Below are positions 1 to 64,000 of a stretch of DNA of 64,000 nt, one piece after another; within the stretch, counting starts at the first letter, position 1, and each line of letters starts with the position of its first letter. Source of the DNA: Marinobacter alexandrii. GTDB lineage: Bacteria > Pseudomonadota > Gammaproteobacteria > Pseudomonadales > Oleiphilaceae. The DNA is taken from NCBI RefSeq assembly GCF_005871205.1, contig NZ_SWKM01000011.1, positions 1,178,001 through 1,242,000 of the forward strand. Direction: 5' to 3'. The notes beneath the pieces were generated by a model that worked only from the letters and a program-made list of their open reading frames with translations, did no database searches and was not told where the DNA came from. Both the position numbers and the translations under genes were made by a program.

Positions 1-810
1 GTCGAGCCAGCGCAAGAGGGTATCGCAACTGGGCAGGAACCAGACGTTGCGCATCTGCCCGTAGCGGTCCTCGGGCATCAGGCTGTGGCCTTCGGGCCCT
101 TCCACCACCAGGGTTTCCAGCACCAGCTCGCCACCACGCCGAAGGGTCCCCTTGAGTTCCAGAAGATGATCCAGCGGGGATCGGCGATGGTAGAGCACAC
201 CCATGGAAAAAGTGGTGTCGAACGCACCCAGGTTCTCGGGCAGGTCTTCCATGCGGACCGGCAGGAGATCCACCGGTACCTCACCCAGGTAGCGTTTGAC
301 GCTCAGGAACTGGAACATGAACAGCAACCCCGGATCTATGCCGATGACTCTCCGGGCACCCTCGCCGAGCATGCGCCAGCAGTGATAGCCTGATCCACAG
401 CCCACATCCAGGATGCGCCGGCCTTTCAGGTCTGACAGATACGGCTGCACCCGGTCCCACTTCCAGTCCGAGCGCCATTCGGTGTCGATATAGGTGCCGA
501 AGAAGTCGAACGGGCCCTTGCGCCAGGGCATCAGGCCCCGCAGCGCGGACTCCAGCTGCTGGTTCTGCGCCTCGCTCAGAGGATCGTCGGTGCGCAGGGT
601 GATGGCGGAATCGGTCAGGCTGGCGTCGACGTTCGACAAAGTTGGCAGCCCGTTCAAGGCGCCCAGCCAGCGCTCGAGGTCGCCGTGCGGGTTGTCATCA
701 AAACGCTGGGTAAGTTGCGAGCGCAGTCGATCGGCCCATCGGTCGTGGCCGTCTTGCGCCAGCTCGGTTAATAACGGTCCGAAATGTGTCTGCCAGTCAA
801 AAGTCGCCAT
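1..810 (-). CDS. cmoB: tRNA U34 carboxymethyltransferase CmoB (partial, C-terminus beyond window)
   Basis: CmoB transfers a carboxymethyl group from carboxy-SAM to 5-hydroxyuridine at the wobble position of tRNA, giving cmo5U. Only the first 270 codons are present; the family has about 320 residues, so roughly 50 C-terminal residues lie left of base 1. The protein starts MATFDWQTHFGPLL and has a class I methyltransferase motif (ILDVGCGSG) near residue 132, followed by the FDTTFSMGVLYHRR segment typical of CmoB. The ATG is at 808-810. It lies 31 bp downstream of cmoA, which makes its substrate, so the two are probably co-transcribed. Confidence 0.93.
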   Translation of the reverse strand, partial: MATFDWQTHFGPLLTELAQDGHDRWADRLRSQLTQRFDDNPHGDLERWLGALNGLPTLSNVDASLTDSAITLRTDDPLSEAQNQQLESALRGLMPWRKGPFDFFGTYIDTEWRSDWKWDRVQPYLSDLKGRRILDVGCGSGYHCWRMLGEGARRVIGIDPGLLFMFQFLSVKRYLGEVPVDLLPVRMEDLPENLGAFDTTFSMGVLYHRRSPLDHLLELKGTLRRGGELVLETLVVEGPEGHSLMPEDRYGQMRNVWFLPSCDTLLRWLD

Positions 811-841
811 GGGTCTCTAGATGAAATGGTGTTGATGGGTG

Positions 842-1597
842 TCAGTGGCTCTTGATCGCGAGCATGGACACAAAATTAAAGCACTGGTACCAGACCAGCA
901 CCTGATCGAAGCCGGCCGCCAGCAGCCGTTCTTTGTGGGTGGCCAGGGTCTCAGGAATTAGCACCTGCTCAATGGCCGAGCGTTTCTGGCTGATCTCCAG
1001 ATCGGAGTAACCGTTCGCACGTTTGAATTCATGGTGCAGGCGGGTCTGGATGTCCTGTTCCTGGTCGGAATCAAAGCCGATCTTCTCGGACAGGATCAGC
1101 ACTCCGCCGGGCCGGGTCGCTTGCGCGATCCGTGTCAGTAGGTCGGTGCGTTGGTCCGGTGGAACAAACTGCAGGGTGAAGTTGAGCGTCGTGACCGAGG
1201 CATCGCTGAGCTCGGTGTCGAGAATGTCCTCGCACCTCAGTGTTACCGGCAACTCACTGTCATCAAGCGCAATATAATGCTCACAACGCTCAATCATCGC
1301 CTCGGAGTTGTCGACCCCGACCAGGGTGCAGTCCGAATGGGCGATGCCGTGGCGCATGGCGAGGGTCGAGGCGCCCAGCGAGCAGCCGAGATCGTAGCAT
1401 TGGGAGCCCGCCTGAACGTACTGCTCGGTGATCACCTCGATCATCGGGATGATGGTGGTGTAGCCGGGTACTGAGCGTCGGATCATATCCGGGAAGACCC
1501 GGGCGACAGAGGCGTCGAACCGGAAATCCTCAGGGCGACGTTCAGTGGCGAACAGCCGGTCGGTTTCCTGCTTCGGTGGCTGGCCTGGCTTACTCAT
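842..1597 (-). CDS. cmoA: carboxy-S-adenosyl-L-methionine synthase CmoA
   Basis: CmoA converts SAM and prephenate into carboxy-SAM, the donor used by CmoB. The 251-residue product matches the usual family length and has the SAM-binding motif DLGCSLGAST at residues 69-78. It also has the N-terminal RLFATERRPEDFRFD region and the FTLQFVPP segment seen in CmoA proteins. The start codon region overlaps the end of the upstream small membrane protein gene by 8 bp, and cmoB follows after 31 bp. The three genes are probably one transcript. Confidence 0.95.
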   Translation of the reverse strand: MSKPGQPPKQETDRLFATERRPEDFRFDASVARVFPDMIRRSVPGYTTIIPMIEVITEQYVQAGSQCYDLGCSLGASTLAMRHGIAHSDCTLVGVDNSEAMIERCEHYIALDDSELPVTLRCEDILDTELSDASVTTLNFTLQFVPPDQRTDLLTRIAQATRPGGVLILSEKIGFDSDQEQDIQTRLHHEFKRANGYSDLEISQKRSAIEQVLIPETLATHKERLLAAGFDQVLVWYQCFNFVSMLAIKSH

Positions 1598-1997
1598 CGT
1601 CGTTCACCTTGCCCTGTTCGGAACCGGCGTTGTCCGGGGTAGCAGGAGCCTTGTCGGTGTCTGGCACTGGCGCAGCGGTGGGCGCTGGCCGGCTGCACCT
1701 TACGCCGCGGTTCTTGTAGTCAACGAGTATGCCCCGGAACGACGGATCGACATCGGCGGCGATGGCCAGGAAACCGTTGTCACACACGGCGTGCAGTTCC
1801 GAGGCCTTCGGCGACATCCGGAACGGCTCTTCCGGTTTGATGTTGATGGCCTGGAAATCACCCACTGGTACGTGGTCTTTATTGTCGGAATGATCAATCC
1901 GGCCGCTACTCTCCAGCACCATCACAGTGGCGATCACGGCGACGACCGCGGTGAGGATTAAACTGCGAACGGTGTAACGGGCCTCGTTCTGGCTCAT
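1590..1997 (-). CDS. hypothetical single-span membrane protein
   Basis: I do not recognise this 135-residue protein. It has one hydrophobic segment at about residues 13-28, after a short charged N-terminus, so it is probably anchored in the inner membrane with a periplasmic C-terminal part. Residues 50-100 form a small domain with two cysteines (in HAVCDNGF and GVRCSRP) that could form a disulfide. The last 35 residues are rich in Pro, Ala and Asp and look unstructured. It overlaps cmoA by 8 bp, so it is translated with the tRNA-modification genes; any functional link is unknown. Confidence 0.7.
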   Translation of the reverse strand: MSQNEARYTVRSLILTAVVAVIATVMVLESSGRIDHSDNKDHVPVGDFQAINIKPEEPFRMSPKASELHAVCDNGFLAIAADVDPSFRGILVDYKNRGVRCSRPAPTAAPVPDTDKAPATPDNAGSEQGKVNDDE

Positions 1998-2030
1998 GCC
2001 AACCTCATGTCTGTGGTGTAAATGAAAGGT

Positions 2031-3047
2031 TCAGTACTGGCCGGGAAGTGAAATCGACGGCGATTGCAGGGCCGCGAGTTGTTCCCTGAGTGACAGCACT
2101 TGGTCTGACCAGAATCTGGGTTGGCCAAACCAGGGGAAGAAGCGGGGGAACGCCGGGTCATCCCAGCGTTTCGCCAGCCAGGCGCAGTGGCTGATCTGGC
2201 GGTAGCATCGCAGGGGCTCAATCAGGTGGCGCTCACGGCGATTGAAGTCCCGGAACATCTCATAGCCTTCCAGCAATTCGCCCAGCTGGGCGCCGCGCTC
2301 GGAATCCTCGCCGTTCAGCAGTAGCCACATGTCCTGGATGGCAGGCCCGGTGCGACAGTCATCAAGGTCGACAAACAGCATTTGTTCTTCCCGACACAGG
2401 ATGTTGCCGGCGTGGCAGTCGCCGTGCAGCCGCAGCGTATCGACCGGACCGGCTTCGTCGATTCGGGCACCGCAGGCACGAATCAGGTCAGGAATCAGGC
2501 TGTCCCAGGCCGGGCGAAGATCATCGGGAATCCAGCCGCCGTCCAGCAACAGCTGATTGTGACGCTCAATGCCGTCGATCAGCGAAATTTCAGGGCGGTG
2601 CTTGAAGGGCTGGCGCGCGCCGACGTTGTGCATCTGGCCCAGCCATTGGCCGAGTCGGTACAGGGTGTCGGTCACACTGACATCGGGCGCCTGGCCGCCC
2701 CGTTGTGGAAACACCGCGAACAGGAATTCGCCATGTTGGCCGAGGGTGTCTCCAGAGGGCATAGCCAGAGGTGCGACGACTGGGATGTCTGCTTCCAGGT
2801 ATTCCAGGGTGATGGCGTGCTCTTCCCGAATGGCCGCTTCGGACCAGCGGCCGGGCCGGTAGAATTTGGCGATCACCGGGGCGCCTTCGTCGAGACCGAC
2901 CTGGTAAACCCGGTTTTCGTAGCTGTTCAATGCAAACAGTCGTCCACTGACTGCGAATCCGGCCTCTTCCATGGCGTCCAGGATGGTGTCGGGTGTCAGC
3001 GCATCGTACGGATGGGCTGATGTGGCCGTTGCGGAGTCATGGATCAT
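2031..3047 (-). CDS. srkA: stress response kinase A (SrkA/YihE/RdoA family)
   Basis: This is a cytoplasmic Ser/Thr-type kinase of the APH/choline-kinase fold, known in E. coli for survival under envelope and oxidative stress. At 338 residues it has the normal length. The catalytic loop HGDCHAGN is at residues 208-215 (D210 catalytic, N215 Mg-binding), and VDLDD around 226-230 supplies the second metal aspartate. The N-lobe carries the NSYENRVYQVG segment near residue 41, typical of YihE proteins. In many relatives it neighbours dsbA; no dsbA is present here. It lies 33 bp upstream of the small membrane protein gene at 1590-1997. Confidence 0.9.
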   Translation of the reverse strand: MIHDSATATSAHPYDALTPDTILDAMEEAGFAVSGRLFALNSYENRVYQVGLDEGAPVIAKFYRPGRWSEAAIREEHAITLEYLEADIPVVAPLAMPSGDTLGQHGEFLFAVFPQRGGQAPDVSVTDTLYRLGQWLGQMHNVGARQPFKHRPEISLIDGIERHNQLLLDGGWIPDDLRPAWDSLIPDLIRACGARIDEAGPVDTLRLHGDCHAGNILCREEQMLFVDLDDCRTGPAIQDMWLLLNGEDSERGAQLGELLEGYEMFRDFNRRERHLIEPLRCYRQISHCAWLAKRWDDPAFPRFFPWFGQPRFWSDQVLSLREQLAALQSPSISLPGQY

Positions 3048-3056
3048 AGAGAAATG

Positions 3057-3479
3057 TCAGAGACCTGTGTCGTAGTTGGATTTCATTGCCTGCAGGTGGT
3101 ACCAGTTTTCGTCCAGCTCCCAGCGCACCCGGCTGATCCCGGAAGCGCTGAAGATGACGTTACCTGCCCGGGCCTGGATATGAGCGAGTTCACGCTCGGC
3201 TTTGCGCCAGCCCCGGTGGCTGTCATTCAGGTTGCGCATGGCTGGAAAAATCGCCGCCAAAGCTTGCTGCGTGGAGGTGGTGTGAGAGTGCAACGAACTC
3301 ATGATGGCGGTATCGCCTTCGATTCGCAGTACCCGGTGCTGATAGGGGTAACTGGCAACACTGTCATCATTCTTCAGCAGGTCGTTCAGGCTGATAACCT
3401 CGAACCCGCGCCAACCCAGCCACCCTACAAATAGGGCGGCAACCAACATCACCACAACAAACTGCTTCCTGTCAGACAT
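3057..3479 (-). CDS. hypothetical single-span membrane protein
   Basis: I do not recognise this 140-residue protein. After the N-terminus MSDRKQ there is one hydrophobic segment (about residues 7-25) and then a soluble domain, probably periplasmic. There is no lipobox and no clear signal-peptidase site, so a membrane anchor is more likely than secretion. It ends 9 bp upstream of the srkA start and is probably co-transcribed with it. Its start lies about 180 bp from the divergent oxidoreductase gene. Confidence 0.65.
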   Translation of the reverse strand: MSDRKQFVVVMLVAALFVGWLGWRGFEVISLNDLLKNDDSVASYPYQHRVLRIEGDTAIMSSLHSHTTSTQQALAAIFPAMRNLNDSHRGWRKAERELAHIQARAGNVIFSASGISRVRWELDENWYHLQAMKSNYDTGL

Positions 3480-3661
3480 CTTCGCTGGGCTCCATCCGCT
3501 CTGTTCTGTGCCTCAGTATAACCTGTATGAGTTCCTGCGTAAGCAAAGTGACCGGCCTGCCGGTGTCAATTTCGGCAACCTTTTCGGGAACCATTTCGGC
3601 GACCACAGTGCAATCGGTTATGCTTGCCGGATTCATGGTCTGAACCCGGGAGAAGTGTCAG

Positions 3662-4771
3662 GTGTCGCAGGAGTGTCTCGAAGCGCAAACGGTGGTGATT
3701 GGTGCGGGTGTGGTCGGTCTTGCGGTTGCCCGGGCGCTGGCTCGGAAGGGGCACGAGGTGATCGTGCTCGAATCGGGCAGCCATTTTGGCGAAGGCGTCT
3801 CGTCCCGTAACAGCGAGGTGATTCACGCTGGTATCTATTACCCGGAGAACAGCCTGAAGGCGCGGCTCTGTGTCGATGGTCGTCGGCAGTTGTATGAGTA
3901 CTGTGAGCGCCAGGCTGTCGGCTATCGCAAATGCGGCAAGTGGATTGTTGCAACCTCTGAGCAGCAAGCGGCCAGGCTGGACGATATCCGGCAAGGAGCC
4001 GCCCGCAACGGTGTCAGCCTGAAACCGGTGAGCGGGGCCGAGCTGGCCGCACGCTGCCCGGAATTGACAGTGGTTTCCGGGCTATGGTCGCCAGAGACCG
4101 GTATTGTCGACAGTCACGCCCTGATGCTGTCCCTGCTGGGCGATCTTGAACGTGCCGGCGGGCAATTGGTGTTGCGGGCGCCCGTGGAGTCGGTGACTAC
4201 CGAGCAGGGTCGTCACCGCTTGATCGTGGCAGGGGATGCCCCCTGTATCCTGGAAGCCCAAAACGTGGTTAACGCCGCAGGCCTGGGAGCGCCGGACCTG
4301 GCGGGTCGCTGGCAAGGGTTGCCGGCGGACCAGAAGCCGCGCCAGTGGTTGGCTCGTGGTGTGTATTTCAGCTACAGCGGTCGGCCTCCATTTGACAGCC
4401 TGATTTATCCGGTGCCAGAACCTGGCGGGTTGGGTATTCACCTGACCCTGGATCTGGCGGGTCAGGCCCGTTTCGGTCCGGATGTGGAGTGGGTTGAGGC
4501 CGAGGATTACAGCGTCAGCCTGTCCCGTCTGGAGCCCTTCGTTCGCGGCATCAAGGCCTGGTGGCCGAGCCTCGATGAGACCCGGCTGCAACCGGCCTAT
4601 GCCGGTATCAGACCCAAACTTGCGGGCCCGGACGGCGGCTTTGCAGACTTCAGGATTGATGGTCCGGAACAGCATGGTGTTGGCGGCGTTGTTAATCTGT
4701 TCGGGATTGAATCCCCGGGCCTGACCTCGTGTCTGGCTATCGCGGACCTGGTGGCCGCCAAGCTGGCCTAG
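3662..4771 (+). CDS. FAD-dependent oxidoreductase, L-2-hydroxyglutarate dehydrogenase-like
   Basis: This is a DAO-fold flavoprotein. The dinucleotide-binding motif GAGVVG is at residues 14-19, with the ribose-binding glutamate at about residue 37. The SSRNSEVIHAGIYYP segment is typical of the L-2-hydroxyglutarate oxidase/dehydrogenase group. The C-terminal GVVNLFGIESPGLTSCLAIAD is the second FAD-binding part. At 369 residues it is somewhat shorter than E. coli LhgO (about 420). The start is a GTG at 3662. The substrate cannot be fixed from sequence; 2-hydroxyglutarate or another 2-hydroxyacid is the best guess. Its end overlaps the convergent comF by 4 bp. Confidence 0.8.
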   Translation: MSQECLEAQTVVIGAGVVGLAVARALARKGHEVIVLESGSHFGEGVSSRNSEVIHAGIYYPENSLKARLCVDGRRQLYEYCERQAVGYRKCGKWIVATSEQQAARLDDIRQGAARNGVSLKPVSGAELAARCPELTVVSGLWSPETGIVDSHALMLSLLGDLERAGGQLVLRAPVESVTTEQGRHRLIVAGDAPCILEAQNVVNAAGLGAPDLAGRWQGLPADQKPRQWLARGVYFSYSGRPPFDSLIYPVPEPGGLGIHLTLDLAGQARFGPDVEWVEAEDYSVSLSRLEPFVRGIKAWWPSLDETRLQPAYAGIRPKLAGPDGGFADFRIDGPEQHGVGGVVNLFGIESPGLTSCLAIADLVAAKLA

Positions 4772-5511
4772 CCGGGCGTCCTGGCTAACGCCCAGATCTG
4801 AATGTCCCGGGCGCCGTGTTGCTCCAGCAACTCTGCCAGTGTTCGGGCCGTTGCGCCGGTGGTAACCACATCGTCCACAATGGCGACGCGCAGCGGCACC
4901 TTTCCGTCAAGCTGAAAAAGACCTCGCAGATTTTTCAGTCGCTCGTCTCGATTCAGTTCCCGTTGGCTGCGCGCCTTCCGTGTTCGGCGGATCAGGCCGC
5001 TGGCAACGGGCATCCTAAGCCTTTTGCCAAGTTCCTCGGCAATCTCCTGAGCTTGATTGAAGCCACGACTGCGCCGGCGTTGCGGATGCATGGGCGCCGG
5101 TACCAGTAGATCGGGCAGGGGTAGATAGCCAGCGGCAAGCTGGGTTTCCAGTTGTTGTCCCAGGCCGGCAATCAGGGGGCGGGCAAACTTGCGTTGGCGG
5201 TTGTACTTGTAGCGGCCAATCATGCTGTCGACCGGAAACTGGTAACGCCAGGGAATCACCGCGCGGGAAAAAGCTGGGGGATCGGTCAGGCACTGTCCGC
5301 ACAGGTGGTTATCGGCCGCCCATGGTAGGGGCAGTGCGCAGGCCTTGCACGACCAACGGTTGATCGGAAGGTCACACCGGCACGCCTCGCATAAGCCATT
5401 GATTGCTTTGGGGTGAAGGCAAGCTACGCAGACACCTGCAGATTGATCACTGTTAACCTTTAGTTCCATTAAGGTTGACAGCCAGTTCAGGCCCTTTATC
5501 ATCTGTTTCAT
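4768..5511 (-). CDS. comF: ComF family phosphoribosyltransferase-like protein
   Basis: ComF proteins have an N-terminal zinc-binding region and a type I PRTase domain and are linked to DNA uptake and homologous recombination of incoming DNA. Cysteine pairs are visible at residues 28/31, 41/44, 55/58 and 71/74. The PRPP-binding loop VAIVDDVVTTGAT spans about residues 209-221. At 247 residues the length is normal. The start is uncertain: ATG codons at 5511, 5502 and 5469 are all in frame and none has a strong ribosome-binding site. The 5469 start would clear the biotin promoter, which otherwise lies inside the 5' end of this gene. Confidence 0.88.
   Translation of the reverse strand: MKQMIKGLNWLSTLMELKVNSDQSAGVCVACLHPKAINGLCEACRCDLPINRWSCKACALPLPWAADNHLCGQCLTDPPAFSRAVIPWRYQFPVDSMIGRYKYNRQRKFARPLIAGLGQQLETQLAAGYLPLPDLLVPAPMHPQRRRSRGFNQAQEIAEELGKRLRMPVASGLIRRTRKARSQRELNRDERLKNLRGLFQLDGKVPLRVAIVDDVVTTGATARTLAELLEQHGARDIQIWALARTPG
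5475..5502 (+). promoter_or_regulatory. sigma70-type promoter of bioB
   Basis: A perfect -35 box TTGACA (5475-5480) is followed by a 16-bp spacer and a -10 box TATCAT (5497-5502, 5 of 6 consensus). Transcription would start near 5509, about 45 bp upstream of the bioB ATG and directly before the BirA-like operator. It overlaps the 5' end of the opposite-strand comF if comF starts at 5511 or 5502. Confidence 0.65.
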
Positions 5512-5543
5512 CCGTAAACCCAGAGACCGGAAAAGGTTAACAG
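5512..5543 (+). promoter_or_regulatory. BirA-type biotin operator
   Basis: Two half-sites, CCGTAAACC (5512-5520) and GGTTAACAG (5535-5543), are separated by 14 bp. The known bacterial BirA signal is TTGTAAACC, a 14-16-bp spacer, then GGTTTACAA; each half here matches 7 of 9 bases. It begins just after the predicted transcription start and ends 9 bp before the bioB ATG, so bound biotinyl-AMP-BirA would block the promoter. birA itself is not in the window. Confidence 0.6.
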
Positions 5544-5552
5544 GACTTACCC

Positions 5553-6641
5553 ATGACCGCTACAGCACCCTCCACGGCAATCTCAACGGCAATCCGTCAC
5601 GACTGGACGCTGCAAGAAGCACGCGACCTGTTCGAACTTCCGTTCAACGATCTTCTGTTCCGTGCCCAGAGTGTGCACCGCGAACACTTCGATCCCAACG
5701 AAGTCCAGGTCAGCACGCTGCTGTCGATCAAGACCGGTGCCTGCCCGGAGGATTGCAAGTACTGCCCGCAAAGCGGTCACTACAATACCGGGCTTGAGAA
5801 GGAAAAGTTGCTCGAGATCGAAAAGGTAGTGGCGGAAGCGAAGGCCGCGAAAGGCAAGGGCGCTTCGCGTTTCTGCATGGGGGCAGCCTGGCGCAGCCCG
5901 TCCAAAAAGGACATGCCTTATGTCCTGGATATGGTTAAGCAGGTGAAGTCTCTGGGCCTGGAAACCTGCATGACCCTGGGCATGCTGAAAGAGAATCAGG
6001 CCAAAGAACTGGCGGATGCCGGGCTGGATTACTACAACCACAACCTGGACACTTCCGAGAAGTTCTATAGCCACATCATCACTACCCGTACCTATAAGGA
6101 TCGTCTGGACACGCTGGATAATGTTCGCAAGGCGGGCATGAAGGTGTGTTGCGGCGGCATCCTGGGTATGGGTGAGGACGAAGACGACCGGGTCGGCCTG
6201 CTGCTTCAGCTGGCCAATTTGCCGCAGCACCCTGAGAGTGTGCCGGTCAATATGCTGGTGAAGGTGAAGGGTACACCCATGGAAAATGTGGAAGACCTGG
6301 ATCCATTCGACTTCGTTCGTATCATCGCCGTTGCCCGCATCATGATGCCGGCTTCCCATGTTCGCCTGTCCGCTGGCCGGGAAAACATGAACGAGCAGAT
6401 GCAGGCGCTGTGTTTCATGGCGGGTGCAAACTCCATTTTCTACGGCGAGAAGCTGCTGACCACGGCCAACCCGGAAGCAGACGCGGATATGGAACTGTTC
6501 CGTCGCCTGGGTATCCGTCCGGAGCAGCGGGAGCAGTGTGCGTCCGAGGAGCAGGAGGAAGAGGCGATCACCGAGGCGGTGGAGTACGAAGCCACGCGCC
6601 ACATGTTCTATGACGCCACGCGGGAATCTGCAGCGTCTTGA
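5553..6641 (+). CDS. bioB: biotin synthase BioB
   Basis: BioB is the radical SAM enzyme that inserts sulfur into dethiobiotin, the last step of biotin synthesis. The 4Fe-4S motif CxxxCxxC is at C64, C68 and C71. The 2Fe-2S cysteines match C108 (SRFCMGA), C139 (ETCMTLG) and C199 or C200 (KVCCGG), with the arginine ligand in [10 protein letters not shown]. At 362 residues it is slightly longer than E. coli BioB; the extra part is an acidic C-terminal tail rich in Glu. It leads the biotin gene series, though a 106-bp repeat separates it from bioF. Confidence 0.97.
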
Positions 6642-6664
6642 TCGCTGGATAGTTCCCGGGAAGC

Positions 6665-6770
6665 ACCGCGCGGGCAAGGCTACCCGGGATACGCTACGAG
6701 CCCATCCATGGGCGCTTGAGTGAAGCCGTCCCTGGCTTCACACAATCCCGGGTAGCCTTGCCCGCCCGGT
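6665..6770. repeat. palindromic cloverleaf-like intergenic element (copy 1)
   Basis: Two 26-bp arms at 6665-6690 and 6745-6770 are inverted copies with one mismatch. Between them are two smaller hairpins: one around GCCCAT/ATGGGC (6700-6713) and one TGAAGCC/GGCTTCA (6721-6740). The whole folds as a cloverleaf of three stems. No coding capacity is seen. A diverged relative lies at about 61933-62030, with the same order of inner sequences (TCCATG, GGCGCTTGAG, then a GCC..TCC.TGGCT block). It is therefore a dispersed, MITE- or REP-like element that may affect the bioB-bioF transcript. Confidence 0.8.
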
Positions 6771-6803
6771 GCCCAGATTACGAGTAGATCGCGGGGTGTT
6801 ATT

Positions 6804-7979
6804 GTGCGTGATTTTGAAGGCGAGCTTGCCCAGAGAAAACAGGCCGGGCTCTACCGAACCCGTCGCCAGATCTCAGGCCCCCAGCAGCCGGAATTAACCT
6901 CCGACGGCAAACCCCTGCTGTCATTCTGCAGTAACGATTACCTTGGCCTGGCCAATCATCCCGGCAATATCGATGCGCTCAGGCATGCCTTGCCCGAGAC
7001 CGGGCTGGGTGGTGCCGCGTCGCATCTGATTTGTGGTCACCACGATGCCCATCATCAGCTGGAGCAGCGGCTTGCCGAGTTTACCGGCCGCGGCTCAGCG
7101 TTGTTTTTCTCCACCGGTTACATGGCCAACATGGGCGTGATCTCAGCGCTGGCCGGGCGCGGTGACACCATTTTCTCCGATCGGCTTAATCACGCTTCGA
7201 TTATCGATGGCTGCATCCTCAGTCGGGCCAAGGTCCGGCGCTATGCTCATGGCGATGTCGACGCGCTTGCAACGATGCTCGCCCAGACCTCGGGCCATAA
7301 GTTGGTAGTAACGGATGGCGTGTTCAGCATGGATGGCGATGTTGCCCCATTGAAAGAGCTGGCGCAGGTGTGTCGGGCGCACGACGCCTTGCTGGTAGTT
7401 GATGATGCCCACGGTATTGGTGTGCTCGGTCCCCAAGGTCGCGGCAGTATTGCTGCACAGGGGTTGTCTGAAGAGGATGTCCCGGTGCTCATCGGCACCC
7501 TGGGCAAAGCCGTGGGCACCAGTGGTGCCTTCGTCGCGGGACCCGAAGTGTTGATGGATTACCTGGTGCAAAAGGCCCGGACCTATATCTATACCACAGC
7601 CATGCCTCCGGCCATTGCGGCCGCGACCTGTGCCAGCATCGATCTCATTGAGCGCGACGACGAACGCCGTCGCCATCTTGAAAAATTGATCGCGGTTTTC
7701 CGGCAGCAAGCGACGGCCATGGGCTATCAGATGATGCCTTCCGAGACTCCGATTCAGCCCATTATGGTGGGTGATAACTGGACCGCCCTTGAGTTGAGCA
7801 AGGCCCTGGAGCAGCAGGGGTTGTTGGTCACTGCCATTCGGCCGCCCACAGTGCCAGAAGGTGAAGCCCGCCTGCGTGTAACGTTCAGCGCAGCCCACAG
7901 TGAGGCGGACCTGAACCGTTTGTTGCAGGGCCTGTCCAGCTGCCGCCACTTGTTGCCCAGCGCCGGGGTGGCGGTGTGA
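6804..7979 (+). CDS. bioF: 8-amino-7-oxononanoate synthase BioF
   Basis: BioF is a PLP enzyme of the alpha-oxoamine synthase family that condenses pimeloyl-ACP with L-alanine. The PLP lysine is K235 in TLGKAVGTSGAF, and the aspartate/histidine pair that holds the ring is D200 and H203 (VDDAHGIGVLG). The SNDYLGLA motif at 43-50 is typical. The product has 391 residues from a GTG start at 6804. Its stop overlaps the bioC start by 4 bp, so these two are translationally coupled. Confidence 0.95.
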   Translation: MRDFEGELAQRKQAGLYRTRRQISGPQQPELTSDGKPLLSFCSNDYLGLANHPGNIDALRHALPETGLGGAASHLICGHHDAHHQLEQRLAEFTGRGSALFFSTGYMANMGVISALAGRGDTIFSDRLNHASIIDGCILSRAKVRRYAHGDVDALATMLAQTSGHKLVVTDGVFSMDGDVAPLKELAQVCRAHDALLVVDDAHGIGVLGPQGRGSIAAQGLSEEDVPVLIGTLGKAVGTSGAFVAGPEVLMDYLVQKARTYIYTTAMPPAIAAATCASIDLIERDDERRRHLEKLIAVFRQQATAMGYQMMPSETPIQPIMVGDNWTALELSKALEQQGLLVTAIRPPTVPEGEARLRVTFSAAHSEADLNRLLQGLSSCRHLLPSAGVAV

Positions 7980-8818
7980 ACGCGGTGGCTTCCCGTGTCT
8001 CCGGTTCGGGACAGGCGCCGGGCGTAATGTCTAGTTCGATAGCAGATAAGTCCTTGATTGCCAGTCAGTTCGGTGGTGCCAGTAAAACCTACGACGGCGC
8101 TTCCCGGTTGCAGCGGATTATGGGCGACGAAATGCTGGGTGCGCTGAAGCTTGCCGGGGACGATCTCCGGCCACGGCGAATCCTGGATCTTGGTTGTGGC
8201 ACCGGTTGGTTCACCCGGAAGATCGCGCAGACCTGGCCGTGCCAGGTAACCGGTGTGGATTTATCTCCAGGAATGATCAAGCAGGCCAGTGAGCGGTCTG
8301 AGCAGGGGATCGAGTTGATGGTCGCCGATGCGGAGTCTCTGCCGGTCCCGTCCAACAGCTTCGATGTGGTGTTCAGCAATCTGATGGTGCAGTGGTGTGA
8401 TGATCCCCGCACCGTATTTGCCGAGTGCCGGCGGGTACTGAGGCCGGGTGGGCGGCTGGTGCTGTCAACCTTGCTCGAAGGCACGTTAGGAGAGCTCAAG
8501 CAGGCGTGGGCGGAAGCTGATCCGGGTCAGCAGCACATTAACCGGTTTGAGTCTGAAACTGCCTTACGGCAACGGGTTGAGGCCGTGCTGCCGGATGCCC
8601 GTTTGGACACCCGGACCATAGCGCTACCCTATGCGTCGCCAATGGCGCTTGCCGCTGAGTTGCGTTTGCTGGGTGCCGGTTTCAAGAGTGAAAGCCGGCG
8701 CAGGACCCTGACCGCGCCCGGTCGTGTCCGCACTATGTGCCTGAGTTATCCCAAGCAATCCGATGGCACGATCATCGCCAGTTATGAAGCGGCATGGGTG
8801 TCTTGGCAGGCATCCTGA
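7976..8818 (+). CDS. bioC: malonyl-ACP O-methyltransferase BioC
   Basis: BioC methylates malonyl-ACP to start pimeloyl synthesis on the fatty-acid machinery. The SAM-binding motif DLGCGTG is at residues 71-77, with acidic residues VTGVDLSPGM after the next strand and the RRVLRPGGRLVLST segment later. The GTG start at 7976 overlaps the bioF stop. The first 25 residues are weakly conserved, so a start further in is possible. In Pseudomonas a bioH gene usually sits between bioF and bioC; here there is none. Confidence 0.92.
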   Translation: MNAVASRVSGSGQAPGVMSSSIADKSLIASQFGGASKTYDGASRLQRIMGDEMLGALKLAGDDLRPRRILDLGCGTGWFTRKIAQTWPCQVTGVDLSPGMIKQASERSEQGIELMVADAESLPVPSNSFDVVFSNLMVQWCDDPRTVFAECRRVLRPGGRLVLSTLLEGTLGELKQAWAEADPGQQHINRFESETALRQRVEAVLPDARLDTRTIALPYASPMALAAELRLLGAGFKSESRRRTLTAPGRVRTMCLSYPKQSDGTIIASYEAAWVSWQAS

Positions 8819-8865
8819 TTTTTGTTTACCTTTCCTCTTCAATTAACCTCGGAATTTCATAAGTT

Positions 8866-9558
8866 ATGGCCAAGAAGACCTTTTTCGTTACCGGCACGGA
8901 CACGGGTGTGGGCAAGACCATGGTGTCGGCGGCTATTCTTGAGGCGGCCCGAGCTGCGGGTCTGCGCACCCTGGCGATGAAGCCGATTGCATCCGGCTGC
9001 GACGAAACGCCGGAAGGCCTGCGGAATGAGGATGCCCTGGCCCTGCAGAGCGCCATGACCGAATCGCTGGCCTATGAGGTGATCAATCCAGTGGCGCTGA
9101 AGCCGGCGATTGCTCCCCACGTGGCTGCGGCTCAGGCCGGGAAAACCGTCACGGCACAGCGGTTGATCGGGTTCTGCCGCGGGCTCCAGCTTCGTTCGGC
9201 CGACCTGATGCTGATCGAGGGCGCCGGTGGCTGGCGGGTGCCGCTCAATGACCGGGAAACCTATGCGTCTTTGCCGCGTGAACTGGGCACCCCGGTGATC
9301 CTCGTGGTCAGTCTGAAACTCGGGTGTATCAACCATGCTCTGCTGACTGCCGAGGCGATTCGTGCAGATGGCCTGGTGGTAGCAGGCTGGGTGGCCAATC
9401 GTGCCGAAGCTGAAACAATGAGTTGCGAGCAGGAAACGCTGGAGTATCTGGGCTCGCACATGGCCGCGCCGTGCCTGGGGGAATTGCCCTGGTTGGAGGA
9501 GCCGGATCCCGTAGCCCTGGCATCGCACCTGGACATCAAATGTTTGATTGAAAATTGA
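8866..9558 (+). CDS. bioD: dethiobiotin synthetase BioD
   Basis: BioD closes the ureido ring of dethiobiotin with CO2 and ATP, just before the BioB step. The P-loop GTDTGVGKT is at residues 10-18 and the KPIASG motif at 41-46. The EGAGGWRVPL segment is the second family signature. The product has 230 residues, the usual length. It follows bioC after 47 bp and is the last biotin gene of the group. Confidence 0.96.
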   Translation: MAKKTFFVTGTDTGVGKTMVSAAILEAARAAGLRTLAMKPIASGCDETPEGLRNEDALALQSAMTESLAYEVINPVALKPAIAPHVAAAQAGKTVTAQRLIGFCRGLQLRSADLMLIEGAGGWRVPLNDRETYASLPRELGTPVILVVSLKLGCINHALLTAEAIRADGLVVAGWVANRAEAETMSCEQETLEYLGSHMAAPCLGELPWLEEPDPVALASHLDIKCLIEN

Positions 9559-9609
9559 CCAGGAATATGGCTAACTGGTGTCAATAATTGGTCAGTGGAC
9601 GCAGTTGCT

Positions 9610-9855
9610 ATGATCAGCAATACACTTGCAATCGGCATTCAGGGTATCCAGGACGGCATGGTCGGCATGGACAATGCGGCCCGGAAAATTGCTCGTGGTG
9701 GTGTCGATGGTCCTCAGGGCACCGCGGAAGGCGCCGGTAGTCTGGTCGAGCCCATTATTGACCTGAAATTGTATGAGCGCAGCGTCGAGGCCTCGGCCCA
9801 GGTCGTGAAGGCCGCTGACGAAACGCTCGGCACTCTCTTGGATATCATGGCCTGA
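9610..9855 (+). CDS. small flagellar-rod-C-terminus-like protein
   Basis: This 81-residue protein starts MISNTLAIGIQGIQDGMVGM. Its C-terminal half (LYERSVEASAQVVKAADETLGTLLDI) resembles the short helical motif that ends flagellar rod and hook proteins, where two such helices pair in a coiled coil. The N-terminal half also resembles the start of these proteins, but the central domain is missing. A GTG at 9595 would add five residues; the ATG at 9610 looks more natural. No flagellar gene is near; it sits 51 bp after bioD and 9 bp before the SprA-related gene. Its function is unknown. Confidence 0.6.
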   Translation: MISNTLAIGIQGIQDGMVGMDNAARKIARGGVDGPQGTAEGAGSLVEPIIDLKLYERSVEASAQVVKAADETLGTLLDIMA

Positions 9856-9864
9856 GCACCGGTC

Positions 9865-10521
9865 TTGAACGCCATATCCCCTAATCTCCCGGTCTATTCC
9901 CCGTCAGCCGCTGGCCAGGTTTCGCCTCGGCCCGAAGCTGAACCGTCCAGAACGGATGGCCATTCTGGTAAAGACCAACCCAAGGCCCGTGCCAGCGGCG
10001 TTTCAGCAACGCCCGAGCAGGGCCTGAGCCCGGAAGAACTCAAGCAGCTTACCGAACTCAAAGCCCGAGATCGCGAAGTGCGTGCCCATGAAGCGGCGCA
10101 CCAGGCGGTGGGCGGTCAGTACGCAGGTGCCATCTCCTATACCTACCAGCGCGGCCCAGACGGTGCCCAGTATGCTGTGGGCGGCGAGGTGCCCATTGAT
10201 GTGTCTCCTGTTCCGGGCGATCCGCAGGCAACCATCGAAAAAATGCGGGTGGTTCGGGCCGCGGCCATGGCACCGGCCGAGCCCTCCGGCCAGGACCAAG
10301 CTGTCGCTGCCGAAGCCATGCAGGTGATGCTGAAAGCCCAGTCTGAGGTGATATCCGGACCGGAAGAAGCCGCAGGCGCTAAGCTCAAGCCAGGGCAGGG
10401 CAGTGAAGACGATCCACAATCCCGCACCGGACAGCAGGCGAGTGGCACCTATCAAACTGTCTCCGCGATGACGGATGATGCTGAACAGCAGCGCTCGGCC
10501 TTCCGCGCTGTTGCGGCCTAA
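9865..10521 (+). CDS. SprA-related putative zinc metalloprotease
   Basis: This protein belongs to the SprA-related family (Pfam PF12118, recalled from memory), often called putative metalloproteases. The core is AHEAAHQAVGGQYAG at about residues 74-88, containing HEAAH (H75, E76, H79), followed by YTYQRGPDGAQYAVGGEVPIDVS. The first 50 and last 60 residues are low in complexity and probably disordered. The start is a TTG at 9865, giving 218 residues. There is no signal peptide. It is 9 bp downstream of the flagellar-like gene, so both are probably co-transcribed. The biochemical role of the family is not established. Confidence 0.75.
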   Translation: MNAISPNLPVYSPSAAGQVSPRPEAEPSRTDGHSGKDQPKARASGVSATPEQGLSPEELKQLTELKARDREVRAHEAAHQAVGGQYAGAISYTYQRGPDGAQYAVGGEVPIDVSPVPGDPQATIEKMRVVRAAAMAPAEPSGQDQAVAAEAMQVMLKAQSEVISGPEEAAGAKLKPGQGSEDDPQSRTGQQASGTYQTVSAMTDDAEQQRSAFRAVAA

Positions 10522-10648
10522 CACCTAACTTTCTCAACCGAAAGCACGGTTTTCCTTCCCTTGCCTGCAACCTCTTGTATTTCCTCGTGACGATGTCTGT
10601 AGCGGGCGTTTTGGTCACAGATCGCAACACAAATTTTTATATCGACTA

Positions 10649-10678
10649 TTGACAATTCTGTGCCTCTAAACGTATGTT
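10649..10678 (+). promoter_or_regulatory. promoter of the first acyl-CoA dehydrogenase gene
   Basis: A perfect TTGACA (10649-10654), an 18-bp spacer and TATGTT (10673-10678, 4 of 6) form a plausible sigma70 promoter about 115 bp upstream of the gene start. The surrounding 272-bp gap (10522-10793) is clearly richer in A and T than the coding DNA on both sides. Confidence 0.5.
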
Positions 10679-10679
10679 T

Positions 10680-10693
10680 CAAACAAGTGTTTA
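10680..10693. promoter_or_regulatory. PsrA-like fatty-acid-responsive operator
   Basis: The sequence CAAACAAGTGTTTA contains the palindrome AAAC-N4-GTTT. The PsrA site known from Pseudomonas is (C/G)AAAC, 2-4 bp, GTTT(G/C). It starts 2 bp after the -10 box, where a repressor would block initiation. The downstream gene encodes an acyl-CoA dehydrogenase, the kind of gene PsrA controls in Pseudomonas, so context supports the call. Confidence 0.5.
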
Positions 10694-10793
10694 ATTAAGG
10701 CTGCAGCGCGTTGCGTTGCGGTGTTTGAGAAAAAACCGAGGCTGAAAGCTGTCATTGTGATTCAGCGAAGCCCGAAAAACCGAGGTGGATTCC

Positions 10794-12593
10794 ATGCCTG
10801 ACTACAAAGCGCCCCTGCGTGACATCAAATTCGTAATGACCGAGCTGCTGGACAGCGAGAAGCACTACGCCAACCTGGAAGGCGCAGAAGACGCCACTCC
10901 GGATATGGTGGACGCCATTATCGGAGAAGGTGCCAAGTTCTGTGAGCAGGTTCTGTCTCCGCTGAACCAGGTCGGTGACCAAGAGGGCTGTACCTGGAGC
11001 GAAGACGGTGTGAAGACACCGACTGGCTTCAAAGAAGCTTACCAGCAGTACGTCGAAGGCGGCTGGCCGTCCATGACTGCCGATCCCAACTACGGTGGCC
11101 AGGGCCTGCCGCACTCGCTCGGCCTGGTCATGAGCGAAATGGTAGGCACGGCTAACTGGTCTTTCGGTATGTACCCGGGCCTGAGCCACGGTGCGACCAA
11201 CACCATTGAAGAGCACGGCACCGAAGAGCAGAAGCAGACCTATCTGACCAAGCTGATCAGCGGCGAGTGGACCGGCACCATGTGCCTGACCGAGCCGCAC
11301 TGTGGTTCCGATCTGGGCACCCTTCGCACCAAGGCCGAGCCGAGTGCCGATGGCACCTACGCCATTACCGGCACCAAGATTTTCATCTCAGCCGGTGAGC
11401 ACGACATGGCTGAGAACATTGTTCATATCGTTCTGGCACGTCTGCCGGGCGCACCAGAAGGCACCAAGGGTATTTCCCTGTTCATCGTGCCCAAGAACCT
11501 GCCGAATGAAGACGGTTCCTCAGGCGAGCGCAACGCCGTTTCCTGTGGTTCCATCGAGCACAAGATGGGTATCCACGGCAACGCTACCTGTGTGATGAAC
11601 TTCGACGGCGCCAAGGGCTGGTTGATCGGTCCTGAAAACCGTGGTCTGAACTGCATGTTTACCTTCATGAACACCGCCCGTATCGGTACAGCCATCCAGG
11701 GTCTGGGTGCTGCTGAGCTGGGCTTCCAGGGCTCCCTGGCGTACGCCAAGGATCGTCTGGCCATGCGCTCCCTGAGCGGCCCGAAGAATCCGGAAGGCAT
11801 TGCTGATCCGATCATTGTGCACCCGGACGTGCGTCGCATGCTGCTGACTCAGAAGGCCGTCGCCGAAGGCGCCCGTGCCCTGATTTACCTGACCTCGCAG
11901 CAGGCTGACATTGTTCACAGTGGCAAGACCGAAGAAGAGCGCAAGGCCGCTGACGAAGCTCTGGGCTTCCTGACGCCAATTGCCAAGGCGTTCCTGACCG
12001 AGATCGGTTACGAAGCCGCTAACCTGGGCATGCAGGTGTTCGGTGGCCACGGCTTTATCTCCGAGTGGGGCATGGAGCAGAACGTGCGTGATGCCCGTAT
12101 CGGCATGATCTACGAAGGCACCACCGGCATCCAGGCACTGGATCTGCTGGGCCGTAAGGTTCTGATGACCCAGGGCGAGTCCCTGAAGGGCTTCACCAAG
12201 CAGGTGCACGTATTCTGCAAGGAAAATGCCGACAACGAGCAGCTGAAGGAATTCGTTGAGCCGCTGGCGGCCATCAACAAGGAATGGGGCGACCTGACCA
12301 TGAAGGTTGGTATGACCGCTATGAAGAACCGTGAAGAAGTAGGTGCCGCGTCCGTGGATTACCTGATGTATTCCGGTTACGCCGTGTTTGCCTACCTGTG
12401 GGCGCGTATGGCGAAGGTGGCACTGGACACCATGGCAGACGGAACCTCTGAAGAGATGTTCTACAACGCCAAAGTGCAGACCGCACGCTTTTACTTCAAG
12501 CGTATGCTGCCGCGCTCCAAGGCCCATGCTGAGAGCATGCTGGCCGGCGCTGACAGCCTGATGGACATGCCTGAGGAAGCCTTCGCCCTGTAA
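10794..12593 (+). CDS. long-chain-type acyl-CoA dehydrogenase (paralogue 1)
   Basis: This enzyme would catalyse the first FAD-dependent step of fatty-acid beta-oxidation. At 599 residues it is of the large class with an extra N-terminal segment and an added C-terminal domain, like the FadE enzymes of Pseudomonas. MCLTEPHCGSDLG and TGTKIFISAGEHD are FAD-contact segments, and MIYEGTTGIQALDLLGRK holds the probable catalytic glutamate. The ATG at 10794 is chosen because GAGG (10782-10785) sits 8 bp upstream; a GTG at 10785 would overlap this site. A terminator follows at 12629. The next gene is a close paralogue. Confidence 0.9.
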   Translation: MPDYKAPLRDIKFVMTELLDSEKHYANLEGAEDATPDMVDAIIGEGAKFCEQVLSPLNQVGDQEGCTWSEDGVKTPTGFKEAYQQYVEGGWPSMTADPNYGGQGLPHSLGLVMSEMVGTANWSFGMYPGLSHGATNTIEEHGTEEQKQTYLTKLISGEWTGTMCLTEPHCGSDLGTLRTKAEPSADGTYAITGTKIFISAGEHDMAENIVHIVLARLPGAPEGTKGISLFIVPKNLPNEDGSSGERNAVSCGSIEHKMGIHGNATCVMNFDGAKGWLIGPENRGLNCMFTFMNTARIGTAIQGLGAAELGFQGSLAYAKDRLAMRSLSGPKNPEGIADPIIVHPDVRRMLLTQKAVAEGARALIYLTSQQADIVHSGKTEEERKAADEALGFLTPIAKAFLTEIGYEAANLGMQVFGGHGFISEWGMEQNVRDARIGMIYEGTTGIQALDLLGRKVLMTQGESLKGFTKQVHVFCKENADNEQLKEFVEPLAAINKEWGDLTMKVGMTAMKNREEVGAASVDYLMYSGYAVFAYLWARMAKVALDTMADGTSEEMFYNAKVQTARFYFKRMLPRSKAHAESMLAGADSLMDMPEEAFAL

Positions 12594-12628
12594 GGCGCGG
12601 GCACCGAAGGACAGTCCCACAGGACAAG

Positions 12629-12660
12629 AAAGCCCGCGCTCCCCGGACGCGGGCTTTTTC
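12629..12660 (+). terminator. rho-independent terminator after acyl-CoA dehydrogenase 1
   Basis: An 8-bp perfect stem AGCCCGCG/CGCGGGCT (12631-12638 and 12648-12655) with a 9-base loop is followed by a T-tract. It lies about 35 bp after the stop codon and separates the two acyl-CoA dehydrogenase genes. Confidence 0.85.
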
Positions 12661-12801
12661 ATGAGTTGAGGTTCGCTTTTAAGGTAGAATGGGCGCTCAT
12701 AAAACGAATTTGGAGCGGACATACCGCCCAAACAGGTGCGTCGGGCCCAATTAAACAACTGGCAGCGCCTGAACAGACTGACTGATTTTGGAGAGTTATA
12801 G

Positions 12802-14598
12802 ATGGCTGATTACCAGGCACCTCTACGTGACATGCGTTTTGTTTTGAACGAAGTTTTCGATGCCCCTGCTCTTTGGGCGTCCTTGCCCAAGGTTGCGGAA
12901 AACGTCGACCCGGACACGGCAGACGCGATTCTGGAAGAGGCCGGCAAGATCAGTAGCGGTGTGCTGGCGCCCCTGAACCGTGAGGGTGACGAGCAGGGCA
13001 GCAAGTGGAATGACGGTGAAGTCACTGCGCCGGAGGGTTTCAAAGAAGCCTACCAGACCATCGTTGAAGGTGGCTGGAACGGACTGGGTGGTAACCCGGA
13101 CTTTGGCGGTATGGGCATGCCCAAAACACTGGTCGCCCAGTTCGAGGAAATGATGCAGGGTGCCAACATGGCCTTTGGTCTGGCCCCGATGCTGACTGCT
13201 GGTGCGTGTCTGGCCCTGGACGCCCATGGCAGCCAGGAACTCAAGGAAAAGTACCTGCCGAACATGTACTCCGGTGTCTGGTCTGGTGCCATGGACCTGA
13301 CCGAGCCCCACGCCGGAACCGACTTGGGCATTATCCGCACCAAGGCTGACCCAAACAGCGATGGCTCATTCAACGTCACGGGTACCAAGATCTTTATTAC
13401 TTGGGGTGAGCACGACATGGCCGAGAACATCATTCACCTGGTGCTCGCCAAGTTGCCGGATGCGCCCAAGGGGCCGAAGGGCATTTCCCTGTTCCTGGTG
13501 CCAAAGTTCATGGTGAACGACGACGGTTCCCTGGGTGAGCGCAACAGCTTCAGCTGTGGTTCCCTTGAGAAGAAAATGGGCATCAAGGGTTCTGCCACCT
13601 GTGTGATGAACTTCGACGGCGCCAAGGGCTGGCTGGTCGGAGATGAGAACAAGGGCCTGGCGGCGATGTTCACCATGATGAACTATGAACGTCTGGGTGT
13701 TGGCATTCAGGGTATTGGTGCCGCCGAAGCCTCTCTGCAGAGTGCCCGGGAATACGCATTGGACCGCATTCAGAGCCGCGCACCTACCGGTGCCCAGCAG
13801 CCTGAAAAGGCAGCCGACCCGATCCTGGTGCATCCGGACGTTCGCCGCATGCTGTTGACCATGAAAGGCTACGTTGAAGGTGGACGAGCATTCTCCACCT
13901 ACGTTGCCCAGTGGCTGGATATCTCCAAGTACGCGGATCCTGCTGAGGAAGAGCGGCGCAAACATGCTGAAGGCATGGTGGCGTTGCTGACGCCAGTAGC
14001 CAAGGCCTTCCTGACCGACCGTGGCCTGGACGCCTGCATCATGGGCCAGCAAGTGTTTGGCGGCCATGGTTTCATCCGTGAGTGGGGTCAGGAGCAACTG
14101 GTGCGTGACTGCCGGATCACCCAGATTTACGAAGGCACCAATGGTATCCAGGCGCTGGATCTCATGGGTCGTAAAGTGGTTGGAAGCCAGGGCAAGCTTT
14201 ACGAGCTGTTTGCCCAGGACGTAGCGGCATTCATTGAGGAAAACAGCGCGGACCAGAATCTGCGTCCGTTCCTTGAGCCACTGGCCGCTGCTTTTGAGCG
14301 CTTATCCGATGTCACCGAACACGTGATCCAGCAGGCCGGTGATAACCCTGATGCCGTAGGTGCGGCGTCTGTGGATTACCTCGACCTGTTCGGCCTGACG
14401 GCACTCGGCTACATGTGGGCGAAGATGGTTAAGGCGGCTGCACCAAAAGCTGAGGGTGACAGCTCCGGTTTCTACACTGGTAAGCTGAAAACCGCACGCT
14501 TCTATTTCGATCGTCTGCTGCCGAAGACCGTTTCGCTTGCCGAAGGCATCCGCAGTGGAAGCGATTCGATGATGGCGCTGACTGCTGAAGAGTTCTGA
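12802..14598 (+). CDS. long-chain-type acyl-CoA dehydrogenase (paralogue 2)
   Basis: This is the second FAD-dependent acyl-CoA dehydrogenase, 598 residues, colinear with paralogue 1 along its whole length. Both begin with a (D)YQAPLRDMRF-type segment. Shared blocks include LTEPHAGTDLGIIRTKADP, the TGTKIFITWGEHDMAENI block and QIYEGTNGIQALDLMGRK with the probable catalytic glutamate. A good ribosome-binding site (GGAGAG) lies about 10 bp before the ATG. It has its own upstream gap of about 140 bp after the first gene's terminator, so it may be regulated separately. Chain-length preference cannot be read from the sequence. Confidence 0.9.
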   Translation: MADYQAPLRDMRFVLNEVFDAPALWASLPKVAENVDPDTADAILEEAGKISSGVLAPLNREGDEQGSKWNDGEVTAPEGFKEAYQTIVEGGWNGLGGNPDFGGMGMPKTLVAQFEEMMQGANMAFGLAPMLTAGACLALDAHGSQELKEKYLPNMYSGVWSGAMDLTEPHAGTDLGIIRTKADPNSDGSFNVTGTKIFITWGEHDMAENIIHLVLAKLPDAPKGPKGISLFLVPKFMVNDDGSLGERNSFSCGSLEKKMGIKGSATCVMNFDGAKGWLVGDENKGLAAMFTMMNYERLGVGIQGIGAAEASLQSAREYALDRIQSRAPTGAQQPEKAADPILVHPDVRRMLLTMKGYVEGGRAFSTYVAQWLDISKYADPAEEERRKHAEGMVALLTPVAKAFLTDRGLDACIMGQQVFGGHGFIREWGQEQLVRDCRITQIYEGTNGIQALDLMGRKVVGSQGKLYELFAQDVAAFIEENSADQNLRPFLEPLAAAFERLSDVTEHVIQQAGDNPDAVGAASVDYLDLFGLTALGYMWAKMVKAAAPKAEGDSSGFYTGKLKTARFYFDRLLPKTVSLAEGIRSGSDSMMALTAEEF

Positions 14599-14624
14599 TC
14601 TGCTGCGGTTATAAATAGCGCAAT

Positions 14625-14656
14625 AAAAAAGCAGGCCATCCGGCCTGCTTTTTTTG
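14625..14656. terminator. bidirectional terminator between acyl-CoA dehydrogenase 2 and the endA-like gene
   Basis: A stem GCAGGCC/GGCCTGC (14631-14637 and 14642-14648) with a 4-base loop is flanked by six A on the left and seven T on the right. It can therefore stop transcription of the plus-strand dehydrogenase gene and of the convergent minus-strand gene. Confidence 0.85.
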
Positions 14657-14698
14657 TCAGTTGTTGTCGTGTTTGTCGCTGCTAACCCGGAGGCTGGC

Positions 14699-15334
14699 TC
14701 AGAGCTGCTCGATGAGCTCAGGATTGGTCACGAAAGGGTTTTTATTGCCCTGAATCTCGCTGACGCGGCGGTGACGGGTCAACTCGGTGTCATCCGGTGG
14801 ATCGTTTCGGCTCCAGTCCTGAAATACCGGGGTGGCGCCAATCCAGGGTAGGTCATAGGTGTCTACCATGTAGGCAACGGTGCGTGCGACGTCGCCTTTA
14901 ACTTGTTTGGGCGGCTCGAAGAACCCGGCGCTCTCGCGAATGCCGCAGTCGCTGGGCTTCACCGTCGCTCCCAGGTCCTCGTAGCGAACATTACGACGCT
15001 GCATTTCAATCCGGGATTTAACCGGAACCATGTTGTGCAGATCTGAGGCGATCTGCCGGTAGCGGTTGTCCTGTTCGCATGAGCGGGAAGTGCCGCAGTC
15101 CAGTGCGCTGCGAATGTCAGCGAGAGGGTATACGTATCCGTCTGTGAGCAAGAAACCCTTGCTGGTAAACGCGGTGTCGCAGAAAAAGGAATTACCACCC
15201 TCCGCGTAAAGGTTGCCCCAGAACTCATTTTTGATAACCGTGTCGGGGTCACTGAAACGGGTGTTCTGCCCAATCACCAGGCTGGCGGACAGCAGTAGTG
15301 ACAAGGTGACGAGTGTCAGTGAGAAGTGCTTCAT
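14699..15334 (-). CDS. endonuclease I (EndA)-like secreted protein
   Basis: EndA/Dns nucleases are periplasmic or secreted DNases. This 211-residue protein has a signal peptide (MKHFSLTLVTLSLLLSASLV) and the family block SDLHNMVPV followed by R-rich and DCGIRESAGFFEPP segments, ending with KGDVARTVAYMVDTYDLP. The EHVVP-type catalytic segment of active members appears replaced by DGYVYPLADI, so activity is uncertain. The start at 15334 is chosen because it places the signal peptide at the N-terminus. It is convergent with acyl-CoA dehydrogenase 2, with a shared terminator. Confidence 0.65.
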   Translation of the reverse strand: MKHFSLTLVTLSLLLSASLVIGQNTRFSDPDTVIKNEFWGNLYAEGGNSFFCDTAFTSKGFLLTDGYVYPLADIRSALDCGTSRSCEQDNRYRQIASDLHNMVPVKSRIEMQRRNVRYEDLGATVKPSDCGIRESAGFFEPPKQVKGDVARTVAYMVDTYDLPWIGATPVFQDWSRNDPPDDTELTRHRRVSEIQGNKNPFVTNPELIEQL

Positions 15335-15509
15335 ACGCCTGTCATGCCTCGCATAATCTGAAAGCGTCTGTGCTGAGTGGGCCTCCTTTGCCCGGCTGGT
15401 CAAAAATATGACGCTTTGACCGCATATATTGTGAAGTATGGCACAGACCCATGTACCGCATGAGGCTCTTTAGTTGTTATTTGTGGCATTATGTTAACGA
15501 GTTAACACT

Positions 15510-15773
15510 CTACTTCAGTTTGTTGCGAATGTTCCGATAGCCGTCCTTCAGGTCCTCGCCGAGTTTCTGAGCTGTCTGGCGAGCCTCTTGGGACGTTTCT
15601 TCGGCATCGTGCATCACTTGATCCAAACGGTTGCGAAACCGCTCCCAATCCTGCTCAAGATCGTCCCATTCGTCTTTGACGTCCTCTTTGGCAAGGTGCA
15701 TCTGAACACGGGCCTCGTCGCGATATTGCTTTATTTTTTCGGAAAGTTTTCTTAGCTCTTCTTGCAGGCTCAT
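15510..15773 (-). CDS. small coiled-coil protein of unknown function
   Basis: This 87-residue protein is almost wholly charged and helical: MSLQEELRKLSEKIKQYRDE, then DVKDEWDDLEQDWERFRNRL, ending in a lysine-rich tail. Heptad-like spacing suggests a long coiled coil. There is no membrane segment or signal peptide. The ATG at 15773 is chosen because GAGGAGAGG lies just upstream. I cannot assign a function; it resembles in style the small helical stress-associated proteins common in gammaproteobacteria. Confidence 0.7.
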   Translation of the reverse strand: MSLQEELRKLSEKIKQYRDEARVQMHLAKEDVKDEWDDLEQDWERFRNRLDQVMHDAEETSQEARQTAQKLGEDLKDGYRNIRNKLK

Positions 15774-15884
15774 TTCAAACCTCTCCTCTAAACACAGTCT
15801 TTGTTTAAGATGCGCCGACCAGGGATTTTCTGTCAAGAGAAGTGACGGCGAGCGGGTATGAGAGTGGAGAGGGCTTGATCCAGA

Positions 15885-16892
15885 TCAGGATCGGGCTGAC
15901 AGCAGCAGCGAGAGGTCCCGCAGATAGTGCCACGGCGTCAGGCTGTCGAAACCTTTGGCGGCTCGATCAATCTGGCTACAGACCTCAATGGCTTGGTGCA
16001 GTTGGGGGCGGGAAAGGCGCCGGGAAGCCTGTTCGATTACCCGGGCGCGTTGAGGCTGAAAGACGCCCCGTTTTTTCAGAAAGGCACTGGGATTTTCGCC
16101 CTGACTGGCAGCGCCCCTGAGTTCAAGAATCAGGTTCAGGTCGCGGGTGAGTACCGCAAGTAGACCGAGAGGATTTTCTCCCTCCTGCTGCAGCACGCCT
16201 ATCATTTTTCCGGCATGGGGTGCCCGGCCGGCAAGCAGTTCGGTTACCAGCTCAAAACCATTGAACCGGGAGCTGTCCTGCACCGCTTGCTCCACAATTT
16301 CCTCGTCAATGGTGTCAGTGCCACTCAGCAGCGACAAGCGATCGAGCTCCTGACTGGCAGCGAGCAAATTGCCTTCAAGTCGTTCTGCAAGGATTGCCAG
16401 GGCGCCTCGGGTCAGACTCAAGCCCCGGCTTGAGGCGCGTTGCTGCAGCCAGCCGAGGAATTTGTCCGCGTCCACCGGCCAGACCGGCACATGAACACCC
16501 TTGTTCTGCAGTTCCTTGTACCACTTTCGGCGCGTTTCCGCGGCATCCAGGCGGGCACTGATCAACAACAGGATGATGTCTTCCGGAGGCTCCTGTAGCA
16601 CCCGCTCCAGCAGCGCCCGTCCATCCCCCAGCTTGCCGGTGGGCAGATGGATCTCGATGCGCCGACGTTCGGCAAACAGGGACATGGCGCTGAACTCGTC
16701 GGCCACGGCGTTCCAGTCCAGTTGATTGTCGGCGTGGAAGGTCAGCCGGTCGACAAAGCCGGCATCCAACGCGGCCTTGCGGACCTGGTCACAGCATTCC
16801 TGTACCAGCAAGGGCTCATCGCCGGAGATCAAATAGACCGGCGACAGGCCTTTTTTCAGCAGTTGAGGAAGCTGGCCCGGCTGCGTTTTCAT
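15885..16892 (-). CDS. holA: DNA polymerase III delta subunit
   Basis: The delta subunit opens the beta sliding clamp as part of the clamp loader. The 335-residue product has the N-terminal YLISGDEPLLVQE segment (about residues 20-32), equivalent to the Walker A region of related AAA+ proteins. It also has the RRRIEIHLPTGKLG and LLISARLDAAETRRKWYK segments seen in HolA. The C-terminal ARVIEQASRRLSRPQLHQAI belongs to the collar domain. Its start overlaps the lptE stop by 4 bp, giving the order leuS-lptE-holA that is common in gammaproteobacteria. Confidence 0.94.
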   Translation of the reverse strand: MKTQPGQLPQLLKKGLSPVYLISGDEPLLVQECCDQVRKAALDAGFVDRLTFHADNQLDWNAVADEFSAMSLFAERRRIEIHLPTGKLGDGRALLERVLQEPPEDIILLLISARLDAAETRRKWYKELQNKGVHVPVWPVDADKFLGWLQQRASSRGLSLTRGALAILAERLEGNLLAASQELDRLSLLSGTDTIDEEIVEQAVQDSSRFNGFELVTELLAGRAPHAGKMIGVLQQEGENPLGLLAVLTRDLNLILELRGAASQGENPSAFLKKRGVFQPQRARVIEQASRRLSRPQLHQAIEVCSQIDRAAKGFDSLTPWHYLRDLSLLLSARS

Positions 16893-17479
16893 GGCGCTGG
16901 TGCGTCGTTATCCGGCTGATCACCGGAATCTGATTGAGGTTGGTCCCGGATGGTGTCAATACGGGCCTGGGTCAGCGGTGCCAGTCGGAAGATAATCTGT
17001 TGGGCCAGACGGTTGCTGAGCTGGGTCTGCAGCTCTTCTTCCTCGCGCTGTTTGGCCAACACATTGGTTTCGTCATAGCGGTAACTTTCGCTGGAGCTCA
17101 GGCGGGTGTCGCCAATGATCGGCACCTGATCAGTGCTGATCAGCTCCAGGCTGACCGAGTTGCGCAGGGTGTATTCCGCGGCTGCGGCCTGGACTGTAAT
17201 GGCCGAGGCCCGGCGGTCCTGCTGGAAGTCACTGAGCTTCATGACGTAGGCGGCGTTGCTGGCTTCGGCAAGTTCTACATCGCCCAATTCCAGCTGGTCG
17301 CGTACGGACTCGCACAGCAATTCCGGCACATCGCGCGCGCACTCAACTGCCAGAGGCTGCAACGCCGCCGATACCGGCGGCGCGCCGCGCAACTGGAAGC
17401 CGCAACCGGCTATCGTGGTCATGACAATAGCAGTCATGACCGCGGGTAAGGCCGGATAGGGTGGCGAGCGAAGTGGCAT
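16889..17479 (-). CDS. lptE: LPS-assembly lipoprotein LptE
   Basis: LptE is an outer-membrane lipoprotein that plugs the LptD barrel and helps place LPS on the cell surface. The signal peptide ends in a lipobox (TTIAGC) with the lipidated cysteine at residue 26, followed by GFQLRG, the hallmark of LptE. The product has 196 residues. Its acidic, proline-rich tail is an addition. It lies 1 bp after leuS and overlaps holA by 4 bp. Other LPS-transport genes (lptA, lptB, lptC) are near 53 kb. Confidence 0.92.
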   Translation of the reverse strand: MPLRSPPYPALPAVMTAIVMTTIAGCGFQLRGAPPVSAALQPLAVECARDVPELLCESVRDQLELGDVELAEASNAAYVMKLSDFQQDRRASAITVQAAAAEYTLRNSVSLELISTDQVPIIGDTRLSSSESYRYDETNVLAKQREEEELQTQLSNRLAQQIIFRLAPLTQARIDTIRDQPQSDSGDQPDNDAPAP

Positions 17480-17480
17480 A

Positions 17481-20093
<2,613 letters not shown>

Positions 20094-20205
20094 TCAAAAT
20101 GATGTTCGGAGCGGCCGGACATTCTAACGCACAGAGGGCCTGACAGGTAGTCTGCCAAATTTCGGATCCTGTGCCAGACTGAACAGTATTGAAGGGAGAG
20201 CCAAT

Positions 20206-20754
20206 ATGACTGAACCAGAACGAAGCCATCTTTCCGGTAAGGCACTTGAGGTTTACGACCGGATGCTTGAGCGGGTGCAGGGCCGGTTGAAGCTGGCACA
20301 GGAGACATCGCTCGAAACGTTGGAGGAAGAGATCAGAAATGCAATCCAGTTCGAGTATGAGCTGGAGGAAATGACCCGGGAGGAGGCGGATTTGTTGGGC
20401 GCCTACCTCCAGCGTGACCTAGCCCATCTGATGCACTTCGTGGACGAAACCGGTGAGGGACTGACCGAGTGGCTGCAGCTGGACATCTCGTTATTGGAAC
20501 ACCAGCTGGCCGACCGGTTGCTCTCCGTGGCCGACCGGACCCGGGTGGATACTCTGGAGCTGAACCAGAAGCTGGAAAATGACGACGCCGGCCATTACAT
20601 CTCCGGCGAAGTGGCCACCGCCGGCATGTTCCGATGCCTGAACTGCAGCCACATGAGGTGCCTGACCGCCACCAGCCATCTGGAACCCTGCGACGCCTGT
20701 GGCTCCCACTACTATGAGCGGGTTACGAGCCGCTGGCCGAGGAAGGAGGAATAA
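20206..20754 (+). CDS. zinc-ribbon protein of the YbeL/DUF1451 family
   Basis: The 182-residue protein is helical for its first 130 residues. It ends in a zinc ribbon with cysteine pairs C144/C147 and C162/C165 (FRCLNCSHM and EPCDACGSHYY). This arrangement matches the YbeL (DUF1451) family, whose function is not established. In E. coli ybeL is next to leuS; here it is divergent from leuS with a gap of about 130 bp, which supports orthology. Its 3' end overlaps the convergent lnt by 32 bp. Confidence 0.85.
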   Translation: MTEPERSHLSGKALEVYDRMLERVQGRLKLAQETSLETLEEEIRNAIQFEYELEEMTREEADLLGAYLQRDLAHLMHFVDETGEGLTEWLQLDISLLEHQLADRLLSVADRTRVDTLELNQKLENDDAGHYISGEVATAGMFRCLNCSHMRCLTATSHLEPCDACGSHYYERVTSRWPRKEE

Positions 20755-22285
20755 TCCGCTCGCGCACGAACACCACCAGGATCACCGCCAGAGTCAGCAC
20801 CGGCCAGGAACCGGTCTGCATGTAGGGGGTGCTGCCTGTTGCCGTGTATACCTCACCCCGTAGGGTGGCCTTTTCAAACTGGGGAATGGCCTCGGTGATC
20901 TGGCCCCGGTTATTGATGATCGCGGTGACGCCGTTGTTGGTGCCGCGCAGCATGTAGCGACCGGTTTCCAATGCCCGCATGCGGGCGATCTGCAGGTGCT
21001 GCAGCGGACCAATGGAATCGCCGAACCAGCCGTCGTTGCTGATGGTCAGCAGCAGATCTGCGTTGCGACTGTTGAAGGCAACAAAGTCCGGGTAGGCCAC
21101 CTCGTAGCAAATGAATGGCATGATTCGTATACCATTAGCCTGGAGCGGTCCCTGATAGTCCGGGCCGCGGCTGAAACTGCTCATGGGCAGATCAAAGAAC
21201 CCGATCAATCCGCGCAACAGCCCCTGCAGGGGAACGTACTCGCCGAAAGGCACCAGTTTCTGCTTGTGGTAAATCCCTTCGCCGTTGCCGATGGCCATGA
21301 TGCTGTTGTGGAACGTAAAGTCCTCGATACGGTCGCTGAAACCATACCAGGGAATGCCGGTGATCAGGGTGCTGTTATCGCCGAGTTCCTGATCGATGTG
21401 TTCAATGATCTTGCCGGCCTTGTCCTGCGGGATGGGGATGGCGGTTTCCGGCCACAGGATCAGATCGGCGTCCCAGTGCGGCTCTGTCATGCCCAGATAG
21501 GTCACGATCTGGTCTTTCAGGAAATCCGGATCCCATTTGATCTGCTGGGGGATATTGCCTTGCATGGCCACAAAGCTGGTTGGCGCCGAGTCGATCTCGG
21601 TCCAGGCTACCTGGTTTACTGTCGGGCCAACTACCCAGGGTATGAGCGCGCATAGAAGAGTGATGGCCGCGGCGACGTGCCGGAGGTGCATTGCCAGCCA
21701 CCAGGCGGCGTAGAGTGCGGCGCCGGTCACCGTAATCCAGAAGGTCAGGCCGTGGACGCCGACCAAAGGCGCCAGACCGGCCAGGGGGCCATCGGTATGC
21801 GCGGTGCCCAGATACAGCCACGGGAAGCCGGTGAGCAGCCAACCACGAAGCCAGTCGCCGAGAATCCAGATAGCCGGGAACAGGATCAGCCGGCGGACCT
21901 GGCTGTCCTTGGCAAGCTTGCCCCAGAACCAGAAAGCCAAACCATGGAACAGGGCCAGGCCGGCGACGAATATGACGGTGAGCAGGACGGATACGGGAAT
22001 GGAGGTGTTGCCGTACTGGCTGATGCTGATGTAAACCCAGCTGGCACCACTGCCGAACAGGCCGAGGCCGGTAAACCAGCCAGCCTTGAATAGGCGGTCC
22101 GCCGCCAGGGGCACCGTCACCAGCAGAATCAGCAAGACGGAAACTGGGCCCAGCCACCAGAATTCAAACGGTGAGAAGGTCAGGGTCTGGAGAGCACCGG
22201 CCGCGATAAGCGTGGCGATGCCCAGCCAGCGACTGGCGGAGAGTGGGGTGCTCAGGCCCCGGATTTCGGTAGCTTCACTTCTCAC
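20723..22285 (-). CDS. lnt: apolipoprotein N-acyltransferase
   Basis: Lnt adds the third acyl chain to the N-terminal cysteine of lipoproteins in the inner membrane. The N-terminal 220 residues hold several membrane helices and the rest forms the nitrilase-type domain. The catalytic triad is visible: E280 (LWPETAIP), K343 (KQKLVPFGEY) and C393 (FICYEVAYP). At 520 residues the length is normal. It overlaps the end of corC by 11 bp, as in the classical ybeZ-ybeY-corC-lnt operon. Confidence 0.96.
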   Translation of the reverse strand: MRSEATEIRGLSTPLSASRWLGIATLIAAGALQTLTFSPFEFWWLGPVSVLLILLVTVPLAADRLFKAGWFTGLGLFGSGASWVYISISQYGNTSIPVSVLLTVIFVAGLALFHGLAFWFWGKLAKDSQVRRLILFPAIWILGDWLRGWLLTGFPWLYLGTAHTDGPLAGLAPLVGVHGLTFWITVTGAALYAAWWLAMHLRHVAAAITLLCALIPWVVGPTVNQVAWTEIDSAPTSFVAMQGNIPQQIKWDPDFLKDQIVTYLGMTEPHWDADLILWPETAIPIPQDKAGKIIEHIDQELGDNSTLITGIPWYGFSDRIEDFTFHNSIMAIGNGEGIYHKQKLVPFGEYVPLQGLLRGLIGFFDLPMSSFSRGPDYQGPLQANGIRIMPFICYEVAYPDFVAFNSRNADLLLTISNDGWFGDSIGPLQHLQIARMRALETGRYMLRGTNNGVTAIINNRGQITEAIPQFEKATLRGEVYTATGSTPYMQTGSWPVLTLAVILVVFVRERIIPPSSASGS

Positions 22286-23120
22286 TTCGGGTTACCTGCA
22301 GCAGACGAATGACTCGGTTATCGGCGTTGGCAATAGTAAAGCGCAAGCCACCGAATGCAACCGTTTCACCGCGTCTGGGCAGATGTCCAAACTCCTTGAG
22401 TACAAGACCGCCAATAGTGTCGAACTCTTCCTCGTCGAGCTCTGTTTCAAAAAACTCGTTGAAATCATCGACAGGTGTGACCGCTTTGACCGCGTAGGTA
22501 CCGTCACCACGGGCTTTGATGTGCGTTTCCTCGTCAAAATCGTGTTCGTCTTCGATTTCGCCGACGATCTGTTCAAGCACATCTTCAATGGTGATCAGCC
22601 CGGCGGTTCCGCCGTATTCGTCCACCACAATGGCCATGTGGTTGCGGTTTTCCTTGAACTCTTTCAACAGCTGGTTCAGGCGTTTGCTTTCCGGGACAAA
22701 GGTCGGTGGGCGCAGAATTTCGCGAATTTTCGACCAGTTCAGCTCATTGTTCAGTGCTAGTGGCAGCAGGTCCTTGGCGAGCAGAACACCGATAACGTCG
22801 TCCTGGCTGTCGCCTATAACTGGAAAACGGCTGTGGGCGGAGGAAATGATTTCGCCGAGGAACTCTTTGGGTTCTTGCGAAGCTTTGACGGTGACCATCT
22901 GGGAGCGCGGGATCATGATTTCATCCACGCGCATATCGATCACCTGCATGGCACCTTCGATGATGCTCATCGCGTCGACATCGATGATACTTTGGGACTC
23001 GGCGTCCCGGAGGATTTCCAGCACGTCCTCAACGGACTCAGGCCCGCTGGCAAAGGCCTGTGATATACGTTCCAGCCAGGACTTTCCGCCCTGACTGCGA
23101 CTCGACTGATCGTCGTTCAT
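22275..23120 (-). CDS. corC: CorC/YbeX transporter-associated CBS-domain protein
   Basis: CorC (YbeX) is a soluble protein with two CBS domains and a small C-terminal CorC_HlyC domain. It is linked to Mg2+/Co2+ homeostasis and, in recent E. coli work, to ribosome metabolism. The first CBS repeat starts near [14 protein letters not shown], the second near [14 protein letters not shown], and [22 protein letters not shown] is the family signature. The product has 281 residues. Its start overlaps the ybeY stop by 4 bp and its end overlaps lnt by 11 bp. Confidence 0.93.
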
Positions 23121-23590
23121 GAGTCTTGTTCCGTTTCCTCTGCTTCGTAAGGGTTGCCAAATCCAAGTTGCGCAAGCAACCGAATCTCAAGAGCTTCCAT
23201 GACCTCGGCATCTTCATCATCCACGTGATCGTAGCCCTGAAGATGCAGCATACCGTGAACAACCATGTGCGCCCAGTGGGCCGTTAGCGTCTTTTGTTGC
23301 TCGGCGGCCTCGCATTCGACAACGGGTGCACAAATTACCAGATCTCCCGCCAATGGCACCGTTATACCGGCTGGCGCTTCAAATGGGAAGGACAACACAT
23401 TGGTCGGTTTGTCCTTGCCCCGGAACTCATTGTTCAGGGCCTGGCTCTCCAGCGTGTCAACGATGCGAACCGTTACTTCAGACGGATGCTCGCCCAGCCA
23501 GGCGCTTTGCGCCCAGGTCTGAAATTGGGCATGGGCGGGCACGCTGCTGCCCTCGAATACGTCCTGGATATCGACAGTTAGCTCGTTCAC
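23117..23590 (-). CDS. ybeY: rRNA maturation endoribonuclease YbeY
   Basis: YbeY is a zinc-dependent single-strand endoribonuclease used in 16S rRNA 3'-end maturation and ribosome quality control. The zinc motif [11 protein letters not shown], with three histidines, is visible near residues 110-120. GDLVICAP and TNVLSFPFE are other family blocks. The product has 157 residues. It overlaps both neighbours, ybeZ and corC, by 4 bp, so translation is coupled throughout. Confidence 0.95.
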
Positions 23591-24570
23591 GACTGGCTTC
23601 CGCCTCCGTCATCGAACGAATCGTAGGCCTCCACAATGCGCTGAACCAGTGGGTGACGAACCACATCTTTGGCTTCGAAGCGGGTAAAGCCAATGCCGGA
23701 GACCTTGCCAAGCACGCCTGCGGCGTGAATCAGGCCGGAGTTCTGGCCGCGCGGCAGATCCACCTGGGTGGTATCACCGGTGATCACCGCGGTTGAGCCG
23801 AAACCGATACGGGTCAGGAACATCTTCATCTGTTCACGGGTGGTGTTCTGGCTTTCATCAAGAATGATGAAAGAGTTGTTCAGGGTGCGCCCGCGCATGA
23901 ATGCCAGCGGCGCAATTTCGATCACGCTCTTTTCGATCAGCCGAGTTACGTGATCGAAGCCAAGCATTTCGTACAGTGCGTCGTACAGCGGGCGCAGATA
24001 CGGATCGACCTTTTGCGCCAGATCGCCGGGCAGGAATCCCAGTTTTTCACCGGCTTCCACGGCGGGGCGCACCAGCAGAATCCGCTTCACCTGCTCGTCT
24101 TTCAGTGCCTCGACGGCGCAGGCAACGGCGAGCCAGGTCTTGCCGGTGCCGGCGGGGCCAATACCAAAATTAATGTCGTGGCTGCGGATGCTGTGCACGT
24201 ACTTCTGCTGGTTCGCGCCGCGCGGCTTGGCCTGGAGCTTTGGTGTCTTGATGACCGTTACGGCGCCGTCGTAGGGCACGTCTTCGGGCAGGCGCTCGTA
24301 GCCTGTCTCACGAATGAAGAGGTGAACGGTATCTGGAGAGATGTCGTCGGTGGCCTCGGTTTCCCGATACAGATGGCGGATAACCTCTACCGCCGCGGCG
24401 ACGTGATCGGTTTCGCCCTCAACGCGAAAGTGGTGGCCGCGCCGGCCGACTTTTACCTGTAGCCGGCGCTCGATGTGCTTGAGGTTCTCGTCAAACTGGC
24501 CGCAGAGAGAGGCCAGCCGGCGCTGATCCACCGGGTGCAGGTCGAATTGTCTGGAATCGTTGGTGTTCAA
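23587..24570 (-). CDS. ybeZ: PhoH-like ATPase YbeZ
   Basis: YbeZ is a PhoH-family P-loop ATPase that partners YbeY. The Walker A motif GPAGTGKT is at residues 138-145 and the Walker B-like segment [11 protein letters not shown] follows near residue 230. The N-terminal 100 residues form a KH-like RNA-binding part. The product has 327 residues. It is the first gene of the overlapping ybeZ-ybeY-corC-lnt run and lies about 80 bp after miaB, with a GC-rich hairpin (about 24592-24610) in the gap. Confidence 0.94.
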
Positions 24571-24651
24571 TTAGGCTCCATGTGCAGTGGCAGCCCCGCG
24601 TACGGGGCTTTTTAAGCATTCGTGTCTCGGCTGGTGTGCCTGACCCTGGCT

Positions 24652-25998
24652 TCAGTAAAGTTCCGCGTTCGCGGGGACGCCGCGAAGGGAGTTGGGGTAG
24701 GCCTCAACAATTTCAACGTCAACAAAGTGACCAACCACCTCCGGGTTATCGTGCCGGAAGTTGACGATGCGGTTGTTTTCAGTACGACCCGCAAACTCAC
24801 CAGGGTCTTTCTTGGACAGCCCAGTGACCAGAATGCGCTGAGTAGTGCCGACCATTTTGCGGCTGATGTCCATAGCCTGCTGGTTGATCCGTTGTTGCAG
24901 GATGCTCAGGCGCTGTTTCTTGACGTCCATCGGGGTGTCATCCGGCAAATCGGATGCCGGCGTGCCCGGACGGGCACTGTAGATGAAGCTGAAGGACACA
25001 TCGAAGCCGATGTCGTTGATCAGCTTCATGGTGTCCTCGAAGTCCTTGTCGGTCTCACCCGGGAAACCAATGATGAAATCGGACGAGAAGCTGATGTCCG
25101 GGCGGATCTTGCGCAGGCGGCGCAGTTTGGACTTGTACTCCAGAGCAGTATGGCCGCGCTTCATGGCTGCCAGCACCCGGTCGGAACCGCTTTGCACCGG
25201 CAGGTGAAGGTGGCTCACCAGTTCCGGGACCTGTTCGTAGACGTCAATCATCGCGTCGGTGAACTCCACCGGATGCGAGGTGGTGTAACGGATGCGATCG
25301 ATACCATCAATGGTGGCAATCAGGGTGATCAGCTCCGCCAGGTCCATGGTGTCGTTATCGTGGGTCTCGCCCCGATAAGCGTTCACATTCTGGCCCAGCA
25401 GGTTTACCTCACGAACACCCTGGGAGGCGAGGTGCGCCACTTCGGCAATCACGTCGTCGGCCGGGCGGCTGACTTCCTCGCCCCGTGTGTAGGGCACCAC
25501 GCAGAAAGTGCAGTATTTGCTGCAGCCTTCCATGATTGAAACAAAGGCGGATGGGCCGTCGGCACCCGGCTCCGGGAGATTGTCGAATTTTTCGATCTCC
25601 GGGAAGCTGACATCGACGACGCCTACGCCGTTACCTTTCGCACGCACTTCCGTGATCATGTCAGGCAGGCGGTGTAGGGTTTGCGGGCCGAATACCATGT
25701 CTACATAAGGTGCCCGGTCAATGATGGCCTGGCCTTCCTGGCTGGCGACACAGCCGCCGACGCCGATAATGAGATCCGGGTTGCTGTTCTTGAGGGATTT
25801 CCAGCGGCCGAGCTGGTGGAACACTTTCTCCTGGGCCTTCTCACGGATAGAGCAGGTGTTCAGCAGCAGGATATCGGCGTTGTCCGGCGTGTCGGTCATT
25901 TCGACGGTTTCGCCGGTACGCAGAAGGTCCGCCATTCGGGATGAATCGTATTCGTTCATCTGGCAGCCGTGGGTTTTGATGTACAGCTTCTTGGCCAT
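24652..25998 (-). CDS. miaB: tRNA-2-methylthio-N6-dimethylallyladenosine synthase MiaB
   Basis: MiaB is a radical SAM methylthiotransferase that modifies i6A37 of tRNAs to ms2i6A. The N-terminal cluster cysteines are C12, C49 and C83, and the radical SAM motif is C159, C163, C166 (GCSKYCTFC). A C-terminal TRAM domain (about residues 385-445) binds tRNA. The ATG at 25998, giving [15 protein letters not shown], is preferred over an upstream TTG. The product has 448 residues. It precedes ybeZ, a typical gammaproteobacterial arrangement. Confidence 0.96.
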
Positions 25999-26181
25999 GG
26001 GTCTCAACGTATTCTGGTGGATGGTGCGCCGGGGCTTGCGGTCGATAGAAAATCAGGCGCGAACAAAAAGGAACTGAGCATTATAACGGGGTGCTCATTC
26101 TTCAACCACCATTGTCTCGGCTTGTTGCTAGATTCGTGTGGTATTATTTTTGTCTTCCGAAGTTGTCGAACCTGAATTCAA

Positions 26182-26892
26182 ATGACTCCCGAACGTCTCG
26201 CCCGTATCAAACAAACCCTGAATACCCGTCAGCCCGACCTGCGTGTGCTGACCGATCAGGTGCACAAACCCCGCAACCTGTCTGCCATTCTTCGCTCTTG
26301 CGATGCCTTTGGCCTGGCCAATATGCATGTGGTTTGGCCACGGGAAGGCTTTCGAGCCTTCCGCAAGACCGCCGGCGGCAGCTACAACTGGGTGACAACA
26401 CACACCCACCGCACCATGGATGCCGCAATCACCGACCTGAAGGGGCAGGGCCATAAGCTCTATGCCGCCCAGTTGTCTGACCGGGCCGTGGATTATCGCG
26501 AAGTGGACTTTACCGTGCCCTGCACGTTGATCCTCGGGAACGAAGTGGACGGGGTCAGCTCTGATGCGGCAGACCAGGCTGACGAACACATCGTGATTCC
26601 GATGATGGGAATGGTGGAATCCCTCAACGTTTCTGCCGCCTGCGCCATCATCCTTGCCGAAGCCCAGCGCCAGCGCAAAGCGGCAGGACTTTTCGATTAC
26701 CGCCGATTGCCGGACGATGAATACGAGCGCCTGCTGTTCTGTTGGTGCCAGCCGACAGTCAAACGCTATTGCGACGACCGCAAACTGCCATACCCGCCGA
26801 TCGATCCGGACACGGGGGAGTTGATTGATGGGGTTGGCTGGATGAAAGAGATTCGCAAGCTTCGGCATCCGCATTTGGAGCATGCGGAGTAA
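26182..26892 (+). CDS. trmH: tRNA (guanosine-18-2'-O)-methyltransferase TrmH
   Basis: TrmH is a SPOUT-fold enzyme that methylates the ribose of G18 in the D-loop of tRNA. Motif 1 includes N32 and R38 (NLSAILRSCDAFG), motif 2 is ILGNEVDGVS (residues 117-126) and motif 3 is IPMMGMVESLNVS (139-151), which forms the SAM-binding knot. The C-terminal extension (about residues 165-236) is typical of TrmH rather than of TrmL or RlmB. It is divergent from miaB. The next gene is the lower-GC effector, after a 127-bp gap. Confidence 0.94.
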   Translation: MTPERLARIKQTLNTRQPDLRVLTDQVHKPRNLSAILRSCDAFGLANMHVVWPREGFRAFRKTAGGSYNWVTTHTHRTMDAAITDLKGQGHKLYAAQLSDRAVDYREVDFTVPCTLILGNEVDGVSSDAADQADEHIVIPMMGMVESLNVSAACAIILAEAQRQRKAAGLFDYRRLPDDEYERLLFCWCQPTVKRYCDDRKLPYPPIDPDTGELIDGVGWMKEIRKLRHPHLEHAE

Positions 26893-26949
26893 AACGAGAC
26901 CTGATCGTTTTTCTGCGCCCGCAGAATTGATTACCTTTGGGGCTAGGAG

Positions 26950-27004
26950 TCAGGGTTACATAAAGCCTGGCGCACGGACACGGATCGTCCGCTGAGAACC
27001 CTGA
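26950..27004 (+). other. nested stem-loop upstream of the DUF2235 effector gene
   Basis: TCAGGGTT (26950-26957) and AACCCTGA (26997-27004) are perfect inverted repeats. Inside them CGGAC and GTCCG form a second stem. The structure lies between the trmH stop and the effector start and ends 15 bp before the effector ATG, with the ribosome-binding site AAGGA right after it. It has no T-tract, so a classic terminator is unlikely; an operator or leader structure is possible. Confidence 0.35.
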
Positions 27005-27019
27005 TCGACAAGGATTGTC

Positions 27020-29041
27020 ATGCACATAAAGCCCCGAGCTTGCCTGAAAGCGCGCGATCTGCCGCTTGCTGAATCGCCATTTCTCGCCGCCCGGCTGGTT
27101 AAACAGGCATTACTGGGGCAGTGTGAGCCGCTCCCGCGATTCGACCCATACGATATACCCGGCTTTTCGGCGGGCGCCCGTCCGGAGTTCCTTCGCGCTC
27201 GATTGCTTGCATTGCTCGAGTCCGGTGACCTGGTTCTGGTTCACAACCCTCTTACATCCGGCCAACCTATTGATCCCCCCGTAGTCTGGAAGCCGGATTC
27301 ATCATCTTCTGCGACGTCAGGAAAGTGGACCCTTTCATCTTCCTCTCCTTTTCTCTTTTTAGCTAACGAAGTGGATACGTTGAACCGGGAGGGGGTGATA
27401 GCCGGGGCACTGGGTTTGTTAACACCCGCCGGCTCTGCGGGGCATCGATCAGCCGCTGATGAGGAGCGACGCCACCCTTCGCAGAATGTTGGGGCTAGAG
27501 ATCGCAAGCTGTCTTTGCCATTGGGTGCTGCGGGAGGGGTTGTGCCGTTTGTCGCCGAGGCGAAACGAAAAGCAAGCATGTCAGAGGATGAGACTTTACC
27601 TCTGCACGTGGCTGTCGGTGTCTTCACCGACGGAACATTAAATAATGTCGGAAATATCGAAGCATTCAAGCAACGGCTGGAGAGGGATTGCTTCATGCCG
27701 CTAAAGGAGTCCCCAGAAAAGCTCAAAGAATGTCGTGAAAAATTACGTTTATTGATGGGCGAGAGCTATGCAAACGAGCCGACGAACGTCGCTAAATTGT
27801 GGCGCCTGTACCGTGAAGATGAAAAGACTTTGCTGAACTACAAAGTAATGTCTCTTTCGGTATATGCGCCGGGCGCAGGAACGAAAACGGGAGATTCTGA
27901 TTCATACGAAGGGATGGCGACTGGATTAGGAAAGACGGGAGCCGTGGCTCAGGTTAAACGTGTGTTTTTCGATATGGCTGAGAGAGTTTCTCAGAGGTCG
28001 AAAGGCAGGGTGATTGAACAGCTAACTCTCGACTTCTTTGGGTTTAGTCGTGGAGCCGCTGCAGCACGCCACGCTGTCAATGAGGTTCGAAAGGGGCCGG
28101 CTGGGCTTCTCGGAAAGGCTTGGTCGGCAAACAGCCTCGAGTGGCCCGGCTCGGTAAGTGTTCGGTTTGTCGGGCTATTCGATACCGTCGCGGGAATCAT
28201 CAACTGGCGGGAGATGGACCTCAGTGCCGGTAATGATCGTAATGCTCCTGTCGACATTCACCTTAACTCGCAGTTCGTCGGTAAAGCTGTTCACCTCACT
28301 GCTAAAGACGAAAAACGGAATAATTTTGCGCTTAACAGTTTGAAGGATGCTGATGGAATGTTGGCATCTAATTTTAGAGAAATTGAATTGCCTGGCGCTC
28401 ATTCGGATATTGGCGGAGGTTATCCAGATGCCCAGGTCGAGCAAGTTCTTCTTCATCCCAAGCTTACAATTACAGGTTCTGCAACCGTATGGCCCACGGA
28501 AACCCCCGAATGGGATAACTTGCTAGCCATAAAGCAAAGGGTGGAGTCTGAGCAATGGATAGGAGAACACAGCTCTACTCTAGGGAATGGTGAGCAATAC
28601 AGCCTTGGCATTGAGCAGGTTCGGGATAATCACCCTTTGCCAGATGGGCGAGTAGAGTTGCGCTTGCAAATGTTGAGATTAATAAAGGGCGAATATTCGA
28701 GAGTGCCTTTGAGACTAATGCACGCCTTGGCGTTAGAGGAGGAGGTTCCGTTCGAGGCTATGCCCTCAGACCGCGACTATTTCCTGCCTGAAGACTTGAT
28801 GGAGATATATGAAAACTTAAGAGATCAGGTTTGCGCCGGGAAGGACGTTCCAAGTTTGTCGGTCGAGCAGGGTCGGTTTCTGAAACAGAGATATATTCAT
28901 CACTCTAATCACTTCAATTTACTGGAATTCCTGCTTTGGGACGAAGTTTTGAGGTTAGAGATTCCCTTCCGACCATTGATGCCGTCAAAGCCGGTAAAAG
29001 CATTAGGAAGACACGTTCACGCAAATACTGCATTGGAGTAA
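27020..29041 (+). CDS. DUF2235 (Tle-type) phospholipase, probable type VI secretion effector
   Basis: The 673-residue protein has all key blocks of the DUF2235 alpha/beta-hydrolase family: FTDGTLNN (202-209), the nucleophile elbow GFSRG (341-345, Ser343), FDTV (387-390, Asp388) and GAHSDIGGGY (459-468, His461). Characterised relatives such as Tle1 are lipases delivered by type VI secretion into rival cells. The N-terminal 190 residues are not part of the hydrolase; they hold a GC-rich segment (1-95) and a Ser/Ala-rich linker and may be a delivery domain. No VgrG, Hcp or PAAR gene is near. The last two thirds have lower GC than the neighbourhood, suggesting acquisition. A lipoprotein gene follows after 3 bp. 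Confidence 0.82.
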   Translation: MHIKPRACLKARDLPLAESPFLAARLVKQALLGQCEPLPRFDPYDIPGFSAGARPEFLRARLLALLESGDLVLVHNPLTSGQPIDPPVVWKPDSSSSATSGKWTLSSSSPFLFLANEVDTLNREGVIAGALGLLTPAGSAGHRSAADEERRHPSQNVGARDRKLSLPLGAAGGVVPFVAEAKRKASMSEDETLPLHVAVGVFTDGTLNNVGNIEAFKQRLERDCFMPLKESPEKLKECREKLRLLMGESYANEPTNVAKLWRLYREDEKTLLNYKVMSLSVYAPGAGTKTGDSDSYEGMATGLGKTGAVAQVKRVFFDMAERVSQRSKGRVIEQLTLDFFGFSRGAAAARHAVNEVRKGPAGLLGKAWSANSLEWPGSVSVRFVGLFDTVAGIINWREMDLSAGNDRNAPVDIHLNSQFVGKAVHLTAKDEKRNNFALNSLKDADGMLASNFREIELPGAHSDIGGGYPDAQVEQVLLHPKLTITGSATVWPTETPEWDNLLAIKQRVESEQWIGEHSSTLGNGEQYSLGIEQVRDNHPLPDGRVELRLQMLRLIKGEYSRVPLRLMHALALEEEVPFEAMPSDRDYFLPEDLMEIYENLRDQVCAGKDVPSLSVEQGRFLKQRYIHHSNHFNLLEFLLWDEVLRLEIPFRPLMPSKPVKALGRHVHANTALE

Positions 29042-29044
29042 GGC

Positions 29045-29641
29045 ATGTTTCGTTCTGTTTGTTTGGTCTTATTGTTGGCGTTTTTCCAGTCTGGTTGCGT
29101 CTCTGCCTCTTCGAAAGAGCAAGTTAACTGGTATTTTCAGATTGCTGCACCAAAGCACTATCACGCATGGGTTCAATATCTTGAACTAGAGAAATCAGGG
29201 GTGCGGCATTGGCATCAAGCTCCTGGATATATCAGTTGCTGTTGGCAGGGAGAGGGAGGTCCCACTGGAAAAGGAGGAAGGATGGAGCCTTTTCCTAACT
29301 ACATCGGAATTCAATGGGTTTCTTTCGCCGACGAAAAGGTTTATCAGAAGTTAATCGAAATTAAATCTGAGTGGCGTGAGGCGATGCGAGAGCCGGCTCC
29401 TTTTACAACGTCTAAGGGCTTGAAATACAAGCCGAGAAACGTTTTGACCCTTGGGCTCGCTCCAGGTGGTGAGATCGTCGTTTGGATAAAAAGTCAGGTA
29501 GGTAACGAGTTGGAATTAGTTCGTTTACAAGGAAACGAAATGGAAGGTAAGCCTCAAGAATATTCAGTGCTTATAGAGGATTACAAGGATGAGCATCGGG
29601 AATACCTAGATATGCACGGTATTCCCCTGGAAGGATGGTGA
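29045..29641 (+). CDS. DUF2931-like lipoprotein, probable immunity protein
   Basis: This 198-residue protein has a lipoprotein signal (MFRSVCLVLLLAFFQSGC) with the lipobox cysteine at residue 18, so it should sit in the periplasm, where a phospholipase effector would act. The body has WYFQIAAPKHYHAWV, CCWQGEGG and PNYIGIQWVSFADEKVYQ, which resemble the DUF2931 family as I remember it. It begins 3 bp after the DUF2235 gene and has the same lower GC content. Immunity to the upstream lipase is an inference from position and localisation. Confidence 0.75.
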   Translation: MFRSVCLVLLLAFFQSGCVSASSKEQVNWYFQIAAPKHYHAWVQYLELEKSGVRHWHQAPGYISCCWQGEGGPTGKGGRMEPFPNYIGIQWVSFADEKVYQKLIEIKSEWREAMREPAPFTTSKGLKYKPRNVLTLGLAPGGEIVVWIKSQVGNELELVRLQGNEMEGKPQEYSVLIEDYKDEHREYLDMHGIPLEGW

Positions 29642-29656
29642 TCGGGAGGGGGTAGC

Positions 29657-30673
29657 CTACTCCTCCCGAGCCTCCAAATACCGCTGCAACTGTTCACGCA
29701 GTGCCTTCGGCAGTCGGGTAATGGTCAGAGCATCCTGGTCGCGGTCGTAGTACACGGCCTGGTTGACCAGATCTGAGGAGAAGGAAACGCTCATGCCGCC
29801 GCCAGAGCCGGCGATGCGAACCAGCTTTTTAACCTTGCGGTGGTCCGGGTGAAGAACGCCGCTTTCCGGGAGTTCGGTGGTCTTGGAGGCAAACTCCTTG
29901 AATCGCTGTGGTTCGCTCTCGTCGAGATAGCCAGAAAGCGCCTCGATTTCGACCGGCTCGCCCAGTGCGTGCTGTTCCTTGCAGAACTCGTAAGCTTTGC
30001 TGCGAACCTCGCCTGCCTTTTCCGGCTCCGACGATTTCGCAAACGCTTCGACAGCGTCCAGGAAGGTTACGGTCTCTTTCTCTACATCCACTTGGTTGGT
30101 AAAGCCTGCCAGGCGGATAAACAGCTCGCCGGGCTCACCGGTACCGCGGCCGTGCACCAGGGTCAGATAGTTTTCCGCGCTGTTGTCGCTGCGCCAGTCG
30201 TCCAGCTCGATCCGCACGGCGAGATTCAGACGTGACAGGCTCAGTACGTCGGTGGCGTCCAGAGTCTGATTGCCGTCGAAACGCAGGGCGCTGTCGCTCT
30301 CCAGAATCAGCAGGTACACCACCTCTGAGTCAGCAAGTGCTTCGTGCACAATCATCAGGTGACCCTGGAATTCCTCCTGGCAACCGGTCAGCAATTCCTG
30401 CCATTGCCCAAACAGTCGGTCGGTCATAGAACCGAAGCTCTGTTTGTCCTCAAGGTAATCTTTCAGCCAGCTGCTGAACGGGCATTCGCCAATCTCTTCC
30501 GAAAAACGGCCATACTTCTTTCCTGGCTTGCTGTTGAACAGCCGTTTCATCTGTTTATGGAGAGATTCGTAGTCGCCGCCGGGTTCTGAAAATGCCTCTC
30601 CCGACTGCAAGCGGGCCGGTTGCCCGGGCTGGTATTGACTGGCAAAAGCGGTGCGAAGGTGTCTGATAGCCAT
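29657..30673 (-). CDS. yejK: nucleoid-associated protein YejK/NdpA
   Basis: YejK (NdpA) is an abundant nucleoid protein of gammaproteobacteria with a 37-kDa nucleoid-associated domain. This copy has 338 residues, the usual size, from the ATG at 30673 (MAIRHLRTAF). FFRSVDQ-type motifs of other members are weak here, but the C-terminal VKKLVRIAGSGGGMSVSFSS and VYYDRDQDALTITRLPKALREQL match the family. Its stop lies 15 bp from the convergent immunity gene; a hairpin with TCGGGAGG/CCTCCCGA arms spans both ends. The cysN terminator lies just upstream. Confidence 0.88.
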   Translation of the reverse strand: MAIRHLRTAFASQYQPGQPARLQSGEAFSEPGGDYESLHKQMKRLFNSKPGKKYGRFSEEIGECPFSSWLKDYLEDKQSFGSMTDRLFGQWQELLTGCQEEFQGHLMIVHEALADSEVVYLLILESDSALRFDGNQTLDATDVLSLSRLNLAVRIELDDWRSDNSAENYLTLVHGRGTGEPGELFIRLAGFTNQVDVEKETVTFLDAVEAFAKSSEPEKAGEVRSKAYEFCKEQHALGEPVEIEALSGYLDESEPQRFKEFASKTTELPESGVLHPDHRKVKKLVRIAGSGGGMSVSFSSDLVNQAVYYDRDQDALTITRLPKALREQLQRYLEAREE

Positions 30674-30701
30674 GCTGGTATTCTCATGCTGCGCGTGCAA
30701 T

Positions 30702-30738
30702 AAAAAAAGCCCCGGAGGCGACTCTGGCCTGCGGGGCT
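30702..30738 (-). terminator. rho-independent terminator after cysN
   Basis: A 12-bp stem (30708-30719 with 30727-30738, one mismatch) and a 7-base loop end in seven T on the minus strand. It lies directly after the cysN stop and before the yejK start, so it ends the cysDN transcript. Confidence 0.88.
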
Positions 30739-30755
30739 TGTGTGCTACCCGGGGG

Positions 30756-32414
30756 TCAGATTCGCTTGCTCCGGATCAACTGTTGAACCAGTTGGCCGAC
30801 AGCGGCAGGAATTTCCTTGTCGCTGTCAGCGGAAACGGAGGCAGAGGCTACATCGGAACCAAGGTTGACCGCAACGGCGATCAGGCCGTGGGCGGACAGC
30901 AGCTGGGATGTCCGGCGACGATCGTCGGCGTCGCCTGCATTGTCTTCGGTAACCACGACCGCGGTCTTGCCCTGATCGAAGAGCGCACGCTCTACCGCCA
31001 GTGCCAAAGCGGGCGCCTGTTTACCGCTGCATCCTATGATCGCCGGCTTCTGGGCAAGGCGACGTTCGCGCTCCTCAAGGCTGACCGGATCCAGGGATTC
31101 AACACCGTCTGCGAGGCCGGCAACCATGCCGGCACCAATGGTGACGTTGGTGAGTCGGTCGATCACGATGAAGCTGCCCGTGGCGTGGTTGCGCTGGTAG
31201 GCATCGAACGCGATGGGCTGGTTGAGGGTCAGTTCGCACAGGCCGATTTCGTTCAGCTGGAGCTTGGCCGGATTGGCCTGCTGCTCAAGTGTGTTGACGT
31301 CGGTCTGGTGATGGATCGTCTTGACGGTGCCCGAAGTGAAGGTGGGGCCCAGCTTGATGTCATAAAGCCGACCGGTTTCCAACGGGGTGTCCGTCATCCA
31401 GACGATGTTGGCGTTGAAGCGATTGCCCACTTCCGGCTCGTCTTCCGGCTTGACCAGCATGTCTCCACGGCTAATGTCGATTTCGTCGTCCAGGGTCAAG
31501 GTGACCGCCTGGTCAATGTAGGCTTCGTCGAGGTTGCCGTCGAAGGTGACAATGTCTTTTACGGTGCTGGTCTTACGGGATGGCAAGGCCATGACCTTGT
31601 CGCCCGGGCGAATTACGCCAGAGGCGATGGTGCCGCAGAAACCACGGAAGTTCAGGTTAGGGCGGGTCACGTACTGAACCGGGAACCGGAAGTGCTCGAG
31701 ATTTTTGTCCCGTGAAACTTCAACGGTCTCTAAAATTTCCATCAGCGGCTGGCCGGTGAACCAGGGCGTGTTCTCGCTCTTGTTGACGACGTTGTCGCCT
31801 TCCAGAGCGGAAATCGGCACAAAGCGAATGTCTTTCAGGCCCAGCTTGGCGGCAAACGCCAGGTAGTCGTCCTTGATTTCGTTGAAGCGCTCTTCGCTGT
31901 AATCCACCAGGTCCATCTTGTTGATGGCGACAACGATGTGTCGGATGCCCTGGAGTGACGCAATGAACGAATGGCGACGGGTCTGGGTCAGAACGCCTTG
32001 GCGGGCGTCGATCATCAGGATGGCCAGCTGTGCCGTGGAGGCCCCGGTGGCCATGTTGCGGGTGTACTGCTCGTGGCCCGGGGTGTCGGCAATGATGAAC
32101 TTGCGCTTGTCAGTAGAGAAGAAGCGGTAAGCCACATCAATGGTGATGCCCTGTTCGCGCTCCGCCTGCAGGCCGTCGACCAGCAGGGCCAGGTCCAGCT
32201 TTTCGCCGGTGGTACCCATCTTGGCGCTGTCGGTTTTCAGGCTCGCCATATGATCTTCGTAGATCATCTTGGTGTCGTGGAGCAGGCGGCCGATCAGTGT
32301 GCTCTTGCCATCGTCAACGCTGCCGCAGGTCAGCAGGCGCAGCAGCTCCTTGTTTTCGTGTTGCTTCAGGTAGGCCTGAATATCTTCTGCAATCAGATCA
32401 GACTGGTGTGCCAT
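30756..32414 (-). CDS. cysN: sulfate adenylyltransferase large subunit CysN with degenerate APS-kinase tail
   Basis: CysN is the GTPase subunit of ATP sulfurylase, which activates sulfate to APS. The GTP-binding P-loop GSVDDGKST is at residues 31-39, followed by DTPGHEQY and NKMD. The ATG at 32414 gives 552 residues. Plain CysN proteins are about 475 long and CysNC fusions about 630. The extra tail (about 455-552) resembles APS kinase, but its P-loop is replaced by GCSGKQAPA and later parts are shortened, so it should not bind ATP. It lies 1 bp after cysD, and a strong terminator follows. Confidence 0.93.
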
Positions 32415-32415
32415 C

Positions 32416-33324
32416 TTAGAAATACCCTTCCCGCTTTTTCTGTTCCATGGAGCCGGCTGAATCGTGGTCAATAACCCGGCCCTGACGTTCTGAACTGGTG
32501 GCCAGCAGCATCTCTTGGATAATCTCCGGCAGGGTGTCTGCCTCGGATTCGATGGCGCCGGTCAGCGGGTAGCAGCCCAGAGTTCGGAAGCGAACCGATT
32601 TCATCATCGGCTTCTCGCCTTCTTTCAGTGGCATGCGATCGTCATCCACCATGATCAGGGTGCCGTCGCGCTCAACCACAGGGCGCTTGGCGGCGTAGTA
32701 AAGCGGAACGATCTCGATGTTCTCAAGGTAGATGTACTGCCAGATGTCCAGCTCCGTCCAGTTGGACAGCGGGAACACGCGAATGCTTTCGCCCTTGTTG
32801 ACCTTGCCGTTATAGATGTTCCAGAGTTCCGGGCGCTGGTTTTTCGGGTCCCAGCGATGGTACTCGTCCCGGAACGAATAGACGCGTTCCTTGGCCCGGG
32901 ATTTTTCCTCGTCCCGGCGTGCACCACCGAACGCAGCGTCAAACTTGTACTTGTCCAGCGCCTGCTTCAGCGCCTGTGTCTTCATGACATCGGTGTGCTT
33001 GGCACTGCCGTGGGTGAACGGACCAATGCCCTGCTTGATGCCGTCTTCATTCTTGTGAACGATCAGGTCCAGGCCGTATTCCTTCACCTTTCGGTCGCGG
33101 AAATCGATCATGTCCTTGAACTTCCACGTGGTGTCCACGTGCATCAGCGGGAACGGAGGCTTGCCGGGGTAAAACGCTTTGCGGGCAAGATGCAGCATCA
33201 CGGCAGAATCCTTGCCGATGGAGTAGAGCATGACCGGGTTGTCAAACTCGGCTGCCACTTCCCGGATGATGTGAATGCTTTCCGCTTCCAGCTGTTTCAG
33301 GTGCGTGAGGTTGTATGTGGTCAT
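32416..33324 (-). CDS. cysD: sulfate adenylyltransferase small subunit CysD
   Basis: CysD carries the ATP-sulfurylase active site of the CysDN complex. The PP-loop motif SIGKDS is at residues 35-40, and the [15 protein letters not shown] block is characteristic. The product has 302 residues, the usual length. It is followed by cysN after 1 bp. The 167-bp gap upstream holds a very A/T-rich stretch next to a GC hairpin (CCCCAA/TTGGGG), probably the promoter region. Confidence 0.96.
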
Positions 33325-33491
33325 GGTATTCCGATGCCGCGATGCGGACCCTGTTGGCTGTGCAAATTTGACCTGAAATGATACCAGAATGGGCTAGGGT
33401 ATAAGAAGCGCCCCAACTAGAGTTTGGGGTTATAATAATATAGCGGCAAGGCTGGCTACGCGGTTACGAGAGCCGTGAAAGACAGGGCGTG

Positions 33492-33932
33492 TCAGGACTG
33501 GTTTCGGGAGTCTGCCAGCAGTTTAGCGACGTAGCGATCCACGTATTCGAAGCCGTTGCCTTCGAATTCGGAAAACTGGATGCCCAGTTGGAATTCGTCC
33601 CGGGCGATCCGGCGCATATGCACTATGTGACCCTCGGCAATAACCGCGACGGGCTGGGTTGCAACGACGGGCACGGAAAAGCGGGTTTTTACGGAGACCC
33701 AGTTGCCGGGTGCAGGGCTTCGCTGGTCAGGAATCAGTGCCTTGATGGCCTCCTGGCTGCAGGAAATCATCAAGCCCGTGCGTGAGAGGTTCGCGACTGA
33801 GCAGGTCAGGCAGCACCCATCAGGTCTTTCAATGGCAATCTCAGTCGAGACATCAACACGCTGTTGGTTGCGTAGATTTGTTTTTATGACAGCTGGTTTC
33901 ATGGCTACTCGTCTGACGTAACTGGCATTCAT
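33492..33932 (-). CDS. PilZ-domain protein
   Basis: PilZ domains bind cyclic di-GMP. The binding motif RxxxR is at residues 21-25 (RNQQR), and NLSRTG (48-53) is the [D/N]xSxxG motif. The domain fills most of the 146 residues, with no other domain, so it is a small c-di-GMP receptor or adaptor. A start at 33902 (MKPAVIKTNLR) is possible and would leave the domain intact. It stands alone between cysD and gatB; the target is unknown. Confidence 0.82.
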   Translation of the reverse strand: MNASYVRRVAMKPAVIKTNLRNQQRVDVSTEIAIERPDGCCLTCSVANLSRTGLMISCSQEAIKALIPDQRSPAPGNWVSVKTRFSVPVVATQPVAVIAEGHIVHMRRIARDEFQLGIQFSEFEGNGFEYVDRYVAKLLADSRNQS

Positions 33933-34146
33933 AGCGGCTGTGTTTCCCCAAAATCCCTTCCAGAAAAAACACTTAAACTCGGAAAAGTTTAGTTGTTTAC
34001 TTTGTAGTCAGCAAGAAGCGTGTCGTTCTTTGTGGCAGATTTGTTGCGGTTTTTTTGACAAGGCCATCACAAAATGCCGACCGTATCGAGGGAGGTTTGG
34101 TCCGGGGACGATCGCTATGACCCTCCCCGAACCAGATCGAAAGGCC

Positions 34147-35598
34147 TTAACCTCCCAGCTTTTTCACCAGGATCTCATTGAACAGCTTGGGGTTCCCCTG
34201 TCCTTTTGAGGCCTTCATCAGCGGTCCCATGAAGCCACCGAGCATTTTCTTGCGTTTCTTCGGATCGTCCTCGTTCTGGTACTGAGCGACCTGATCCGGC
34301 ATGCCGGCAAGCACCTCATCGACCATCTTCTCCAGTTCGCCGGTGTCCGAGACCTGCTTCAGGCCCTGGGCGTCAATGATGGCATCCACATTGTCACTCT
34401 CACCGCTCCAGAGGGATTCAAACACCTTTTTCGCGCCGGAGGAAGACACGGTGTTGTCGGCAATCCGGACAATCAGATCGCCGAGCTGTGCGCCGGTGAT
34501 GGGCGATTCCGTCACGGTTTTCTCCTCGGCGTTCAGGCGTGCAGAGAACTCACCCTGAATCCAGTTGGCCGTGAGTTTGGCATCTTTACCGTGGCTGACC
34601 GCTTCCTCGAAGAACGCTGACAGCTTCGCATCGCCGCTGAGTAGGCCGGCATCGTAATCGTTCAGGCCGTACTGCTCCTTGAATCGGGCTTTGCGGGCGT
34701 CCGGCAATTCTGGCAGACGGCTGCGTGCCTGCTCGATAAAGGCGTCGTCAATCTCCACTGGAAGCAGGTCCGGACAGGGGAAGTAACGGTAGTCGTTAGC
34801 TTCCTCCTTGCTGCGCATGGAGCGAGATTCGTCCCGGTCTCCGTTGTACAGGCGCGTTTCCTGCACGATCACGCCGCCGTCTTCCAGGATGTCCATCTGC
34901 CGCTCGACTTCGTGGGCGATGGCCTGCTCCATGAACCGGAACGAGTTCAGGTTCTTGGTTTCGGTGCGGGTACCCAGCGTGTCCGAGCCTTTCGGCTTGA
35001 GTGAAATGTTCACATCAAAGCGCATGGAGCCCTGGGACATGTCGCCGTCGCAGATGCCCAGAGAGGTCACCAGGCTGTGCAGCTTCTTTGCGAACGCCAC
35101 CGCTTCTTCGGCGTTGTTCATGTCCGGCTCGGTGACCACTTCAACCAGAGGCGTGCCGGCCCGGTTCAGGTCCACGCCGGTCATACCATGGAAGTCCTCG
35201 TGCAGGGACTTGCCGGCATCTTCTTCCAGGTGGGCGTGGTGGATGCGGACCCGCTTGGTCTCGCCGTTGGCCAGATCAATATCCACATGGCCGGGGCCGA
35301 CGATGGGGCGCTCCAACTGAGTGGTCTGGTAGCCCTTGGGCAAGTCCGGGTAGAAATAGTTCTTGCGCTCGAACACCGAACGGCGTTCGATCTCGGCGTT
35401 CACCGCCAGGCCGAACATGACGGCGTACCGGAAGGCCTGCTCATTGGGAACCGGTAGAGTGCCCGGCATGGCGAGGTCGACCGCGTTGGCCTGGGTGTTT
35501 GGCTCAGCCCCGTAAGCGGTGCTGGAGCCGGAAAAAATCTTGGTCTGGGTCGCGAGCTGAACGTGAATTTCCAGCCCGATCACAATGTCCCATTGCAT
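34147..35598 (-). CDS. gatB: Asp/Glu-tRNA amidotransferase subunit B
   Basis: GatB is the tRNA-binding and kinase subunit of GatCAB, which converts misacylated Glu-tRNA-Gln and/or Asp-tRNA-Asn to the correct amide form. At 483 residues it has the normal length. [19 protein letters not shown] is the N-terminal catalytic segment, and a C-terminal YqeY-like tail domain follows (about residues 330-483). It is the last gene of gatC-gatA-gatB and lies 23 bp after gatA. Confidence 0.96.
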
Positions 35599-35621
35599 GG
35601 CGTAATTCTCCTATCTCGGGC

Positions 35622-37079
35622 TTATTGCGGTTCACGCTGGTGCCAGTCGGTCACCTGCTGGAATTGGTGGGCGGCATTCAGAAGACGCGCTTCGTCAAAG
35701 TAGTTGCCAATGATCTGCAGGCCAACCGGAAGCCCATCGACGAACCCGGCCGGTACCGACATCGCCGGCACGCCCGCCAGGTTTACGGCGATGGTGAAAA
35801 TGTCTTCCAGGTACATGGTGACCGGATCGCTGGTTTTCTCGCCCTGGGCGAAAGCCGGGGAGGGCGTGGTCGGGCTCATCAGCACGTCCACTTCCTTGAA
35901 GGCGTTGATGAAATCCTGCTGGATCAGTCGGCGTACCTTCTGGGCCTTGAGGTAGTAAGCGTCGAAGTAGCCGGCAGACAACGCGTAGGTGCCAACGAGA
36001 ATTCGGCGCTTGACCTCGGTGCCAAAGCCTTCGGCCCGGGTGCGGGTGTACAGATCCATCAGATCTTTCGGATCTTCACAGCGGTAGCCGTAGCGGACGC
36101 CATCGAAGCGTGACAGGTTGGCAGATGCCTCCGCCGGAGCGATGACGTAGTAGGCGGCAATGGCCAGTTTGGCGTTGGGGAGGGACACCTCTTGTACCGT
36201 TGCGCCCAGCTTCTCGTACTCCTTAACGGCGGAACGGACCTGTTCTTCCATCGCCGGGCTGAGCTGATCCGAGAAGTACTCCTTCGGCAAGCCAATGCGG
36301 AGGCCTTTTAAAGGTTCGTTCAGCGTGGCGGTGTAGTCGGGCACGGCCCGGTCTACGGAAGTAGAGTCTTTCGGGTCGAAGCCAGCCATAACGTTCAGCA
36401 TCAGGGCGTTGTCTTCAGCGGTGCGCGCCATGGCGCCACCCTGATCCAGGCTGGAAGCGAACGCGATCATGCCGTACCGGGACACGCGTCCATATGTCGG
36501 TTTCAGGCCGGTGACGCCGCACAATGCAGCCGGCTGGCGGATCGAGCCGCCGGTATCGGTGGCGGTGGCTGCCGGCACCAGGCGCGCCGCAACGGCTGCG
36601 GCAGAACCACCGGACGAACCACCGGGAACCCGCTTTTCACCTTTGCTCAGGCCCCAGGGGTTGGTCACCGGGCCAAAGTGGCTGGATTCATTGGATGACC
36701 CCATGGCGAACTCGTCCATGTTGGTCTTGCCCAGGCACACGGCACCGGCCTTTCGGAAGTTCTCGGTGACGGTGGCGTTATAGGGGGGTACAAAGTTCTC
36801 CAGCATCCGGGAGCCGCAGGTGGTGCGCACGCCGCTGGTGCAGAAAATATCCTTGTGGGCGAATGGGATGCCAGTCCAGGGTGTGGCGTTGCCGGCGGCC
36901 CGTTGTTCGTCGGCGGCCTTGGCATCGGTCAGTGCCTGGTCTTCGGTCACGCTGATGAAACTGTTGAACTGACCGTCTTGCTGTTTGATTCGGTCGAGGA
37001 ACTGCTGTGCCAGCTCCACGCTTGATACCTTGCCGCTCTCCAGTTCGCGGGAAAGCTCGGCTACGGATTTGTTATGCAT
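35622..37079 (-). CDS. gatA: Asp/Glu-tRNA amidotransferase subunit A
   Basis: GatA is the amidase subunit that releases ammonia from glutamine. The amidase-signature triad is visible: K76 (IPFAHKDIF), the cis-Ser in GGSSGGS (153-159) and the nucleophile S179 in TDTGGSIR. At 485 residues it is of normal length. It lies between gatC (29 bp away) and gatB (23 bp away). Confidence 0.96.
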
Positions 37080-37108
37080 GATGATTCCTGAATTCGCTGG
37101 TCGTCAGA

Positions 37109-37396
37109 TCACTCGATGACACGAGGCACGAGATAAAGGCCGTTCTCGGTGGCCGGGGCGATGGCCTGGAAGGCCTCCCGCTGATTGGTCTCGGTCACTT
37201 CGTCCGGGCGCAGGCGCTGAACGGCGTCCAGTGGGTGGGCCAGGGGCTCAACCGCGTCGGTGTCTGCCGCGCTGAGCTGGTCAACCAGATCCAGAATGTT
37301 GCCCAGATCGTTCTCAAGGGCTGAGACTTGCTCGTCGTCCACACGAATGCGGGCGAGCACAGCGACTTTTTCAATGTCCTCACGGGAAATGGTCAC
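37109..37396 (-). CDS. gatC: Asp/Glu-tRNA amidotransferase subunit C
   Basis: GatC is the small subunit that wraps around GatA and stabilises the complex. The protein starts with the GatC segment MTISREDIEKVAVLARIRVD and ends in GLYLVPRVIE. A GTG start at 37394-37396 is chosen because GGGAGG lies 6 bp upstream; this gives 95 residues, the family norm. It is the first gene of the gat operon, divergent from mreB. Confidence 0.95.
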   Translation of the reverse strand: MTISREDIEKVAVLARIRVDDEQVSALENDLGNILDLVDQLSAADTDAVEPLAHPLDAVQRLRPDEVTETNQREAFQAIAPATENGLYLVPRVIE

Positions 37397-38752
<1,356 letters not shown>

Positions 38753-38772
38753 GCCCGTAGGGAGGATTTGCC

Positions 38773-39657
38773 ATTAAAACCATCTTTGTCCAGGGACCGG
38801 TACCGGGCTTTAGACTCTTTCTCATTATTATCCTGTCGGCAACCCTCGTGGTTGCCGATGCCCGTTTTGATAAGCTCTCCACCGTCCGCAGTGTCATCGC
38901 TACCGGGCTCGCTCCCGTGTACTGGCTGGGTAACGCGCCCTCCGAATTCGGTGACTGGTTCGCCGGCCTGTTTGAAAACAAAGAAGATCTGCAACAAGAA
39001 AACGAAGACCTCAAGGCTCGTCTGCTCATCCTTGAGCGCAGGGCGCTGAAATACGCTGCGCTGGCGTCCGAAAACAACGAACTCCGCCGACTGATGAATT
39101 CCTCCGAGGTTCTGGATGACCGCGTGATCGTTGGTGAGGTTGTCGGTGTTTCCCCCGATCCGTTCTCCCACGAAGTGATCATCAACAAGGGCCGCAGTGA
39201 CGGCTTGAGGCCGGGCCAGGCGGTGCTGGATGCCCAGGGCCTGATGGGGCAGGTGGTGCAGACCAGCCAGATTACCTCCCGAGTGTTGTTGGTGTCGGAC
39301 AGTAGCCACGCGGTGCCAGTTGAAGTAGTGCGCAACGGCTTGCGGGCCATTCTGCTCGGGACCGGTGATACCTCAACCCTGGAGTTGGTCCATGTTCCTG
39401 ATACCGCGGATATTCGTGAAGGGGATCTGCTGGTCAGCTCCGGTCTGGGCGGGCGCTTTCCCCGCGGCTACCCGGTGGCTGAGGTCAGTTTAATCAACAA
39501 GGAACCCGGCGAGCCGTTTGTGGCTATAGAGGCGGTCCCTCGGGCCCAGCTGAATCAAAGTCGCCTGGTGCTGGTAGTGTTCCCGCCGGCAATCACTGAG
39601 GATGATGTTGGAAACGCTGATGCCGGCGCTGAAACGTCCGAAGAGGGGGAAGGCTGA
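38773..39657 (+). CDS. mreC: rod shape-determining protein MreC (probable ATT start)
   Basis: MreC links MreB to the periplasmic wall machinery. It has one membrane span (FRLFLIIILSATLVVADAR, about residues 13-31), a coiled coil (about 65-105) and a beta-rich periplasmic domain. The frame is closed upstream by a TAG at 38758-38760, and no ATG, GTG or TTG occurs between it and the membrane span. GGAGG (38761-38765) sits 7 bp before an ATT at 38773, which would give IKTIFVQGPVPGF, an N-terminus of the right kind and 294 residues. The first ordinary start, GTG at 38848, would remove the anchor. Confidence 0.88.
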   Translation: MKTIFVQGPVPGFRLFLIIILSATLVVADARFDKLSTVRSVIATGLAPVYWLGNAPSEFGDWFAGLFENKEDLQQENEDLKARLLILERRALKYAALASENNELRRLMNSSEVLDDRVIVGEVVGVSPDPFSHEVIINKGRSDGLRPGQAVLDAQGLMGQVVQTSQITSRVLLVSDSSHAVPVEVVRNGLRAILLGTGDTSTLELVHVPDTADIREGDLLVSSGLGGRFPRGYPVAEVSLINKEPGEPFVAIEAVPRAQLNQSRLVLVVFPPAITEDDVGNADAGAETSEEGEG

Positions 39658-40133
39658 TGCTATCTGTAATCAGTTATCCGGTGTTTGCCCTGTCGGTGGC
39701 AGTGGCGCTGGTTCTGAGTATTTCACTATTTCCCGTCGGCTGGTTCGAATTCCGTCCGGAGTGGCTTGGGCTGGTGGTGTTCTACTGGACCTTCCGGGCT
39801 CCGGCCCAGTTCGGTATTTTCCTGGCCTGGATTCTCGGTTTGCTGCTGGATGTGCTTGAAGCAACGCCGCTGGGTGTCAACGCGCTCGCCATGGGGCTGA
39901 TCGCATTCCTGGTGTTAACGATACACCAGCGCCTTCGGATGTACCCGATGCCGCAGCAGTGCCTGTTGGTGTTTCTGCTGTTGGGTATCAATCAGATGCT
40001 CGTGCATTTCATCAAGCAGATGCTTGGCGCCGATGATGCCGGATTCAGTTACCTGTGGCCGGCCCTGACCAGTGCACTGGCGTGGCCAGTGTTTTGTGTA
40101 CTTCTTGATAACATCAACCGTAAGTTGGGATAA
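39657..40133 (+). CDS. mreD: rod shape-determining protein MreD
   Basis: MreD is an inner-membrane partner of MreC. The 158-residue protein is almost entirely hydrophobic, with about five membrane helices, and has the LLDVLEATPLGVNALAM segment seen in MreD. Its ATG overlaps the mreC stop by 1 bp, and maf follows after 2 bp. Confidence 0.92.
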   Translation: MLSVISYPVFALSVAVALVLSISLFPVGWFEFRPEWLGLVVFYWTFRAPAQFGIFLAWILGLLLDVLEATPLGVNALAMGLIAFLVLTIHQRLRMYPMPQQCLLVFLLLGINQMLVHFIKQMLGADDAGFSYLWPALTSALAWPVFCVLLDNINRKLG

Positions 40134-40135
40134 GC

Positions 40136-40738
40136 ATGTCCACCATTATTCTCGCGTCCGCTTCTCCCAGGCGGGCCGAGCTGTTGCGACAAATTGGCGT
40201 TCCTTTCTCGGTTCAGCCGGCCGACGTTGACGAAACCCCTCTCCCGAACGAAACCGCTGAGCACTATGTGGAGCGGCTGGCGCGCGACAAGGCACTGGCA
40301 GTCGCCGCGTCGTCTCCTGGGGCCATGGTGCTGGGTTCGGATACCTCGGTGGTGCTGGATGGCGTCATCCTTGGCAAACCGGCGGATCAGGATGAGGCCG
40401 TCGCAACCCTTATGCAGCTGTCCGATGCCAGCCACCAGGTGATGACTGCGGTGGCATTGGCCCGAGACGGGCACTGCGAATGCCGGGTAGTGATCACCAA
40501 TGTCCAATTCCGCAAGCTGTCGCTGGCGGAGGTGACAGCCTATGTGGTCAGCGGCGAACCGATGGATAAAGCGGGAAGCTATGGAATTCAGGGCCTCGGT
40601 GGTATTTTTGTCAGTAATCTGCACGGCAGTTACAGTGCCGTAGTGGGTTTGCCTTTGCAGGAAACCGCCGCCTTGCTGGCGGATGCCGGTCATCCGGTCT
40701 GGGAAAACTGGCCAAACAGTCTGGAGAACCGTACATGA
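40136..40738 (+). CDS. maf: Maf-family nucleoside triphosphate pyrophosphatase
   Basis: Maf proteins hydrolyse dTTP, UTP and modified nucleotides. The N-terminal motif ASASPRRAELL is at about residues 7-17, and the GSDTSVVLDG and KAGSYGIQGLGG segments are typical; the pattern fits the YhdE (dTTP/UTP) group. The product has 200 residues. It overlaps rng by 4 bp, as in the common mreBCD-maf-rng arrangement. Confidence 0.92.
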   Translation: MSTIILASASPRRAELLRQIGVPFSVQPADVDETPLPNETAEHYVERLARDKALAVAASSPGAMVLGSDTSVVLDGVILGKPADQDEAVATLMQLSDASHQVMTAVALARDGHCECRVVITNVQFRKLSLAEVTAYVVSGEPMDKAGSYGIQGLGGIFVSNLHGSYSAVVGLPLQETAALLADAGHPVWENWPNSLENRT

Positions 40739-42213
40739 GTGAAGAGATTCTGATCAACGTGACCCCCGTCGAAACCCGCGTAGCGTTGGTTGAGAATGGT
40801 ATGTTGCAGGAAGCCTATATTGAACGCACCAGCCGCAAGGGCATCGTTGGCAATATATACAAGGGCAAGGTGGTCAGAGTTCTCCCTGGTATGGAGGCGG
40901 CGTTTGTCGATATCGGCCTTGAGCGGGCAGCCTTTATCCATGCCTCGGATGTGATCTCTCAGTCCGGGTCAGACGACTCCAACGATAGCCCGAAAACTGT
41001 GCCCGACATCCGGACACTGCTCCGGGAGGGGCAGTCGCTGGTGGTACAGGTGACCAAGGATCCGATTGGAACCAAAGGCGCACGCCTGACCACTCAACTG
41101 TCGATTCCCTCGCGCTACCTGGTATTCATGCCGGGTGTCAGTCACGTGGGTATCTCCCAGCGCATTGAGGACGAGACCGAGCGTGCCCGTTTGAAGGGGC
41201 TGGTGGAAGGCGCGGCCGAAGAAGAGACGGAAGTTGATGGTGGCTACATTATTCGCACCGCAGCGGAGGCGGCGTCCTCGGATGAGCTGATTGGCGATAT
41301 GACCTACCTGCATCGCCTAAGTCAGTCGATCCACGAGCGTATTTCAAAAGTACAGGCACCGGCGGTGGTGTATCAGGATCTGCCGCTGTTTATCCGCACC
41401 ATTCGCGATCTGATCCGGCCTCAAACGGAAAAAGTGCGCATCGACAGCCGTGAAAGCCATCAACGCGTGATGGAGTTTGTGGATGAGTTTGTCACCGAAT
41501 TTGCCGACAGGGTCGAGTATTACCCAGGGGAACGTCCGATTTTCGATCTCTATTCGGTCGAGGACGAGATCCAGAAAGCCCTTAGCCGCAAGGTTCAGCT
41601 AAAGTCGGGCGGTTATGTGATCATCGATCAGACCGAAGCCATGACCACCATCGATATCAACACCGGTGGGTTCGTTGGGCATCGGAACCTGGAAGAGACC
41701 ATCTTCAAGACCAATCTGGAAGCGGCTCGGGCGATCAGCCGTCAGCTAAGGCTGCGCAATCTTGGTGGCATCATCATCATCGATTTCATCGACATGGAAG
41801 ATACGGAGCACCAGCGCCAGGTGCACCGGATGCTGGAAAAGATGCTGGAGCGCGACCACGCCAAGACCAAAATCACCGGTGTTTCCGAGCTGGGGCTGGT
41901 GGAGATGACCCGCAAGCGCACCACGGAAAGCCTGGGGCAGGTGCTGTGCGAACCCTGCCCAATCTGCGATGGCCGCGGCTTCCTGAAAACCAGTGAAACC
42001 GTATGTTACGAGATCTTCCGCGAAATTTTGCGGGTCAACCGGGCCTATGAGGCGGAAAACTATCTGGTGATGGCATCCCAAAGTGTGGTTGACCGATTGC
42101 TGGATGAAGAATCCGACAATGTCGCCGATCTTGAGACCTTCATCACCAAGACCATTCGATTCCAGGTAGAGCCATTCTACAGCCAGGAGCAGTACGATGT
42201 GGTTCTGCTCTGA
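40735..42213 (+). CDS. rng: ribonuclease G
   Basis: RNase G processes the 5' end of 16S rRNA and some mRNAs. An S1 domain lies at about residues 35-125 (GIVGNIYKGKVVRVLPGMEAAFVDIG). The catalytic region includes TIDINTGGFVG and IIIDFIDM with the metal-binding aspartates, and the zinc-link cysteines are in EPCPICDGRG. The product has 492 residues, like E. coli RNase G and without the long tail of RNase E. It overlaps maf by 4 bp. Confidence 0.95.
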   Translation: MSEEILINVTPVETRVALVENGMLQEAYIERTSRKGIVGNIYKGKVVRVLPGMEAAFVDIGLERAAFIHASDVISQSGSDDSNDSPKTVPDIRTLLREGQSLVVQVTKDPIGTKGARLTTQLSIPSRYLVFMPGVSHVGISQRIEDETERARLKGLVEGAAEEETEVDGGYIIRTAAEAASSDELIGDMTYLHRLSQSIHERISKVQAPAVVYQDLPLFIRTIRDLIRPQTEKVRIDSRESHQRVMEFVDEFVTEFADRVEYYPGERPIFDLYSVEDEIQKALSRKVQLKSGGYVIIDQTEAMTTIDINTGGFVGHRNLEETIFKTNLEAARAISRQLRLRNLGGIIIIDFIDMEDTEHQRQVHRMLEKMLERDHAKTKITGVSELGLVEMTRKRTTESLGQVLCEPCPICDGRGFLKTSETVCYEIFREILRVNRAYEAENYLVMASQSVVDRLLDEESDNVADLETFITKTIRFQVEPFYSQEQYDVVLL

Positions 42214-42253
42214 TTCGGTCCCGGCCTGCCAGCATGGCGTATAGGGCTCGCTG

Positions 42254-45200
42254 ATGTCCCACGACGACCGAGAGCCACCCTGGCCGGAGCACATGGCAGA
42301 GAGCCCGCCGGTCAAAGTTGCCGCCAGACTTTCCAGTCTGGTGTGGTGGTTTCTTCTGGTGGTGCTCTTGGTCTTTGCACTTTATGCGGGAGTAGGGCGC
42401 CAGCTCACCCGCAATGTTGATACCTTTGCCGACGACCTGGCCGATGCGTTATCTGTTCGGATTGGTCACGATGTCACTATCGGTAGTCTGTCCTCCCGCT
42501 GGTTCTGGCTGGACCCCTCTTTTACCGCCCGGAATATCAGTGTCTCCAGCGCCGATTCGGACGTTACGGCGGCCAAGGTGGATCATCTCCGGGTGAGATT
42601 TGATTTCCTGTCGTCGCTACTTCGAATGCGGGTTGTTTTCGAAGATTTCGAGGTTGATGGTGTTGAGCTGGCGCTGAATCAATCCGAATCGGGACAGGTC
42701 GAAGTGCGTGGCGCCGAGCTGCCCGAGCCGGTGAACCACCGCCTGAAAGACTGGCTCGATCTTGCCGGTAAGTGGCTGTCCGAGCCCTACGTCAAAATCA
42801 CCCGGTTAAGCCTGGGCATCCGCGACAACCAGGGCAATGTGCGGACCGTTGATGTGCCGCAGTTGGACCTGGTCTACCGCAAGGGGCTTTTTCGGGCCTC
42901 CGGACGAGCCATCAAATCCGGAACCACCGAACAGCTGGCCAGTTTCAGTTTGGTCGGAAAACACTTCTTCCGGGGTGACTTCACTGGCCAGCTTTATCTG
43001 GATGTGAATTCCGGTCGGCTGTTCGACGGCCTGATTGATGACTATCAATGGCGCTCCGTTCGGGTAGAGGGTTTTGATCTTGGCGGGGAGGCCTGGCTGA
43101 CCTTCCGCGATGGTGAACTCTTGCAGGTCACCGGAACGGTGCGGACACCCTATCTGCAGCTGGGCGTTGGCCAAGAATCCCTGGCCCCTATTGAAAACAT
43201 CCGGGCCCGGTTCGGTTGGCGCCGGTCGGCGGCGGGGGCGCTGGGAGCAGGTTCCAACGCGACTGGGGTTGCCTCCAGGCAGTCTGATGGCCCCGGGGAG
43301 TGGCATCTCAAGCAGCTGGAGTGGACCTGGAACGGCAACCAGGTGTCGCCGTTCAGCCTTCGTCTGATGCCGGAGGAGGGTGGTGTCACCGTCATTGCCG
43401 ACGCGTTACCACTGGGCCCCACGCGCAGGTTGCTTTCCCGCCTACCCATTTTGCCGGACCGGGGCGCCCAGGCCCTGGATAATTATCGACCCAGAGGCTA
43501 TCTGGACCGGGTGTCCCTGTGGTTGCCAGAGGATAGTGACGACAACGGCTTTGAACTCACCGGAAGGCTTCGCGACCTGAGCGTTGAAGCCTACCGAGGT
43601 GCTCCGGGTGTTAACGGGCTATCTGGTGTGCTGTATGTCGCCCGCAACGCCGGCTACGTCCAGATCGACACGGCCGACGCGCCGGTGCGTTTGTCATTCC
43701 CCAAATTGTACGACGATGGTTGGGCATTTTCGGAGTTGGACGGCCTGGTGGCTTGGCAGCTGGAGGGTGGCATTACCCGGGTATTCTCGGACAACATTCG
43801 CATGCGCCAGCTCGACGGTCCGGCGCTTGCCGGCGCTTTCGACCTGAAACTGAATCGCGCGGGCGAGGACAATCTGGGCCTCAAGGTCGGCTTAGAAGGG
43901 GCCGATGAAAGCGCATTAGAAGACTTTATTCCAGGCAAGGTGGTCAGCACCAAGCTGTACGACTGGCTGACAACCTCTATCACCCGGGCCGACGTTACCT
44001 CCGGCGTCTATTACGGCCATGGTCAGATCGGCTCGGAGGCACCACCGGGTTCATTTGTTTCCTCCATGGAATTCAACTTTGAGAACGCCAGCGTCCGCTA
44101 TGACCCGCGCTGGCCGGAGGTGACAGATGCCCGTGGACAGGTGGTGGTTAATGGGCTCGATACCCGGGTGACCCTGGAGGAAGCGCAAACCGGCGGTTTG
44201 AATCTGAATGCCAGTAAAGTAATGGTGGTGCCTGATGAGCAGGGCACGGTTGTGGTTGTTGATGCCTCCGCCGATGTGCCTGGCGAGGCGGTCCGGTTCT
44301 GGATGGACAACAGCCCGTTGGGTGAAATGGCAGGCTCGGAAGCCCAGCGCCTTGAGTTTGGCGGCCAGTACCGGCTGGACCTCGGCATCTCATTGCCGTT
44401 GGATGCGGCGCGGGGAGTCTCAGTGGACGCCCGCGTGAGCGCCGACAAGGCAACAGTTGCTTACCCGCCGGCCGGCCTCGTCTGGGATGAGGTTAGCGGT
44501 GAGCTGGCCTATCAATCTGCCGATGGCATCTCAGGCGGGCCGCTGACTGCCCGGTTCCTGGATGCGCCGGTGGGGATACGCCTGTCCAGGAGCGCTTCCG
44601 GCGAGGCCCTCTCGATCCGGCAGACGGGACAATACCCAACGGCTGAGCTGCTTGCAGCGGCTGGCTTGGCGCCGGGTCGCACATTGGGAATTACCGGAAC
44701 CGTGGATTATGCGGCCGGCTTGGAAGTCAGCACTGATGCCAGCTCCAAGATCTGGGTGCGGTCAGACTTGCAAGGTGTCGCTGTTGACTGGCCGCAACCG
44801 TTGGCAAAGTCAGCCGAGGAGTCTGCACCCTTGGAAGCGTTTATCGATCCGCAAGCACCCGGTGGCCTTGCAGTCTCAGGCACCTGGGAAAACCGGGCTT
44901 CGTTTGATGTGCTTTGGAAACCCAGTGGCCTGGAGGTCAGTCTTGGGCATCTCTACCTGGGGCGCCATACCCTTAACGACATTCAGATTGAAGCTCTGGA
45001 CCTGGGCGACCGCTGGGTTGTGACCACCCATTCAGAGCGGGCCGTGGGCCGTGTGGCGGTGCCCGATGATGGCAGTACCGTTATGGCAGACTTCGAAGTC
45101 GTGCGCCTTACCCGGGATGAGCAAGCCGAGCAGGAGGAGCAGGAACTGCTGACCTTCGAGGAGCAGCTGCAAGCCTTTCGGGCGTTGGATATGGGCGAGT

Positions 45201-46027
45201 GGCCCGACGTCAACGCCACCATTGCCGATCTGCGCCTGGATGATGAAACCCTGGGGACCTGGTCGTTCAAGCTGCGCCCGGAACCATACCGGCTAGTGGT
45301 GGAGAGCATTCAGGGCCGGCTTAACTCATTGACCCTGGTCGGGGATATGAGTTGGAGTATCATCGATGACCGTGAGAAGAGTCGGTTTGCCGGTTCGGTC
45401 ACCGGTGGCAAAGTGGCGGACCTGAACAGCCTGTTCGGAACCGAGATTCCCCTGACTAACGAAACCACCAACATTGAGCTTGATCTGGACTGGCCAGGTA
45501 GGCCGGATGAAATTGCACTGACCGACATGAACGGGTCGGTCAGTCTCCGGCTGGACGAGGGCATCATTCTTGAGCAGAACAACACAGCCCAGCTTTTCCG
45601 GGTCTTTAATCTGTTGAATGCCGATACTCTCTGGCGCCGGCTGAAGCTGGATTTCTCCGATCTCTATGAGCGTGGAGTGGCCTTTGATGCGATTTCCGGC
45701 CGGGCACAGCTGTTGGACGGGCGGGTGAATATGGATCCCGAGCTGCAAGTAGTGGGGCCGTCCGGCGCATTCAAACTCAGCGGTTCAACCGACATTGCAA
45801 CCGAGACTCTCGACATGCGTCTGGTGGTGGTATTGCCGCTGACCCAGAACCTGCCGTTGGCAGCCCTACTGATGGGTGCTGGGGCGCCCATAGGTGGAGC
45901 CCTGTTTGTTCTGGACAAGATTCTGGGCGATCCTTTAAGCAAACTCACCAGCGCGTCCTACGGGGTGACTGGCACCTGGGACGACCCGAAGGTGGATCTC
46001 CGGCGAGTATTCGACAATGGCGAATGA
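42254..46027 (+). CDS. yhdP: AsmA-like phospholipid transport protein YhdP
   Basis: YhdP is a very long periplasm-spanning protein that helps move phospholipids to the outer membrane. The 1257-residue product has one N-terminal membrane helix (about residues 31-50), then a long repetitive beta-rich body, and the AsmA-like C-terminal block near AALLMGAGAPIGGALFVLDKILGDPL. Length matches E. coli YhdP (about 1266). It follows rng after 40 bp. In many relatives tldD comes next; here a nitrilase-family gene follows. Confidence 0.92.
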   Translation: MSHDDREPPWPEHMAESPPVKVAARLSSLVWWFLLVVLLVFALYAGVGRQLTRNVDTFADDLADALSVRIGHDVTIGSLSSRWFWLDPSFTARNISVSSADSDVTAAKVDHLRVRFDFLSSLLRMRVVFEDFEVDGVELALNQSESGQVEVRGAELPEPVNHRLKDWLDLAGKWLSEPYVKITRLSLGIRDNQGNVRTVDVPQLDLVYRKGLFRASGRAIKSGTTEQLASFSLVGKHFFRGDFTGQLYLDVNSGRLFDGLIDDYQWRSVRVEGFDLGGEAWLTFRDGELLQVTGTVRTPYLQLGVGQESLAPIENIRARFGWRRSAAGALGAGSNATGVASRQSDGPGEWHLKQLEWTWNGNQVSPFSLRLMPEEGGVTVIADALPLGPTRRLLSRLPILPDRGAQALDNYRPRGYLDRVSLWLPEDSDDNGFELTGRLRDLSVEAYRGAPGVNGLSGVLYVARNAGYVQIDTADAPVRLSFPKLYDDGWAFSELDGLVAWQLEGGITRVFSDNIRMRQLDGPALAGAFDLKLNRAGEDNLGLKVGLEGADESALEDFIPGKVVSTKLYDWLTTSITRADVTSGVYYGHGQIGSEAPPGSFVSSMEFNFENASVRYDPRWPEVTDARGQVVVNGLDTRVTLEEAQTGGLNLNASKVMVVPDEQGTVVVVDASADVPGEAVRFWMDNSPLGEMAGSEAQRLEFGGQYRLDLGISLPLDAARGVSVDARVSADKATVAYPPAGLVWDEVSGELAYQSADGISGGPLTARFLDAPVGIRLSRSASGEALSIRQTGQYPTAELLAAAGLAPGRTLGITGTVDYAAGLEVSTDASSKIWVRSDLQGVAVDWPQPLAKSAEESAPLEAFIDPQAPGGLAVSGTWENRASFDVLWKPSGLEVSLGHLYLGRHTLNDIQIEALDLGDRWVVTTHSERAVGRVAVPDDGSTVMADFEVVRLTRDEQAEQEEQELLTFEEQLQAFRALDMGEWPDVNATIADLRLDDETLGTWSFKLRPEPYRLVVESIQGRLNSLTLVGDMSWSIIDDREKSRFAGSVTGGKVADLNSLFGTEIPLTNETTNIELDLDWPGRPDEIALTDMNGSVSLRLDEGIILEQNNTAQLFRVFNLLNADTLWRRLKLDFSDLYERGVAFDAISGRAQLLDGRVNMDPELQVVGPSGAFKLSGSTDIATETLDMRLVVVLPLTQNLPLAALLMGAGAPIGGALFVLDKILGDPLSKLTSASYGVTGTWDDPKVDLRRVFDNGE

Positions 46028-46039
46028 CAGGAGCTGATT

Positions 46040-46879
46040 ATGACCGCAATCGTTTCCGGCCGGGTGGCTGCCATCCAGATGGTGAGCACCCACGACATTG
46101 ACGCCAATTTGCAGGAAGCCCGCAGGTTGCTGAAGGAGGCTGCCGATCAGGGAGTGTCGGTGGCGGTGCTGCCGGAAAACTTCGCTGTTCTGGCAACCCA
46201 TCAAATGCTTGAGTGCGGCCGTACCGAGGCCAGCGACCAGCCCGTGATCCGGGCGTTCCTGGCGGAGCAGGCGAGAACCCTGGGGTTGTGGATTGTGGGT
46301 GGCTCCATGCCCCTGGCCGAGAGGCCGGATGGTACTGCCATCACTGACCGGGTGAGGGCCTGTTGTCTGGTCTTTGACGCACAGGGGCAGGAGGTGGCTC
46401 GTTACGACAAGATCCACCTCTTTGATGCCATGGTAGAAGATGCCCATGGTCAATACCGGGAATCGGATACCTTCGAGCCCGGCGAACAGCTGGTAACCGT
46501 TGATACCCCGGCCGGCAAGCTGGGACTGGCAATCTGCTACGATCTCCGGTTTCCAGAGCTGTTTCGCGCCCTGCGTGCCGAGGGCGTAGACTGGGTTTGC
46601 TTGCCGAGCGCATTTACCTGGCAGACCGGTGATGCTCACTGGCATGCGCTGATCCGTGCCCGTGCAATTGAAAATCAGGTTGCGGTTGTGGCGCCGGGCC
46701 AGGGCGGACAAAACAGCGAGCGGCGCAGAACCTACGGCCATTCCCTGATCTGCGATCCATGGGGCAAGGTGGTGTCTGAGTTGGTCGAGGGCCCGGGTAT
46801 CGTGGTGGCAGACTTGGATGGAGATCAGCTGGCAGAGCTGCGAAAGCGGATGCCGGTATGGGAGCACCGCCGGCTCTAG
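46040..46879 (+). CDS. nitrilase-family amidase (probable deaminated glutathione amidase)
   Basis: The carbon-nitrogen hydrolase triad is clear: E46 (VLPENFAV), K124 (YDKIHLFDA) and C166 (LAICYDLRFPELF). The sequence follows the Nit1/YbeM group, which repairs deaminated glutathione. The product has 279 residues. It follows yhdP after 12 bp and ends in a GC-rich palindrome (CCGCCGGC/GCCGGCGG, 46867-46888) that overlaps its own stop and lies before the convergent yjgA. Confidence 0.88.
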   Translation: MTAIVSGRVAAIQMVSTHDIDANLQEARRLLKEAADQGVSVAVLPENFAVLATHQMLECGRTEASDQPVIRAFLAEQARTLGLWIVGGSMPLAERPDGTAITDRVRACCLVFDAQGQEVARYDKIHLFDAMVEDAHGQYRESDTFEPGEQLVTVDTPAGKLGLAICYDLRFPELFRALRAEGVDWVCLPSAFTWQTGDAHWHALIRARAIENQVAVVAPGQGGQNSERRRTYGHSLICDPWGKVVSELVEGPGIVVADLDGDQLAELRKRMPVWEHRRL

Positions 46880-46895
46880 GGCCGGCGGCAGCAAT

Positions 46896-47426
46896 TCAGT
46901 TGGTTGCTTCGGCGTCGTCGATGCATTCCCGGAGGTAGCGGAACAGTTTTCGTGCTTGCCCGGTATTCTTCTGCTTTTCGACGTCCTTGCGGGCATTTCG
47001 CGCCAGGTTGCGCAAATGCTGCATGTCGGCGCTCGGGCAGTAGTTAAAGAATTCACCCACCACTGAGTCGCCTTCGGTGATCATTCGATCGCGCCAGCGC
47101 TCGGCCAGGTGGTGCCGTCGGGTGTGTTCTTCACTGCCGGCATCAAACGCATCAATGGCCCGTTTCAGCGCATCGGGATCGTCTTCCTGACGAATGATCT
47201 TGCCCACGTACTGCAAGTGACGGCGCTTGGCTTCGTTCTGGCGAATGCGACGGGATTCTTCAATCGCGGACCGAAGGGTCTCACTGATTGGCAGGGTCTC
47301 GAGCTGGTCATTGCTCAGATCGAGCATGCGCTTGCCCAGATCCTGCAGGGCATGCATTTCCCGTTTGAGCTGAGATTTGCTCTTGCCAAATTCGTCTTCG
47401 TCGTCGTACTGGTCGTGCTGAGTCAT
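46896..47426 (-). CDS. darP: ribosome-associated protein YjgA/DarP
   Basis: DarP (YjgA, DUF615) acts in late assembly of the 50S ribosomal subunit. The 176-residue protein is helical and basic: KSQLKREMHALQDLGKRML at about residues 17-35 and RRIRQNEAKRRHLQYVGKIIR further on are the family signature. It lies 32 bp downstream of mgtE on the same strand. In Pseudomonas it is found between tldD and pmbA; neither is here. Confidence 0.92.
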   Translation of the reverse strand: MTQHDQYDDEDEFGKSKSQLKREMHALQDLGKRMLDLSNDQLETLPISETLRSAIEESRRIRQNEAKRRHLQYVGKIIRQEDDPDALKRAIDAFDAGSEEHTRRHHLAERWRDRMITEGDSVVGEFFNYCPSADMQHLRNLARNARKDVEKQKNTGQARKLFRYLRECIDDAEATN

Positions 47427-47458
47427 GGTAAATCCATTGATGTTCGGTAGTGCGTCGG

Positions 47459-48820
47459 TTACGCGTAAAATATCGTGGCCAGGCCAAGGAAAGACATAAA
47501 GCCGACCACATCGGTAACCGTTGTCAGAATAACGCTGCCTGCCAACGCCGGGTCAATGTTTCGTGATTTCAGGAACAGTGGTAACACCGTTCCCACCAGC
47601 GCCGCAGCCACCAGGTTGATGATCAATGCCGCTGCTATGATGGCGCCAATGAGTAGGTCCTGGAACCAGACAGCGGCTGCCGCCGCAACGACCAGTGCCC
47701 AGAATACACCATTGAGGGCGCCAGACATGAATTCCCGGTTCAGCAGCCAGCCCACATTAGCGCCGCTTATCTGGCCCACGGCCATGCCTCGAATCACCAG
47801 GGTCAGGGTCTGACTACCGGCGATGCCGCCCATACTGGCTACGATAGGCATGAGAACAGCCAGTGCCACCACCTTGGTGATGGTTTCTTCAAACAGGCCA
47901 ATGACGCCGGAGGCAATGAAAGCGGTGATCAGGTTAATGCCAAGCCAGACCGCCCGACGACGCGTGGTTTTCCAGATTGGTGCAAAGGTGTCTTCGTCTT
48001 CATCGAGACCGGCCATGCTCATCAGTGAGTGATCGGCGTCTTCACGGATAACATCGACCACGTCATCGATGGTAATTCGGCCCAGCAGTCTGCCATCTTC
48101 GTTCACCACCGGTGCCGAGATCAGGTCGTAGCGCTCGAACAGGGTGGCTACCTTGGTATCGGAAAGGGAAACGGGGATTGGCTCAATGTCAGTGTCCATG
48201 ACTTCCCGCACCGTGGATGCCGGGTTGGATACCAGCATCTTGGTGATCGGCAACATGCCGATAAACTCGTCCCGCCGGCTGACTACAATCAGGCTGTCGG
48301 TCATGGGAGGCAGTGTGCGGTGTCGGCGCAGGTAGCGCAGTACAACGTCGATACTGATGTCCGGGCGCACCGTGATGGTGTCGGTGTTCATCAGGCCGCC
48401 GGCAGTGTCTTCCGGGTAGGAAAGCACTTCCTCGACGCGCTGGCGGTCCTGCTCGTCCATGGTGTCCAGGACTTCCTGGATCACCGTGTCCGGCAACTGC
48501 TGGAGCAAGTCAGCGAGATCGTCTGACTCGAAATCCTCAATGATATCGGCCAGTTCCTGGGCGTTCAGCTGGCTCAGGAAATAGCCACGAATATCGTCAC
48601 TGAGGTACTGGAGAACCTCCCCTTCCAGTTGCTTATCAACCAGATTCCACAGCAGCGCACGCTGGCGGGGTGGGGACGATTCCAGCAGGTGGGCAATATC
48701 GCTGGGGCTCAGGCCGCCATTCAGGATGCGGGCAACCTGTTTTAGGGCACCACTGTCCAGAGCCTCGCTCAGGGAGCGGAGCCGTTGGCGGGCCTGGCTT
48801 TTTTCCAGAATATCGGTCAT
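47459..48820 (-). CDS. mgtE: magnesium transporter MgtE
   Basis: MgtE is a homodimeric Mg2+ channel gated by cytoplasmic Mg2+. The 453-residue protein has the N domain (about 1-130), two CBS domains (about 135-260, including GGLMNTDTITVRPD) and five membrane helices in the C-terminal part, with SMGGIAGSQTLTLVIRGMAVGQI and the DVVGFMSFLGLATIF segment lining the pore. It lies upstream of darP and 127 bp downstream of the ptsO gene. Confidence 0.94.
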   Translation of the reverse strand: MTDILEKSQARQRLRSLSEALDSGALKQVARILNGGLSPSDIAHLLESSPPRQRALLWNLVDKQLEGEVLQYLSDDIRGYFLSQLNAQELADIIEDFESDDLADLLQQLPDTVIQEVLDTMDEQDRQRVEEVLSYPEDTAGGLMNTDTITVRPDISIDVVLRYLRRHRTLPPMTDSLIVVSRRDEFIGMLPITKMLVSNPASTVREVMDTDIEPIPVSLSDTKVATLFERYDLISAPVVNEDGRLLGRITIDDVVDVIREDADHSLMSMAGLDEDEDTFAPIWKTTRRRAVWLGINLITAFIASGVIGLFEETITKVVALAVLMPIVASMGGIAGSQTLTLVIRGMAVGQISGANVGWLLNREFMSGALNGVFWALVVAAAAAVWFQDLLIGAIIAAALIINLVAAALVGTVLPLFLKSRNIDPALAGSVILTTVTDVVGFMSFLGLATIFYA

Positions 48821-48947
48821 GGATCACCCACAGTCAGAAAACGCCTGTATTATAACGGAGTTAGGGCGCACAGGTCAGAAAGAGTTGTAGGTGAATCCCG
48901 CAGAGAACGACTGAGAAGGGTAGAGGGTAGGGTGGAGCGCTGGAAGC

Positions 48948-49217
48948 TTATTCGCCCTCGCCGAAATAGTCGTTAATCAACGCAGTCAGAGCTTCAACGG
49001 CGGCCTCTTCGTCCGGTCCATCGGCAATCAGTTCGACGTCCGTGCCTTGGCTGGCCGCCAGCATCATCACCTGCATGATGTTCTTGGCATCTACATCCCG
49101 GCCCTTACCGCTGATTCGCACGCTGCTGTCGAACTCGGAGGCCGTGGCAACCAGCTTGGCGGTTGCCCGGGCATGGAGTCCCAGTTTGTTAATGATGGTG
49201 ATGGGGCGACGAATCAT
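48948..49217 (-). CDS. ptsO: phosphocarrier protein NPr (HPr-like)
   Basis: NPr carries phosphate between EI-Ntr and EIIA-Ntr in the nitrogen-related PTS. The active-site histidine is H15 in NKLGLHARATAK and the regulatory serine region is near KNIMQVMMLAAS. The ATG at 49217 gives 89 residues. It starts 7 bp after rapZ, as in many gammaproteobacteria. Confidence 0.94.
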   Translation of the reverse strand: MIRRPITIINKLGLHARATAKLVATASEFDSSVRISGKGRDVDAKNIMQVMMLAASQGTDVELIADGPDEEAAVEALTALINDYFGEGE

Positions 49218-49224
49218 GGCGAAC

Positions 49225-50109
49225 TCAGATTTCTCCGCGGGTTTGCAGATGCGGTAGTTCGGTGTGTCGAACCTGAACGTTGGTGTAGCTCTTTCGGAAA
49301 TGAGCGCTGAGTTGTTCGCTGACATACACTGATCTGTGCTGACCGCCGGTGCACCCGATGGAAATGGTCATGTAGCTGCGGTTACTGTCCGCGAAAGACG
49401 GTAGCCAGGATTCCAGGAAGGCAATCAGGTCATCAATCATTTTGCGGCTGGCGGGTTCTTTTTCCAGGAAGTCGATTACTGGCTGGTCGGTGCCGACGAA
49501 CTTACGCAAGCTGGTGTCCCAGTATGGATTGGGCAAGCAGCGGACATCGAAGACGTAATCCGAATCCAGCGGAACCCCGTGTTTGAATCCGAATGACTGA
49601 AACAGCAGCGCCAGTTCCTGGTCTTTTCGGCCAACCACACGCTGCTTCACCATGTCCCGTAATTCGTACATCGACATGCCGGTGGTGTTCACGTACAGAT
49701 CCGACAGCTTGGACAGCGGCTCCAGCAGTTTCTTCTCGTTGGTTATGGCCTCACGGAGGGAGGTTTTGTCATCACTCAGGGGGTGTTTGCGCCGGGTGGC
49801 GTGGAAGCGCTGGAGCAACGACTGTTCGTCGGCATCGAGAAAAATAACCTCGACGGTAACGCCGGTGTTCTGAAGCTGGCGATAGATGCCTTCAAAGTTG
49901 GCCAGCTCGCCAGACAGGTTGCGGGCGTCAATGCTGACTGCCATCTTGCTGAGCCGCCCGGGCGAGCTCTTGTCTGTCGCCTCACGGGTGAGCGGGAACA
50001 ACAGCCCAATCGGCAGATTATCGATGCAGTAGTAACCGAGGTCCTCAAGAACGTGAAGTGCTGTACTTTTACCGGAGCCAGACCTGCCACTTACGATAAT
50101 CAATTTCAT
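49225..50109 (-). CDS. rapZ: RNase adapter protein RapZ
   Basis: RapZ is a P-loop protein; in Enterobacteria it guides RNase E to the GlmZ small RNA and so controls glucosamine-6-phosphate synthesis. The Walker A motif GRSGSGKS is at residues 8-15. The C-terminal part (TISIGCTGGQHRSVYVSEQL) holds the RNA- and ligand-binding region. The product has 294 residues. It sits between ptsN (37 bp) and ptsO (7 bp). Confidence 0.94.
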   Translation of the reverse strand: MKLIIVSGRSGSGKSTALHVLEDLGYYCIDNLPIGLLFPLTREATDKSSPGRLSKMAVSIDARNLSGELANFEGIYRQLQNTGVTVEVIFLDADEQSLLQRFHATRRKHPLSDDKTSLREAITNEKKLLEPLSKLSDLYVNTTGMSMYELRDMVKQRVVGRKDQELALLFQSFGFKHGVPLDSDYVFDVRCLPNPYWDTSLRKFVGTDQPVIDFLEKEPASRKMIDDLIAFLESWLPSFADSNRSYMTISIGCTGGQHRSVYVSEQLSAHFRKSYTNVQVRHTELPHLQTRGEI

Positions 50110-50146
50110 ACGCTCACATTCTCCAATACCGTCGCCAGATTTTGGC

Positions 50147-50617
50147 TTACTCGGTCGCTGCCGTCATGCGCTGGTAAAGCGCGGCAGCATCCTCACACTG
50201 ACGAAGTCGATCGCAGAACGCGCGTTCATTGAACTTTTCCGCCAGCTGACTCAGCAATTCCAGGTGTTCGCTGGTGGCCTCTTTGGGTACGACCAGGGCA
50301 AATACCAGATCGACTGGTTGGTTATCAATGGCGTCAAACTCAATGCTCTCGTCCAGCGTCAGCAAAACGCCCACCACATGATCGAGCCCTTCCAGCCGAC
50401 AGTGGGGAATGGCAATACCTTGGCCAATGCCGGTGCTACCCAGACGTTCCCGGCCAATCAGATTATTGAAAATCTGGGTCTCGCTGAGAGTGCCGTTATG
50501 CTGGTGAATCTGTTCGGCAATGAATTCCAGTACCCGCTTTTTACTGGAAGCGGGGACCCGGCACAGAGTCAGCTCTGGCGCAAGAATGTTCTCGATGGTT
50601 AGGGATGTGTCGCTCAT
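50147..50617 (-). CDS. ptsN: nitrogen-PTS regulatory protein EIIA-Ntr
   Basis: EIIA-Ntr is the terminal phosphate acceptor of the regulatory PTS and influences potassium uptake and other processes. The phosphorylated histidine is H72 in IAIPHCRLEG. The product has 156 residues and a normal EIIA fold sequence. A strong terminator precedes its start, so it probably has its own promoter, although it belongs to the rpoN-hpf-ptsN-rapZ-ptsO order. Confidence 0.94.
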   Translation of the reverse strand: MSDTSLTIENILAPELTLCRVPASSKKRVLEFIAEQIHQHNGTLSETQIFNNLIGRERLGSTGIGQGIAIPHCRLEGLDHVVGVLLTLDESIEFDAIDNQPVDLVFALVVPKEATSEHLELLSQLAEKFNERAFCDRLRQCEDAAALYQRMTAATE

Positions 50618-50635
50618 GAATCGACTGCAATTCCG

Positions 50636-50675
50636 TAAAAAAAAGGCTGCGGCAGGTTAACAACCTTGCCGCAGC
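50636..50675 (-). terminator. rho-independent terminator after hpf
   Basis: GCTGCGGCAGGTT and its near-perfect complement (50646-50675, one bulge) form a 13-bp stem, followed on the minus strand by eight T (50637-50644). It lies between hpf and ptsN and reads in the direction of both genes. Confidence 0.88.
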
Positions 50676-50706
50676 GCGATGAGATGACATGCACGAAAAC
50701 TGGCGT

Positions 50707-51015
50707 CTATCGACCGCCGTTGCCGTGCATCCGGTCTACATTCTTTTCCTTGTGCTTGAGGATCTGGCGGTCCAGTTTGTCAATCAGCCCGTCGATGGCC
50801 GCATACATGTCCTCGTTTTCAGCCTTTGCGTGTATATCACCACCAACCACGTGCAACGTCGCTTCCGCCATTTGACGAACTTTCTCCACTTGCAAGGTGA
50901 CCTGACAATTACTGATGTGGTCAAAGTGGCGTTCAAGTTTCTCAAATTTTTCCGAGACGTAATCCTTTAGTGCGGGAGTCAGTTCTACGTGATGGCCTGA
51001 AATGTTGAGTTGCAT
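50707..51015 (-). CDS. hpf: ribosome hibernation promoting factor (short HPF)
   Basis: HPF binds idle ribosomes and favours the 100S hibernating form. The 102-residue protein begins MQLNISGHHVELTPALKDYV and contains the DMYAAIDGLIDKLDRQILKHKEK helix, the standard short HPF form. It lies 110 bp after rpoN; that gap contains GC-rich hairpins. A terminator follows. Confidence 0.94.
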   Translation of the reverse strand: MQLNISGHHVELTPALKDYVSEKFEKLERHFDHISNCQVTLQVEKVRQMAEATLHVVGGDIHAKAENEDMYAAIDGLIDKLDRQILKHKEKNVDRMHGNGGR

Positions 51016-51125
51016 AGGCGTCTCCTGTTGTCATCGTGCCGGTCCAAACGGGCCGGGCTGAGGGCTGGCGCATGCTGCGCCACCAAAGTTTGGTCTGGGG
51101 GAGCCCTCGTTAGGGCAGGTCTCTC

Positions 51126-52655
51126 CTAAACCAGTCTTTTTCGCTCATTAGAAGGTGGAATATGCATTGCTTCCCGGTACTTGGCTACCGTCCGCCGCGC
51201 CACCTTGATTCCTTGATCCCCTAGCATGGCCGCAATTTTGCTGTCGCTCAACGGCTTTTTTGGCGTTTCCGCCGCGATCAGTTTCTTGATCATTGCACGG
51301 ATGGCGGTCGATGAACATTCCCCGCCTTCATCCGTGCTGACATGGCTCGAGAAAAAGTATTTCAGCTCAAAGATGCCCCGGGGCGTATGCATGTATTTCT
51401 GCGTTGTGACCCGGGAAATGGTCGACTCGTGCATTTCCACCGCCTGCGCAATGTCCGACAGTATCAGTGGCTTCATGGCTTCTTCGCCGTGATCCAGAAA
51501 GCCCTGTTGGTGTTCAACTATTCGGGTAGCCACCTTGAGCAGGGTTTCGTTGCGGCTTTGCAGGCTCTTGATAAACCATTTGGCTTCCTGCAGTTGATCA
51601 CGCAGGTAGGTGTTATCGGCACTGCTGTCTGCACGCCTTATAAGAGAAGCATAGCCTGCATTGACGCGGATGCGCGGTGCGATTTCAGGATTTAACTCAA
51701 CCCGCCAACGGCCATTGTGTTTGCGAACGATGACATCCGGAATCACGTAGTCAGGCTCGGCGCGATCAATCACGTCTCCGGGCCGTGGGTTCAGGCCAGT
51801 GATGAGGGCCAGAACCTCCCGCAATTGATCTTCTTTGAGCCGGCTGCGTCGGAGTAGTTGCGCGTAGTCGCGGTTACCCAGCAGATTGATGTAGTGGGTG
51901 ATCACCAGCCGGGCCTGAGACAGCCAGGGTGTTTCCGGCGGTAACTGGTTCAGCTGGATCAGCAGGCATTCCTGCAGGTCACGGGCAAATACCCCGGGGG
52001 GATCGAAATGCTGCAAGCGGTGCAGCACCGCTTCGACCTCGTCCAATTCAACCGGATCTTCGTCACTGTCTTCTTGCAGCCCTGTGTGGATGTCTTCGGG
52101 TGCGCTGGTCAGGTAACCCCGTTCGTCCACGGCATCCATCAGGGCGTGGGCAATGGCCTGGTCCCTTTCGCTTAGCGGGGTCAGGTTCAGCTGCCATTCA
52201 AGGTGATCCTGCAGGGTTTCCGTTGGCGAGTTCCGGGTCTCGAAATCGTGATCGTTTTCGTCGTCATTACGGGCCGACGTTGCCGGCGCCGACTGATAGA
52301 TGTCGTCCCAGGCGGTGTCAACCGGAAGGTCGTCCGGAATAGTGTCAGGAATCTCGGTTTCAGATGACCAGTCGGGCCCGTTTTCGGACTCATCCCAATC
52401 GGGGCTGGTGTCAGTTGCCGGTTCTGCTGCCGATTCACTCGCTGATTCTTCTTGATTGCTGTTGTCTTCTGCTGAGGTAGCGTCGGCCGCCTGATCGTCG
52501 TCCTCAGAGGTTTCCAGCATGGGATTCGATTCCAGCGCCTGCTGAATTTCCTGCTGAAGATCCAGTGTGGATAGCTGCAGAAGCCGGATCGCCTGTTGCA
52601 GCTGGGGTGTCATGGTCAGACTTTGACCCAGCTTTAACTGTAAAGAGGCTTTCAT
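51126..52655 (-). CDS. rpoN: RNA polymerase sigma-54 factor
   Basis: RpoN directs transcription from -24/-12 promoters activated by enhancer-binding proteins. The N-terminal activator-interacting region ([22 protein letters not shown]) is followed by a very acidic stretch (about residues 50-130) and the core-binding domain. The helix-turn-helix is near [18 protein letters not shown], and the RpoN box [10 protein letters not shown] is near residue 490. The ATG at 52655 gives 509 residues. lptB lies 155 bp upstream. Confidence 0.96.
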
Positions 52656-52816
52656 AACCATGGTTCAGGATCCGTCACTCGTCAGCACTGTGCGTTGCGG
52701 TCTGTTCGATGAAAAGTTGTTGTATGGCCGTCACTTGCTGCGATCACATATGAGCCTAGCAAGTTCTTTGCCGAGTTTACTTGCTCACAGTCACCAACAC
52801 AATCGGCTGCTGGGCG

Positions 52817-53542
52817 TCACAATCTGAATTCGTTGCCCAGGTAGACTTCTTTTACCTGTTGGTTAGCGAGTATGGTTTCCGAATTCCCGGATGCAATGAT
52901 ATGGCCGCCGGACACAATGTAGGCTGTCTCGCAGATGTCCAACGTTTCCCGCACGTTGTGGTCGGTGATCAGCACGCCAATGCCTTTGTCACGAAGGTGA
53001 CGGATGATGTGCTTGATGTCGCTCACGGAAATGGGATCAACGCCTGCAAATGGCTCGTCCAGCAGGATGAACGCCGGCTCCATGGCCAGCGCCCGGGCAA
53101 TCTCGACACGCCGTCGCTCGCCGCCAGACAGCGCCATACCCACGCTGTCACGAATGTGGGTAATGTGAAACTCTTCGAGAAGCTCTTCCAGCTTGTTGAC
53201 CCGTTCGGTTCGGCTCAAGCCCTTGCGGGTCTCCAGGATGGCCATAATGTTGTCGCGCACGGTCAGTTTGCGGAACACCGAGGCTTCCTGGGGCAGGTAG
53301 CCGATACCCTTTCGGGCGCGGCCGTGCATCGGCAGCGGCGTGATGTCCTGGCTGTCGATGGTGATCCGGCCGTGATCGGCGGGCACCAGCCCGACAATCA
53401 TGTAAAAACAGGTGGTCTTGCCGGCCCCATTCGGCCCCAGAAGGCCAACGATTTCGCCGCTGCGGATCTCCAGCGAAACGTCAATCACCACCTTTTTGTG
53501 TTTGTAGCTTTTTGCCAGGTTACTGGCTCTGAGAACTGCCAT
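52817..53542 (-). CDS. lptB: LPS transport ATPase LptB
   Basis: LptB is the cytoplasmic ATPase that drives LPS extraction by LptFG. The Walker A motif GPNGAGKTT is at about residues 36-44, the signature [16 protein letters not shown] near 138, and the Walker [16 protein letters not shown] near 158. The product has 241 residues. Its start overlaps the lptA coding region by 23 bp. Confidence 0.96.
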
Positions 53543-54074
53543 CGGATCCCTGTTTGCTCTTGGTACTGCGTGGCTGGATAACCATTTCGACGCGGCCGCT
53601 ACCGGTGTTGGTGTCGCCGCCCTGCGCGGTTACGACCCGGCGGACGGTATCATAGTGAATGACGTCACCCCGGAACAGGTTGCCATTCTGCTCAATGATG
53701 GCATCCCTTTCAAAGGTCAGTTGGTCTTCGCTGGCGGACCAGGTGATGTTGAGGGCACGGGCATCGGTTTCACCCTCGCCGTCCCGGGTTGGCTGCTGAT
53801 AGCGGGCCGGTTGGCCGGAGGCCTCAATGCGGCTCAGGCCATTGGCATCCCGATACAGCACCACGCGTTCTGCGTCGAGCCGGGTCTTGCCCTGCACCAA
53901 CTGGACGTCTCCGGTGTAGGTGGCGATGCCCTTGGTGTCGTCCAGTCGGGCGTTATCGGCGCTCACCGTGATGGGGGCGTCGGAATCCAGGTTAAACGCG
54001 GTGGCAGGCCCGCTGAAGGTCAGTGCCAGCGTGACAGCCAGCAGCGTGAGAAATCGGTTATTGACCAGTTTCAT
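53520..54074 (-). CDS. lptA: LPS transport periplasmic protein LptA
   Basis: LptA forms the periplasmic bridge that carries LPS between LptC and LptD. The ATG at 54074 ([20 protein letters not shown]) gives a signal peptide cut near GPATA-F and 184 residues in total. The body has the OstA-type jelly-roll sequence ([20 protein letters not shown]). It overlaps lptC by 17 bp and lptB by 23 bp. Confidence 0.94.
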
Positions 54075-54708
54075 AGCGTCCTTCCACCTGAGATTTAAGT
54101 TCGAGGGTTCGGTCGTCAATCCAGGCTTTCATGCCTTTCGCCCGGGTGACGCCAATTTGATCGGTGATGGTAACCGGTGCATCGGTGTACACGGTGCCCT
54201 GGTCGTTATCCAGGGTCAGGCTAGTGGTTGTCATCGTGGCTTTGCGTTCGCCAATGGTCCGGATAACCCGCACGTGATCGGTCAGATAGAGCACGCCCTC
54301 ATTTTGCAGCAGGCTGCCATTCTCCGACTCGACAATCCAGGGTTCCGTTTCTGGCTGACCGAAGAGCTTGGCGCGGGGTTCTTTCATGGTGGCGACATTG
54401 CCTTCCTCGAACTGTTCGATTCGAGGGCTGGTGAACTGGATTTTCAGATTGCCGTTTTCGTCGTAGGACGTGTACTGGCCATTGACGACAAAGCCATCGG
54501 GTTCGGCCTTGCCTCGAAGTTCCGCCGCATCGTCTTGAATCCTGGTGGGTTCGTCACTGCGCCATAACAGAAACAGGGTCGCGGCAATCGTGCCGCCGAG
54601 GGCCAGGGTGCGCAGCCACGGACGGTCTGACAGCGTAAGCAGTGCGATCAGGCCGCCTTTGCTCTCGCTGGTGTCATTGCTGCGCTGGCCCTGTGAGCTG
54701 GTGCTCAT
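54058..54708 (-). CDS. lptC: LPS export protein LptC
   Basis: LptC is a bitopic inner-membrane protein that passes LPS from LptBFG to LptA. One membrane helix lies at about residues 34-50 (LALGGTIAATLFLLW), and the periplasmic domain includes TSPRIEQFEEGN and an LYLTDHVRVI segment. The product has 216 residues, slightly longer than E. coli LptC because of a polar N-terminal region. It overlaps kdsC by 4 bp and lptA by 17 bp. Confidence 0.92.
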   Translation of the reverse strand: MSTSSQGQRSNDTSESKGGLIALLTLSDRPWLRTLALGGTIAATLFLLWRSDEPTRIQDDAAELRGKAEPDGFVVNGQYTSYDENGNLKIQFTSPRIEQFEEGNVATMKEPRAKLFGQPETEPWIVESENGSLLQNEGVLYLTDHVRVIRTIGERKATMTTTSLTLDNDQGTVYTDAPVTITDQIGVTRAKGMKAWIDDRTLELKSQVEGRYETGQ

Positions 54709-55274
54709 GCGTCGGGCTCCAGATAGGTCGCCAGGGCAGTGCCGAGTTTGCCCTGGGCGGTCAGCAACAGGTCGCTAACTTCGCGCACGGCGCCGCTACC
54801 GCCGGCTGCCTGGGTGCAATAGTCGGCGTGTTCACGTACCAGCCAATAGCCGTTGGGCACGGTCAGGCCAAGCCCGGCAAAGCGGATGGCCGGCAGGTCC
54901 GGCAGGTCATCGCCCATATAAGCGATCGCTTCGGCTGGCAGATCCATGGTGCTGAGCAGTTCCTGCAGCGCTATGCGCTTGTCTTCACGTCCCTGCATCA
55001 GGTGGGGAATGCCCAGATCCCGCATCCGTTTTTCGGTGAGGGGCGACTTTCGGCCGGTGATCACGGCGACATCAATGCCCGCTGCCATCAGCTGTTTCAT
55101 GCCCAGCCCGTCGAGGATGTTGAAGGCTTTGAGCTCGTCGCCATTGGCGCTGAAATAGAGTCTGCCGTCGCTCATGATGCCGTCGACGTCAAGCGCAATC
55201 AGGCGGATCCCGGCGGCTTTGGTCAGGAGTTCCTGTGGCCAGTTCGCGGTTAGCGGGCTGATCGGGTCTGACAT
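54705..55274 (-). CDS. kdsC: 3-deoxy-D-manno-octulosonate 8-phosphate phosphatase KdsC
   Basis: KdsC is a HAD phosphatase that releases Kdo for LPS synthesis. The HAD motif is DVDGIMSDG (residues 29-37) rather than the usual DxDxT, as expected for the C0 subgroup; AYMGDDLPDLPAIR is the second metal motif. The product has 189 residues. It overlaps kdsD by 1 bp and lptC by 4 bp. Confidence 0.95.
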   Translation of the reverse strand: MSDPISPLTANWPQELLTKAAGIRLIALDVDGIMSDGRLYFSANGDELKAFNILDGLGMKQLMAAGIDVAVITGRKSPLTEKRMRDLGIPHLMQGREDKRIALQELLSTMDLPAEAIAYMGDDLPDLPAIRFAGLGLTVPNGYWLVREHADYCTQAAGGSGAVREVSDLLLTAQGKLGTALATYLEPDA

Positions 55275-56254
55275 CAGATTACTCCGGCCCGAAGCAGGTC
55301 GTGCATGTTGATAGCGCCTACCAAACCGCCGTTCTGGTCAGTCACCGGCAGGGCGTTGATCTTCATTTCTTCCATGATGTTCAGGGCTTCCGCCGCCAGG
55401 TGGTCGGCCTGAATGGTTTTGCCGTTGGGGGTCATGACGTCTTCGATTGCGGTGGTGTGAACGTCGACGTTCTTATCGAGCGTGCGGCGCAGATCGCCGT
55501 CGGTAAACACGCCGGTTAGCTTGCCTGAAGCATCCAGTACCGTGGTCATGCCCAGTCCCTTGCGCGAAATTTCCAGCAGAGCGCCGCTGAGAGTGGTGCC
55601 TTCAGGGACTTTAGGAATGCGGTCCCCGGTGTGCATGATGTCGGAGACACGGAGCAGGAGCCGGCGACCGAGCGTGCCGCCCGGGTGCGAGAACGCGAAA
55701 TCTTCCTTGCTGAAGCCGCGAGCCTCCAGCAGGGCGACCGCGAGAGCGTCTCCCATGACCAGCGTGGCCGTGGTGCTTGAGGTTGGCGCGAGGCCCAGCG
55801 GGCAGGCCTCTGTTTCAACGCTCACGTCCAGGTTGGCCACGGCTTCCCGGGCCAGTACCGAATCCGGATTGCCGGTCATGCTGATCAGCGGGGCGTCCAT
55901 ACGCTTGATCAGCGGCAGAATGGTAACCACTTCGCTGGTGTTGCCGCTGTTGGATATGGCAATCACCACGTCCTGGCTGGTAATCATGCCCAGATCGCCG
56001 TGGCTGGCTTCGCCTGGATGGACGAAAAACGATGGTGTGCCGGTACTCGCCAGGGTTGCCGCAATCTTGTTGCCAATATGGCCGGATTTGCCCATGCCAG
56101 TGACCACAACTCGGCCCTTACAGGCCATGATCACCTCGCAGGCCTTGATGAAATGGTGATCAATACGTCCTTCCAGGGCATCAATGGCATCACGTTCGAT
56201 ACGGATGGCTTGAAGCGCGGAAGTGCGAAAGTCCTTTGAGCTCAGTTCAGTCAT
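55274..56254 (-). CDS. kdsD: arabinose 5-phosphate isomerase KdsD
   Basis: KdsD converts ribulose 5-phosphate to arabinose 5-phosphate, the first step to Kdo. It has a SIS domain (about residues 35-170, with VTGMGKSGHIGNKIAATLAS) and two CBS domains at the C-terminus. The ATG at 56254 (MTELSSKDF) gives 326 residues, the family length. It leads the kds-lpt-rpoN series and is divergent from mlaF, with a 263-bp gap between them. Confidence 0.95.
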   Translation of the reverse strand: MTELSSKDFRTSALQAIRIERDAIDALEGRIDHHFIKACEVIMACKGRVVVTGMGKSGHIGNKIAATLASTGTPSFFVHPGEASHGDLGMITSQDVVIAISNSGNTSEVVTILPLIKRMDAPLISMTGNPDSVLAREAVANLDVSVETEACPLGLAPTSSTTATLVMGDALAVALLEARGFSKEDFAFSHPGGTLGRRLLLRVSDIMHTGDRIPKVPEGTTLSGALLEISRKGLGMTTVLDASGKLTGVFTDGDLRRTLDKNVDVHTTAIEDVMTPNGKTIQADHLAAEALNIMEEMKINALPVTDQNGGLVGAINMHDLLRAGVI

Positions 56255-56517
56255 CGGGATTAGGGCCTGGTCTGCTTGGGTGAACATGGATATCAATGCA
56301 TTGCACGGTGTCTGGTTTTGGGCCAATGCCGTTGAAGTCACAGCGGAGTATATCATTTTCGACTAGAGACGCCGTGGGTTACAGGTTCTGTTACAGAAAG
56401 TTCAGTGAAACTGATCAAAGTGTTCATGTTTTTTCGGGTTTGACCGATTGAGCTTGAGGCTTGCTTGGCATAATGTAGCCGCACTTCAAGGGGTGGGGTT
56501 ACACAAAGGGTAGGGTT

Positions 56518-57330
56518 ATGGACAGTCCCGCATACATATCATTGAGAGAGGTTGTTTTTTCCCGCTCAGGGCGCCGAGTTCTTGATGGCATCACCCTGGA
56601 TATACCGCGCGGGAAAATCACCGCCATCATGGGGCCCAGTGGTACCGGAAAGACCACGGTATTGCGGCTGATAGGTGGTCAGCTGCGGCCTGATTCCGGT
56701 AGCATTTTCCTTGATGGTCACGATGTGCCTAATCTAAAGCGTGGCGCGCTTTACGCGCTTCGTGAAAAGATCGGCATGTTGTTCCAGAGCGGAGCCCTGT
56801 TTACCGATCTGAGCGTGTACGAGAACGTGGCGTTTCCTCTGCGGGTGCACACCTCGCTGCCCGAAGACATGATTCATGACATCGTGCTGATGAAATTGGA
56901 AGCCGTGGGCCTGCGCGGTGCGCGGCAATTAATGCCGTCGGAGTTGTCCGGCGGAATGACCCGGCGAGTTGCACTGGCACGCAGTATCGCCCTGGACCCC
57001 GAACTGATCATGTACGACGAGCCCTTCGCCGGTCAGGATCCCATCACCATGGGCGTACTGGTAAAACTGATTCGGGACCTGAACAGTTCCATGGGGCTGA
57101 CCAGTGTGCTGGTGTCCCATGATGTGCCGGAATCCCTCAGTATCTGCCATCATGCCTGCATCATCGCTGATGGCAAGGTGATTGGCGAGGGCACTCCTGA
57201 TGAGATTAGGGCTCATCCGTCCGAGCAGATCCAGCAATTCCTGCGCGGCCAGCCCGATGGTCCGGTCCCGTTTCACTATCCTGCCGGTCCAGCTGGCGCT
57301 GATTATGGGCTCACCGGGGAGGTGTCTTGA
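56518..57330 (+). CDS. mlaF: phospholipid ABC transporter ATP-binding protein MlaF
   Basis: MlaF powers the Mla transporter that maintains outer-membrane lipid asymmetry. Walker A is GPSGTGKTT (about residues 39-47), the signature is [15 protein letters not shown] and Walker B is [13 protein letters not shown]. The product has 270 residues. Its stop overlaps the mlaE start by 4 bp. Confidence 0.95.
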
Positions 57331-58109
57331 TCGATCGAATTGTGGCGTTGGGCCGGGTGGGGCTGACCACGATGGCCGCACTCGGTCGTTCAGGCCAGTT
57401 TCTGGCCGGCGTTGTGTTTGGTGTTCCCAGGCCGAGCATCGGGTTTCCGCTGTTGGTCCGGCAGTTGTACGCGGTTGGTGTGCTGTCGCTGGCGATCATT
57501 ATCGTGTCGGGGCTGTTTATCGGCATGGTGCTGGGCTTGCAGGGTTACACCATCCTCAGCGACTACGGCTCCGAGGCGGCCATTGGCCAGATGATCGCCC
57601 TCACGCTGGTGCGTGAGCTGGGGCCGGTGGTGACAGCGCTGCTATTCGCGGGGCGTGCCGGGTCAGCCCTGACGGCGGAAATAGGCTTGATGAAAGCGAC
57701 CGAGCAGCTGTCGAGCATGGAGATGATGGGGGTCGACCCTCTTCGGCGGGTCATTGCGCCGCGGCTTTGGGCTGGTTTCATTGCCATGCCGGTGCTGGCC
57801 ATTATCTTTTCGGCGGTGGGAATATGGGGCGGAATGCTTGTAGGTGTCGATTGGCTCGGCGTTTTTGAGGGTTCGTTCTGGGGTAATATGCAGTCATCTG
57901 TGGACTTCGTGGATGACGTGCTCAACGGCGTGATCAAGAGCGTAGTGTTCGGGTTCGTCTGCACCTGGATTGCGGTCTACCAGGGCTACGACTGTGTGCC
58001 GACCTCTGCAGGTATCAGTTCGGCGACGACGAAAACGGTGGTGTATTCGTCGCTGGCCGTGCTGGCCCTGGATTTTGTGTTGACCGCCGTGATGTTTGGC
58101 GACTTTTGA
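57327..58109 (+). CDS. mlaE: phospholipid ABC transporter permease MlaE
   Basis: MlaE is the inner-membrane permease of the Mla system. The 260-residue protein has about five or six membrane helices and the MlaE signature [31 protein letters not shown], which links to MlaF. The start is a TTG at 57327 that overlaps the mlaF stop. mlaD follows after 31 bp. Confidence 0.94.
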
Positions 58110-58140
58110 ACTTACGACCGACAGATAGGTAGGTGGAGCG

Positions 58141-58593
58141 GTGATAACCCAGAGAACAACGGAAGTCATAGTCGGAGTGTTTATGGTTGCCGGACTGGCG
58201 GCGCTCCTGTTTCTCGCTCTGCAAGTCAGCGGCCTGACGCCCAAATCGGCCGAAGGTACGTATACGGTGTATGCCAACTTCAATGATACCGGTGGGCTGG
58301 CACCTCGGGGGCGGGTTTCAATGGCCGGGGTTACGGTCGGCACTATCGAGTCTATCAGCCTGAATAAAAAGACGTTTCAGGCGAAAGTGGAGATGGCGAT
58401 CAGTGCTGATATAGATACCATTCCGTCAGACAGTTCGGCAGTAATACGTACATCGGGCCTGCTCGGTGAACAGTACATTGATATATCCGTAGGGGGAGAG
58501 ATGGAATCGTTGGCAGACGGCGATACCTTCTATTCCACCCAGTCGGCCATGAATCTGGAACGGCTGATCAGTAATTTTGCTTCCGGCCGATGA
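58141..58593 (+). CDS. mlaD: phospholipid-binding MCE protein MlaD
   Basis: MlaD forms a hexameric ring in the periplasm that passes lipid between MlaC and MlaFE. One N-terminal membrane helix (about residues 8-28) is followed by a single MCE domain (VYANFNDTGGLAPRGRVSMAGVTVG). The product has 150 residues from a GTG start. mlaC begins 37 bp later. Confidence 0.93.
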   Translation: MITQRTTEVIVGVFMVAGLAALLFLALQVSGLTPKSAEGTYTVYANFNDTGGLAPRGRVSMAGVTVGTIESISLNKKTFQAKVEMAISADIDTIPSDSSAVIRTSGLLGEQYIDISVGGEMESLADGDTFYSTQSAMNLERLISNFASGR

Positions 58594-58630
58594 GTGGGGC
58601 CGCGGTGACTGGTTTTCAAAGGAGATTGTA

Positions 58631-59284
58631 ATGCTGTTGGTGAAACAACGATTGTTTCTGCTGTTTGTATTGGCCGCCTTTGCGGTGGGTTCTGCTCATG
58701 CCGGAGCCGCTGAGGACCTTAAGGCCTATGTAGACGAAAACACTCAACGCCTGGTTGAAAAACTCAATGCAGAGCGCGGCCTGTACGATGAAGATCCCGA
58801 CGCATTTTACGCCAGCATGGAAGAGTCGTTGCAGAACTTTGTCGATTTTCGCCGCATCGCAGCTCGGGTGATGGGGCGGTATGCGCGCCAGACCACCCCG
58901 GAACAGCGTGACGAATTCGTAGTGAAGTTCAAGCGCAGCCTGTTTGACAGCTACGCCAAAGCCCTGGTGGACGCGGACAACTTCAGTATTGAGGTCAAGG
59001 AAGCTGTCATCAACCCGCAGGATGCCGGCCGCGCCTCGGTTCAGATGGAAGTGATCAGTGCTTCAGGTACCCGCTACCCGGTGACTTACTCTATGTACAA
59101 GAAAGGTGACGGTCAGTGGTTGATGGAGAACGTGATCGTCGAAGGCGTGAACATTGGCCTCGCCTTCCGTGATCGGTTTGCCCAGGAGATGGAAGAGCAC
59201 CGTGGCCAGGTTCAGGTGGTCATCGATGGTTGGGGCGATGCAGTAAAATCATTGAACCTGGATAAGGAAGTCGACAAGTCGTGA
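58631..59284 (+). CDS. mlaC: periplasmic phospholipid-binding protein MlaC
   Basis: MlaC shuttles phospholipid between the outer-membrane MlaA complex and MlaD. The ATG at 58631 gives a signal peptide (LFLLFVLAAFAVGSAHA) and 217 residues. The mature part has the VDFRRIAARVMGRYAR segment typical of the Ttg2D/MlaC family. Its stop overlaps the mlaB start by 4 bp. Confidence 0.93.
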   Translation: MLLVKQRLFLLFVLAAFAVGSAHAGAAEDLKAYVDENTQRLVEKLNAERGLYDEDPDAFYASMEESLQNFVDFRRIAARVMGRYARQTTPEQRDEFVVKFKRSLFDSYAKALVDADNFSIEVKEAVINPQDAGRASVQMEVISASGTRYPVTYSMYKKGDGQWLMENVIVEGVNIGLAFRDRFAQEMEEHRGQVQVVIDGWGDAVKSLNLDKEVDKS

Positions 59285-59592
59285 CCGCGATGGCTCCCCG
59301 TGTCGAGATGACGAATGACATCCTGGTGGTGACCGGTGACGTGGATGCAGAATCCGTCGTGGCGCTACGATCAAAGGGCGAGGCGGTCATTCGTTCTGCC
59401 GCGGTTGATTTGACCGTGGATCTTGAAGGGCTTGAGACGGCGCACAGTGTTGTGTTGTCAATGCTCCTTTGCTGGCAGCGGCTGGCAGCCAGTCTGGGTG
59501 TGGACCTGACCTACCGAGGCGTGAGCGAGCGTCTGCTGTCGCTGGCAGCTCTCAGTCACCTCGATGACCATCTGCCCGGATTTACCCGCTAA
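59281..59592 (+). CDS. mlaB: STAS-domain protein MlaB
   Basis: MlaB is the small cytoplasmic STAS protein that activates MlaF. The 103-residue product is a single STAS domain (DLEGLETAHSVVLSMLLCWQRLA) from a GTG start overlapping mlaC. It is the last mla gene; ibaG follows after 122 bp. Confidence 0.88.
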   Translation: MTAMAPRVEMTNDILVVTGDVDAESVVALRSKGEAVIRSAAVDLTVDLEGLETAHSVVLSMLLCWQRLAASLGVDLTYRGVSERLLSLAALSHLDDHLPGFTR

Positions 59593-59650
59593 CAGTTTTG
59601 TTTCACTGCCATGTGAGGTTGCCGGCTTTCTTCGTTAGCCAATGGTAAAG

Positions 59651-59679
59651 CTGACCTAGCCTCTGTAATTGGTTACAAT
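59651..59679 (+). promoter_or_regulatory. predicted sigma70 promoter of ibaG
   Basis: CTGACC (59651-59656), a 17-bp spacer and TACAAT (59674-59679, 5 of 6 consensus) lie 36 bp upstream of the ibaG start. It would allow ibaG-murA-his expression apart from the mla genes. Confidence 0.45.
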
Positions 59680-59714
59680 CTCGCCCCTGATTTTCTAATG
59701 CTCGAGGTTTTTTT

Positions 59715-61248
<1,534 letters not shown>

Positions 61249-61277
61249 CGGAAACAAACGGGAAACCGGAAGGACGC

Positions 61278-61925
61278 ATGACAGATTCCATCACCATCGC
61301 ATTGTCGAAGGGGCGCATCCTCGAAGAGACGCTGCCACTGCTGGCGGAAGCCGGCATTGAGCTGGTCGACGACATCAAGAAATCCCGCAAGCTGGTTTTC
61401 CCGACAACGGATCCCAGTGTAAGGGTACTTATCATCCGAGCCACGGACGTACCGACTTACGTTCAGTACGGCGGCGCTGATCTTGGCGTTACCGGCAAGG
61501 ATGTGTTGATGGAGCATGGTGGTGAGGGTTTGTATGAGCCGCTGGATCTGAACATTTCCCGTTGCCGTCTGATGACTGCCGGCCCCAAGGATCAGACACC
61601 ACCGAATGGTCGGATCAAGGTCGCAACCAAGTTTGTGAACCTGGCGCGCAGCTACTATTCGGCCCAGGGCCGGCAGGCAGACATCATCAAGTTGTATGGT
61701 GCTATGGAGCTGGCGCCGATTCTTGGGCTGGCGGATGAGATTGTCGATATCGTGGATACCGGCAATACTCTGAAGGCCAATGGCCTTGAAGCCCGGGAGC
61801 TGATTGAGCACATCAGCAGCCGGTTGGTGGTGAACCGGGCGTCCATGAAGATGAAACACGAAAAGATTAACCCCATAATTGAAAAGATGTCCGTTGCCGT
61901 AGATAAGCGACGTACTTCGGATTAA
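61278..61925 (+). CDS. hisG: ATP phosphoribosyltransferase, short form HisG
   Basis: HisG catalyses the first step of histidine synthesis. The 215-residue product is the short form: it has the catalytic domain, with [14 protein letters not shown] as PRPP-binding motif, but lacks the C-terminal regulatory domain. Short HisG needs the HisRS-like subunit HisZ, which is not in this window. The ATG at 61278 follows GGAAGGA. A 170-bp gap with a repeat remnant separates it from hisD. Confidence 0.94.
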
Positions 61926-61932
61926 GAAGCGC

Positions 61933-62030
61933 TCGGCCAAGAGGTTTCATAACCCGCTCAAGCACGTCCATGTGGCGCTTGAGCTCCGCCATCCTTGGCT
62001 CCGCACAGTTTTGGGAAGCCTCGCCCGACC
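61933..62030. repeat. degenerate palindromic intergenic element (copy 2)
   Basis: This sequence between hisG and hisD is related to the element at 6665-6770. It shares TCCATG, GGCGCTTGAG, a GCCATCCTTGGCT block and an outer arm ending GCCTCGCCCG. Its first inner hairpin is GCTCAAGC/GCTTGAGC. The outer arms match at only about 13 of 21 positions, so the copy has decayed. No gene is seen in it. Confidence 0.65.
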
Positions 62031-62095
62031 ACTTCCCCGAGCCTGGGCAGGGCTTCCGCAGTCCCACGTTGTTAATTCCAGACAGGGTTTGATAG

Positions 62096-63406
62096 ATGAC
62101 CGATATCAGCATCACACGATTGAATGCCTCCCAAAGTGACTTCGACAGTTCACTGGCCAAGCTGTTGGCCTGGGAAGACAGCGTTGATCATCAGGTGAAT
62201 GAATCGGTACGTCATATCCTGCATCAGGTGAAAACCCGCGGTGACGCTGCGGTGCTTGAGTTCACCGAGAAGTTTGATCGCCTGAAGGCCGGCAGTGTTG
62301 CGGAGCTTGAGATTGGTCAGGACCGGCTGCAGAAGGCGCTCGAGGCAATTCCTGAAAATCAGCGGGTTGCTCTGGAGCAAGCGGCGCAGCGGGTTCGTTC
62401 TTATCACGAGCGGCAGAATCAGAAGTCCTGGCAATACGAGGAAGAGGACGGCACGGTGCTGGGCCAGAAGGTCACGCCGCTGGATCGTGCTGGCTTGTAT
62501 GTGCCGGGCGGCAAGGCCGCTTACCCGTCGTCCGTATTGATGAATGCCATTCCGGCGAAGGTGGCCGGTGTCGCTGAAGTGATTATGGTTGTGCCGACTC
62601 CCGATGGCGTTGTTAACGATATGGTGTTGGCGGCCGCGGCGATTGCGGGTGTGGACCGCGTATTTACCCTGGGTGGTGCTCAGGCCGTTGGTGCCCTGGC
62701 GTATGGCACGGAAACGGTGCCGTCCGTCGATAAGATCGTCGGGCCTGGCAACATTTTCGTAGCGACTGCCAAGCGCGAGGTATTCGGCACCGTTGGTATT
62801 GATATGATCGCCGGTCCGTCTGAGATCCTGGTGATCTGCGATGGCCAGACTGATCCTGACTGGATCGCCATGGACCTGTTTTCGCAGGCTGAGCACGATG
62901 AGCAGGCGCAATCGATTCTGATCAGCCCGGACGCGAAGTTTTTGGACGCGGTTGAAGCTAGCATCAACAAGTTGTTGCCCACCATGGAGCGTGCCGAAAT
63001 CATCGAGGCGTCTATGGGCACTCGGGCGGCAATGATTCAGGTGGCTGATCTCAGTCAGGCAGCCGAGGTTTCCAATCGAATTGCGCCGGAGCACCTGGAA
63101 TTGTCAGTGGAAGACCCCGAGGCGTTGTGCGAAGAAATTCGTCATGCCGGCGCTATTTTCATGGGGCGTTACACCGCCGAAGCGCTTGGCGACTACTGCG
63201 CGGGGCCGAACCACGTGCTGCCCACCAGCGGGACTGCCCGGTTCTCGTCACCTCTGGGTGTCTACGATTTCCAGAAGCGTTCGTCGCTCATCGGTTTCAG
63301 TGCCTCCGGAGCGGATCGAATGGGGCGGGTGGCCTCCGTGCTGGCGCGCGGTGAGGGCCTGACAGCTCACGCCCGTTCCGCCGAGTATCGCATTGAGGAA
63401 GACTGA
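62096..63406 (+). CDS. hisD: histidinol dehydrogenase HisD
   Basis: HisD carries out the last two oxidations of histidine synthesis with NAD and zinc. The 436-residue product has the family segment [10 protein letters not shown] and [12 protein letters not shown], with catalytic glutamate and histidine in IAPEHLEL. The C-terminal [19 protein letters not shown] block supplies the zinc ligands. It is followed by hisC after 60 bp; that gap holds a strong GC hairpin (about 63422-63447). Confidence 0.96.
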
Positions 63407-63466
63407 CACATCTATGTTCGCGCGCAGGGCCTTCCTGCGCCGCGACAGCACGGAGTTCATCTCAGT

Positions 63467-64000
63467 ATGAGTAAGTTCTGGAGCCCGCTGGTTAGTGACC
63501 TGGTCCCGTATGTGCCAGGCGAGCAGCCGAAAATGGCCAATCTGGTCAAGCTGAATACCAATGAAAACCCCTTTGGTCCGTCACCCAAGGTCGTTGAAGC
63601 GATCAAGGCAGAGTTGAATGACAACCTCCGCCTGTATCCGGACCCGGAAGGCGAAAGCCTGCGCCAGACCATTGCCAGCTACCATTCCCTGAAGCCAGAG
63701 CAGATCTTTCTGGGTAATGGGTCAGACGAGGTGCTGGCGCACATTTTCTACGGCCTGTTCCAGCACGGCGAGCCGATTCTGTTCCCGGATATTACCTACA
63801 GCTTCTACCCGGTGTACTGCGGTCTGTATAACATCGAGGGCATCAAAGTCCCGCTGACCGACAGCTTTGAAATCAACCCCGAAGACTATAAGCAGGCTAA
63901 CGGCGGGGTGATTTTTCCTAATCCTAATGCGCCCACAGGTCGGTATCTCGGATTGGAGCACGTGGAGGAAATCCTGCGAGCTAATCCGGATCGGGTCGTC
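63467..64000 (+). CDS. hisC: histidinol-phosphate aminotransferase HisC (partial)
   Basis: HisC is a PLP-dependent class I/II aminotransferase of the histidine pathway. The first 178 codons are present and the window ends before the PLP lysine. The segments [39 protein letters not shown] and [12 protein letters not shown] are clear HisC features. The ATG at 63467 is 60 bp after hisD. About half of the protein (of roughly 350 residues) lies beyond the window. Confidence 0.94.

Follow-up and report, generated by a model that had tools for sequence, protein, structure and literature searches.

A probable AUU start codon for mreC in Marinobacter, with AUH starts predicted across its order and in part of its class

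Few genes with non-canonical start codons have been characterised so far (passages of PMC5472188). Initiation factor IF3 discriminates against AUU, AUC and AUA, as set out in parts of PMC4611024, and the gene that encodes it, infC, autoregulates through a start codon of this AUH type (passages of PMC5472188). The infC start is described as ATC in Streptomyces (passages of PMC5472188), as AUA in Staphylococcus aureus (passages of PMC13009471) and as ATT in Xanthomonas, the last in a proteogenomic study (parts of PMC5559785), while excerpts of PMC4245954 name infC and pcnB as genes with an AUU start. Passages of PMC13009471 put the output of S. aureus AUU and AUA starts with an extended Shine-Dalgarno (SD) sequence at about 10% of that of AUG in poor medium, and the output of the ccpN start at up to 30% of that of AUG in rich medium; they also describe conservation of cvfC1 among Staphylococci and of ccpN between S. 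aureus and B. subtilis. The starts of both sigR and infC have been misannotated in genomes, according to passages of PMC5472188.

Here we examined the start of mreC in a window of DNA (the whole stretch analysed, 64,000 nucleotides) from Marinobacter alexandrii, a member of the Pseudomonadales in the Gammaproteobacteria. An earlier sequence-only reading had proposed that this gene starts at ATT, and on re-reading the sequence the TAG, the GGAGG, the ATT (38773) and the GTG (38848) were all found where it had placed them (Table 1). The product was identified as MreC by protein models above cut-off together with the gene order mreB-mreC-mreD. It scored 199 bits against TIGR00219 (cut-off 92.75), with residue 5 falling on position 3 of the profile, and also matched PF04085. 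The Kyte-Doolittle peak places the hydrophobic anchor at about residues 13-29. The first in-frame ATG, GTG or TTG is the GTG at 38848, which is codon 26 and lies within this anchor, so that a start there would cut it. Pairing of the mreC SD stretch with the 16S tail has a calculated energy of -11.8 kcal/mol.

Table 1. Coordinates of the mreC start region and its operon neighbours in the window
Feature	Position	Strand	Remarks
mreB	37709-38752	+	ATG start; upstream operon gene; control for start codon and SD strength
In-frame TAG	38758-38760	+	Closes the mreC frame 5 codons ahead of the ATT, after the mreB stop
Extended SD, GGGAGG	38760-38765	+	7 nt before the start; core GGAGG at 38761-38765
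Putative ATT initiation codon of mreC	38773-38775	+	Codon conservation, SD placement
mreC	38773-39657	+	294 codons plus stop TGA; predicted ATT start; TIGR00219 and PF04085
Membrane-anchor codons	38809-38859	+	About residues 13-29; from hydropathy and translation
mreD	39657-40133	+	ATG overlaps the mreC stop by one base (TGATG)

The window was scanned for stop-to-stop frames of at least 100 codons in which an ATT, ATC or ATA (ATH) codon follows a strong SD (dG of -6 or lower, core 4-9 nt away) and precedes the first canonical codon by at least 10 codons. Two matches were returned, mreC (dG -11.8) and a frame at 8260-7754 on the minus strand. The latter is a 168-codon open frame with an ATC after a moderate SD (-6.4) and 137 codons without a canonical start, and by eye it is not gene-like. 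Another minus-strand open frame, of 309 codons (38380-39309), lies antisense to mreB and mreC and is probably a shadow frame. A regulatory hairpin over the mreC SD was considered and rejected, since the stretch 38735-38820 folds no better than shuffled sequences (z 0.41).

Among 58 genomes searched as relatives, 57 returned an mreC match. The same-genus set comprised 30 loci, one from our own genome and the others from 29 of the 36 relatives in the genus; every one carried ATT at codon 1. The same was true of all 80 loci in a named set (the best 80 of 337, of which 78 are labelled Marinobacter), whose species overlap with those of the 30-locus set. Aligning the upstream region in other strains, as had been proposed, therefore returned ATT in 30/30 and 80/80 loci of these overlapping sets, and the search for an ordinary start in same-genus relatives found none. 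Recurrence of the codon in 80/80 named assemblies also indicates that the base calls are sound and hide no ATG.

A codon alignment of the 80 named sequences and the window gave 85 columns with one invariant residue among 81 mreC genes, and codon 1 was ATT in 81/81. At 82 of the 84 other invariant residues synonymous codons are used, and the remaining two are TGG, encoding Trp, which has no synonyms; codon 1 is the only fixed codon in these genes for which synonyms exist. At six other conserved Ile columns the codon varies among ATC, ATT and ATA, and the remaining Ile codons of the 81 genes divide into 599 ATC, 467 ATT and 97 ATA. Given that ATT is fixed while the other Ile columns mix codons, selection acts at codon 1 on the bases themselves, which would be expected if it is a start codon and not an inner Ile.

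The sequence before mreC takes at least two forms within Marinobacter (window 38690-38772; L018, L060 and L077). In one form mreB ends MFSQEG near mreC and in the other there is CGGCGGCGGTTGTCGTATGG-type sequence at this place; both keep the ATT and an SD. Two metagenome assemblies labelled Halomonas and Thalassospirochaeta (L041 and L052) carry Marinobacter-type mreC loci, possibly by binning contamination, and one same-genus mreC (G036:C1:175969-176840) was returned as two overlapping match pieces with a TGA inside one of them, possibly an assembly frameshift.

Outside Marinobacter we compared 140 loci, of which 20 were all the same-order genomes matched in the relatives search and 120 were hand-picked from the matches listed in order-wide and class-wide searches, mostly aligning from query residue 1. 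This sample is biased, being enriched for ATH, and some of its loci share a genus; 11 of the 140 rows were shifted by eye by -1 to +5 codons before counting, and one (L235) was left unclassified. The homologous codon was ATC in 55 loci, ATT in 47, ATA in 17, ATG in 13, GTG in 4 and TTG in 3, with 1 unclassified, giving an ATH codon in 119/140 loci of this biased sample (67/81 from the order and 52/59 from other class members). We also used evenly drawn sets (completeness at least 90, all matches returned, own genome in both, starts judged by eye). For the order these contained 18 ATH and 9 canonical starts among 27. For the class, a match was present in 26 of 27 genomes, of which 25 were readable, with 10 ATH, 14 canonical and one ambiguous row (L297), the locus at a contig end (L293) being uncounted. 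Even drawing thus greatly lowers the ATH share of the class relative to the hand-picked sample. On these counts, predicted AUH starts extend across the order and into part of the class, a reach that the sequence-only reading did not see.

E. coli mreC begins ATG-AAG-CCA-ATT-TTT, in codon register with ATT-AAA-ACC-ATC-TTT. Fourteen further regions from within the class included ATC in L263 and L264 and ATG in 10, and no ATH was found near the aligned start in L259 and L260, both also within the class. Six regions from outside the class (L266-L271) have ATG or TTG at the N-terminus, with no ATH start evident in them. In P. aeruginosa CP123788.1 (L274) the predicted mreC start is an ATC at 219, preceded by TAGGAG and, 4 codons upstream, by an in-frame stop; this record annotates the gene from a GTG at 267, 16 codons late and inside the membrane anchor. 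Three other mreC records carry GTG (Legionella and Acinetobacter) or ATG (Aeromonas).

As in the window and in the Marinobacter loci compared, no usable AUG, GUG or UUG stands at the conserved N-terminus in 101 of the 119 ATH loci outside Marinobacter, counted strictly: an in-frame stop lies 1-34 codons upstream of the ATH codon, with no ATG, GTG or TTG between. The other 18 loci are not strictly closed, 14 having an upstream in-frame canonical codon (two of them also without a stop in the sequence examined) and 4 lacking nothing but that stop. Pairing with the 16S tail averaged -7.5 kcal/mol before the ATH codon in the 119 loci, compared with -1.6 ahead of the first canonical codon downstream (n=114) and -2.3 at inner sites taken at random. 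A dG of -4 or lower was reached in 97% of the ATH loci, at 11% of the downstream canonical codons and at 21% of the random inner sites. The SD spacing, 7 nt in the window, was 4-8 nt in 107/119 of the outside loci. Following the ATH codon, K2 (111/119), F5 (117/119) and R14 (102/119) are conserved, while before codon 1 in the same loci no comparable residue conservation was found, the signal there being mainly that of a purine-rich SD. The fixed codon, the position of the SD, the stops upstream and the abrupt beginning of protein conservation together strongly support the proposed ATT, which as the predicted start of mreC we regard as close to certain. The codon and its conservation, the SD and its spacing, the absence of other starts and the overlap with mreD are direct observations, from which we infer actual initiation at AUU.

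The upstream gene provides a control. mreB starts with ATG in all 77 loci where it was found among the 80 named loci (judged by eye), and its start is canonical in 49/49 wider full loci (48 ATG and 1 GTG, with ATG preferred where several candidates were possible). Median mreB SD energies were -3.9 in genomes with an ATH mreC and -3.85 in those with a canonical one (p=0.99). With mreB canonical, the predicted non-canonical start is specific to mreC. Downstream, the stop of mreC and the start of mreD overlap in 79/80 named loci, as TGATG in 77 and TAATG in 2, and the TGATG overlap suggests translational coupling of mreD to mreC.

We compared SD strength by start codon after removing duplicates and dropping L259-L262, L293, L297 and L299, with L235 unclassified. 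The mreC medians were -7.1 for ATH (n=126), -3.25 for ATG (n=32) and -5.7 for GTG (n=9), suggesting that a poor start codon is traded against a strong SD. This trade-off is weaker in the evenly drawn set with E. coli added and L299 left out, where an SD of -6 or lower precedes 20/27 ATH and 10/21 canonical starts, and independent tree pairs do not support a link between ATH and a strong SD. A tree of MreB and MreC with 50 rows (L293, L301 and L302, with no readable mreB, were left out) has ATH on both sides of its midpoint and 13 state changes, many of the forks being weak. ATH is weakly clustered on this tree, 13 changes comparing with a shuffled mean of 16.4 and with 33/500 shuffles as low. 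End branches have a median of 0.37 for ATH and 0.675 for canonical starts (p=8e-5, uncorrected for relatedness). An AUH start is easily lost through one base change, whereas gaining a poor start independently at the same codon seems harder, which favours an old origin with many losses. Although the tree itself cannot tell gain from loss, we infer on this ground that the AUH start of mreC is old and has been replaced repeatedly by AUG, GUG or UUG.

These results are in keeping with a full explanation that we hold to be likely: an AUU start behind a strong SD, slow initiation, MreC and the coupled MreD throttled below MreB, and a trait of old standing. Translation of mreC would begin at the AUU at 38773, where the extended SD would keep the 30S subunit in place and initiator tRNA-fMet would pair despite the third-position mismatch, so that MreC would begin with fMet. 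Given that IF3 discriminates against start codons not ending in G, initiation at AUU should be slow; the low initiation rate and IF3 sensitivity are predicted for mreC by analogy with passages of PMC4611024 and PMC5472188. The overlap of mreC and mreD would transmit this low rate to MreD. Slow initiation combined with TGATG coupling would therefore yield far less MreC and MreD than MreB from the common message, and such a dosage throttle is the simplest and, we believe, most likely reading. In E. coli, MreC is present at about 180 copies, as cited in PMC7793260, and parts of the same paper describe that excess MreC deforms cells and that co-expression of MreD suppresses part of this effect. 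By the same analogy, putative control of mreC by IF3 is a good hypothesis. MreC can function without the weak start, since 14 of the 25 readable, evenly drawn class members begin the gene canonically, as does E. coli.

Other accounts of where MreC begins were weighed against the AUU start. Translation could start at the GTG at 38848, the first canonical codon in the frame, and give an MreC without most of its membrane anchor, much as one P. aeruginosa record is annotated from a GTG at codon 17. However, the first downstream canonical codon of 80 Marinobacter genes falls at 18 different positions, from codon 4 to codon 73, and pairing before such codons in the outside loci (-1.6) does not exceed that at random inner sites (-2.3). 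A start there would also leave the conserved K2, F5 and R14 untranslated and the fixation of codon 1 without a reason, and we reject it as extremely unlikely. In another account the Ile is an ordinary residue, reached from a start further upstream, or by ribosomes that shift frame or read through out of mreB or from an out-of-frame TTG at 38768. The 18 loci that are not strictly closed would suit such entry, and interchange of ATT, ATC and ATA would by itself also suit an Ile codon. Nevertheless, the TAG shuts the frame after the mreB stop in the window, stops close it likewise in the 101 strict loci, an out-of-frame canonical codon lies within 8 nt of the ATT in only 13/80 Marinobacter genes, and codon 1 is fixed in 81/81 while the other Ile codons vary. 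Entry from upstream is therefore very unlikely, and both the TTG and a frameshift from mreB were rejected. The chance that a sequencing or assembly error conceals an ATG is vanishingly small, and this idea is refuted by the recurrence of ATT in different assemblies across the two overlapping sets.

Two further readings accept the AUU start and differ on its meaning. It may have no regulatory role and be a frozen accident sustained by the strong SD. This would fit the many lineages with a canonical mreC start, the strong mreC SD of ATH loci and the lack of any phylogenetically controlled sign of compensation. Yet ATG is one base away and occurs in none of 110 Marinobacter rows (overlapping sets), and the ATH end branches are the shorter ones, on the comparison uncorrected for relatedness, as if slow lineages retain ATH; we consider an accident unlikely. 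A more ambitious reading, possible but doubtful, is that the AUH start is ancestral to much of the Gammaproteobacteria and persists as a sensor of how stringent initiation is. A shortage of IF3 relative to 30S subunits would then raise MreC together with the coupled MreD, tuning wall elongation to translation capacity. E. coli and its relatives would on this account have lost AUH and would keep MreC low by combining AUG with a weak SD.

The kind of start proposed here is known from infC, pcnB and ccpN; mreC as a member of it is apparently new, and its breadth is the surprising part. Among the papers listed in a literature search, mostly from outside subscription journals, none ties mreC, by its title and abstract opening, to an AUU/ATT-type start. 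Besides infC, we know of no AUH start that is as widespread, and an elongasome gene keeping AUU, AUC or AUA across its order and in some of its class would rank among the widest cases. If the prediction is true, some records give mreC a wrong start (one was seen, that of P. aeruginosa), and constructs starting at such an annotated GTG would miss part of the membrane anchor. The mreC start would also offer a testable link between initiation fidelity and the dosage of a cell-shape protein.

With its predicted AUH start, mreC joins infC as a deeply conserved gene of this kind. Both have a start of the type that IF3 discriminates against, ATT in the case of E. coli infC, but infC encodes the discriminating factor itself and closes an autoregulatory loop, whereas mreC encodes a cell-wall elongation protein. 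To our knowledge there is no established link of mreC to IF3. The infC of our own genome (L273, G000:C13) begins ATT AAA CAG, with a TGA closing the frame upstream; it is a second apparent AUU start there, and its second codon is AAA as in mreC. E. coli pcnB shares the AUU start with mreC and, unlike it, lies outside the mreBCD operon. Binns and Masters reportedly described AUU in 2002 as the limiting start codon of this gene. S. aureus ccpN (AUA) and cvfC1 (AUU) resemble mreC in combining a conserved AUH start with an extended SD, as described in passages of PMC13009471, but they are genes of Firmicutes whose starts were shown by experiment, whereas that of mreC is predicted from sequence. 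Finally, passages of PMC5472188 present Streptomyces sigR as a gene whose non-canonical start sets its ratio to a partner protein, as we propose for mreC; repression by IF3 is experimental in sigR and a hypothesis for mreC, and sigR differs in starting at GUC instead of an AUH codon and in belonging to a sigma/anti-sigma pair.
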